NCBI GenBank assembly: GCA_025449935.1
Contig: JANWIJ010000021.1
Location: forward strand, 1-40,285
DNA length: 40,285 bases
Reading direction: 5' to 3'
Origin: Chitinophagaceae bacterium
GTDB taxonomy: Bacteria > Bacteroidota > Bacteroidia > Chitinophagales > Chitinophagaceae
Each line of letters opens with the position of its first letter. The first letter of the stretch is position 1. This document shows positions 1-40,285 of the stretch, piece by piece. A program made the translations under genes and the position numbers. Below the pieces are notes generated by a model, which was given only the letters and a program-made list of their open reading frames with translations, was not told where the DNA came from and searched no databases.

Positions 1-1205
1 TAATATTCTTTTGTCTGGCTGTTCTCTTCATCACTCGATCCAAACCGCATCCATTTGTAATTCACATATTCTATATCGGCAGTAATAAAACCTTTTTGCC
101 GCGCTATATTTTCCACTTCCCGGAAAACATAAGCACCACTCAGGATGATCTTTCCAGGTGTATACGTGGTGTACCTGCTCCCGGTGGTTTCACTGCCGGT
201 AAATACAGAGGAGCCCACACTATCATACCCGCTGTTTGGAGCAAAGAAATTTTCCACATCCGCGGCGAGCCCTGAGTTAAAAGTTTCCCGTAGCATCAGG
301 ATATCGGGAGAATGTAATGCCAGCCCGAAACGAACATACTCTTTGGGGCGGAAAATGGCGCCGATACGAAAATTGAAACCCACACCCTTCAGCGAGAAAT
401 TTTCGCGGTAAGCCATGAAATTAAAATCATTGTTTACGTCGCCGGAAGCATCTGTTTCGCGGTAGTAAGAATTACGGTCAATCTTAACAATGGGAATGCC
501 GATACTTCCCCCCAGTAAAATCTTCTTATTCAGTTCATGACCAATACCGAGTGTAATCTCTGTAATACCACCGCTTGTTTCAGAAAGATACTCCTGGTTC
601 AGCAGGGAGGTGTTTTCGGAACGGGCAATGACCTGTTTACTGCCGCCAATAGTGGCTGTATCAACCAGGTAAGTGTATAAGGCCATTTTGGTAGGCAGCG
701 AAATGGCGAAACTGTTTAATGCCTGGTCGATCGTTAACCCGGAAGCCGCGAATTCATCGGCCAGGGATTCTGCAAAACTGCTGTAATCGTTTAAACCATT
801 GTAAGCGAGGGTTTGATTAAAGTCAGCCATTTTTGTAACTGTGATGGCGAAACTGTTCCGGTTCCTGTCACCAAAACCTCCAAATACCCAACCGGATGTG
901 CCGAGGTTGAATTTATTTTCCTTATCACCTGTATAACTGGTTCCCCGGAACTTGCTTTTCCCGGTCAGCATTTGCCATCCCGGGGTGAGAATAAAATCAG
1001 AAGTCTTAAAAAAGGCCAGCCCGGCAGGGTTTACCAGGTTGGCAGTCGCGTCTCCTCCAAGTGATGCCATGGCACCTCCTATCGCCTGGTTCCTCGCCGT
1101 TCCCTGTTGTGTTCTCCAGGAAAGACGCAGGGCTTCTTCAGGTACCTGGCTGAAAAGTTGAATGGAGGAGAATAAAACGAAAGAGAAGTATAATTTCTGT
1201 TTCAT
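1..1205 (-). CDS. OmpP1/FadL-like outer membrane protein (3' end beyond the window)
   Basis: An open frame runs leftward from an ATG at 1205 to the window edge without a stop, so 401 codons are visible and the C-terminus is missing. The protein starts with a cleavable signal peptide (MKQKLYFSFVLFSSIQLFSQ). The mature N-terminus reads ARNQAIGGAMASLGGDATAN and then NPAGLAFF, the short motif typical of OmpP1/FadL/TodX-type beta-barrels, whose N-terminal plug carries NPA. The rest alternates aromatic and polar residues as expected for strands. FadL-family porins take up hydrophobic compounds; in Bacteroidota the substrate is rarely known, so I infer only an outer membrane transport role. The family call rests on the N-terminal motif and general pattern, not on an alignment. 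Confidence 0.7.
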   Translation of the reverse strand, partial: MKQKLYFSFVLFSSIQLFSQVPEEALRLSWRTQQGTARNQAIGGAMASLGGDATANLVNPAGLAFFKTSDFILTPGWQMLTGKSKFRGTSYTGDKENKFNLGTSGWVFGGFGDRNRNSFAITVTKMADFNQTLAYNGLNDYSSFAESLADEFAASGLTIDQALNSFAISLPTKMALYTYLVDTATIGGSKQVIARSENTSLLNQEYLSETSGGITEITLGIGHELNKKILLGGSIGIPIVKIDRNSYYRETDASGDVNNDFNFMAYRENFSLKGVGFNFRIGAIFRPKEYVRFGLALHSPDILMLRETFNSGLAADVENFFAPNSGYDSVGSSVFTGSETTGSRYTTYTPGKIILSGAYVFREVENIARQKGFITADIEYVNYKWMRFGSSDEENSQTKEY

Positions 1206-1386
1206 GTGAATGTTTTTGTTTTCCTGTTAACCATAGGTAATTCGACATAAAAATATTCATCGCGTACTGGCTAAAGACAGCTGACTATTTATGTCTCCTT
1301 TCATATGCAGTATATAAGTTAGGTAATAAGATGCTGGAAACATTCCTGTTAACAATGTCTCAAAATTTATTTCCTGCAATGATCTT

Positions 1387-2100
1387 TTAATTTCTGCCGG
1401 GTCTTGTCACACTGCCACCACTGCTGCCGGAACTGCCTGAAGAACTGCCTGAGCTGGAATTGCTGGAAGAACTGGTGGAGGGGGTGTAAGTGCGGTTCGA
1501 ACTTCCCGAACTCCCTGAATTATCATTATTATTATTGTTGGAAAGAATGGTCCTGATCGTATTGCCCAGTCCTTTACCGTTATTCTTGTTATTGGAGTTA
1601 TTGTATACGGGTTTGCCACCAATTGAGCTGACCGGAGATTTGGTGTTCACATTATTGTAATTGGTATTATTATAACCAGCCAGGTTAAAACTACGGGGTC
1701 TTACAACCGGTTTGTAGGCGATCGTTTTGGGATTGCTGTAACTGTTATTACCGTAGCAGCAGCAATAGGGGTTATAAAAGTAATTCCACGAGTTGTAGGG
1801 GTTATTGTAAGAACCGTAATAATAGTTTTGGCCAAATCCATAACGCTCATAGTAATACCAGTCGTTCAGGTTATTCCAGCGGTAACGGTTGCTGACTTTC
1901 ATCCGGAGATAACGGTCATCATAATATTCATCTGAATACTGGTATTTACGGTCTTCTTCTTTTTCTGTTTGAACATATTCTTCCCGGGGTGGGGAAGGGG
2001 AATAATACACATCATCGGGGGTCTGACCGGTTTTGTAAGCTGTAGTGCAACTGGTGAAAGCTGCTGCAGAGAGTGCCAGGAGTAGAATTGAAGATTTCAT
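1387..2100 (-). CDS. Tyr/Asn-rich lipoprotein with a Ser/Gly tail
   Basis: The open frame extends to 2163, but the ATG at 2100 is the better start because it begins directly with a lipoprotein signal (MKSSILLLALSAAAFTSC, Cys18 as the lipidated residue). The product is about 237 residues. Residues 25-75 are charged and Tyr-rich (YYSPSPP, YSDEYYDDRY). A central part is dominated by Tyr, Asn and Trp, including NPYCCCYGNNSY with three adjacent cysteines. The last 50 residues are almost only Ser, Gly, Asn and Thr. No catalytic motif is visible. The low-complexity tail suggests an extended, surface or periplasmic region. I do not recognise a named family. It is divergent from proS. Confidence 0.75.
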   Translation of the reverse strand: MKSSILLLALSAAAFTSCTTAYKTGQTPDDVYYSPSPPREEYVQTEKEEDRKYQYSDEYYDDRYLRMKVSNRYRWNNLNDWYYYERYGFGQNYYYGSYNNPYNSWNYFYNPYCCCYGNNSYSNPKTIAYKPVVRPRSFNLAGYNNTNYNNVNTKSPVSSIGGKPVYNNSNNKNNGKGLGNTIRTILSNNNNNDNSGSSGSSNRTYTPSTSSSSNSSSGSSSGSSGSSGGSVTRPGRN

Positions 2101-2135
2101 GGCAAATGGTTTATTTAAGTTAAAAATGAAGTTAC

Positions 2136-2143
2136 TACTTTTG
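2136..2143 (+). promoter_or_regulatory. Possible promoter -7 element for proS
   Basis: TACTTTTG matches the Bacteroidota -7 consensus TAnnTTTG and is followed by TCCGG, as at several other promoters in this window. It lies about 160 bases before the proS ATG. The expected upstream TTTG is only approximate (ATTT), so this is tentative. Confidence 0.35.
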
Positions 2144-2305
2144 TCCGGATTTAAACGGAACACAATCGTTTGCGTTTACGCAACAAAGATTTAACCATTT
2201 AATGAATTTATTGCGCAGGCAGGTGTTAATTTATAATAAAAGTTGTGGTGGCTGCAGTCAGGCTCCTTCAACCCGGGCAGCAGCTTTATTAAAGTATTTC
2301 AAAAT

Positions 2306-3784
2306 ATGAGCAAAGAAATTACGTCAAGGGCAGCAGATTATTCGCAGTGGTACAATGACCTGGTGATAAAGGGTGAATTGGCAGATTATTCCGCAGTGAG
2401 GGGCTGCATGGTTATCAAACCCTACGGTTTTGCCCTATGGGAAAATATGCGTGATGCTCTGGACAAAATGTTCAAGGATACGGGACATGTGAATGCGTAT
2501 TTCCCCTTGTTTGTTCCAAAAAGTTTATTTGAGGCAGAAGAAAAGAATGCAGAAGGTTTTGCCAAGGAATGTGCTATCGTTACGCACTATCGTTTAATAG
2601 CAGACCCCTCCCAAAAAGGAAAATTGATGGTGGACCCGGAAGCGAAGCTGGAGGAAGAGCTGGTGATACGCCCCACCAGTGAAGCGATTATCTGGAGCAC
2701 CTATAAGAACTGGATACAGTCTTACCGGGATCTGCCCATCCTGATCAACCAGTGGGCCAATGTGGTTCGCTGGGAAATGAGAACCAGGTTGTTTTTGCGG
2801 ACGGCAGAATTTTTATGGCAGGAAGGACACACCGCCCATGCCACCCGTGCGGAAGCTATTAAAGAAACCGAAAAAATGCTGGATGTCTATGCTGATTTTG
2901 CAGAAAACTGGATGGCCCTCCCTGTTATTAAAGGAATAAAAACAGCGAATGAAAGATTTGCCGGGGCAGAAGATACCTACTGTATTGAAGCCCTGATGCA
3001 GGATGGAAAAGCGCTGCAGGCCGGCACTTCCCATTTCCTGGGCCAGAATTTTGCCAAAGCCTTTGATGTAAAATTCAGTGACAAGGAAAACAAACTTGAA
3101 TATGTGTGGGCTACAAGCTGGGGCGTAAGCACCCGGCTGGTGGGTGCATTGGTGATGGCGCACAGCGATGACCAGGGTTTGATATTACCGCCAAGAATTG
3201 CTCCCTTCCAGGTGGTTATCGTTCCTATTTATAAAGGGGATGACCAGAAAGCCCTGGTTGGAAAAAAAGCAATGGAGATCATTGGCCAGTTAAAAGCACT
3301 GGGAATACGGGTGAAGTATGATGACAATGACAATGCAAGACCAGGTTGGAAATTTGCCGAGTATGAAATGAAAGGCGTTCCCGTCAGGCTGGCGCTCGGA
3401 GCCCGTGACCTGGAGAAAAATGAAATCGAAGTGGCCCGTCGTGATACAAAGGAAAAAAGAGTGTTATCCATGGAGGGGATAGCCGTATATGTGAACGGGT
3501 TGCTTACCGAAATACAATCAGCCATGTATGATAAAGCAAAAAATTACCGCGATGAACATATTACTGCAGCCGATAACTGGGATGACTTCGTAAAACTACT
3601 GGATGATAAGGGTGGATTTATTTCAGCCCATTGGGATGGAAGCCCCGAAACGGAAGAAGCCATCAAGGACAAGACCAAAGCGACCATCCGCTGTATCCCG
3701 CTGCGTAACAAGGAGGAAGAAGGGAAGTGTATATTGACAGGAAAGCCTTCGTCGCAACGGGTATTATTTGCACGGGCTTATTAA
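2306..3784 (+). CDS. proS: Prolyl-tRNA synthetase, eukaryote/archaeal-like type
   Basis: The enzyme charges tRNA-Pro with proline in the cytoplasm. I chose the ATG at 2306 ([20 protein letters not shown]) over an in-frame extension to 2243, because the N-terminus then matches the family; this gives 492 residues. Class II motifs are present: RPTSE at about residues 122-126 and motif 2 from about 155 ([22 protein letters not shown]). There is no insertion large enough for the bacterial INS editing domain. The C-terminus has the extra domain of the eukaryote/archaeal type and ends [14 protein letters not shown] with a terminal Tyr. Bacteroidota commonly carry this type. It stands alone; the next gene has its own likely promoter. 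Confidence 0.96.
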
Positions 3785-3798
3785 TGTGCAAAACAAAA

Positions 3799-3829
3799 TT
3801 TGCATAACCGGCAAAGGCTGGTATATTTA
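3799..3829 (+). promoter_or_regulatory. Likely promoter of the DUF5362-like gene
   Basis: TTTG at 3799-3802 is followed after exactly 19 bases by TATATTTA at 3822-3829, one base off the TAnnTTTG consensus. It lies 30 bases before the ATG at 3860. Confidence 0.45.
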
Positions 3830-3859
3830 TTTCAATAAAACACCAAAATCAACTTTATT

Positions 3860-4315
3860 ATGGAACAAAATCAAAACACATCATTATTTCAGCTGAACCT
3901 TGATGCGCAAAACAGTTATACGTTGCGCAGTGCCGCTTCCTGGGCCAGGATTCTTGGCATAGTGGGTATGATACTGGGAGGCCTTTTTATTGTGATGGGC
4001 ATCATCGTACAACAGGCAGTGAGCCGGTATGGCGGCGCGGAAATAGACACCTATCGCGGTTCCGGACTCAGCGCCAGCTCGATAGGCAACCTGGGCCTGG
4101 CCGTTTATATGATCATGGGATTGATCTGTGTCATTAGTTCCATTTTTGCACTCAATGCTGGGAACAAGATAAGCCGCGGATTAAAAGCCAATGACCAGGC
4201 TACCCTGAATGCAGGGTTTGCCGGTGCCCGCAATTATTTTGCCTTTTGGGCCATCATGATCATCCTGATGTTGCTGCTGGTATTGATCAGTCTCCTGGGC
4301 AGCCTGAATAATTAA
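3860..4315 (+). CDS. Small two-to-three-helix membrane protein, DUF5362-like
   Basis: The 151-residue protein has a polar N-terminus (MEQNQNTSLFQLNLDAQNSY), then hydrophobic segments at about residues 30-52, 75-98 and 126-147. The motif SAASWARILGIVGMILGGLFIVMG precedes a polar loop, and the sequence between helices 2 and 3 reads NAGNKISRGLKANDQATLNAGF. I recall this pattern from DUF5362, a Bacteroidota membrane family of unknown function, but could not check it. A strong rho-independent terminator follows immediately, so it is probably transcribed as a single gene from the promoter at 3799-3829. Confidence 0.7.
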   Translation: MEQNQNTSLFQLNLDAQNSYTLRSAASWARILGIVGMILGGLFIVMGIIVQQAVSRYGGAEIDTYRGSGLSASSIGNLGLAVYMIMGLICVISSIFALNAGNKISRGLKANDQATLNAGFAGARNYFAFWAIMIILMLLLVLISLLGSLNN

Positions 4316-4333
4316 GAAACTTATTTTTTTTTC

Positions 4334-4360
4334 AAACCCCGCGGTCATCGCGGGGTTTTT
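4334..4360 (+). terminator. Rho-independent terminator after the DUF5362-like gene
   Basis: A perfect 10-bp stem (AAACCCCGCG with CGCGGGGTTT, loop GTCAT) is followed by a T run on the + strand. On the other strand the hairpin is followed by A residues, so it acts only rightward. Its T run overlaps the stop codon of the convergent RDD gene. Confidence 0.85.
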
Positions 4361-5174
4361 ATTTTACCGACAGGTAATTATAATCTTTCAGTAATACATC
4401 CAGGAAGTCAAAAGGCGCCATCGGTGATTCTATCTTAAGATGTGCTTTGATTTTGGCGCCTGCGGTTTCGGCCATCGTAAAATCTCCTTTTCGCCGGGCT
4501 GTTTCCAGGATGCTTTTGATGGCGTTGATATCCTTATCACTCAGCTGCATGATCTGCGGGAAAGAAGGTATATAGTTATCGGCTACTTCCATGAATACCG
4601 TATCCTCAATATTCTCACTTTTATTGATCCGGATGATAATGGTTTTTGCCAGGATATCGCCAATACGCTGCCCTTTCCTGGAGGAAACCACCAGGGCAAT
4701 ATCCGCAAAAAAATAAGCGATCACGACAATGATCAGGAATGCAGATTCAGTCTCATTTCCCATGCTTTTATGCTGCAGTCCGATCAGCAGAATGATCAGG
4801 AACCAGGTTTCGCGCAACAGCCACCGGATCAGAAACTGGCTGATACTGGCTTTGCCGCCATTTTCATCAACCACCCGCAGCGCCGTGATCTTTTTCCCGA
4901 CACTCTGCCCATTCATCGTTATTTCCAGTATCAGATGGTAACTGAGAATGGGCACAAGGATCAGCACAATGGCCACCCATTGAACGTTATATTGGTCATC
5001 AATATCCCAGACATCGTTTCCCTGGAATGCCGCATTTAAAATGGCGACGGCTATCTTGTAATAAAAAAACTGGACAAGGAAGTCAATAAGCAGCGACAGG
5101 AACCTCCTGTAAAACTCGGGTATCTCGAACTCGACATCTATATTGAAATTAGTAGGAACCTTTATGACCGACAT
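4359..5174 (-). CDS. RDD-family membrane protein
   Basis: The 271-residue integral membrane protein carries the RDD domain at about residues 20-165. YRRFLSLLIDFLVQFF provides the Arg and Asp of the first helix, a central helix follows, and then NGQSVGKKITALRVVDENGG and RWLLRETWF. RDD proteins are small membrane proteins with proposed transporter or ion-handling roles; the function here is unknown. The last 80 residues form a soluble tail (ADNYIPSFPQIMQLSDKDIN...). It is divergent from the SpoIIM/MoxR operon, an arrangement common in Bacteroidota, which suggests a functional link with that cluster. It is convergent with the preceding gene. Confidence 0.88.
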   Translation of the reverse strand: MSVIKVPTNFNIDVEFEIPEFYRRFLSLLIDFLVQFFYYKIAVAILNAAFQGNDVWDIDDQYNVQWVAIVLILVPILSYHLILEITMNGQSVGKKITALRVVDENGGKASISQFLIRWLLRETWFLIILLIGLQHKSMGNETESAFLIIVVIAYFFADIALVVSSRKGQRIGDILAKTIIIRINKSENIEDTVFMEVADNYIPSFPQIMQLSDKDINAIKSILETARRKGDFTMAETAGAKIKAHLKIESPMAPFDFLDVLLKDYNYLSVK

Positions 5175-5277
5175 GAACCGGGATTTTGAAGCTGGTAAAT
5201 TAGGTTTTTTACCTTAATATTTTCTTTAGGGTTTCCCTTTTGTAAAAAACAGTATTTTACAGCGTAAATATTTTTTT

Positions 5278-6246
5278 TTGAGGGAAGCTTTGTTCATAAA
5301 GAAAAATAAGGACCGCTGGTTAAAAAACCAGCACACGTCTACCAGCGATCCGGATGAAATGGCCGCGGAGTTTACCCAACTCGTGGATGACCTCGCCTAT
5401 GCCAAGACTTTTTACCCCTCAGGCCGCGTTACTGATTTCATTAACGCACAGGCAGCAAAGATTTACCTGGATGTCTATAAAAACCGCAAAGAAGACTCCA
5501 ACCGGCTCATCACTTTCTGGAAATATGATTTACCCCTCACGATCCGGAAACATCATGGGGTGATTTTATTTGCCTTTGTTTTTTTCTGTATTTTTTTCTG
5601 CATCGGTTTTTTTACCTCGCAGCAGGATGATGAAGTGGCCCGGGGTATCCTCGGAGACTGGTACATGGACCATACGCAGGATAACATTGATAAAGGAAAC
5701 CCGTTCGGTATCTACGAACACGGCAGCTCCTTTTTAAGCTGGCTGGGAATTATGGTCAATAATATTGCCGTGTCCTTGCGCATGTTTGCATCCGGCATTG
5801 TATTAGGTATCCCATGTTTGTACGACCTGGCACAGACTTCAGTGATGGTGGGGGTCTTTGACCAGTTTTTTGCATCACGTGGATTGGGGGTCGATTTCTG
5901 GATGGTTGTATTTGTTCACGGCACACTCGAAATAACGGCCATCATACTGGCTGGAGCGGCCGGCCTGGTATTGGGAAAAAGTTTTCTTTTCCCGGGCACG
6001 ATCAAAAGAATTGATTCATTAAAGCAGGGCGCTAAAGACGGTGTGAAAATTATCGTGGGGCTTTTGCCGGTATTTGCCCTTGCGGCCTTCTTTGAAGGGT
6101 TTATCACCCGGCTATACAACAACCTTTCTTTTTTGACAACAGCCATATTTGGTTTGTCAGTGCTGTTTGTCATCTGGTATTTTATCATTTATCCTGTTCG
6201 GCTGGGCAAAAGACTGTCCGTGCAGTTAAACGAGGAGGAAGTATAG
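5278..6246 (+). CDS. SpoIIM (DUF95) family membrane protein, TTG start
   Basis: The 322-residue protein belongs to the stage II sporulation protein M family, which is widespread in non-sporulating bacteria next to MoxR/DUF58 genes. The start is a TTG: an in-frame stop lies at 5227 and no ATG or GTG comes before it, while MREALFIKKNKDRWLKNQ matches the usual N-terminus of the family. The first about 95 residues are soluble; hydrophobic segments follow at about 97-118, 155-190, 208-245, 255-275 and 283-303. It opens the operon with the four genes downstream. Its molecular role is unknown; the family is predicted to act in the membrane together with the MoxR ATPase system. Confidence 0.88.
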   Translation: MREALFIKKNKDRWLKNQHTSTSDPDEMAAEFTQLVDDLAYAKTFYPSGRVTDFINAQAAKIYLDVYKNRKEDSNRLITFWKYDLPLTIRKHHGVILFAFVFFCIFFCIGFFTSQQDDEVARGILGDWYMDHTQDNIDKGNPFGIYEHGSSFLSWLGIMVNNIAVSLRMFASGIVLGIPCLYDLAQTSVMVGVFDQFFASRGLGVDFWMVVFVHGTLEITAIILAGAAGLVLGKSFLFPGTIKRIDSLKQGAKDGVKIIVGLLPVFALAAFFEGFITRLYNNLSFLTTAIFGLSVLFVIWYFIIYPVRLGKRLSVQLNEEEV

Positions 6247-6255
6247 TTGAAGCGG

Positions 6256-7023
6256 ATGCTGAATAAAAGAAAATACCTGGCCGGGATACGGCATGCAATA
6301 GCGGTTTTCGTTTTATTGCTGTTTTGCAGTATGCTTTATGCCCAGCCGGCGGAAAATGGCCAGCCCGGGGAGGAGAATACCGGAAACCATTTTTTTGAAA
6401 AAAAGCAGGAAAATAATCCCGTGCTAAACAAGCGGGATATACCCGATAGTTATTTAAGGGAGTTAAAAGACCAGGATGCTTTCTGGTATGCGGATAAAAT
6501 TTCTAAAAAAGATAGTAAGATCCGTGAACAGCAGGCGGCGGAGCCCTATGTCCCGATCAGCAAACGTACCTGGTTTCAAACGCTTTTGTGGCTGCTCATC
6601 CTCGGTGGATTTGCAGGCGTGATCACCTGGTTCCTGGCAGAAAACCGCGTAGGTCTGTTTAATAAGAAAAGCAGGGAGACAGGAGTAACTTCAGAAGATA
6701 TAAGCGAGGATATATTTGCCATTAATTACCAGAAAGAAATTGATAAGGCCCTGCAGCAGGGAAATTACAGGTTGGGAGTCAGGCTGATGTTTTTACGATT
6801 ACTGAAAAACATGGCCGAAAAAGACATAATTAACTACAAGCAGGATAAGACAAATCTTGATTATCTCCTGGAACTTCATCCTACCGCATACTATAATAAT
6901 TTTTTCCGGGTAGCCCGAAACTATGAATATAGCTGGTATGGCCAGTTTGACGTAAACCGGGATGCCTACGGAATAATAAAAAAAGATTTTGACCAGTTAG
7001 AAAGACTGTTGTACAAACTGTGA
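6256..7023 (+). CDS. Membrane protein with a DUF4129-like C-terminal domain
   Basis: A TTG at 6247 is possible, but the ATG at 6256 leaves a 9-base gap after the preceding stop and begins a normal signal/anchor (MLNKRKYLAGIRHAIAVFVLLLFCSML). The product is 255 residues: an N-terminal signal, a polar periplasmic stretch, one membrane helix at about residues 108-126 (TLLWLLILGGFAGVITWFL), then a cytoplasmic helical domain. That domain contains ALQQGNYRLGVRLMFLRLLKNM and NFFRVARNYEYSWYGQFDV. This resembles the DUF4129 domain usually found beside MoxR and DUF58 genes. Its stop overlaps the start of the next gene by four bases (GTGA), indicating translational coupling. Confidence 0.8.
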   Translation: MLNKRKYLAGIRHAIAVFVLLLFCSMLYAQPAENGQPGEENTGNHFFEKKQENNPVLNKRDIPDSYLRELKDQDAFWYADKISKKDSKIREQQAAEPYVPISKRTWFQTLLWLLILGGFAGVITWFLAENRVGLFNKKSRETGVTSEDISEDIFAINYQKEIDKALQQGNYRLGVRLMFLRLLKNMAEKDIINYKQDKTNLDYLLELHPTAYYNNFFRVARNYEYSWYGQFDVNRDAYGIIKKDFDQLERLLYKL

Positions 7024-8246
7024 AAAAATACATACCATATATCCTGATCGTGATATTGGGGGCAGCCATTATTACCTTATTTATAACAGGCGGGAACCAG
7101 CGAAAAAATAAACTGGATGAACGGCTTTCGCTGCGGAAAAAAGACAAGCTGCCTTATGGAACCTATGTTGCGTACAGCACCCTGCCCTACCTGTTTCCCG
7201 GGGCAGAGATTACGGTAAACAAACAGTCGCCGGGAACCTGGGAAACTTTATCACCCGCGGAGCCCAACCAGTTATTGATGATTGTATCCAGCCGCTTTGG
7301 GGCGGATGAAGATGAGATTACCAAGTTGATTGAATTTGCAAGGAACGGGAACGATGTATTTATCAGTTCAGTATTCCTGTCTGCCGCGGCGGATGATATG
7401 TTTGATTTTAACAGCAGCGCCTATGAGCTGGCGAATTTAAACGTAAAGCAATTGGATGAAAACCTCCGCTTTACCCTCAGCGACCCTCCTTTCCCGCAAC
7501 AACCGGAATACACTTACCCGGGCAGAACGTTCAGTTCTTATTATACAGGGTTTGATACTGCTACTTCCCGGGTACTTGGTTTCGACGTCGTGGGCCGCCC
7601 TAACTTTATTCACCTGAAAACCGGGAAAGGAAATTTCTTTATACACCTGGAACCGCTGGCATTCAGTAATTACTTCCTGCTGCATAAAAAGAATATGGAG
7701 TTTTATGAGCAGGCCATGTCCCTGGTGCGGCCGGGGATCAAAAAAATCACCTGGGACGAATATTACCGGAATAAAAAGGAAAAACAGGAACGACCCGGGA
7801 AAAAAGATGGCTGGTTAAGTGTGTTATTCCGCTACCCGGCTTTTAAAGCGGCGTTGCTTACGGCTATTTTTACGTTGCTGGTGTATGTGCTGATGGAAAT
7901 GCGGAGGAAGCAACGGGCCATACCGGTATTAAAAAAACCAAAAAATGAATCCCTTGATTTTGTCAAAACAATCGGTCGTTTATATTATGAGAAAGGGGAT
8001 CACCGGAATCTTTGCCGCAAAATGGCTGCCTATTTCCTGGAGCATGTCAGGAACAAGTATAAATTATTAACCGGCACACTGGATGAAGAGTTTATCAAAA
8101 ACCTGCATTATAAATCCGGGGTGGGGCAGGAAGAGATCGGGGAGATAGTTTCCATTATTAAAAACCTGGACCTGGCAGAGACGATCTCCCCTGAACAGTT
8201 GACCGGTTTTCATAAACGATTAGAATCATTTTATAAAAAAACATAA
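7020..8246 (+). CDS. DUF4350-domain membrane protein, GTG start
   Basis: The start GTG at 7020 shares four bases with the stop of the gene before it, and no suitable ATG lies nearby. The 408-residue product has an N-terminal membrane helix (YIPYILIVILGAAIITLFITGG). A DUF4350 domain at about residues 35-230 follows (LPYGTYVAYSTLPYLFP; SRFGADEDEITKLIEFARNGNDVFISS), then a second helix at about 275-295 (ALLTAIFTLLVYVLMEM) and a cytoplasmic helical tail. DUF4350 resembles the GATase-like fold that holds the loops of these membrane proteins; no enzyme activity is known. Only two bases separate its stop from the MoxR start. Confidence 0.85.
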   Translation: MKKYIPYILIVILGAAIITLFITGGNQRKNKLDERLSLRKKDKLPYGTYVAYSTLPYLFPGAEITVNKQSPGTWETLSPAEPNQLLMIVSSRFGADEDEITKLIEFARNGNDVFISSVFLSAAADDMFDFNSSAYELANLNVKQLDENLRFTLSDPPFPQQPEYTYPGRTFSSYYTGFDTATSRVLGFDVVGRPNFIHLKTGKGNFFIHLEPLAFSNYFLLHKKNMEFYEQAMSLVRPGIKKITWDEYYRNKKEKQERPGKKDGWLSVLFRYPAFKAALLTAIFTLLVYVLMEMRRKQRAIPVLKKPKNESLDFVKTIGRLYYEKGDHRNLCRKMAAYFLEHVRNKYKLLTGTLDEEFIKNLHYKSGVGQEEIGEIVSIIKNLDLAETISPEQLTGFHKRLESFYKKT

Positions 8247-8248
8247 AC

Positions 8249-9226
8249 ATGGAAGAACAAATTTTCCAGCCGCGTACCGACCTGTCAGCCTTGAATGAAG
8301 CCGTCTCATCCATCCGGAACGAGATCAGGAAAATCATCGTAGGGCAGGATGAAATGGTAAAACTGATCATTGCGGCACTATTGGCTGACGGGCATGTATT
8401 GATTGAAGGGGTGCCGGGCGTGGCAAAAACACTGACGGCTAAACTGGTATCAAAAAGTGTGAGTACCGGTTTTTCACGGATCCAGTTTACGCCTGACCTG
8501 ATGCCATCCGATGTATTGGGTACTCCTGTTTTTAACCCGAAGGAAGCCAGTTTTGAATTTAAGAAGGGCCCCGTCTTCAGCAATATCGTGCTGGTAGATG
8601 AGATCAACCGTGCTCCCGCCAAAACACAATCTGCTTTGCTGGAGGTCATGGAAGAAAGACAGGCAACAGTGGATGGAAAAACCTATTTCATGCCTGCTCC
8701 ATTTATGGTGCTGGCTACACAGAACCCCGTTGAACAGGAAGGTACTTACCGCCTGCCGGAAGCACAACTCGACAGGTTCCTTTTTAAAGTGATCGTTCCT
8801 TACCCGAGCGAGACAGAAGAAGCGATGATTCTGGCCCAGTTTCACGCCATGGGTAATACTTCTGCCATGGAAATGATTCAACCGGTGCTCGGAGCGCAGC
8901 AGGTGATCGCCCTGAAGCAGCAGATAAAGACACAGCTTATCGAAGAAAAATTATTACACTTCATTGCCAGGCTCATTCACCAGACAAGAAATCACAAGTC
9001 CATTTATCTCGGGGCATCTCCCCGCGCCTCCCTGGCTATCATGAATGCGTCCAAAGCCATGGCAGCGATGCAGGGTCGTGATTTTGTGACACCGGAGGAT
9101 ATTCTGTCCGTAATTCCCCCGGTATTAAGACACCGGATCATTCTTTCACCGGATAAGGAAATGGAAGGTATTTCCGAGGATGACGTAATAAAGCAGATTA
9201 TCCAGGGCATGGACGTTCCGAGGTAA
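8249..9226 (+). CDS. MoxR-family AAA+ ATPase
   Basis: The 325-residue protein is a complete MoxR ATPase. The Walker A motif GVPGVAKT lies at residues 54-61, Walker B LVDEINRAPAKTQ starts near residue 115, and sensor 1 reads LATQNPVEQEGTYRLPEAQLDRF. The C-terminal lid contains LGASPRASLAIMNASKAMAAMQGRDFVTPEDI. MoxR ATPases act as chaperones, often with vWA- or DUF58-type partners, in activating enzyme complexes or in stress responses. Here the partner is the DUF58 protein encoded next. It is translated closely behind the DUF4350 gene and ahead of a 128-base gap containing heptad repeats. Confidence 0.95.
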   Translation: MEEQIFQPRTDLSALNEAVSSIRNEIRKIIVGQDEMVKLIIAALLADGHVLIEGVPGVAKTLTAKLVSKSVSTGFSRIQFTPDLMPSDVLGTPVFNPKEASFEFKKGPVFSNIVLVDEINRAPAKTQSALLEVMEERQATVDGKTYFMPAPFMVLATQNPVEQEGTYRLPEAQLDRFLFKVIVPYPSETEEAMILAQFHAMGNTSAMEMIQPVLGAQQVIALKQQIKTQLIEEKLLHFIARLIHQTRNHKSIYLGASPRASLAIMNASKAMAAMQGRDFVTPEDILSVIPPVLRHRIILSPDKEMEGISEDDVIKQIIQGMDVPR

Positions 9227-9298
9227 AGAAGTTCATGGTTCGTGTAACCGGTTGCAAAATGATTACTAAACTATTGATTCGGAATAACTGTATTTCCA

Positions 9299-9354
9299 TG
9301 AACCCTAAACTCTAAACTTTGAACCATAAACCATGAACACTCAACCTTGAACCT
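9299..9354 (+). repeat. Eight tandem 7-base repeats abutting the DUF58 start
   Basis: Eight contiguous heptads with consensus TRAACCT (for example TGAACCC, TAAACTC, TGAACCA, TCAACCT, TGAACCT) fill 9299-9354 without a break and end exactly at the GTG start at 9355. Two heptads in the opposite orientation occur at 9231-9244, so GTTCATGG (9231-9238) can pair with CCATGAAC (9296-9303). A related array precedes pdxJ. Confidence 0.85.
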
Positions 9355-10680
9355 GTGCTTAAATCTTTCTATTTAAATAAAATCGTTTACTATATCGCCG
9401 GCGCGGGAGCAGTGGTATATGTGGCCAGCTATTTTTATCCTGCATTATTCCGGATAGGTGGGATGATCCTGGTGCTGATGCTGATTGCGATTGCTATCGA
9501 TGCCGTAATTGTTTACAGCCGTCAGCAAGGAATAGCTGCAGTGCGGATCCTTTCAGAACGATTTAGCATCGGGGACCCGAATAAAGTTGAAATCCGGTTA
9601 TCCAACCAGTATGGGTTTCCTGTTCGCGCCAGTGTGATCGATGAATTGCCTGCTCAATTCCAGGAAAGAAAATGGATCCGTAAGATTCTCATTGACAGTG
9701 TGAGTGATTATATCCTGGAATATTCCCTCCGTCCCGATGCCCGGGGCGAATATATCTTCGATGACATAAATGTATATGTGCACGGGCCCCTGCAACTGGT
9801 TAAGCGGCGGTATACATTTCCATCCCGCCAGGTGGTGAAAGTGTATCCTTCATATGTCCAGATGCGCCGGTACCAGTTGCTGGCAGTCAGCAACCGCCTG
9901 CAGGAAGCGGGCGTGAAGCGGATCAGGAAGATCGGTCACAGCATGGAGTTTGAACAGATAAAAGAATATGTCCGCGGGGATGATTACCGGACCATTAACT
10001 GGAAAGCTACCGCCCGGAAGGACGCCCTGATGGTAAACAATTATACAGATGAGCGGAGTCAGCAGATCTATTGCCTGGTGAATAAGGGGCGGGTGATGAA
10101 AATGCCATTTAACGGGATGACATTACTCGATTATGCGATCAATGCTTCCCTCGTGCTATCGAATGTGGCCCTGGTAAGACAGGACAAAGCGGGTATTGTC
10201 ACGTTTGAAAAAAATATAGACACATTCTTACAGGCGGACAAAAAGCCAACCCAGATGAACCTGGTGCTGGAAACACTCTATAAACAGAAAACTGATTTCC
10301 TGGAAGCTGATTTTGAAAAATTGTTTTCCGTGATCCGTAACCGGGTCACTAACCGGAGCCTGCTGGTATTGTTTACCAATTTTGAATCACTCGAAAGCCT
10401 CCAACGTGAAATGTCCGCTCTAAAAAAGATAGCCAAGTATCATTTATTGCTGGTGGTATTTTTTGAAAATAGTGAACTGAAATTACTGACTGAACAAAAT
10501 GCTTCTTCACTCGAAAACATATATATTAGGACCATCGCGGAAAAATTTGCGTACGAAAAGCGGTTAATGGTTAAAGAGCTGCACAAAAATGGCATACCTT
10601 CTATTCTGACCACACCGGAAAACCTGACGGTAAACACCGTCAACAAATACCTGGAACTGAAAACAAGAATGTCAATTTAG
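9355..10680 (+). CDS. DUF58-domain protein, vWA-like partner of MoxR, GTG start
   Basis: The 441-residue protein begins with two closely spaced membrane helices (residues 9-45), then a beta-rich region (RLSNQYGFPVRASVIDELP). The DUF58 signature follows at about residues 190-245: RKIGHSMEFEQIKEYVRGDDYRTINWKATARKDALMVNNY in pieces, ending with TDERSQQIYCLV. The remaining part resembles a degenerate von Willebrand A fold. DUF58 proteins are the usual substrates or partners of MoxR ATPases. The start is GTG at 9355, directly after the heptad array. The 128-base gap to moxR could hold a separate regulatory step inside the operon. Confidence 0.9.
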   Translation: MLKSFYLNKIVYYIAGAGAVVYVASYFYPALFRIGGMILVLMLIAIAIDAVIVYSRQQGIAAVRILSERFSIGDPNKVEIRLSNQYGFPVRASVIDELPAQFQERKWIRKILIDSVSDYILEYSLRPDARGEYIFDDINVYVHGPLQLVKRRYTFPSRQVVKVYPSYVQMRRYQLLAVSNRLQEAGVKRIRKIGHSMEFEQIKEYVRGDDYRTINWKATARKDALMVNNYTDERSQQIYCLVNKGRVMKMPFNGMTLLDYAINASLVLSNVALVRQDKAGIVTFEKNIDTFLQADKKPTQMNLVLETLYKQKTDFLEADFEKLFSVIRNRVTNRSLLVLFTNFESLESLQREMSALKKIAKYHLLLVVFFENSELKLLTEQNASSLENIYIRTIAEKFAYEKRLMVKELHKNGIPSILTTPENLTVNTVNKYLELKTRMSI

Positions 10681-10691
10681 ATCACTGGCGA

Positions 10692-10718
10692 TTGAATCAG
10701 TAATCTCTGCTACATTTG
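10692..10718 (+). promoter_or_regulatory. Promoter of truB
   Basis: TTG at 10692-10694 is followed after 16 bases by TACATTTG at 10711-10718, an exact TAnnTTTG. Only five bases separate it from the ATG, so the transcript is probably leaderless or nearly so. Confidence 0.55.
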
Positions 10719-10723
10719 CGGCA

Positions 10724-11410
10724 ATGAATAAAGCCCGCGACTTTTTTGAAGAAGGACAGGTACTGCTGATCGATAAACCACTTCGCTGGACCTCTTTCGA
10801 TGTAATCAGGAAGATCCGTAATCTTATCCGGATTAAAAAAGTGGGCCATGCCGGTACACTCGACCCCCTCGCAACCGGGTTATTGATAGTTTGCACCGGG
10901 AAATTCACCAAACGGATCAATGAATTCATGGCGCAGGAAAAAGAATACACCGGCAGTTTTACGCTGGGTTCTACCACTCCAACCTACGACCTGGAAAGTG
11001 AACCCGGGAATTTCAAACCTTTTGAATTGATCACAGAGGAAGAATTGAAAACTGCCACGGAAAAATTCATTGGCGATATCCAGCAGGTACCTCCGGCCCA
11101 TTCCGCTATCAAGATGGATGGTAAACGTGTATATGAACTTGCGCGGCAGGGTAAAGAAGTAAAACTGGAGCCGCGAAAAATTAGCATCAGGGAATTTGTC
11201 ATTACAAAAATTGAATTACCGCTGGTTTATTTCCGCGTGGTTTGTTCCACCGGTACTTATATCCGCAGCCTGGCACATGATTTTGGAGAAGTCTTAGAAT
11301 GCGGTGCCCACCTCAGCAGCCTTTGCCGCACCAGGATCGGAGAATCCAGGCTCGACAGGGCCCTGACAATGGAAGCATTTGAAGAAAAAGTGAAACAGTT
11401 GCAATCCTGA
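10724..11410 (+). CDS. truB: tRNA pseudouridine(55) synthase
   Basis: TruB converts U55 of the tRNA T-loop to pseudouridine. The 228-residue protein has the family hallmark GHAGTLDPLATGLLIVCTGKFTK with the catalytic Asp at residue 47. It also has the KEYTGSFTLGSTTPTYDLES strand region, QVPPAHSAIKMDGKRVYELARQG, and the conserved CSTGTYIRSLAHDFGE and LCRTRIGE segments. The length is on the short side because the C-terminal PUA-type extension is reduced, as is usual in Bacteroidota. It is preceded by its own promoter and ends six bases before the stop of the convergent tamL gene. Confidence 0.96.
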   Translation: MNKARDFFEEGQVLLIDKPLRWTSFDVIRKIRNLIRIKKVGHAGTLDPLATGLLIVCTGKFTKRINEFMAQEKEYTGSFTLGSTTPTYDLESEPGNFKPFELITEEELKTATEKFIGDIQQVPPAHSAIKMDGKRVYELARQGKEVKLEPRKISIREFVITKIELPLVYFRVVCSTGTYIRSLAHDFGEVLECGAHLSSLCRTRIGESRLDRALTMEAFEEKVKQLQS

Positions 11411-11416
11411 TATGCA

Positions 11417-13762
11417 TTATTGAATAAACGGGTAACTGATGCCCAGCTGGAACTGGCCATCGAGGGGTTTTATTTTATAAAACCATTTATTTTGTCCTGC
11501 AGCATCAATGGGAGCGGGGCTTGGATTCTTTGCTTTATATGAATAATCCATGCGGATCACAAAGAAATTAAGATCAACCCGCAGACCAAAGCCCATCCCT
11601 ACGGCAAGATCTTTAGCGAGGCGGCCGAAATTAAAAACCTCTTCAGGAGCCCCGGCTTCTTTTTTCAGGAACCACACATTTCCAATATCACTGAAAACGG
11701 CACCATTCACATCTATTCCGGCAACCGAAAAAACAGGGAACCGGTATTCAATGTTGGCTTCCACCTGCACATCACCATAACGATCCGGGGAGCCGGATGT
11801 ACCGAAATCCTTAATAACAGAACCCGGCCCGAGTTTTCTCAAAGCCCAGGCCCGCATACTGTTGGGACCACCCGCAAAATATTGCCTGAAAAAAGGCAAG
11901 CTGTTTTTCTTCCGCGGGTTTACAGTGGAACCTAATTCATAGCCAACCCCCGTAAAAATGCGCAGGACCAGGGCAGACCTGTTGATCTTTATCTTATTGG
12001 TGTAATCCACATCCACTTTTATAAACCGGTAAAGATTTGTATCCAGGAACTTGTTGTGAACCAGACCAAGCAATAAGCCGGATGCTTCTACATTTAACCG
12101 CAACACATTCACATTCTCTTTTCTTCCCCCATTGACCGTCATTCCCGCGATCACGGATGAAATCAACCCATCTGTAAAAATGTTACGGAGGGAAGGATTA
12201 TTTTTAAAGATCGTATCGAGCTTGGGTTTTGAAGAAAGGGATGAATATTCAATATTGGGGATACGGATCGTCATCAGTCTTTTGGCAGATTGAAACTCGT
12301 AACCCCAGGAAGCATTCACCGTGTTCAGGTTATATAAGGCTCTTCGTTCAGTCGTACCTAAATTGGCGGAAAAAACTGTTCTGAAATTATCCCGGAATCT
12401 TTCAGGGATAAACCTGAAGTTGGGAAGCACCCTCGGGAAGTAAATGGTATGTCCCAGTATCAGCTGTCTTGTCTGGATAAATTTTACATCTGCCACAGTA
12501 TCCCTGCCGGTCTCCACGTTAAACCTGATATTGGTAATGCTCTGGTTGGCGGCTTTGGCGAAATTCCGGTTTTGTAAACCAAAATTTACGGCAATGCCAA
12601 ACAGGTTGCCGGAAAAAGCGCTTTGGTTCCGGCTTCCTTCCAGGTTAGCGGTAAAGGAATATTTTCTCGCGGGGGTGAGCTTAATAATAAAATCAGCTGT
12701 ATCCTGGTCCCTCCGCGGATTTTGTTCAATATTCACCAGCCGCCAGGAACCAATGGAATTAAAGCGGTTGATGGTTTTGAAATACCTCCGCTGGTTATAA
12801 ATATCACCGCGGCGGAAAAAAATATTCTGGGGAAATATTTTGGGTTTGAAAAGGTTCCTGTTGTAATTGACTTTTATACCTTCCACGAATACTTCCCGGA
12901 AATTGATGCCGGTGGTATCCGCCGTATAATCAGGATATACGGTAATATCTCCCACAAAGAATTTGGTGAGCTTACTGCTGTCAAATCCGGGTTTCAAAAT
13001 TATTTCAAGATTTGCTTTAGGATCTTCGCGGCTTTTACGGATGGAATCCAGTAAGGCAATTTGTTCAAAAGGGTCAAGGGTAGGATTTAAAATAGCCGGG
13101 TTTAACGTATCCCATAACCCGATCAGTTCTTCCCGGCTAAACCGCATATACCCGTTATTGCGGTAGAGGTCTACCAGCCTGTCGAGTTCCACGGAAATAG
13201 TTCCTTTGGCAAAGGGGTCTCCTTTTTTGATCAGGGAGGCTCCCAGGTTGTCCATTGTAATCGTCTGAAGCTCGGGGTTCCGGATATTGTAACTGATGGA
13301 ATCCAGGGTGACCACTTTACCGGGTTTTACATTAAAATTGACCGTTGTACGGTACTGGTCTTCACTGACAATTTTTAACGTAGTATCGTAAGTAATAGAA
13401 TCCCTGAAATAACCCAGGGAACTCAGCAATGCCCGCATATAAACAACAGACTTGTCTGCATTGGCATTTAGGTATACCGGGGGTTTTTCCAGTACGGGCC
13501 GGTTGATACCGTGGTAAAAGAACTTATTGGCCGTCCGGACGCGGATACTGTCATCCAGCTGGTTCTTTAACCCCGCCTGCAGTTTTGCTTTTTCTTCGGG
13601 GGTGTAATTTCCTTCTACGTTAATATTATATTCGTATACAAAAGGGATCTTTTTAGGATAATTTCTTGGTACAACAGAGCAGGAAGCCAGCAGGGCAATG
13701 CAAAAACCACTGATGATCGCATAATAGAGATGATAATGAATGGATGGCTTGCCTGGTAACAT
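11417..13762 (-). CDS. tamL: TamL: lipidated TamA/BamA-type Omp85 protein
   Basis: I chose the ATG at 13762, not the open-frame extension to 13879, because it starts a lipoprotein signal (MLPGKPSIHYHLYYAIISGF, lipobox LLASC with Cys28). The mature protein is about 750 residues: POTRA-like repeats up to about residue 400, for example YNINVEGNYTPEEKAKLQ and FFVGDITVYPDY, then a 16-strand-type Omp85 barrel. The barrel part contains FRQYFAGGPNSMRAWALRKLGPG, the loop L6-type motif region, and the protein ends LGISYPFIQ. N-terminal lipidation of a TamA-like protein is the defining feature of TamL in Bacteroidota. TamL works with inner-membrane TamB in envelope assembly; no tamB is adjacent here. 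Confidence 0.85.
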   Translation of the reverse strand: MLPGKPSIHYHLYYAIISGFCIALLASCSVVPRNYPKKIPFVYEYNINVEGNYTPEEKAKLQAGLKNQLDDSIRVRTANKFFYHGINRPVLEKPPVYLNANADKSVVYMRALLSSLGYFRDSITYDTTLKIVSEDQYRTTVNFNVKPGKVVTLDSISYNIRNPELQTITMDNLGASLIKKGDPFAKGTISVELDRLVDLYRNNGYMRFSREELIGLWDTLNPAILNPTLDPFEQIALLDSIRKSREDPKANLEIILKPGFDSSKLTKFFVGDITVYPDYTADTTGINFREVFVEGIKVNYNRNLFKPKIFPQNIFFRRGDIYNQRRYFKTINRFNSIGSWRLVNIEQNPRRDQDTADFIIKLTPARKYSFTANLEGSRNQSAFSGNLFGIAVNFGLQNRNFAKAANQSITNIRFNVETGRDTVADVKFIQTRQLILGHTIYFPRVLPNFRFIPERFRDNFRTVFSANLGTTERRALYNLNTVNASWGYEFQSAKRLMTIRIPNIEYSSLSSKPKLDTIFKNNPSLRNIFTDGLISSVIAGMTVNGGRKENVNVLRLNVEASGLLLGLVHNKFLDTNLYRFIKVDVDYTNKIKINRSALVLRIFTGVGYELGSTVNPRKKNSLPFFRQYFAGGPNSMRAWALRKLGPGSVIKDFGTSGSPDRYGDVQVEANIEYRFPVFSVAGIDVNGAVFSDIGNVWFLKKEAGAPEEVFNFGRLAKDLAVGMGFGLRVDLNFFVIRMDYSYKAKNPSPAPIDAAGQNKWFYKIKPLDGQFQLGISYPFIQ

Positions 13763-13781
13763 AATTTCAAAACAACAGAAA

Positions 13782-14513
13782 ATGCTCAAATCGAAGGTCA
13801 AATATATCCAAACTTTAGGCCAGAAAAAATTCAGGGAAGAAGCGGGTTTGTTTATTGCAGAAGGTCCCAAACTCATCAAAGAACTATTGCAGTCAGACCC
13901 ATCAAAAATAAAAGAGCTTTATGCGCTGAAAGATTGGATCCTCCTTAATGAAAAAGTGATCAATCCGGGAGTGGTTACAGAAATAGAGCGGCATGAACTG
14001 GAAAAAATTTCACAGCTCAGTACACCCAACCAGGTGCTGGCCGTCGTGGAGCAATATGAGAATGACCCTGTCATAACGGTAAAGGACCATATCACGCTGG
14101 CGCTTGAAACAATACAGGACCCGGGCAATTTAGGTACCATCCTTCGTATTGCTGACTGGTTTGGGATAAAACAAATTGTCTGCAGCCCGGATTGCGCCGA
14201 CAGGTATAATTCCAAAGTCATTCAATCCACCATGGGCAGCATTGCGCGGGTAAAACTGTTATATACTGATCTCCGGGAATGGTTGTCAGAACAGGAGGAT
14301 ACCCGCATTTTTGCCACCACCCTGGACGGACAGGATATTACCGGGATGAACAAAATCCAGGAAGGGATAATAGTAACCGGTAATGAATCCAAAGGCATCA
14401 GTGCCGGTATATTAAGCCTCGCCAAATTTAAGATTACCATCCCGCGAAAAGGTGAAGCAGAATCACTAAACGCTGCCGTGGCAACCGGGATTGTGCTGTC
14501 CCATCTTGTTTGA
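13782..14513 (+). CDS. SpoU/TrmH-family RNA 2'-O-methyltransferase
   Basis: The ATG at 13782 (MLKSKVKYIQTLGQKKFREE) is preferred over the in-frame extension to 13740. The 243-residue protein has an N-terminal substrate-binding domain (FIAEGPKLIKELLQ) and a C-terminal SPOUT knot with the three family motifs: motif 1 LETIQDPGNLGTILRIADWFG, motif 2 IIVTGNESKGIS, and motif 3 ITIPRKGEAESLNAAVATGIVL. These proteins methylate ribose 2'-OH groups in 23S rRNA or tRNA with SAM; the exact target cannot be told from sequence. Its start lies only 19 bases from the divergent tamL start, so its own promoter must overlap tamL. Confidence 0.93.
   Translation: MLKSKVKYIQTLGQKKFREEAGLFIAEGPKLIKELLQSDPSKIKELYALKDWILLNEKVINPGVVTEIERHELEKISQLSTPNQVLAVVEQYENDPVITVKDHITLALETIQDPGNLGTILRIADWFGIKQIVCSPDCADRYNSKVIQSTMGSIARVKLLYTDLREWLSEQEDTRIFATTLDGQDITGMNKIQEGIIVTGNESKGISAGILSLAKFKITIPRKGEAESLNAAVATGIVLSHLV
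13799..13806 (-). promoter_or_regulatory. Likely tamL promoter inside the neighbouring methyltransferase gene
   Basis: On the minus strand this reads TATATTTG, an exact TAnnTTTG, 36 bases before the tamL ATG. It lies within the first codons of the divergent methyltransferase gene. The -33 element is weak (a TTTT at the right distance). Confidence 0.5.
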
Positions 14514-14584
14514 CTGCTGCCGGTTTGAGGATACATATACCAAAACCCCGATCTTTCCCCGGGAAAATAGACAGGCAGTAGTGC

Positions 14585-15820
14585 TTACCTGAACTGGATG
14601 GCTTTGACGGGTTGTATTTTTCTGACAAGCAGGGAAGGAATCATCATTACCAGGAAGCAGACGATCAAAGTGCCAAGACAGATGGCCCCAACTTCCCACC
14701 AGATGATCTTCACGGCAGCACTGCTTACATAATAAGCTTCTTCTTTTAATTTAATAAAGCCGGTGGCCTGCTGTAACCAAAGCAAACCCAATGCAAGAGC
14801 GGCACCGGTAATAATTCCCGTAATGGTGATAATGGCAGAATGACGGAGGAATATTTTTTGTACGGTCCAGTCTGTTGCACCGAGTGACTTTAATATCCCG
14901 ATCATCCTGATCCGTTCCAGCACGAGTATGATGAGGCAGGTAATGAGATTGATGATAGCTACTACGATCATAAATCCGATCAGGACATTGCGGGTTACAT
15001 CCTGCATTTTCAGCCAGTCGAAAATATTTGGAGAAATATTCCTGACACTTACCGTATTCCAGGTTTGTGGGAATAAATCCAGGTTATATAATTCGTTAAC
15101 GACATCATCAATCTTTTTATAGTCATGCAGGAAAATTTCATAGCCTCCAACTTCATCCTGCTGCCAGTCATTGAGTCGTTGAATGAGTTTGATATCCCCG
15201 ATGGCAAAGGTTTTGTCATATTCCTCGATACCGGTTTTATAAATACCGGTTATTGTTAGTTTATCGGGCCGTATCCTGCCATCCGGGCGGATAAAATATA
15301 CCAGCACCTTATCATTCACCCCCAGCTGCAACCGGGATGCAGTAACCGATGATAACATCAGTTCCCGGCTGTAAGAACTGTCATTAAACCGGATAGCGCG
15401 GCCCTGTTGAATAAACGATGCCAGATGATCAAATTTATAGGAGCTGTCAAAACCTTTCAGGAGAACCCCCTCTATCTCGTCTTTGGTCTTGAGAATGGCA
15501 TACTTGGTGGCAAAAGAATGTATGCTTTCCACGGCCGCGTTTTGCCGGATGAGGTGAACGAGCGAATCGTTCTTTATGATGGGTGTTTCTTCGGAGATGA
15601 TCGCCTTATCGGGCTGTTTTTCCTGTATGCGAATATGACCCCAGAAGCTGAATATCTTCTGGCTGACCGTCTCCTGGAAACCATTCGCGAATGCCAGGGT
15701 AACGATCATCACGGCCACACTGATCACCGTGGCCACGGTTGATAGCCTGATAATAAATCTTGAAAAAGATTTTTGCTGGTTAAATGCTATACGGTTTGCT
15801 ATAAATGCTGCAACCTTCAA
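14585..15820 (-). CDS. LolC/LolE-type ABC transporter permease, TTG start
   Basis: The 411-residue membrane protein has the FtsX/MacB-type permease layout: one N-terminal helix (residues 24-47, STVATVISVAVMIVTLAFANGF), a large periplasmic domain (about 50-270) and three C-terminal helices at about 275-300, 325-350 and 370-398. The N-terminus (FIANRIAFNQQKSFSRFIIRLSTVATVIS) matches the lipoprotein-releasing LolC/E group. The start has to be the TTG at 15820: a stop codon lies three codons upstream and the next ATG falls inside the first helix. Such permeases need a LolD-type ATPase, which is not in this window. Its role in lipoprotein sorting is inferred from the family. Confidence 0.86.
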   Translation of the reverse strand: MKVAAFIANRIAFNQQKSFSRFIIRLSTVATVISVAVMIVTLAFANGFQETVSQKIFSFWGHIRIQEKQPDKAIISEETPIIKNDSLVHLIRQNAAVESIHSFATKYAILKTKDEIEGVLLKGFDSSYKFDHLASFIQQGRAIRFNDSSYSRELMLSSVTASRLQLGVNDKVLVYFIRPDGRIRPDKLTITGIYKTGIEEYDKTFAIGDIKLIQRLNDWQQDEVGGYEIFLHDYKKIDDVVNELYNLDLFPQTWNTVSVRNISPNIFDWLKMQDVTRNVLIGFMIVVAIINLITCLIILVLERIRMIGILKSLGATDWTVQKIFLRHSAIITITGIITGAALALGLLWLQQATGFIKLKEEAYYVSSAAVKIIWWEVGAICLGTLIVCFLVMMIPSLLVRKIQPVKAIQFR

Positions 15821-15860
15821 ATTGAATTATTTGTCCTTATCCCCGATAAGGCCCTTCGGA

Positions 15861-15868
15861 CAAAAATA
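15861..15868 (-). promoter_or_regulatory. Possible promoter of the LolC/E-type permease
   Basis: The minus strand reads TATTTTTGTCCG, an exact TAnnTTTG with the TCCG extension seen at other promoters here, about 40 bases before the TTG start. The 5' leader contains an inverted repeat (CCTTATC with GATAAGG, about 15837-15853). No good -33 box is visible. Confidence 0.4.
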
Positions 15869-15944
15869 AGGCGGTAAAAAAGATTTCTCCGCTTTTTTAA
15901 CCGAAATTCAACCATTGTAAGCTGATATTAACGAATAATCCCTA

Positions 15945-17225
15945 ATGAGAATATTTCTTACTGTATCCTGTCTTTTTTTGGCGGTAGCTGTAACCGGGCA
16001 ATTGCCTGATCATATTTATAAATCCAATATCCGGACGGTTAAATTTCACCGGTATGGTGATGTTTACAGTTACCCGGTCATAACCCTCAATACTAACGAC
16101 CTGTTAGAACTTCATTTTGATGATATGGACGCGGATATGAAGTACTATTATTACAGCTTCCAGTTATGTAATGCCGACTGGACCCCCGCCAATGTGCAGA
16201 GCTTTGATTATATACGCGGCTTTCAAAGTAACCGGATCACCACGTACCGGAGTTCCTCCCTGGTACAAACCAGGTATACCCATTACCAGGCCACTCTTCC
16301 GGAGCGGAATTCAGCCCCGACCAAAGCCGGGAACTACCTGCTGAAAGTATTTTTGAATGATGACACGTCCAAACTTGCTTTCACCAAACGGTTCCTGGTT
16401 GTAAATACCAAAACGAGTGTATCGGCGAAGATCACCCAACCTTTTGATGCGAATTATTTCAGGACGCATCAGCGGGTGCAGGTAGCCGTCAGCACCGCCA
16501 GCGGGCAGATCAATGCCTTTTCACCCCAGGACCTTAAAGTAGTGGTCGTGCAGAATAATATCTGGTCATCTTCCACGGTCATTGACAGGCCGAGTATTTT
16601 CCGCGGCAATTATTATGAATACAGTGATGAAGAGAATACGACGTTCCAGTCAGGTAAAGAATGGCGGTGGATCGATCTCCGCAGTTTGCGGCTGATGAGT
16701 GACAGGATGAAAAAGCTGGTAGACAGTGACAGCACGGACCGGATTGATGTATATGTCAATCCTGATGAGGAAAGACGACAGCAGATCTATATCTATTACC
16801 GTGACCTTAACGGTATCTATACCATTGAGAACAGGGATGGAAATAATCCGTACTGGCAAAGTGATTATGCCTGGACGCATTTCAGCTTTGTGCCTCCCGG
16901 GAACCGTGCTTATGAAGGCCGGAGTGTTTATGTTTTTGGGGAACTGACCAATTACGCGCAGGATGATGCATCGCGGATGATCTTTAATGAAGAAAAAGGC
17001 ATCTATGAAAAGTCACTCTACCTCAAACAGGGCTATTATAATTATTCATATGTTACGCTGACTGATAAGAAGCAGGCCGGTGTAATACCTTCGCTGGAGA
17101 ACACCGAAGGTAACTACTGGGGTACTGAAAACAGTTATATGGTGATGGTTTATTTCCGTCCCTTTGGTGCCAGGGCAGACGAACTGGTTGGTTTTACAAC
17201 AGTCAATTCCACCTTCCAGCGATAA
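15945..17225 (+). CDS. Type IX secretion system plug protein (DUF5103)
   Basis: The 426-residue exported protein starts with the signal peptide MRIFLTVSCLFLAVAVTGQ. It follows the pattern of DUF5103: VKFHRYGDVYSYPVITLNTNDLLELHFDDMD, YYYYSFQLCNADWTP, a two-domain beta-rich body and the C-terminal YNYSYVT and ENSYMVMVYFRPFGARADELVGF. In Flavobacterium the family member called Plug closes the SprA translocon pore of the type IX secretion system on the periplasmic side. Finding it here implies that the organism has T9SS; no other T9SS gene is in this window. The call comes from my recognition of the family. Confidence 0.83.
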   Translation: MRIFLTVSCLFLAVAVTGQLPDHIYKSNIRTVKFHRYGDVYSYPVITLNTNDLLELHFDDMDADMKYYYYSFQLCNADWTPANVQSFDYIRGFQSNRITTYRSSSLVQTRYTHYQATLPERNSAPTKAGNYLLKVFLNDDTSKLAFTKRFLVVNTKTSVSAKITQPFDANYFRTHQRVQVAVSTASGQINAFSPQDLKVVVVQNNIWSSSTVIDRPSIFRGNYYEYSDEENTTFQSGKEWRWIDLRSLRLMSDRMKKLVDSDSTDRIDVYVNPDEERRQQIYIYYRDLNGIYTIENRDGNNPYWQSDYAWTHFSFVPPGNRAYEGRSVYVFGELTNYAQDDASRMIFNEEKGIYEKSLYLKQGYYNYSYVTLTDKKQAGVIPSLENTEGNYWGTENSYMVMVYFRPFGARADELVGFTTVNSTFQR

Positions 17226-17251
17226 AAAAAGCGTTGATGAAATCAACGCTT
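17224..17251 (-). terminator. Terminator of the transaldolase gene (leftward)
   Basis: A perfect 10-bp stem (AAGCGTTGAT with ATCAACGCTT, loop GAA) is followed on the minus strand by seven Ts. It sits between the stop codons of the convergent plug and transaldolase genes and favours leftward termination. Confidence 0.8.
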
Positions 17252-17274
17252 CTCCCGAATGCTTATTTAATTAG

Positions 17275-17928
17275 TTACACGGTTTTCTTTGCATCTTCCA
17301 GGAATTTAGCAAGACCGATATCCGTCAGGGGATGCTTCAGTAAACCCAGGATAGAATCAAGGGGGCAGGTACATACATCAGCGCCGGCTTCAGCACATTT
17401 TACAATGTGGAGGGCACTGCGGATGGATGCCGCCAGTATTTGTGTTTTGTAGCCCTGTATAGAATATATCTGCGATATCTGGGCGATCAGCTCAACGCCG
17501 TCCCAGCCACTGTCATCAATTCTGCCGATAAAGGGAGAGACATAAGTGGCGCCCGCTTTGGCAGCCAGGATAGCCTGCCCTGCAGAGAAGACCAGAGTAC
17601 AGTTTGTTTTAATGCCATTATCAGTAAACCATTTCAGGGCTTTTACCCCATCTTTTATCATGGGCACTTTAACGATAATGTTCGGGTGAATAGCAGCCAG
17701 CTTTTTCCCTTCTTCCAGGATGCCGTCAAAATCAGTCGCAATCACTTCAGCACTTATATCACCATCCACCATTTCACAGATGGTTTTATAATGATTCATC
17801 ACGGCTTCAGTCCCTTTGATACCTTCTTTGGCCATCAGGGAAGGATTGGTGGTAACACCATCAAGGATACCCAGCTCATTTGCTTCTTTGATCTGAGCAA
17901 GATTGGCTGTATCGATAAAAAACTTCAT
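17275..17928 (-). CDS. fsa: Transaldolase / fructose-6-phosphate aldolase family (TalC/FSA type)
   Basis: The start at 17928 (MKFFIDTANLAQIKEANELGILDGVTTNPSL) gives 217 residues, the length of the short TalC/FSA subfamily; an in-frame extension to 17991 would run into the SRP RNA gene. The Schiff-base lysine is K87 in IIVKVPMIKDG. Other conserved parts are TLVFSAGQAILAAKAGATYVSPFIGRIDD and ILAASIRSALHIVKCAEAGADVCT. Proteins of this group transfer or cleave dihydroxyacetone units; whether this one is a true transaldolase of the pentose phosphate pathway or an aldolase cannot be settled here. It begins only 22 bases after the SRP RNA terminator and has a strong terminator of its own. Confidence 0.93.
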   Translation of the reverse strand: MKFFIDTANLAQIKEANELGILDGVTTNPSLMAKEGIKGTEAVMNHYKTICEMVDGDISAEVIATDFDGILEEGKKLAAIHPNIIVKVPMIKDGVKALKWFTDNGIKTNCTLVFSAGQAILAAKAGATYVSPFIGRIDDSGWDGVELIAQISQIYSIQGYKTQILAASIRSALHIVKCAEAGADVCTCPLDSILGLLKHPLTDIGLAKFLEDAKKTV

Positions 17929-17950
17929 ATAAAGAGGGGAATTGTTTAAG

Positions 17951-18053
17951 AAAAAAAATGGCAGGCTTATTACATCGCACCGCTCAACCACCTACTCTTG
18001 CTGCCTTCCGGCCCTGGGAGGGTTCAGCAGGAGCTGGTCGTGTAAGACCTGCC
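17951..18053 (-). ncRNA. ffs: Signal recognition particle RNA (small bacterial type)
   Basis: On the minus strand 18053-17960 folds as a long hairpin. The ends pair (GGCAGG-CTTA with TAAG-CCTGCC, one bulged T), and the apical part contains CAGGGCCGGAAGGCAGCA, the conserved SRP domain with the GGAA tetraloop and asymmetric Ffh-binding loop. The RNA body is about 94 nt; it is followed by eight Ts (17951-17958), giving an intrinsic 3' end. A TATCTTTG promoter lies four bases upstream. The RNA pairs with Ffh to target nascent membrane proteins. The transaldolase gene follows in the same direction. Confidence 0.93.
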
Positions 18054-18057
18054 GGCG

Positions 18058-18065
18058 CAAAGATA
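18058..18065 (-). promoter_or_regulatory. Promoter of ffs
   Basis: The minus strand reads TATCTTTG, an exact TAnnTTTG, placed four bases before the 5' end of the folded SRP RNA, where initiation is expected. The -33 region is weak. Confidence 0.6.
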
Positions 18066-18126
18066 AGAATTTAGAGGCGTACGGGATGGGTTGAAAGGAA
18101 GCAATATTGAAAAGAGACAAAATTTA

Positions 18127-18528
18127 TTAATTCTTGTTCTTGTTTTTCCGCGGTTTGCCGTCATTCATCATATCATCCCGGGTAGGCAGCGCAGGATCAG
18201 GCTTTTGTTTGATCCAGATTGTTTTTTCTATCCATACCGCCGGGTTTGACTTTAAAGCAGCTTTCACGGTTACTTTTTCCCCGGTGAAACCGGCAGGTAT
18301 AATAAGCTCATTTCCTTCAAAACTGGCAGTAGGGCAGGAGAAATTAATGTCTTTGGATGTAAGCGGCATCCAGCGGCCATTGGACATTTTGCCGTCCACG
18401 TTGATATAATTGTGCTGTCCTTTTTTGAGACTGTCGGTATAAAGATGAAAATAGATGCTATCTACCTTTTGAGCGAATAGCCCGGAAACAGGAACAAAAA
18501 GAATTGCGGCAAGTATAATTTTTTTCAT
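18127..18528 (-). CDS. Small secreted protein of unknown function
   Basis: The 133-residue product has a clear signal peptide (MKKIILAAILFVPVSGLFAQ). The mature part looks like a single beta-sandwich: DSIYFHLYTDSLKKGQHNYINVDGK, a CPTASFEGNELIIPAGFTGEKVTVKA stretch, and WIEKTIWIKQKPDPALPTRDD. It ends in a very basic tail (KPRKNKNKN). I recognise no named domain; the layout recalls small immunoglobulin-like periplasmic proteins. The region upstream contains the structured element at 18594-18714 rather than a standard promoter. Confidence 0.7.
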   Translation of the reverse strand: MKKIILAAILFVPVSGLFAQKVDSIYFHLYTDSLKKGQHNYINVDGKMSNGRWMPLTSKDINFSCPTASFEGNELIIPAGFTGEKVTVKAALKSNPAVWIEKTIWIKQKPDPALPTRDDMMNDGKPRKNKNKN

Positions 18529-18593
18529 GTTTTATTCTAAAAGTCGCAAATCCATGCCAATTGGTTGTGTACGGGGATGATTCAGCTTTTTTT

Positions 18594-18714
18594 AACGTTT
18601 CCCTTCCCTCTGGGCCATTATTTCCGCACCAGCGGCCCGGAAAGCAATCATCATGTAAAGGGCCGGGTAAGCTCTTTACTCGCTACCGGACCTGGCCGCA
18701 AGGGAACGCTTTTT
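18594..18714 (+). ncRNA. Candidate structured RNA or palindromic element
   Basis: A 120-base GC-rich block between two leftward genes is full of inverted repeats. The ends pair (CGTT-T-CCCTT at 18596-18605 with AAGGG-AACG at 18700-18708). Inside are GTAAAG/CTTTAC (18655-18660 with 18674-18679), an alternative CCGGGTA/TACCGG pairing, and CCGC/GCGG near 18633. On the + strand the outer stem is followed by five Ts, as an intrinsic 3' end would be. No matching Rfam family came to mind, and no good promoter is visible, so a repeat element is equally possible. Confidence 0.3.
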
Positions 18715-18735
18715 CCCAAATTACACAAGATACCG

Positions 18736-19650
18736 TTATAGTTTTTTTAACTCCAGCAGGATCGTTTTTTCCCTGGCGGGCTGATCGCATTGCGCCTTGC
18801 CGGAAGTATTGTCGCTGATGATAAAAATATTGCCAGCTTCGTCCAGTGTGATGCCTTCCAGGTTCATACTGTAATCGAGGTTTTTGAACCGGTTGGAAAT
18901 ATCTGAAAACCGTTCAACCGGTATGTTTTTAAGCGTTGCGGCAGAAATGCGGCCCATGCTGTCAATATCAATGGCTTCCAGGTATTGCTGACGGAGTTTA
19001 CCTTTTGAATATGATTTCAGGCAAAGTAACCTCGAATTTTCCTTATCAAAACAAATATCAGAATACCGCCACTGGGGGTCAGCAAGCGTCAACTCGATTT
19101 TAGATTCATATTTCAGGGTAAGCACGGCGTTTTCACCGGCCTCTTCGATGCTGAACGTATAAATTTCCGTTTGTGTTCTTTCTTCATTTCTTTCCCGGAG
19201 CAGGTAAAATTTACCGTTCACTTCATTGGCGGCAACACCTTCCATGCCATCCCCGTTTTTGGATTTGGGAGGCAGTGCAACAGAGGTTTGAACCGTTTTC
19301 AGATCCCCGTTTTCCGGGTTGACTTCATAGAGTGCCGCCACATTTTCCGATACCAGGTACAATTTGTTCTTATAGGATGTCATGCCTTCCATTTCAAATT
19401 CCTGGGGTGCCTGTATATTGATGGTCTTCAGGATCGCACCCGTTGCAGGATCTGCCGCGAAGATCACCGGGCAGCGTTCGGAAGCAAACCAGAGTTTCCC
19501 ATCCATGTACTTCATCCCGGAAATACAAACCTGTTTGTTCATCTCTTCAGGCAGTGGTATGTTATTGATGGAATAAAGGGGTACGTGGGGTGGTTGGGCA
19601 GACAGCACTGAAAAAGAACAGATGGCTGCAACCAGGAAAAATGACCGCAT
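18736..19650 (-). CDS. Secreted beta-propeller protein, phytase-like/SdiA-regulated type
   Basis: The 304-residue protein has a signal peptide (MRSFFLVAAICSFSVLSAQ). It then has repeated blade-like units, each carrying a G-M/L-E-G motif and an aromatic strand: FEMEGMTSYKNKLYLVSENV, GDGMEGVAANEVNGKFYLLRE, YSDICFDKENSRLLCLKSYS and MNLEGITLDEAGNIFIISDNT. The repeated ExEG...L(Y/F)(L/I)(V/I)S(E/D) pattern is typical of the phytase-like esterase and SdiA-regulated propeller families. Neither substrate nor catalytic residues can be assigned from this sequence. It is likely periplasmic or secreted. Confidence 0.72.
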   Translation of the reverse strand: MRSFFLVAAICSFSVLSAQPPHVPLYSINNIPLPEEMNKQVCISGMKYMDGKLWFASERCPVIFAADPATGAILKTINIQAPQEFEMEGMTSYKNKLYLVSENVAALYEVNPENGDLKTVQTSVALPPKSKNGDGMEGVAANEVNGKFYLLRERNEERTQTEIYTFSIEEAGENAVLTLKYESKIELTLADPQWRYSDICFDKENSRLLCLKSYSKGKLRQQYLEAIDIDSMGRISAATLKNIPVERFSDISNRFKNLDYSMNLEGITLDEAGNIFIISDNTSGKAQCDQPAREKTILLELKKL

Positions 19651-19800
19651 GGGTGGAGTAAGTTTAATGACTGCTAATTTGAACCTTAAACAGCTAAATT
19701 AAACCAAAGTTTGTTGCCGGACAATAGATAACAGTAGTTAAAAGTTTATCAATTGATTAAAATCATCAGGATTCACTCGCCTGGCCCGTGGTTTTACGAA

Positions 19801-19827
19801 AAAAATATCGACCCGGTTCTGGCCGGG
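19801..19827 (-). terminator. Possible terminator after the S9 peptidase gene
   Basis: On the minus strand a 5-bp stem (CCCGG with CCGGG, loop CCAGAA) is followed a few bases later by seven Ts. The stem is short and the T run is offset, so confidence is low. Confidence 0.35.
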
Positions 19828-19895
19828 AAGGAGCCAGTTTTAGGATAAAGGGATGGGAACCGCCCGTTTAAGCAGTCTTCCTCCGGTTAATACTT

Positions 19896-22346
19896 TCAAA
19901 ATGCTTTCTTTTCATCCTTTTCATCCTTCTTCCCGGATTTTTTCACATACTGTTCCAGCCAGTTGAATTGTTCGGCCAGTGTATGCAACACATTTTCCCG
20001 TGCCTGGTATCCGTGGCTTTCGTATGGGAGGCTGATATATTTTACCGTGCCACCATGACCTTTTATAGCATTGAACATTCTTTCACTCTGTATGGGGAAG
20101 GTGCCGGTATTATTATCCATGTCCCCATGAATTAAGAGGATTGGTGTTTTTATTTTATCTGCATGACTGAAGGGGCTCATTTTCGTATACAATTCCTGCG
20201 CCTGCCAGTAAGTGCGGTCCTCGTTCTGGAAACCAAAAGGCGTAAGTGACCGGTTATAAGCACCGCTGCGGGCGATACCGGCTTTAAAAAGATTAGTATG
20301 CGCCAAAAGGTTGGCCGTCATAAAGGCCCCATAGCTATGCCCGCCCACCGCAACCCGGTTCTTATCTCCAACACCCATTTCGTCCAGTATATTGATAGCA
20401 GCTTCCGCATTCATCGTTAACTGTTCAATAAAATTATCATTGGGTTTTTTGTCTTTATCGGTTGCGACAATCGGCATCTCGGCATTATTCAGCACTGCAT
20501 AACCCTGGGTAACATAATAAACCGGGGTACCCCAGTTCAGTAACGTGAATTTATGTTCACTGCCACGAACCTGAGCCGCATCCGCGGCAGAGTTGTATTC
20601 GGCCGGGTAGGCCCAGATGAATACCGGGAGTTTTCCATCACGGTTTTTATTATATCCTTTCGGTAAATAGAGCTCACCGGTCAGGTTAACACCGTCTGAC
20701 CTTTTATAGTTGATTTTTTCTTTGGTCACTCCTTCCATTTGCGGGTAAGGATTGGAAAAAGTAGTCAGTTGCCTGTCGGCTATCCGCAGTTTCAGGTTTT
20801 TTAACCAGTAGTTGGGAACTTCCTTCTCACTTTCCCGCCTGGTAAGCAATTGTAATTTGTCTGCATCCAGCACTTTCACCACGGTTTCAAATGAGCCTTC
20901 CGCGCAATGCCAAAGCGTATCAGCTTTCTTCGTATGCACGTCATAGGACAGAAGAAAAGGAAGATCACCTTTGGGAGAACTCCCAGCCTGGTTGTTAAAT
21001 AGTATTTTATTTCCATTGTCAATCGTCAGCAGCACTTCCCGCCCATACTGGTTCTGCACAGTTACAGGATTCCCGGGGTTTGCATAGGCATCTGTGGTAT
21101 TGCGGCTGATCAGTTTTTCCAGGTCTTCTGTTACGGGGTTGAAACGATCCAGTTGCACCGTTTGTTTCCCGGTTAATCCTTCTGTAACGAGGGCCAGGTT
21201 CTTATCACCCCAGGTGGTAAAGCGGTAACGCATTTTGGTTTTAAAAAGCATTTTCGCTTCCATATTGAATGGTGCGCTCATGGCATATACGGCATCATGA
21301 TAGTCAACATTCTTCTTAATAAAACCGCTGTCAAGCGGCATACACCAGACCACCGTGGCCGGTTCATCATCACGCCAGTCAAACCCGCGGGGTACATACT
21401 GCACATTATCATTACCCGCCGGTGCTGTTTCGGATGAGGGAAGATCAGCTAATTGCTTTACTGTTTTCCCATTGATATCCGTGATCAGCACTACAGCAGG
21501 AAATCCAAAGGCGGGCACCGTATAGGAAAATGGTTTTTTCAGTTTGCGCACCAGTATATATTTCTTATCCGGCGATACATTGATACCCGTGTAAATGCCG
21601 GGCTGGCCAATTTTTGTTTCTACCCCGTTTATATTTTTTACCAGTTGGGTAGTGGCGTAAAATTCAAAAAGCTGTTCATCATATGGACTCTTGATCAGGT
21701 CCTGGAAAGTGGGCCGGGGTGAAGCCTTGCCATAGTTTTCCTGCGTAGCGGGGCCTTTGGGTACTGCCGGCTTGCCCGGTGCTGCAGATCCGGGCTTTAC
21801 TACCGTCCGGTAGAGAAGGGTGTTATTATCATACCACTGTGCACCGCCCGTGATCACATTCAGCGTTGTCTTATTCACTTTAACAGCCTTCTGCGATGCT
21901 ATATCAATAACAAAGAGATCGACTTTATCGCCGGTGGTTTGCGTGAATGAAATTTTTTTATCATCAGGACTCCAGCTGATGTTCCCGGCGTATAACGGGG
22001 AAGGTAAACCGGATATTTTCATTTCCTTTCCGCCGGCAATATTCTTTAAATACAGGTTATTGATAAAATTCTGGCGGCTGGGTGCAAAGTTGGCGGGATT
22101 GATCCGGAGGCCAGCTATTTTTAATTCAGGCCTTGCCAGTTCTTCAACCGAGGGATAGCTGCCGGATTCCATCATCAGCATCCACTCACCTTTATCATCC
22201 ACGCTTACATTCGGGGCGGTTTTTGCCAGCAGCATATCCGCAATATCCTTAGGGGGCAATTTATAACCAGCATCATCCTGGGCTGCTATAACATTAGTGA
22301 ACGCCAGGAAGAAAAAAGCAGCAAAGAAAGTTTTTAGTAAAGGCAT
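19896..22346 (-). CDS. S9 family serine peptidase, glutamyl-endopeptidase-like (S9D)
   Basis: The 816-residue exported peptidase has a signal peptide (MPLLKTFFAAFFFLAFTNVIAAQ), a beta-propeller of about 500 residues and a C-terminal alpha/beta-hydrolase domain. The catalytic triad is visible: Ser671 in GGHSYGAFMTANLLAH, Asp744 in HGDMDNNTGT and His778 in YESHGYQ. The stretch around the serine, with FKAGIARSGAYNRSLTPFGFQNEDRTYW, closely resembles plant chloroplast glutamyl endopeptidase, the S9D subgroup, rather than prolyl oligopeptidase or DPP IV. Cleavage after Glu in periplasmic or external peptides is therefore a reasonable inference. The amidohydrolase gene lies 116 bases upstream in the same direction. 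Confidence 0.92.
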   Translation of the reverse strand: MPLLKTFFAAFFFLAFTNVIAAQDDAGYKLPPKDIADMLLAKTAPNVSVDDKGEWMLMMESGSYPSVEELARPELKIAGLRINPANFAPSRQNFINNLYLKNIAGGKEMKISGLPSPLYAGNISWSPDDKKISFTQTTGDKVDLFVIDIASQKAVKVNKTTLNVITGGAQWYDNNTLLYRTVVKPGSAAPGKPAVPKGPATQENYGKASPRPTFQDLIKSPYDEQLFEFYATTQLVKNINGVETKIGQPGIYTGINVSPDKKYILVRKLKKPFSYTVPAFGFPAVVLITDINGKTVKQLADLPSSETAPAGNDNVQYVPRGFDWRDDEPATVVWCMPLDSGFIKKNVDYHDAVYAMSAPFNMEAKMLFKTKMRYRFTTWGDKNLALVTEGLTGKQTVQLDRFNPVTEDLEKLISRNTTDAYANPGNPVTVQNQYGREVLLTIDNGNKILFNNQAGSSPKGDLPFLLSYDVHTKKADTLWHCAEGSFETVVKVLDADKLQLLTRRESEKEVPNYWLKNLKLRIADRQLTTFSNPYPQMEGVTKEKINYKRSDGVNLTGELYLPKGYNKNRDGKLPVFIWAYPAEYNSAADAAQVRGSEHKFTLLNWGTPVYYVTQGYAVLNNAEMPIVATDKDKKPNDNFIEQLTMNAEAAINILDEMGVGDKNRVAVGGHSYGAFMTANLLAHTNLFKAGIARSGAYNRSLTPFGFQNEDRTYWQAQELYTKMSPFSHADKIKTPILLIHGDMDNNTGTFPIQSERMFNAIKGHGGTVKYISLPYESHGYQARENVLHTLAEQFNWLEQYVKKSGKKDEKDEKKAF

Positions 22347-22462
22347 GAGCGGGAATTTAGGTCTTCAAGTTAAGCAAGTAATGGGTTTGGCGGCTGCCGC
22401 TGATGGAAAAAATTTCAAAATGGATCCGAACCGGGAACGACTGTTACCCGGCACTCTGCGGA

Positions 22463-23728
22463 TTATTGTTTATAGATTTTCCCGTCTTTCATCACCAGTT
22501 TTACGTTACGAATCTGTTTTATATCAAGTGATGGATCGCCTTCTACTGCAATGATATCGGCCAGCAAGCCTTTTTTTATCCGGCCGATCTTATTCCCGTA
22601 ACCAAACACATCCGCATTCACCGAGCTGGCAGATCTTAATACGTCCGGGGCTTTCATGCCATAATCTACCATCAGTTCCATTTCCCTGGCATTATCCCCA
22701 TGGGCATAGACACCCACATCACCACCCATGCAGATCGTAACCCCGGCTTTTAATGCGAGCGCAAAGCTTTTTTTCTTATTGGTAATTCGCCCGGGTTCGG
22801 GATCAGTTCCTTTTTTCCATCCCCGGTATTGTTCGATGGCATCCCCGGCAGCCAGGGTGGGGCAGAGCGCCACAGCTTTTTCTTTCATCAGTTTAAAAAC
22901 TTCTTCGGTTCCATCATCTCCATGTTCAATAGTTGAAATACCGGCATTCACTGCTCTTTTCATACCCTCCGGTGTTGTCGCATGTGCAACGGCCTTTCGC
23001 CCGCTGCTGGTCGTGTTACCGTTGAGCCAACCTAATTCCAGTTCGCTGAAGGTTGGTTGTACTTCTCCCTGCGGCCCGTACCGGTAATCAGCATATACTT
23101 TTAGTAAATCCGCACCATGACCAATTTGGGATCGTATGGCTTTACTGAGTTCTTCAAGCCCTGCAACTTCTTCCGCACCCTGCGGAAGTTCAATATCCGG
23201 GTTATTACTCCGCGGTCCGTAAGTTCCCCTGGCTACGATTGCACGGGTGGCAACGATCATCCGGGGCCCAGGTACCACTCCTTTCTCAATGGCATTTTTC
23301 AAACCGGCATCATCATACATGGCGCCTTCGGTTCCCAGGTCCCTGACAGTGGTGAAACCAGCCAGCAGGGTGGCTTTGGCATGATTGACTGCCCGGGCGG
23401 TCCGCTCTGCCCTTGATTCTTTAAGCACCTGGTCATCCCAGCTTGTTTCATTATAGGGATGAAGAAATAAATGCGAATGCCCTTCGATCAGCCCGGGTAA
23501 TAAGGTGCAACCTTTCAGTTCAATAACCTGGGAGCCCGCCGGCAATTTAAAACTCATCGGCCCTGCCTGTTCTATCAGGTTATTCTTAACCAATACCACC
23601 CAACCGGACCTCATCTGTTCCCCATCAAATACCCGGTCTGGTTTTAAAAGCATGTATTGATCTTTCTCCTGGGCAACCGTAAAAAATCCAACGCAGACCA
23701 GGGTTAAAAAGCAGGATAGTTTTTTCAT
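22463..23728 (-). CDS. Secreted amidohydrolase, imidazolonepropionase/prolidase-like
   Basis: The 421-residue protein carries a signal peptide (MKKLSCFLTLVCVGFFTVAQ) and the metal-dependent amidohydrolase fold. The short N-terminal beta-domain is followed by LLPGLIEGHSHLF (HxH metal motif), TTVRDLGTEG, a DLLKVYADYR lysine that could be the carbamylated ligand, VAHATTPEGMKRAVNAGISTIEHGDD, CMGGDVGVYAH with the final Asp, and a C-terminal return to the beta-domain (GLLADIIAVEGDP). This group includes secreted Xaa-Pro and Xaa-Arg dipeptidases, so a role in using peptides together with the S9 peptidase next door is plausible. The actual substrate is unknown. The GNAT gene ends nine bases before it. 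Confidence 0.9.
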   Translation of the reverse strand: MKKLSCFLTLVCVGFFTVAQEKDQYMLLKPDRVFDGEQMRSGWVVLVKNNLIEQAGPMSFKLPAGSQVIELKGCTLLPGLIEGHSHLFLHPYNETSWDDQVLKESRAERTARAVNHAKATLLAGFTTVRDLGTEGAMYDDAGLKNAIEKGVVPGPRMIVATRAIVARGTYGPRSNNPDIELPQGAEEVAGLEELSKAIRSQIGHGADLLKVYADYRYGPQGEVQPTFSELELGWLNGNTTSSGRKAVAHATTPEGMKRAVNAGISTIEHGDDGTEEVFKLMKEKAVALCPTLAAGDAIEQYRGWKKGTDPEPGRITNKKKSFALALKAGVTICMGGDVGVYAHGDNAREMELMVDYGMKAPDVLRSASSVNADVFGYGNKIGRIKKGLLADIIAVEGDPSLDIKQIRNVKLVMKDGKIYKQ

Positions 23729-23737
23729 GACAGCGCA

Positions 23738-24025
23738 TTAAGGATTTAAAAGTGTGTCTGCATATTCAGGCTTCTTTTTAAAAACCGCATTGGCAAATGG
23801 ACAAAGGGGAATTATTTTCAGGTGATTTGCCCTGGCATACTCAACAGCGGTATCCACCAGGCGGTAACCCACATTTTGTCCTTTCAGTTCGTCGTTCACT
23901 TCTGTATGCTCAATGATCATTTTATCCGCAGCAGGCATGGTATAGACCATTTCTGCCAGGATCTTACCATTGGTCTGTATAAAGAACAGACCCTTACCAT
24001 TTGTTTGCTTGTGCTGTATTATCAT
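23738..24025 (-). CDS. Short GNAT-type N-acetyltransferase (NATD1/YjdJ-like)
   Basis: The 95-residue protein is a minimal GNAT domain. It contains AEMVYTMPAADKMIIEHTEVNDELKGQNVGYRLVDTAVEYARANHLKIIPLCPFANAVFKKKPEYADTLLN in outline, including the acetyl-CoA loop QNVGYRL and the conserved CPFA...F.K.PEY end. This matches the one-domain family PF14542, often called YjdJ or NATD1, which lacks the N-terminal half of normal GNATs. Substrate unknown. It sits between the zincin-like gene (gap six bases) and the amidohydrolase (gap nine bases), so the three are probably cotranscribed leftward. Confidence 0.9.
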   Translation of the reverse strand: MIIQHKQTNGKGLFFIQTNGKILAEMVYTMPAADKMIIEHTEVNDELKGQNVGYRLVDTAVEYARANHLKIIPLCPFANAVFKKKPEYADTLLNP

Positions 24026-24031
24026 AGCAGA

Positions 24032-24802
24032 TCATTTAAGGACCATGTTCCTGAAATATTGTTCGGTAAATTCCGCGTTAATGCTGTTATAAAACCGGAT
24101 GAGTAACATCACTTTTTCCCGGATCCGCGGAAACTGGTCGGTTGTTTTCCAGAACCCTGCAGAGGGACTGAAAAGATTTTGAGCAACCGTATTAATATCA
24201 TTCTCCATGCCTGACAAGGCATACTGGGTAAGAAACCCCCGCTCACAAAGGATCGTGTCCAGGTCCTGTGATGATTTGTTTTTGCGGATAGCGCCTACCC
24301 CGCTTTCCGGGTCCGTGTAATCAAAACCTTCCGGGTTGGCTTTATTCCACCCTGCTGTATCCATCCGGGAAAAATAATTACGGTAGAGGATGCTGGAAAA
24401 TTCATGATGCAATGTTTGTTCAAGGTATAAGTCCGAATAGCCCATGGCCGCGCCATCATTGGTGAGATATAAAGCATCAGTTGAGTTCGTGCCGCCGTAT
24501 CCAACATTATAAAACTTCATGGACCTGAGAAAGTAAATGGCCTTCAGGTTTTTTTTCAATAGTGCATCCGGGTATTTATCCAGGGCTTTCAACACAATCT
24601 TTTTACTGCGCCCTGTTTCCCCTGCAGCTATTGCCTCACCCTGGCCCTTCACCGGGTTGACCTGCCACGAGGCCGGGAAAATTGCCGGGGAATAACTGAA
24701 CCGGATGGAGACTCCGGCTATTATGGTATCCGCAGTACCCGACTGCGAATGAGCTTTTATTGCAAACAGCAGGAAAATCACAACCGCATATCGTCTTTTC
24801 AT
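24032..24802 (-). CDS. Secreted zincin-like protein with an incomplete HExxH motif
   Basis: The 256-residue exported protein (signal peptide MKRRYAVVIFLLFAIKAHSQ) has the layout of the putative zinc metallopeptidases associated with SusD-type systems. A helix with LYLEQTLHHEFSSILYRNY is followed by DSGxG-type loops and ERGFLTQYALSGMENDINTVAQNLF, where the third zinc ligand would sit. In true enzymes the helix reads HExxH; here H133-E134-F-S-S137 ends in serine instead of histidine. It may therefore be a non-catalytic relative, or use another ligand such as H132. It is first in a leftward gene set and divergent from the trp operon. Confidence 0.72.
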   Translation of the reverse strand: MKRRYAVVIFLLFAIKAHSQSGTADTIIAGVSIRFSYSPAIFPASWQVNPVKGQGEAIAAGETGRSKKIVLKALDKYPDALLKKNLKAIYFLRSMKFYNVGYGGTNSTDALYLTNDGAAMGYSDLYLEQTLHHEFSSILYRNYFSRMDTAGWNKANPEGFDYTDPESGVGAIRKNKSSQDLDTILCERGFLTQYALSGMENDINTVAQNLFSPSAGFWKTTDQFPRIREKVMLLIRFYNSINAEFTEQYFRNMVLK

Positions 24803-24821
24803 ATGATAAATCTAAAAAGAA

Positions 24822-24852
24822 TTTGTCAATGTTTTTTTTGCTTCTATATTTG
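24822..24852 (+). promoter_or_regulatory. trp operon promoter
   Basis: TTTG at 24822-24825, exactly 19 bases, then TATATTTG at 24845-24852: a perfect match to the Bacteroidota promoter consensus at both elements. Only seven bases separate it from the leader peptide ATG, so the leader is translated from a very short or absent 5' UTR. Confidence 0.85.
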
Positions 24853-24859
24853 TCCGGCA

Positions 24860-24916
24860 ATGAAACAACAAACAATAAAACTATGGTGGTGGCCTGCTAC
24901 GCTAAAGGGGCTGTAA
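24860..24916 (+). CDS. trpL: trp leader peptide with three consecutive Trp codons
   Basis: An 18-codon frame encodes MKQQTIKLWWWPATLKGL and ends in TAA at 24914. Three adjacent TGG codons (24884-24892) in such a short frame, directly after a strong promoter and before the attenuator hairpin and trpE, mark it as a ribosome sensor of charged tRNA-Trp. The last codons (AAG GGG CTG) are themselves one strand of the antiterminator, so a ribosome that reaches the stop would mask them. Too short for usual gene callers. Confidence 0.9.
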   Translation: MKQQTIKLWWWPATLKGL

Positions 24917-24975
24917 TGTCATAACTATATTGTTTCAATATATTCAGACCCCGGCAATGTTCGGGGCTTTTTTTT
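24907..24975 (+). promoter_or_regulatory. trp attenuator (antiterminator/terminator switch)
   Basis: Two exclusive structures are visible. The terminator is CCCCG (24949-24953) with CGGGG (24962-24966) followed by eight Ts (24968-24975). The antiterminator is GGGGCTG (24907-24913) with CAG-A-CCCC (24945-24952), enclosing a perfect 7-bp hairpin TATATTG-TTT-CAATATA (24926-24942). Stalling at the Trp codons leaves 24907-24913 free and should allow read-through; completed translation should hide it and cause termination. This fits the bacteroid-trp RNA class described for Bacteroidota. The mechanism is inferred, the pairing is seen. Confidence 0.88.
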
Positions 24976-25039
24976 ACCCTTTTTCCGGGAGGGCCTGGAA
25001 AAATAAAGCGGAAAGAGTGGCAGGAAGCGAAAGAAAAAT

Positions 25040-26458
25040 ATGCGGAAGATAGAAGTCAATACAACCTGTAAAAGAATGCTGGCGGATGTGTTTACCCCGG
25101 TAGGTATCTACCTGCGCCTGCGGGACCGTTTCCGCGACACCATACTCCTGGAGAGTACGGATCATCATTCAGCAGCCGATAGTTATTCTTTTATCTGTAT
25201 CAATGCCATTGGCGGGATGGAGATCAGTTCACAAGAAAGTATTGAATTCAAATTTCCCGGCCAAAATCCCGAAAGGGCGATCCTGAAAAACAAAAACGAG
25301 GTTCCGGAACTGCTGTGGAATTTCATGCAAAGGTTTGAGGTAAGGAAAGGGGAGGATAAAGAAGCCGGTTTCGCGCAGGGACTATTTGGTTACACCACCT
25401 ATGAAGCCGTCCAGTTTTTCGAAACAATTGAACCCGTTCATCGTGACTCAACTCCCCCGATTTCACTGATGCGTTACCGGCTTTACCAGTATGTGATCGC
25501 GGTTAACCATTTTAATGATGAACTGTTTATTTGCGAGAATAAAATAAGTGGCCTCGAAAGTGATATAGCGGTAGTTGAGTCGCTGATCAGGAGCAGGGAT
25601 ATCCCGGTTTATCCTTTCAATACAACGGGGGAGGAAAGCGTAAACATGCGTGATGAGGAATATAAGGAGATGGTGGAAAAGGGAATGGCCAGTTGCCACC
25701 GCGGCGATGTTTTCCAGGTCGTACTCAGCAGGAGGTTTCAGCAAAAGTTTACCGGGGATGAATTCAATGTATACCGGGCGCTGCGGAGTGTAAATCCTTC
25801 TCCCTATTTATTTTTCTTTGATTATGGTGATTATAAACTGATGGGCTCTTCACCCGAAGCACAATTGGTGATCCGGGGCGGAAAAGCCTTTGTTCATCCA
25901 ATTGCAGGAACGTTCAAACGAACCGGCGATGATGAGGCCGATAAAGCAGCGGCCGAAAGATTATTAAAGGATCCCAAAGAGAATGCGGAACACGTGATGC
26001 TGGTGGACCTGGCCAGGAATGACCTGAGCCGTGTATGCGATGAAGTGACCGTGGCACAGTACCGGCAGGTTCAATATTTTTCTCATGTTATTCACCTGGT
26101 AAGTGAAGTATGCGGCCAGGTGAAAGATGGTAGTAACCCGTTTGAACTGATGGCCAAAACATTTCCCGCGGGCACATTGAGCGGTGCACCAAAATTCAGG
26201 GCGATGGAACTGATCGAAACATATGAACCGACATCCCGGAGTTTTTACGGTGGTGCAATCGGCTTTATGGGATTTGACGGCAGTTGCAATCACGCAATTA
26301 TGATAAGAACATTTTTGAGCCGGAACAATACGCTGACTTACCAGGCGGGCGCAGGCGTGGTGGCTGCCAGTAACCCGGAAAATGAATTGCAGGAAGTGAA
26401 TAATAAACTGGGGGCCTTGAAGAAGGCGATTGTCCTGGCCAAAGATATTTACGCATAG
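25040..26458 (+). CDS. trpE: Anthranilate synthase component I
   Basis: TrpE converts chorismate and ammonia (from TrpG) to anthranilate, the first committed step to tryptophan. The 472-residue protein has the feedback-binding signature LLES followed ten residues later by S (ILLESTDHHSAADSYSF), so inhibition by Trp should be intact. The chorismate-binding domain shows SPYLFFFDYGDYKLMGSSPE, HPIAGTFKRTGDDEADKAA, MLVDLARNDLSRV, FPAGTLSGAPKFRAME and YGGAIGFMG. It is the first structural gene of the operon, 64 bases after the attenuator T run, with trpG 15 bases downstream. Confidence 0.97.
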   Translation: MRKIEVNTTCKRMLADVFTPVGIYLRLRDRFRDTILLESTDHHSAADSYSFICINAIGGMEISSQESIEFKFPGQNPERAILKNKNEVPELLWNFMQRFEVRKGEDKEAGFAQGLFGYTTYEAVQFFETIEPVHRDSTPPISLMRYRLYQYVIAVNHFNDELFICENKISGLESDIAVVESLIRSRDIPVYPFNTTGEESVNMRDEEYKEMVEKGMASCHRGDVFQVVLSRRFQQKFTGDEFNVYRALRSVNPSPYLFFFDYGDYKLMGSSPEAQLVIRGGKAFVHPIAGTFKRTGDDEADKAAAERLLKDPKENAEHVMLVDLARNDLSRVCDEVTVAQYRQVQYFSHVIHLVSEVCGQVKDGSNPFELMAKTFPAGTLSGAPKFRAMELIETYEPTSRSFYGGAIGFMGFDGSCNHAIMIRTFLSRNNTLTYQAGAGVVAASNPENELQEVNNKLGALKKAIVLAKDIYA

Positions 26459-26473
26459 CATGAACTATCAATT

Positions 26474-27055
26474 ATGAAGATTTTAGTTTTTGATAATTAT
26501 GATTCCTTTACCTACAACCTGGTTCACCTGGTTGAAAAGATCACCCATGTAAAAGTAGCGGTGTACCGGAATGACCAGCTGCTACTGGAACAGGTGAAGG
26601 AATATGATAAGATTATTTTATCCCCCGGCCCTGGTGTGCCGCGGGAAGCAGGGTTATTAATACCATTAATTAAAGAATATGCGGCTTCTAAACCGATCCT
26701 GGGCGTTTGTCTCGGTCACCAGGCGATCGGCGAAGCCTTTGGCGGTAAACTGGTAAACCTGTCGACCGTGTATCACGGGGTAGCAACGGGAATTGAAACC
26801 GGGGAGATCAATTCAGCAGGAAGAAGTCCTTTATTTAAAGGGTTGCCCCGCCGCATCGAAGTAGGGCGCTATCATAGCTGGATCGTAAGTGATGAAGGAT
26901 TCCCCGCTGAACTTGAAGTGACCGCTCGGGATGATAATAATTATATCATGGCATTGCAGCATAAAAACTATGACGTCCAGGGCGTGCAGTTTCACCCCGA
27001 AAGTGTATTAACACCTTTGGGAGAGGATATTTTAAGAAATTGGCTGAAGAGTTGA
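26474..27055 (+). CDS. trpG: Anthranilate synthase component II, glutamine amidotransferase
   Basis: The 193-residue class I glutamine amidotransferase supplies ammonia to TrpE. The triad is visible: Cys79 in GVCLGHQAIGEAFGG, and His174 with Glu176 in VQFHPESVLT. The N-terminus (ILVFDNYDSFTYNLVHLVEK) and KIILSPGPGVPREAGL are typical. In Bacteroidota the same subunit may also serve PabB, if no separate pabA exists; that cannot be judged from this window. It is not fused to trpD or trpE. Confidence 0.97.
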   Translation: MKILVFDNYDSFTYNLVHLVEKITHVKVAVYRNDQLLLEQVKEYDKIILSPGPGVPREAGLLIPLIKEYAASKPILGVCLGHQAIGEAFGGKLVNLSTVYHGVATGIETGEINSAGRSPLFKGLPRRIEVGRYHSWIVSDEGFPAELEVTARDDNNYIMALQHKNYDVQGVQFHPESVLTPLGEDILRNWLKS

Positions 27056-27070
27056 TTTGCAAATTTGAAA

Positions 27071-28063
27071 ATGAGAAAAATACTTCAATACCTGTTTGAA
27101 CATAAAACGCTGGGGAGGGAACCGGCAAAAGAGGTTTTGCTGAATATTGGCAAAGGCAGTTACAATGAGAACGAAATAACGGCTTTTATGACGGTATACC
27201 TGATGCGGAGTATCACGATTGAAGAACTGCAGGGATTCAGGGACGCATTACTGGAGCTGTCTGTAAAAGTTGATTTAAACGGTTACCAGGCAATGGACAT
27301 TGTAGGCACAGGCGGCGATGGCAAAAACACGTTTAATATTTCCACGCTGGCCTGTTTTATCGTTGCGGGCACCGGGCAAAAAGTAGCAAAACATGGTAAC
27401 TATGGTGCATCATCTGTCTGCGGGTCCAGCAATGTAATGGAGCAGTTGGGGTATAAATTTAATAATGATAATGAGCGGTTGGTAAAAGAGATTTCAGCCA
27501 CAAACATTTGCTTCCTGCACGCGCCATTATTTCACCCGGCATTGAAAATCGTAGCACCGGTAAGAAAGAACCTTGCGATGCGGACATTTTTTAATATGCT
27601 GGGGCCGCTGGCAAATCCCGCGAATCCCGCTTACCAGTTGGTGGGTGTATTTAACCTGGAGATGGCCAGAATCTATAACTACCTGCTGCAACAAACCGGG
27701 AAACCTTTTACCATCATTCATGGTTTGGATGGCTATGATGAAATATCCCTGACAAACGATACCCGCGTAATAACCAACGAGGGTGAAAGAATCATGACCC
27801 CAGAGCAATTGGGTAAACGGATGGTATCAGCACAGGATATCAGCGGTGGTAACAGCGTGGAAGAAGCGGCAAAGATCTTCACTGGTATTCTGAAAGGCGA
27901 AGCCAGCTGGGCGCAGCATGCCGTGGTTTTGGCCAATGCGGCAATGGCGTTACATTGCACCGGAAGTTATGAAAGCTATGATGATGCCTACCAGGCAGCG
28001 GTGGAAAGTTTGGAAAGCGGAAAAGCGAATGACTGCCTGGTTAAACTAATAAGCTTGCAATAG
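27071..28063 (+). CDS. trpD: Anthranilate phosphoribosyltransferase
   Basis: TrpD joins anthranilate to PRPP. A TTG at 27065 is in frame, but the ATG at 27071 fits the family start (MRKILQYLFEHKTLGREPAKEVL); the product is 330 residues. The PRPP loop is DIVGTGGDGKNTFNIST (GTGGDG at 79-84). KHGNYGASSVCGSSNVMEQLG, the conserved RNLAMRTFFNMLGPLANP and HGLDGYDEISLT follow. It begins 15 bases after trpG and is followed by a 40-base gap before trpC. Confidence 0.96.
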   Translation: MRKILQYLFEHKTLGREPAKEVLLNIGKGSYNENEITAFMTVYLMRSITIEELQGFRDALLELSVKVDLNGYQAMDIVGTGGDGKNTFNISTLACFIVAGTGQKVAKHGNYGASSVCGSSNVMEQLGYKFNNDNERLVKEISATNICFLHAPLFHPALKIVAPVRKNLAMRTFFNMLGPLANPANPAYQLVGVFNLEMARIYNYLLQQTGKPFTIIHGLDGYDEISLTNDTRVITNEGERIMTPEQLGKRMVSAQDISGGNSVEEAAKIFTGILKGEASWAQHAVVLANAAMALHCTGSYESYDDAYQAAVESLESGKANDCLVKLISLQ

Positions 28064-28103
28064 CTTTTTAGGCGATACCGTATTTGAATTCGAAACTGAA
28101 AAG

Positions 28104-28898
28104 ATGGATATTTTAGAAACGATAGTGGCGGCCAAAAAAAAACAAATAGAAAAATTCAAACCGATGAGCAGTATCGAAAGGTTTGAGCGGGATGGATTTT
28201 TCTGGGAGGTAAGAAACAGGTCGCTGGTGCAAAGTTTACTGCTCCCCGGCAGTACGGGTATTATTGCTGAATTTAAACGGAAGAGTCCCAGCAAAGGATG
28301 GTTCCAGACAAAGGAACTGGAAGTAGAACCGGTGGTGGTTTCGTATAATAAATTTGCGGCAGGCATTTCTGTGCTCACAGATGATGAATTCTTTGGCGGT
28401 GACCTGGATGACCTGATCCAGGCAAAAGTGGTGAGTGATATCCCGGTATTGCGCAAGGATTTTATCATTGATAAATGGCAGATAGCGGAAGCAAAGGCTT
28501 TTGGTGCGGATGTGATCTTATTGATTGCTGCCTGTTTACCGGGGGCCGGGGTAAAGGAACTGGCCGTCTATGCCAAAAGTATTGGGCTGGAAGTGTTGCT
28601 GGAGATTCATGATGAGAAAGAACTGGAACATATTTGTGACGAGGTGGATCTGGTGGGCGTAAACAACCGTAACCTGAAAACCTTTGAAGTTAGTATTGAA
28701 AATGCATTGAGCCTGGTGAATAAAATTCCCCGGGAAAAGCCGGCGGTGGCAGAAAGCGGCATCAGTAACCGGGAAACGATTCAGCAATTAAGACAGGCTG
28801 GCTATAAAGGGTTTTTAATGGGCGAAGTGTTTATGCGGGAAGAAAACCCCGGGAAGGCATTTGAAGAATTTGTAAATAATTTAAAACAAGAATCATGA
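28104..28898 (+). CDS. trpC: Indole-3-glycerol phosphate synthase
   Basis: TrpC closes the indole ring from carboxyphenylaminodeoxyribulose phosphate. The 264-residue TIM barrel shows IIAEFKRKSPSKGWF with the catalytic lysine, GISVLTDDEFFGGDLDDL, VLRKDFIIDKWQI, DVILLIAACLP, GLEVLLEIHDEKEL, VGVNNRNLKTFEV and VAESGISNRETIQQL with the phosphate-binding end. It is a stand-alone domain, not fused to TrpF as in enteric bacteria. Its TGA overlaps the ATG of trpF (ATGA), so the two are translationally coupled. Confidence 0.97.
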   Translation: MDILETIVAAKKKQIEKFKPMSSIERFERDGFFWEVRNRSLVQSLLLPGSTGIIAEFKRKSPSKGWFQTKELEVEPVVVSYNKFAAGISVLTDDEFFGGDLDDLIQAKVVSDIPVLRKDFIIDKWQIAEAKAFGADVILLIAACLPGAGVKELAVYAKSIGLEVLLEIHDEKELEHICDEVDLVGVNNRNLKTFEVSIENALSLVNKIPREKPAVAESGISNRETIQQLRQAGYKGFLMGEVFMREENPGKAFEEFVNNLKQES

Positions 28899-29524
28899 AC
28901 ATCAAAGTATGCGGCATTACCGACATGAAGCAACTGCAGCAGCTTGACGGGCTGGATATTGATTTTGCGGGACTTATATTTTATAAGGAATCTCCGCGGT
29001 ATATCGGCGGCAAGCTTTCGAAAAAAGATGTGAAGAGCGCCGATTTTGATTTGAAGAAAACAGGTGTCTTTGTCAACCCGGAAATGATCGAAGTGCTCGA
29101 TGCTATTGATGAATATGGGCTGGATGCCGTGCAATTGCATGGAGAGGAAAGCCCCGGGATGTGCGAAGACCTGGGCAGCGAAGTGGAAGTGATAAAAGCT
29201 TTCAGGGTAGTGGAGGGGACAGATATAGATAAACTCGTTGCCCCTTACGATGCGGTCTGTGATTATTATTTATTTGATTCAGGTGGATTGAAGGAAAGTT
29301 TTGGAGGCACCGGGCAGCAATTTGACTGGACTGTTTTAACGCGTGCCAAAATTGAAAAGCCATTCTTTTTAAGTGGTGGGATCGGTGTGGAAGATGCGGC
29401 CAAAATAAAAGTGTTTAAACATCCGGATTTTTTCGGGGTGGATATTAACAGCCGGTTTGAAAAAAGCCCGGGCGTGAAAGATATGGGTGCGGTATTGCAG
29501 TTCAGGCAAGCGATGAAAAAGTAA
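28895..29524 (+). CDS. trpF: Phosphoribosylanthranilate isomerase
   Basis: TrpF carries out the Amadori rearrangement before TrpC. The 209-residue TIM barrel begins [17 protein letters not shown] with the catalytic Cys in KVCG. It continues with [46 protein letters not shown], a YYLFDSGG segment with the general acid Asp, [15 protein letters not shown] and [16 protein letters not shown]. It overlaps trpC by four bases and ends one base before the ATG of trpB. Confidence 0.96.
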
Positions 29525-29525
29525 C

Positions 29526-30755
29526 ATGGCCCCCAAAGGAACATACCAGCAACCCGATGAACAGGGCTATTATGGCCAGTTTGGAGGTGCCTACATTCCG
29601 GAGATGCTCTACCGGAATGTTGAAGAGTTGCGGACAAAGTACCTCGGGATTATTTATGAAGATTCTTTTCAAAAAGAGTTTCACCAACTATTAAGGGATT
29701 ACGTGGGCCGGCCAACGCCTTTATATTTCGCGGAACGGTTGAGCCGGCAATTCAGGACAAATATTTATCTAAAGCGGGAAGACCTTTGCCACACCGGGGC
29801 GCATAAGATCAATAACACGATCGGGCAGATCTTACTGGCGGAGCGGTTGGGGAAGAAAAGGATCATTGCAGAAACAGGTGCGGGTCAGCACGGCGTTGCC
29901 ACCGCTACGGTCTGTGCATTGAAAGGAGTGGAATGCCTCGTTTATATGGGTGAAAAGGATATTGAACGGCAGGCGCCGAATGTAGCGAGAATGAAAATGC
30001 TCGGTGCTACCGTCATATCCGCGATCAGCGGCAGCAAGACCCTGAAGGATGCAACGAATGAAGCGATACGCGACTGGATCAATCACCCGGATGACACACA
30101 TTATATCATCGGGAGCGTGGTAGGACCGCATCCTTATCCCGATTTGGTAGCAAGGTTCCAGTCTGTGATCAGTGAAGAAATACGCAAACAGCTAAAAGAA
30201 AAAACAGGGAAGGAATTACCAACGCATGTAATGGCCTGTGTTGGGGGCGGTAGTAATGCAGCCGGGGCATTTTATCATTTCCTTGAAGAACCTGCCGTGC
30301 AATTGATAGCGGTAGAAGCCGCGGGACTTGGGCTGCATAGCGGTTTGAGTGCAGCCACCACACAACTCGGAAAGCCGGGGATTTTGCATGGCAGTAAAAG
30401 CCTGCTGATGCAAACAGCCGATGGCCAGGTGTTGGAACCGCATAGTATTTCAGCCGGCCTTGATTATCCCGGCATCGGTCCGATGCATGCCCATTTATTT
30501 AAAAGCGGCCGGGCCACTTTCCTGAGTGCTACTGATGATGAAGCCTTAGTTGCTGCTTTGGAACTGGCGAAACTCGAAGGAATTATCCCTGCGCTGGAAA
30601 CGGCGCATGCACTGTCAGCTCTAAAATATCTGAACCCCGGCTCTTCTCCGGGAGAAGGAGCTAAGGAACTGTTCTTTAAAAAAGAAGATGTGCTGGTGAT
30701 TTGTTTGAGCGGGAGAGGGGATAAGGATTTGGATACTTACATGAAACATCTTTGA
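29526..30755 (+). CDS. trpB: Tryptophan synthase beta chain
   Basis: TrpB condenses indole with serine using PLP. The 409-residue protein is of the TrpB1 type, which works with TrpA. It shows [31 protein letters not shown] with the PLP lysine near residue 94, [36 protein letters not shown] in the phosphate-binding loop, [12 protein letters not shown] and [14 protein letters not shown]. The start ATG lies one base after the trpF stop and trpA follows 16 bases downstream. Confidence 0.98.
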
Positions 30756-30771
30756 GCTCACTCCAACAATT

Positions 30772-31542
30772 ATGAGCAGACTAACAGATACATTTCAGCA
30801 ACCAGCCAAAAAAGTATTGAATATTTACTGTACTGCAGGCTACCCGAAGCTGGATTCGACGCTGGAGGTGATGAAAGCGCTCCAGGAACATGGGGCTGAT
30901 ATCATTGAACTTGGCATTCCTTACAGTGACCCCTTAGCTGATGGACCGGTTATCCAGCACAGCAGCAGTATGGCATTGAATAATGGGATGACCATTGCCA
31001 GGCTCTTTGAACAATTAAAAGATTTCCGGAAAGATATCAGCATCCCGGTTATATTAATGGGCTACCTGAATCCAGTTTTGCAATATGGCTTTGAAAGATT
31101 CTGTGCCGATGCGGCCATCGCGGGTATTGACGGACTGATCATACCGGACCTGCCAGTGTATGAATTTGAAACAGTGTATTGCAGCATCATCAAAAAATAT
31201 AAGCTTGATTTTATTTTCCTGGTTACACCCGAAACGCCGGAAAAAAGAATAAAAAAACTTGACAGCCTTAGCAGCGGGTTCCTCTATGCCGTTTCCTCTT
31301 CTTCCACAACGGGGAGCGATCCAAAAGCGAGGAAGGCGGGGAATTACCTGCAAAAACTCCGGGATTTGCCCCTTAAAAACCCGGTATTGGTGGGTTTCGG
31401 CATCAACAATAAACAAAGCTTTGATACCGTTTGTCAGCAGGCCGGTGGTGCCATTATCGGGAGTGCCTATATTAAAGCATTGGAAAACAGCACAGATGTT
31501 AATGCAGCCACAAAATCCTTTCTTTCGTCCATACGGAGCTGA
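30772..31542 (+). CDS. trpA: Tryptophan synthase alpha chain
   Basis: TrpA splits indole-3-glycerol phosphate and passes indole to TrpB. The 256-residue TIM barrel has the two catalytic residues Glu46 (IIELGIPYSDP) and Asp57 (PLADGPVIQHSS), VILMGYLNPVLQYGFERF, GLIIPDLPVYE, LVTPETPEKRI, YAVSSSSTTGSD and LVGFGINNKQSF, followed by GAIIGSAYIKAL. It is the last gene of the trpEGDCFBA operon. No hairpin terminator is visible after it; the next gene has its own promoter. Confidence 0.97.
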   Translation: MSRLTDTFQQPAKKVLNIYCTAGYPKLDSTLEVMKALQEHGADIIELGIPYSDPLADGPVIQHSSSMALNNGMTIARLFEQLKDFRKDISIPVILMGYLNPVLQYGFERFCADAAIAGIDGLIIPDLPVYEFETVYCSIIKKYKLDFIFLVTPETPEKRIKKLDSLSSGFLYAVSSSSTTGSDPKARKAGNYLQKLRDLPLKNPVLVGFGINNKQSFDTVCQQAGGAIIGSAYIKALENSTDVNAATKSFLSSIRS

Positions 31543-31571
31543 TAAGGTTTTTACTTTCCGGCTTCATTTTA

Positions 31572-31579
31572 TAAATTTG
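31572..31579 (+). promoter_or_regulatory. Promoter of the DUF4369-TlpA gene
   Basis: TAAATTTG exactly matches TAnnTTTG and lies 46 bases before the ATG at 31626. A T-rich stretch (TTTTTAC) occupies the -33 region. It separates this gene from the trp operon. Confidence 0.5.
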
Positions 31580-31625
31580 CATACTTATTTATTTTCTGTA
31601 TCAACTTGAAAAATTACAGGCACTG

Positions 31626-32720
31626 ATGAAAAAAATACTGCTCCTTTTATTATTATCCCCGGTCTTTATCTGGGCCCAGACAAGCTCCAATGCATTTAGT
31701 ATTGAAGGTAAACTTGAGGGTTATCCGGATGGGACCTCCATCAAGTTGTACAGGAATGGAGATAATGCCGAAATTGCCTCTGTTAGTTTGGCCAAAGAAA
31801 AATTTACACTAAAAGGTAATGTCAGTGAACCGGTCCTCTGCTTTCTTGTGATCGGGCAGGAAAAACCCGCAGAAATTTATGTTGAAACAGGGAAGCTGTC
31901 TTTTAAAGCACATAAAGCACAGCCGCAGAAATTTGAAATAACAGGATCCACCTCCCACCAGGATTTTATTGATTTTACCAAAGCATTTATTCCCATTGCG
32001 CAACAACTGAGTACCCTGGCCGGAACCATAAATGCGACCATGCCCGGTAAAGAACGGGATGAGATGCTGAATACCTATAAGGGAATTCAGCAAAGCCTGC
32101 AGAACGAGATTGATAAATTTGTAAAAGCCAGGCCCAGGTCAGTGGTCACCGCTTTTGTGCTGGAAGCTACCTACCAGTTCAACGAAGATATTATTATGCT
32201 GGAGAACAGGTTTAACCTGCTCGATGCTGCGGTCCGGAATTCAGAAGCCGGAAAAAAATTACAGGAATCTATTACATTGAATAAGATAGGGGCAGTAGGA
32301 ACCCAGGCACTGGAATTTTCCCAGCCCGATACCACCGGGCACCCCATATCCCTTTCCTCTTTCCGGGGTAAATATGTGCTGGTGGATTTTTGGGCCAGTT
32401 GGTGCGGTCCCTGCCGCCAGGAGAATCCTAATGTAGTTGAGAATTTCAATAAATTCAACAGTAAGAATTTCACGGTGCTGGGTGTGTCACTTGATAAGCC
32501 AGGGCAAAAAGATAAGTGGATAGAGGCTATACACAGGGACGGTCTCACCTGGACACATGTCAGCGACCTGCAGCATTGGAATAATGCGGTGGCCAAAATG
32601 TATCACATACAGGGAATCCCGCAAAACCTGCTTTTGGACCCGAATGGTAAAATCATTGCTAAGAACCTTCGGGGACCGGATCTCCAGGCCAAGCTTTGCG
32701 AAGTGCTGGGTTGTAACTGA
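31626..32720 (+). CDS. TlpA-type thioredoxin with N-terminal DUF4369
   Basis: The 364-residue exported protein has a signal peptide (MKKILLLLLLSPVFIWAQ), a DUF4369 domain at about residues 24-125 (FSIEGKLEGYPDGTSIKLYR), a helical linker, and a C-terminal TlpA/ResA thioredoxin fold. Its redox motif is WASWCGPCRQE with Cys260 and Cys263, and the cis-proline region reads IQGIPQNLLLDPNGKI. Such proteins reduce disulfides in the periplasm, for example during cytochrome c maturation, but many Bacteroidota copies have no known partner. It follows trpA but has its own promoter and is convergent with the next gene, two bases away. Confidence 0.92.
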   Translation: MKKILLLLLLSPVFIWAQTSSNAFSIEGKLEGYPDGTSIKLYRNGDNAEIASVSLAKEKFTLKGNVSEPVLCFLVIGQEKPAEIYVETGKLSFKAHKAQPQKFEITGSTSHQDFIDFTKAFIPIAQQLSTLAGTINATMPGKERDEMLNTYKGIQQSLQNEIDKFVKARPRSVVTAFVLEATYQFNEDIIMLENRFNLLDAAVRNSEAGKKLQESITLNKIGAVGTQALEFSQPDTTGHPISLSSFRGKYVLVDFWASWCGPCRQENPNVVENFNKFNSKNFTVLGVSLDKPGQKDKWIEAIHRDGLTWTHVSDLQHWNNAVAKMYHIQGIPQNLLLDPNGKIIAKNLRGPDLQAKLCEVLGCN

Positions 32721-32722
32721 TC

Positions 32723-33181
32723 CTATTCTTTAATGCCCATTAACTTGCTGATGGCTGACCAGTTCTTCTTTCGCTGGGTATTATAATCATTCAATTTTTG
32801 TTGTTTTTTGGTGTTCACATAGTCCTCCATCAGCTGCGCCTGGCTTTTTAAGCCATTCAGTATGTTGATCGCGGCATTGGCATAATCAATGTCGGATTGC
32901 GAGCTAAATGTTTTTTCATCTTTTAGATCCCTGAACACTTTCATGAGATTATCGGCAAGCTTTTTTTGGGCATCCAGCAGGTCATTCACGGTTACTGCAT
33001 CATAGGCATCATGTCCGTACCCGTCGCCGATGCTCCCGATGGCGGCATAGGTATTATACATAGTTGCTGCAGAAAAACTTCCTGTGGCTTCCAGCAGTTT
33101 TTCTAACCGCTGCTCGCAGGTTTGTGCAGACAGGGAAATGGAAGTAACCAGGATGACCAGGATAATAAACAGTTTTTTCAT
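32723..33181 (-). CDS. Small secreted helical protein of unknown function
   Basis: ATG codons at 33208, 33187 and 33181 are possible. I chose 33181 (MKKLFIILVILVTSISLSAQ), a standard signal peptide; MGMKKL from 33187 is almost as good. The mature protein (about 130 residues) is helical: TCEQRLEKLLEATGSFSAATMYNTYAAIGSIGDGYGH, then LLDAQKKLADNLMKVFRDL and a basic helix (NTKKQQKLNDYNTQRKKNWSAISKLMG). I recognise no family. The stop lies two bases from that of the convergent thioredoxin gene. Confidence 0.72.
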   Translation of the reverse strand: MKKLFIILVILVTSISLSAQTCEQRLEKLLEATGSFSAATMYNTYAAIGSIGDGYGHDAYDAVTVNDLLDAQKKLADNLMKVFRDLKDEKTFSSQSDIDYANAAINILNGLKSQAQLMEDYVNTKKQQKLNDYNTQRKKNWSAISKLMGIKE

Positions 33182-33230
33182 ACCCATTATTTTTTCAAAA
33201 ATAAACATTTGAACCTTAACCGGGAGGATG

Positions 33231-33263
33231 CAAAAAGACCGGCCAATCAGGGGCCGGTCTTTT
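33231..33263 (-). terminator. Terminator of the DUF2911 gene (leftward)
   Basis: A perfect 12-bp stem (AAAAGACCGGCC with GGCCGGTCTTTT, loop of seven) is followed on the minus strand by a T run. It lies 32 bases after the DUF2911 stop and could also work weakly rightward. Confidence 0.85.
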
Positions 33264-33295
33264 CAGCAAAGTTTACTGCTGGTATATTAAATTGT

Positions 33296-34402
33296 TCAAT
33301 TCACGTCTTTTCCTTCCTTCAATTTGTCGATCATGGTTTGCACACCGGCTTTTTGGGGGGCCGGCGCCATGGGTAAGGCAAGGTTGGCATATTTCAAAGC
33401 GTTTTTATAATCACCCAAGCCTGAATAGCCCCTCATCAGTCCCATCAGTGTGGTAAACTGGTTAGGGTTTTTATCATAATTCATTTTGAAAACATCAAAC
33501 GCCTCTTTATAAAGTTTCAGCCCCAGTAATTGACGGGCATACTGGTGTATCTCGTTCATATTTCCGAATGGAAGCGCAGTCTTCATCACGGCAGCGGCTT
33601 CAGCGTTTCTGTTTAGTTTCTGAAGTATCTGTGCTCTTGTGCTCCAGGCTTCAAAACTCCGGTCGCCCCCAAAACCGCCATTGGTGGCCGAATCCGTCCA
33701 TAACAAGGCTTCTTCGAGGTTGGTGTTGTGCTGAACGGCCCACTGGGCAGCCTGGTTCCAGCTCTGCCAGATAAATCCATTCTCGGTTCTTAATTCCCGG
33801 CGGAACGAGGCAAGCTGTTCTTTGATATAGTCCACTTCTATCTTAAAAGGAATGGATAGCTTTTCCCACTGCAGGGCCACCACGGCCGTATTCTCTGTTT
33901 CATTCAGGAACTCATATTTTAACCACTCCACACTCTTATCCAGGGCCTGTGGTTTTACTTTTACCCGCAGCGCATCTTCCCTTTCATTATAAAAATAGCT
34001 TCCCCAGGAGGAATTATTTTTCGAGAAGATCAGGGTACATTCATTGGGATCGTACGCGATAAAAAATCCATATTTACCTGCTGGCAGTAGTTGACCTTCA
34101 ATCTTTACCTCCGTTGAAAATTGAATGGTGCTGTTTTCATTGGCGCCTGCTCGCCAGGGAGCTGCCCTGGAGGTTCCGAACTGCTGGTCAACAAAACCAA
34201 CATGTACCAGTTGCCCCCATATCTTTCCCTCCCGGCCTTTCACCCCCGGCCGGTCATAGTGAATACTGACATCAGTGAGGCCGATCCTTTCACTAACCGA
34301 AGCTTTTTTATTCCCCCCGCTCGGAGAAACGGTTAGCGGGATCTGCGCAACAGAAATAATGCATGACAGAAAACCAATAATTAGTGTGGTAGTTTTTTTC
34401 AT
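33296..34402 (-). CDS. Secreted DUF2911 protein with TPR-like tail
   Basis: The frame is open to 34435, but the ATG at 34402 starts the signal peptide (MKKTTTLIIGFLSCIISVAQ); the product is 368 residues. Residues 20-170 are DUF2911: ASVSERIGLTDVSIHYDRPGVKGREGKIWG, WRAGANENSTIQFSTEVKIEGQLLPAGKYGFFI and FSKNNSSWGSYFY. The C-terminal 150 residues form helix pairs with TPR character (AAAVMKTALPFGNMNEIHQYARQLL; EAFDVFKMNYDKNPNQFTTLMGLMRGYSGLGDYKNALKYA). DUF2911 is a common secreted beta-domain of unknown function in Bacteroidota; here it is combined with repeats that usually bind other proteins. Confidence 0.88.
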   Translation of the reverse strand: MKKTTTLIIGFLSCIISVAQIPLTVSPSGGNKKASVSERIGLTDVSIHYDRPGVKGREGKIWGQLVHVGFVDQQFGTSRAAPWRAGANENSTIQFSTEVKIEGQLLPAGKYGFFIAYDPNECTLIFSKNNSSWGSYFYNEREDALRVKVKPQALDKSVEWLKYEFLNETENTAVVALQWEKLSIPFKIEVDYIKEQLASFRRELRTENGFIWQSWNQAAQWAVQHNTNLEEALLWTDSATNGGFGGDRSFEAWSTRAQILQKLNRNAEAAAVMKTALPFGNMNEIHQYARQLLGLKLYKEAFDVFKMNYDKNPNQFTTLMGLMRGYSGLGDYKNALKYANLALPMAPAPQKAGVQTMIDKLKEGKDVN

Positions 34403-34598
34403 ATCCTTTATTTTGAACAGGGAAGCTAACTCCAAAAAATTGCCGTGCCGGAAGTATTGTTACCAATGAAGCACGGGGCGGATGAAATGCATAAAGAAAG
34501 GATATGAGGCTGCCGGGGACGTCAAATTCCGGGTACATTTCTAAGAATAACGTAACTTTCTGTATTAAATCTTTCCACGCTTATTCAAACCTGGCGAT

Positions 34599-37445
34599 AT
34601 GAAAACTCTTATCGGACTACTCCTGCTGTCGGTTGCGCTGAATTGCCCTGCACAATTACTAAAGAACATCAAGAATAAAGTAGTGAACAAAGGCAAAGGC
34701 GAAGTGAATGAAGCCAAGTATAATGCTAAACAGAAAGCCAGGGAAACAGCAAAAAATGAACTCGATGGGTTTAAAGCCGACTTTGATTCTACGGATCTCG
34801 ACTATGCTATCTTGCTGAGTGACAATTCCGGTTTGTTTGGAGGAAGGGGAAGAGGCGAGTTCGGAACAAAATTCCTGCGCCTGGCAGGTATTGCCCGTTC
34901 ATTATACCAGGATGCTGACCTGACCGACGAAGAAAATGCAAGACTGAACCTGCAGATGGGGCAGTCCGGCTATGCCATGGGGAAATTTGTATTTGCCGAA
35001 AAAAAATTCAGGGCAGCCGAAGGGTTTTTTGAAAAATCCGGTCTTCAGAATGATCTCGGCTATTTAAAAACTATTTCGGGCCAGGGTTTACTCTACACCA
35101 CGATGGGGCGTTTCAAGCAGGCAGAAATTTTTACATCACTGGCCCTTGATATGCGGGAAAAGCAGTTTGGCCCGGGTAATATGGGAGTGGCTGCTTCTGT
35201 CAACAATTACGCGGTGCTGCATTATAACCTGGGACAATACAACGAATCAGAAAAAGAATTTGCAAAGGCTCTGTCTATTATCCAGGACAACAAACAGCAA
35301 TCTTCTATGCCGTATGCCATCGTACTGAATAACCAGGCGATGCTTTTTCAATCAATCGGCCGCTATGAAGCAGCGGAAAAAAACCTGAAGGAAGCGCTGG
35401 CAATTACAGGCCAGTCGGAAGTGACAAAAGCAAGAAATCATTTAAAATTTTTTTCCAACCTGGCTTTGCTGTTCCAGCAAATGGGTAAATATGAGCAGGC
35501 GGAAGAGATCTACCGCGGATTAGAGAAAAGACTGGATAAGGCAAAACCAGAGTTTGCCAATATGCTGAATAATGTGGCGATCCTTTTGCTGGTCATGAAC
35601 CGGCACGACCGTATCGAAGGTTTGCTGAAGCAATCCGCGGAGATCTATAAAACAAACCTCGGGGAGAACAGCCCGGCTTATGCCAAAGTAATCAGCGACC
35701 TCGGCAATTTTTACCGCTTCAAACAGCGGTATGCAGATGCGGAACCCATGTTGCAAAAAGCATTACAGGTAAGGGAGCAGACCCTGGGAAAGAATCATCC
35801 CCTGCTGGTGCAATCCATGGAGGATATAGCCATTCTTTACTGGAAGAAGAAGGATTTTGAGAAAGCATCGGTCCTCTACAGGGAAGTGATGGATAAGTCG
35901 CTGGATTTTATCAATAAGTATTTCCCGCCAATGAGCGAGGCGGAAAAGACCAGGTACTGGGATATATTGTCTCCCCGTTTCCTGCGCTTTTACAATTTTG
36001 CGCTTGAATCGGAAGGGGATAATAAAGACATCCTGGAAGACCTGTTTGAATACAGGCTGGCTACAAAAGGGCTGTTATTGAGTTCAACACGAAAAGTCAG
36101 CGAAAGCATACTGGCCAGCGGCAACGAGCCACTGATCAAGGATTATTTTGCCTGGATCGATAATAAAGAGCAACTGGCATCCATGTATGCTTATTCAAAA
36201 GAGGAATTGAAAGAGCAGAGCATGAATTTAGATTCGCTGGAATCCGCCACGAATTCCATGGAGAAAAGACTTTCTGAAACCTCCAAAGACTTTGCGCAAT
36301 ATTATTTCACCTCCAAAGTCAGTTATTCGGAAGTACAAAAAGAGTTAAAGCCGGATGAAGCGCTGGTTGAAATCATACGACTGCGTAATTACGGGCAGAC
36401 ATTTACAGACAGCTGCCGGTACCTGGCCCTTGTCGTAACAAAAACCAACCTGCAACCTAAACTGGTCGTACTCGAAAACGGGTTTGATATGGAGAATAAA
36501 TTATTCAAAGCGTACCGGCGTTCCATGACGGCACGGGTTAATGATGAAAAGACCTATGAACATTTTTGGGCGAAGCTGGATCCGGAGGTAAAGGATAAAA
36601 GAAAGGTATATGTATCACTCGACGGGGTTTATAACCAGCTGAATTTATATACGCTGAAAAAACCAGGGGCTGATTTCCTGATCAAACAATATGATATCCA
36701 GCTGGTCGGCAATCCCCGCGACCTGGTGACCAATAAACGTACAGAAGGCAGCCCTGGCAAAAAAGCAACCCTTTTTGGTTACCCGGATTATGGTTCTTCC
36801 TCCATACCACCTTTGCCGGCAACAAAAACAGAAGTAACAGGTATCAATAAACAATTGAAATCATCAGGGTACGCCGTAACCGAATACACGCAAAAAGAGG
36901 CTACCGAAGGGAATCTAAAGTCTACGAAGAAAATATCCATCCTGCATATTGCTACCCACGGGTATTTTTTGCAGGATGTACAAAGAACGAGCTGGCCAAT
37001 CGGGGTACATGCGGATTATGCCAGGGACAATGTATTGTTGCGTTCCGGGCTGATGCTGGCCGGCGCTTCTGATGCGGAAAAGAATAATACCGGTCTTGAC
37101 AATGCAAGCAATGGCATCATTACTTCTTACGAAGCCATGAACCTTGACCTGCGTGGCACCGACCTGGTGGTGCTAAGCGCCTGCGAAACAGCCCTGGGCG
37201 AAGTAAAAGCCGGCGAGGGAGTATATGGTTTGCAACGGGCCTTCTTAATAGCGGGCGCGGATGCACTGGTTATGAGTTTGTGGAAAGTGGATGATGCGGC
37301 TACGCAAATGCTTATGGATAATTTTTATGCTAACTGGACAAAATCAGGCCATATACAAAAAGCATTTAAGGAAGCACAGCTGCAATTGATGGCCAAATAC
37401 AAAGAGCCGTATTATTGGGGCGCGTTTGTGATGATTAAGGATTAA
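34599..37445 (+). CDS. Secreted TPR-CHAT caspase-like protease
   Basis: The 948-residue protein starts with a signal peptide (MKTLIGLLLLSVALNCPAQ) and a basic helical segment. A TPR array follows at about residues 125-430 (AIVLNNQAMLFQSIGRYEAAEKNLKEAL; YAKVISDLGNFYRFKQRYADAEPMLQKALQVREQTLG), then a helical linker and a C-terminal CHAT domain (about 560-948). The catalytic dyad of the caspase/separase fold is intact: His787 in HIATHGYF and Cys862 in VLSACETALGE. GVYGLQRAFLIAGADALVMSLWKVDD is the usual CHAT segment. CHAT proteins are caspase-like proteases, several of them defence or death effectors, but most are cytoplasmic. No partner or substrate gene is adjacent. Confidence 0.93.
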   Translation: MKTLIGLLLLSVALNCPAQLLKNIKNKVVNKGKGEVNEAKYNAKQKARETAKNELDGFKADFDSTDLDYAILLSDNSGLFGGRGRGEFGTKFLRLAGIARSLYQDADLTDEENARLNLQMGQSGYAMGKFVFAEKKFRAAEGFFEKSGLQNDLGYLKTISGQGLLYTTMGRFKQAEIFTSLALDMREKQFGPGNMGVAASVNNYAVLHYNLGQYNESEKEFAKALSIIQDNKQQSSMPYAIVLNNQAMLFQSIGRYEAAEKNLKEALAITGQSEVTKARNHLKFFSNLALLFQQMGKYEQAEEIYRGLEKRLDKAKPEFANMLNNVAILLLVMNRHDRIEGLLKQSAEIYKTNLGENSPAYAKVISDLGNFYRFKQRYADAEPMLQKALQVREQTLGKNHPLLVQSMEDIAILYWKKKDFEKASVLYREVMDKSLDFINKYFPPMSEAEKTRYWDILSPRFLRFYNFALESEGDNKDILEDLFEYRLATKGLLLSSTRKVSESILASGNEPLIKDYFAWIDNKEQLASMYAYSKEELKEQSMNLDSLESATNSMEKRLSETSKDFAQYYFTSKVSYSEVQKELKPDEALVEIIRLRNYGQTFTDSCRYLALVVTKTNLQPKLVVLENGFDMENKLFKAYRRSMTARVNDEKTYEHFWAKLDPEVKDKRKVYVSLDGVYNQLNLYTLKKPGADFLIKQYDIQLVGNPRDLVTNKRTEGSPGKKATLFGYPDYGSSSIPPLPATKTEVTGINKQLKSSGYAVTEYTQKEATEGNLKSTKKISILHIATHGYFLQDVQRTSWPIGVHADYARDNVLLRSGLMLAGASDAEKNNTGLDNASNGIITSYEAMNLDLRGTDLVVLSACETALGEVKAGEGVYGLQRAFLIAGADALVMSLWKVDDAATQMLMDNFYANWTKSGHIQKAFKEAQLQLMAKYKEPYYWGAFVMIKD

Positions 37446-37463
37446 GGAACGATGAACCCCATT

Positions 37464-37898
37464 TTATTCGGGGAATAAATTTAAAGGTGATTTGTCGCCC
37501 ACCAGCCAGATATGTCCAAACGGATCAATGAATCCTCCCTGTCTGTGTATGCCCCACGGTGCTTTATGATTCCTGATATTATCAAAACTGCCATTTGCAC
37601 CTGCTTCAACAGCCTGCGCAATAAAACAGTCCGGGTCATCGCAGAATACTTCTATCCTGGCAGAAGTGATACCCAGTTTTGAAGGGCTTTCCCATCCATT
37701 ACCTGCCGGTTCTCCCAGGAAGATGGGCGCCCCGGCAATACTTAACCCGGCCACTGAACCAAAGTTCCACAGTTCGGTAGCTCCCAGCGCATGCTTATAC
37801 CAAAGAACAGCTGCGGGGGTATTAGCAACTGCTAACATAACAGATATGACCAGCTCTGTGTTTCCAGGTATTTTGCCGGAACCTTGTGTGTTACCCAT
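37464..37898 (-). CDS. VOC-family (glyoxalase/PhnB-like) protein
   Basis: I chose the ATG at 37898 (MGNTQGSGKIPGNTELVISVMLAV); a start at 37928 would overlap the preceding gene by 20 bases. The 144-residue protein has two beta-alpha-beta-beta-beta units of the vicinal oxygen chelate fold: ISVMLAVANTPAAVLWYKHALGATELW, then ARIEVFCDDPDCFIAQAVEAGANG and GGFIDPFGHIWLVGDK. The DPFGHIW end and the YKHALGA motif are typical of PhnB/YdcJ-like members. The function of such stand-alone members is usually unknown. The thioredoxin gene ends ten bases before this start, so they may be cotranscribed. Confidence 0.87.
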   Translation of the reverse strand: MGNTQGSGKIPGNTELVISVMLAVANTPAAVLWYKHALGATELWNFGSVAGLSIAGAPIFLGEPAGNGWESPSKLGITSARIEVFCDDPDCFIAQAVEAGANGSFDNIRNHKAPWGIHRQGGFIDPFGHIWLVGDKSPLNLFPE

Positions 37899-37908
37899 AG
37901 CTATTTTT

Positions 37909-38931
37909 TTAACGGGGAGATGATTCAATTTTTAATTGTGATAAAACGCCTGCAAAAGAATTATAAGAATCAATGATGTTGCCTTTGTTGTCCATGATAA
38001 TATACGTGGGGAAGGCACTGATTCCAAGTAACCCGGTAAGTGTAGGAGATTTGTACTGCAGGTAATTGGCCCATTCATAATCATGTTTATCGAGGTATTT
38101 CTCCCATTTCTTAAAATCAGTATCGGTGGATATGCTGATCACTTCAATGCCCTTTTGCTGCAGGAGCTGCATGTTCTTTTTTATCTCAACATGCTGCTGC
38201 AGGCAGGGTGGGCAGGCCAGGAACCAAAAATCAAGCACATAATATGTTGCAGCGCCCGGTAAAAGGGTTGTCTTTTTATTTTTTGTATTGATGAGTGTAT
38301 ATTCAGCGAGGTTGAGCTGGCTGACGGATAGTATTTTTTCAAGGCGCTCAAACACGGAAGGATAGATCAGGAACCAGCTGAAATTATCACCCTGTTTAGC
38401 TGACAAGGTTTTGAGTTTCATTAAAGCCGGTCTTGAATTCTGGTTCAGCATCACATAGTAATAAGCTGCATGAATAGAAAAAGGGTTGGCCATGTTTTCC
38501 TGGTATGCATCAAGCAGGAATTGATTGACAGCAGCTGTGTCTTTCCGGCTGAATAAAGCCTGGTATTCCCTGTTGAATTCCCTCACTTTATAATAGAATG
38601 GCGCATTAATAACAGAATCAATCACCAGCCTGGCGCTGTCAATATGAGCGAGTATGGTCACATTCCCCGGCTCTAGCCAGACCTGGCTATAATATTTTTT
38701 CCCATTTTCATGATACCTGATATTGTAACAGTCAATATTTGTTTTGGTAAAATGGAGTGTGACCGTGTCCTGGTAGGCCGCCGTATGAAATTCTTTTTGA
38801 CTCAGGTCAAAAATATCTACCTGGCTGATCTTAGCGGCATGTGGGTTTTTGAACACGACCCGGATAGTTGTCTGTGCGGGTCCAGCCAGGTAAAGAAGGA
38901 CAAAAAAAATGGTTGCTGGGAACGATTTCAT
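37909..38931 (-). CDS. TlpA-type thioredoxin with a CPPC motif
   Basis: The 340-residue exported protein has a signal peptide (MKSFPATIFFVLLYLAGPAQ) and a long N-terminal region of about 210 residues of beta and helical character, without the clear DUF4369 motif of its neighbour at 31626. The C-terminal thioredoxin fold reads YVLDFWFLACPPCLQQH with Cys240 and Cys243, GIEVISISTDTDFKKWEKYLD, and the cis-proline ISAFPTYIIMDNKGNI. CPPC instead of CGPC would be expected to shift redox potential, although Bacteroidota TlpA members often vary here. Its promoter is only five bases before the ATG. Confidence 0.9.
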   Translation of the reverse strand: MKSFPATIFFVLLYLAGPAQTTIRVVFKNPHAAKISQVDIFDLSQKEFHTAAYQDTVTLHFTKTNIDCYNIRYHENGKKYYSQVWLEPGNVTILAHIDSARLVIDSVINAPFYYKVREFNREYQALFSRKDTAAVNQFLLDAYQENMANPFSIHAAYYYVMLNQNSRPALMKLKTLSAKQGDNFSWFLIYPSVFERLEKILSVSQLNLAEYTLINTKNKKTTLLPGAATYYVLDFWFLACPPCLQQHVEIKKNMQLLQQKGIEVISISTDTDFKKWEKYLDKHDYEWANYLQYKSPTLTGLLGISAFPTYIIMDNKGNIIDSYNSFAGVLSQLKIESSPR

Positions 38932-38936
38932 ACGGA

Positions 38937-38944
38937 CAAATATA
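38937..38944 (-). promoter_or_regulatory. Promoter of the CPPC thioredoxin gene
   Basis: The minus strand reads TATATTTGTCCG, the same twelve bases as at the trp promoter. The -7 element ends five bases before the ATG, implying a nearly leaderless mRNA. Confidence 0.55.
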
Positions 38945-38973
38945 TTAAATCAGGTTTGCCGGGTGGATCCGGA

Positions 38974-39693
38974 TTAAAGCAACTGTCTTTTATACAATTG
39001 TATGGCATTTTCAAATCCCAGGTACAGGGCATCGCAAATCAGTGCATGCCCAATGCTTACTTCATTCAGCCAGGGTAAGTTTTGTTTCAGGTATCTTAAA
39101 TTCTGCAGGTCAAGATCATGGCCGGCATTGATGCCCAGCCCCATTTCCCTTGCTTTAACAGCTGCCTGCACATAGGGCCTCACTGACTCTTCACGACTCC
39201 CGGCACCAAACTCCTTTGCATAGCCTTCGGTATACAACTCAATCCTGTCTGTCCCGGTTGCTGCAGCACCTTCTATCATGCTGATATTTGGGTCCACAAA
39301 AATGGATACACGTATACCCGCTTTTCTAAAAACATTGATCATATCCTTTAAATAATCTTTATTCTTTATCGTGTCCCATCCATGGTCTGAAGTAAGCTGA
39401 CCCAGTGTATCAGGCACCAGGGTAACCTGCTCGGGTTTTGTTTCAAGCACCAGGTCTACAAATTTTTGTTCGGTACAGTTGCCTTCAATATTGAATTCTG
39501 TTGTGATGATCTTTTTGATCTCTCTGACATCTTCATAACGGATATGGCGTTCATCCGGCCGGGGATGTACCGTCACTCCATCGGCACCGAAACGTTGCGC
39601 GTCTATTGCTGCTTTTACCAGGTCGGGGTTATTCCCGCCTCTTGAATTTCGGAGCGTTGCGAATTTGTTGATGTTGACAGAGAGTTTAGTCAA
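38974..39693 (-). CDS. pdxJ: Pyridoxine 5'-phosphate synthase, TTG start
   Basis: PdxJ makes pyridoxine 5'-phosphate from deoxyxylulose 5-phosphate and 3-amino-2-oxopropyl phosphate. The 239-residue TIM barrel has the family segments SVNINKFATLRNSRGGNNPD, GADGVTVHPRPDERHIR with the catalytic His, FNIEGNCTE, EQVTLVPDTLGQLTSDHGWD, ISMIEGAAATGTDRIELYTEGYA, and NAGHDLDLQNL with the second key His. The start TTG at 39693 is fixed by the match MTKLSVNINK, because no ATG lies in frame nearby. The heptad array at 39694-39735 abuts the start codon. Confidence 0.96.
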   Translation of the reverse strand: MTKLSVNINKFATLRNSRGGNNPDLVKAAIDAQRFGADGVTVHPRPDERHIRYEDVREIKKIITTEFNIEGNCTEQKFVDLVLETKPEQVTLVPDTLGQLTSDHGWDTIKNKDYLKDMINVFRKAGIRVSIFVDPNISMIEGAAATGTDRIELYTEGYAKEFGAGSREESVRPYVQAAVKAREMGLGINAGHDLDLQNLRYLKQNLPWLNEVSIGHALICDALYLGFENAIQLYKRQLL

Positions 39694-39735
39694 GGTTTGA
39701 GGTTTTGGGTTTAATGTTTAAGGTTTAAGGTTTAA
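39694..39735 (-). repeat. Six tandem 7-base repeats abutting the pdxJ start
   Basis: On the minus strand six contiguous heptads (TTAAACC twice, TTAAACA, TTAAACC, CAAAACC, TCAAACC) run without a break into the TTG start at 39693-39691. Shifted by one base the consensus is TAAACCT, the same as the array before the DUF58 gene (TRAACCT), and in the same orientation to the gene. The predicted transcription start lies just upstream, so the array would form the 5' UTR. Confidence 0.85.
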
Positions 39736-39742
39736 TGAATAG

Positions 39743-39771
39743 CAAAGTTAAATGCAATCACCGACTCACAA
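39743..39771 (-). promoter_or_regulatory. Promoter of pdxJ
   Basis: On the minus strand TTG (39771-39769), 18 bases, then TAACTTTG (39750-39743), an exact TAnnTTTG. It overlaps the 3' end of the DUF2452 gene and precedes the heptad array. Confidence 0.5.
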
Positions 39772-40194
39772 CTCCTTCCAGGTATGGTCAGCCAGCAGTT
39801 GTACGGCTGCTACAAATTTTTTAAATGGCCCGTTTTGGCCCCATTCTTTTGGCGAGACCAGTGAAAGGATAAAACTGTTATCTTTTTTTTCGTAGAGATA
39901 ATAGGTTTGCCCGATATTAGGCTTGAACGACATCCTGGCTCCATAGATCGTCAGCGAAAGATCTTTTCGTTTCTGGATCTCATGCGCCTGCAGGGCCAGC
40001 AGCTCAATTTGTTTCCGTATCTGTTCCAGCTGCATATTGGTCTGCTCTTCCATGGCCGTAAGCGCCTTGTGTTTGATGATTCCCTCTTCATTGGCCTTTA
40101 TCACTGCCCCGGCTACAGAAGCGGAGTAGGGGAGCACACTCAGCTGCTTGTGATACACTTCCATATTGGTATAAGCGGAACCATCTGCTTTCAT
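39766..40194 (-). CDS. DUF2452-family protein
   Basis: The frame stays open to 40266 and further to the window edge, so the start is uncertain. The ATG at 40194 (MKADGSAYTNMEVYHKQLSV) gives 142 residues, near the family length as I recall it; ATGs at 40230 and 40266 are alternatives. The DUF2452 pattern is LPYSASVAGAVIKANEEG, ALTAMEEQTNMQLEQIRKQIELLALQAHEIQKR as a long amphipathic helix, then MSFKPNIGQTYYLYEKKDNSFILSLVSPKEWG and a C-terminal helix. Function unknown. It precedes pdxJ in the same direction, 72 bases apart. Confidence 0.82.
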   Translation of the reverse strand: MKADGSAYTNMEVYHKQLSVLPYSASVAGAVIKANEEGIIKHKALTAMEEQTNMQLEQIRKQIELLALQAHEIQKRKDLSLTIYGARMSFKPNIGQTYYLYEKKDNSFILSLVSPKEWGQNGPFKKFVAAVQLLADHTWKEL

Positions 40195-40285
40195 TCCCTG
40201 CTGGGTGATTCTTAAATAACCATTGGGCATGATCTCATGAACCACATGCAGCACGACCATACCCATTTTATAAAAATGAATTTCA

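Follow-up and report, generated by a model that had tools for sequence, protein, structure and literature searches.

The tryptophan operon in this 40,285-nucleotide stretch of DNA (the window), part of a genome of 3.5 Mb, is preceded by what we judge, with a probability of about 85%, to be a ribosome-mediated transcription attenuator whose sensor peptide is started from, or almost from, the 5' end of the RNA. A trp attenuator is confirmed here and is complete in its anatomy. A Trp-containing leader ORF lies before the trp genes, an intrinsic terminator stands between the leader and the first gene, and an antiterminator shares one strand with the terminator and has its other strand at the leader stop. 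The elements that a sequence-only reading had reported (a promoter, seven bases, an 18-codon frame with three TGG codons, a terminator, eight T, and trpE) are all present where it placed them. Its claim of ribosome-mediated trp attenuation gains support from this anatomy, from the recurrence of the leader in 95 of 95 regions of the window's family, and from the preference of strands 2 and 3 for pairing with their own partners.

The first gene of the operon, trpE (25040-26458, + strand), has TIGR00564 as its best model (E 6.5e-124; 414.4 bits, under the equivalog cut-off of 517.7). It is followed by trpG, trpD, trpC, trpF, trpB, and trpA in this order (26474-31542, + strand), so that the gene order after the attenuator is trpEGDCFBA. 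The NCBIfam models for trpG (subfamily), trpD, trpB, and trpA score above their cut-offs; trpC (258.1 against a cut-off of 260) and trpF (152 against 215) are best matches that both fall below theirs. The ORF that precedes the attenuator (24032-24802) is on the opposite strand, and the terminator stem at 24949-24966 is therefore not that ORF's own. Elsewhere in the window, a small SRP RNA is found at 17955-18061 on the - strand (Rfam RF04183, 88.9 bits).

How widely is the leader shared? We assembled 207 trpE upstream regions, having excluded loci whose TrpE match starts beyond residue 40, and retained 200 distinct regions after merging duplicates and removing those with short upstream DNA. 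Loci were assigned to the window's family, which is probably Chitinophagaceae, by TrpE similarity (62-83% identity) and record titles rather than by a tree, and an Epilithonimonas locus (L080) was kept apart from it. A TrpE match at E 1e-60 was obtained in only 21 of the 42 genomes of the genus. Because 17 of the 21 genomes without a match are listed at 1.5-2.1 Mb, tryptophan synthesis may have been lost in these small genomes, some of which are incomplete.

The leader peptide of the window, MKQQTIKLWWWPATLKGL, is encoded on the + strand by 18 codons and a TAA stop (24860-24916), with its ATG at 24860 and its stop at 24914-24916. The sensor codons TGG TGG TGG (24884-24892, + strand) do not vary among the 47 sequences that make up alignment A1, which were chosen from leaders of the GGGG/GAGG type, and the N-terminal part of the peptide is variable among relatives. 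All 95 distinct family regions that we kept carry a Trp-containing leader upstream of trpE; 87 were called by rule (a short ATG-started ORF with clustered Trp codons) and the remaining eight were read by eye. Two of the eight are GTG-started WWW leaders (L083, L101), and six contain a single Trp codon (L052, L059, L060, L063, L065, L066). These six share a GWH context, keep a terminator-like hairpin, and have the -7 box 5 nt before the start. Across all families the rule called a leader in 178 of the 200 distinct regions, the other 22 being the eight of the window's family and 14 from other families.

Some details of the leaders deserve mention in their own right. GTG is the start nearest the promoter in L002, L083, L086, L048 (4 nt after the -7 box), and L101 (7 nt), and some of the 87 rule-called leaders (L002, L086) have a far upstream in-frame ATG and more probably start at GTG. 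In a relative from the same genus (G018; loci L102 and L103), trpE matches in two pieces, one of them with an internal stop; an uninterrupted Trp leader ORF and terminator persist there, and the -7 box is off consensus at one place. When we searched by pattern for more Trp leaders of the near-leaderless kind, the result was too noisy for a count. Three of its matches were opened and judged by eye: L284 and L304 resemble trpE leaders, and L298 resembles an ordinary gene.

Ahead of the leader lies a promoter of the Bacteroidota kind. TTTG at 24822-24825 (+ strand) matches the -33 consensus reported in PMC6847099 and PMC7366714, and after a gap of 19 nt TATATTTG at 24845-24852 (+ strand) matches the -7 consensus TAnnTTTG exactly; seven bases then separate it from the leader ATG. 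Transcription in Flavobacterium johnsoniae is reported to start 4-5 nt past the -7 box (PMC6847099), and the -7 box of F. psychrophilum is reported to cover -12 to -5 (PMC9723704). These distances predict a start at 24857-24858, and thus a 5' UTR of 3 nt (24857-24859, + strand), or of 2 nt if the start is 24858. One published definition calls an mRNA leaderless when its 5' end maps 0-5 nt upstream of the start codon (PMC5784534). The predicted start of the trp leader would be near-leaderless. Such short UTRs make up small fractions in the relevant start-site studies: 5.5% of F. psychrophilum mRNAs are reported as leaderless (PMC9723704), UTRs under 10 nt account for 3.7% in Bacteroides thetaiotaomicron (PMC7366714), and leaders exceed 10 nt in 87% of the F. 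johnsoniae transcripts with a probable promoter (PMC6847099), so about 13% have 10 nt or less. Short UTRs are thus not especially rare in this last relative, a point that weighs against our preferred reading. The F. psychrophilum study also reports hints that amino acid operons are attenuated through leader peptides (PMC9723704).

The distance between box and start codon is where the family departs from ordinary genes. In every set we measured it from a strict -7 box, with at least three of four matches to TTTG 18-21 nt upstream, to the first in-frame ATG. Such a promoter pair could be placed for 81 of the 87 family trp leaders examined (six gave no promoter call), and in 75 of the 81 the -7 box lies at most 10 nt from the start; the median is 7, and 49 of the 81 have a spacing of exactly 7. 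The same short distance occurs in 16 of 20 placed his leaders of the family (25 examined, five without a promoter call). Trp leaders of other families are less uniform: 90 were examined, 26 gave no call, and 40 of the 64 that could be placed lie at 10 nt or less. Ordinary genes, taken from the window and from control DNA (633 ORFs, 840 kb in all), show a distance of 10 nt or less in 7 of 56, with a median of 35.5 nt; this proportion is close to the figure of about 13% for F. johnsoniae (PMC6847099), and this control supersedes a smaller first one (4 of 27). With a looser -33 rule the counts at 10 nt or less are 75 of 82 for family trp leaders, 17 of 21 for his leaders, 43 of 72 for other trp leaders, and 19 of 120 for ordinary genes. 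Fisher tests against the control give p values of 9e-23 (trp) and 7e-8 (his), uncorrected for relatedness, which all of our spacing statistics ignore.

These counts bear on whether this is an ordinary leadered attenuator, with the true promoter further upstream, a normal 5' UTR, and TATATTTG not serving as a start signal. That ordinary control genes mostly lie further from the box would suit such an arrangement, as would the spacing in another family (f5), where it exceeds 10 nt in 10 of 15 leaders. However, 75 of the 81 placed family leaders have a -33/-7 pair at this place ahead of their start, and a chance box would not keep its position within a few bases. We consider the leadered arrangement very unlikely. 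A chance match as the origin of the -7 box was rejected because its spacing to the leader start is conserved. The very short 5' UTR proposed from the sequence alone stands as a prediction, resting on a spacing that is a conserved family trait. Near-leaderless initiation seems to be a design conserved in the family's trp leaders, and most of the his leaders that we examined in the family share it. Leaders were found under 27 labels (25 other family labels, the window's family, and L080), and 18 of these include one or more with a spacing of at most 10 nt.

Two further observations concern these spacings. His-rich leader peptides (for example MKINIHIHHHHFISNG) precede hisG at 25 of 30 loci (L247-L276) by rule and at 27 by eye. 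Among distances of 4-10 nt, the values 4, 7, and 10 nt, corresponding to UTRs of about 0, 3, and 6 nt, are favored in the trp leaders of other families (24 of 39) and in the his leaders (12 of 16); the binomial p values of 0.014 and 0.009, respectively, are post hoc and ignore relatedness.

The regulatory structures begin in the last leader codons. Strand 2, the 5' arm of the antiterminator (GGGGCTG, 24907-24913, + strand), is complementary to strand 3, the 3' arm CAG-A-CCCC (24945-24952, + strand), which overlaps the 5' arm of the terminator. A terminator scan and folding place the intrinsic terminator at 24949-24975 on the + strand, with its stem at 24949-24966 followed by T8 (24968-24975). 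For the 2:3 segment the predicted energy is -12.2 kcal/mol (z -2.40), a value reached by 3 of 200 shuffles; for the terminator segment 24946-24968 it is -9.8 kcal/mol (z -1.63), reached by 15 of 200. Taken as a whole, the leader has an ordinary stability (z -0.97, reached by 35 of 200). Within the antiterminator, the sequence-only reading had drawn an inner 7-bp hairpin. The complementarity that it saw exists (TATATTG-TTT-CAATATA, 24926-24942, with 24926-24932 opposite 24936-24942, + strand), but the predicted minimum 2:3 fold lengthens the outer stem instead.

A terminator-like hairpin is present in 84 of 85 family leaders, and 72 of these 84 are of the GGGG/GAGG type, 47 of them being included in alignment A1. 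A second structural type, with WWWHG, WWWHN, or WWH leaders (L073-L075, L077, L078, L108), has a long terminator stem, GGCTCGCTG or GGCCCGCTG, in place of the GGGG/CCCC type.

Since RNAalifold on the broad alignment A1 gave little, we used a strand-swap test for the antiterminator. The duplex of strands 2 and 3 has a mean energy of -10.46 kcal/mol with its own partner and -9.43 (sd 0.20) with partners swapped between species, and no swap of 200 was as good (z -5.2); shuffling strand 2 gives -6.05. Our strand-swap tests leave relatedness in, and for this reason their z-scores should not be read as probabilities. Individual leaders vary at both arms: GGGG/CCCC is replaced by GAGG/CCTC in L037, L043, and L055, and two leaders place GGGG opposite CCTC, giving a G-U pair. 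In L013 and L048 the leader ORF stops early and the G-rich strand is retained past the stop, which suggests that the RNA strand itself may be under selection. RNAalifold detected two-sided changes at 2 of 25 pairs in alignment A2 and 2 of 12 in A1, all four in the terminator. The antiterminator does not appear in its consensus on either alignment; this structure and the other folds are mutually exclusive. The pairing of 24907-24913 with 24945-24952, for which covariation had been the suggested check, is supported by the preference of strand 2 for its own strand 3, relatedness not removed.

A 1:2 (pause) hairpin is usual, though not defining, for ribosome-mediated trp attenuators. At the position of the family's 1:2 hairpin (24884-24927, + strand), the window's segment folds at -9.0 kcal/mol, which is no better than its shuffles (z +0.66) and the weakest of 85 family leaders. 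The earlier remark that no convincing 1:2 hairpin is present was right for the window but does not extend to the class. Over 84 family leaders the 1:2 energy averages -15.9 kcal/mol, whereas shuffling of the downstream part gives -9.4 (sd 0.28); z is below -1 in 78 of 85. When 13 near sequences are folded to a consensus, the stop region pairs with the Trp codons and those that follow them. In 83 of 84 family leaders, six or more bases of the Trp-codon strand find partners in the sequence that begins just ahead of the stop. Shuffled sequences do so in about 47 of 84, and for this reason the energies tell more than the number of pairs. The two strands also prefer their own partners (-13.56 against -12.59 when swapped, sd 0.16; z -6.1, relatedness not removed). 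No two-sided changes occur in 1:2 pairs in alignments A1 or A2, so that support for this hairpin comes from conservation and energy, not compensatory change. Outside the family, 1:2 pairing is weaker, with a mean of -13.9 against -10.7 when shuffled and z below -1 in 53 of 90 leaders.

The window's leader has PAT (CCT GCT ACG) where near relatives mostly have HTT (CAT ACA ACT), and after the Trp codons CAT is used for 66 of 76 His and ACA for 53 of 58 Thr. Ahead of the Trp codons ACA predominates as well (45 of 56), so that codon bias by itself proves nothing. The conserved codons that follow Trp form part of the 1:2 arm, in agreement with pairing in cis. Could the terminated leader RNA or its peptide instead act in trans, like rnTrpL/peTrpL in Sinorhizobium, and attenuation be of lesser weight? 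Release would be expected of a short near-leaderless mRNA that stops at a terminator, and Sinorhizobium offers a precedent (PMC7298713), but the N-terminal part of the peptide varies and the conserved post-Trp codons belong to the 1:2 arm. We regard an action in trans as extremely unlikely.

Under ribosome-mediated attenuation with a near-leaderless sensor, the reading that we prefer, we infer the following course. RNA polymerase would initiate 2-3 nt before the AUG, and a ribosome would load on the emerging 5' end through a UTR of 2-3 nt. When Trp-tRNA is scarce, the ribosome would stall on the three Trp codons, leaving strand 2 free to pair with strand 3, and this 2:3 pairing would let transcription proceed into trpE. 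When Trp-tRNA is plentiful, the ribosome would reach the stop codon and cover strand 2, so that the 3:4 terminator could form. In the family, the 1:2 hairpin on the Trp codons would favor termination on RNA that carries no ribosome, and it could also make the polymerase pause; in the window's genome this hairpin is degenerate.

How does this attenuator relate to known RNA classes? The sequence-only reading had pointed to the Bacteroid-trp RNA of Rfam and proposed a search with its model. That assignment gains no support: RF01692 has no match in 24700-25150 at E up to 5 (cut-off 49 bits) and none in 98 family genomes (E 0.001 with strict filters; trpE is not assured in every genome). In a sample of the phylum it matches 14 of 158 genomes, all in the one other family f5, and in a lenient search of 12 relatives it gave one match, L007, at 34.2 bits and E 4.4. 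We rejected Bacteroid-trp membership on these covariance model scores from the window, the 98 family genomes, the phylum sample, and the 12 relatives. A more lenient interpretation, compatible with our preferred one since the mechanism would be the same, is that the window holds an RF01692 member too divergent for the model. Shared gene context and logic speak for it, as does the L007 score of 34.2 bits, set against the cut-off of 49; the lack of any match in the window or the family genomes and the confinement of sample matches to f5, with its different spacing, speak against it. We think such divergence rather unlikely. The Trp_leader model RF00513 scores 21.0 bits on the window against a cut-off of 41, and the best of the 12 relatives (L003) reaches 33.7 bits.

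In Escherichia coli, the trp leader has tandem Trp codons, a stop near strand 2, alternative 1:2, 2:3, and 3:4 pairings, and an intrinsic terminator before trpE, and it is translated from an ordinary UTR with a ribosome binding site. The window shares with this attenuator (RF00513) the tandem Trp codons, the leader stop near strand 2, the alternative pairings, and the terminator before trpE, and differs in its predicted near-leaderless start. The window's attenuator would work like that of E. coli yet is matched by neither Rfam model. Bacteroid-trp RNAs (RF01692; Weinberg 2010, PMC2864571) are likewise reported as Trp leaders before trp genes in Bacteroidota, but their model misses the window, and its sample matches lie only in f5, where long spacings prevail. 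The closest reported parallels for the start come from other phyla. The trpL RNA of Sinorhizobium meliloti, an alphaproteobacterium, begins at the ATG of a Trp leader peptide and thus has a leaderless attenuator sensor (PMC7298713). In Corynebacterium diphtheriae, an actinobacterium with leaderless transcripts for 20% of its genes, the start codon of the ilvB leader peptide is the mapped transcription start (PMC5784534). Leaderless leader peptides are already known in both genera. In the titles, listed abstracts, and text passages that our searches covered, we found no description of near-leaderless leader peptides in Bacteroidota. Within that literature, a conserved near-leaderless start on Bacteroidota trp leaders seems to be new. 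The trp leaders of a large Bacteroidota family are also overlooked by the Bacteroid-trp model of Rfam.

What might such a start be for? To our knowledge, Shine-Dalgarno sequences are absent from Bacteroidota, and leaderless mRNAs are a minority there. We put forward tentatively, with somewhat less than even confidence, that Bacteroidota sensor peptides, at least those for trp and his, use a dedicated start that depends on the 5' end and lets the first ribosome join the RNA the moment it emerges from the polymerase. UTR lengths in steps of three (about 0, 3, and 6 nt) may be preferred, and the window's leader would be a natural example of a degraded 1:2 hairpin beside a retained start near the 5' end. 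Attenuation depends on a ribosome that keeps pace with the polymerase, and Bacteroidota begin translation with no Shine-Dalgarno sequence to guide it. A sensor start that is both conserved and near-leaderless bears on these two matters, and it makes ribosome-polymerase coupling and Shine-Dalgarno-free initiation testable together in one small reporter.
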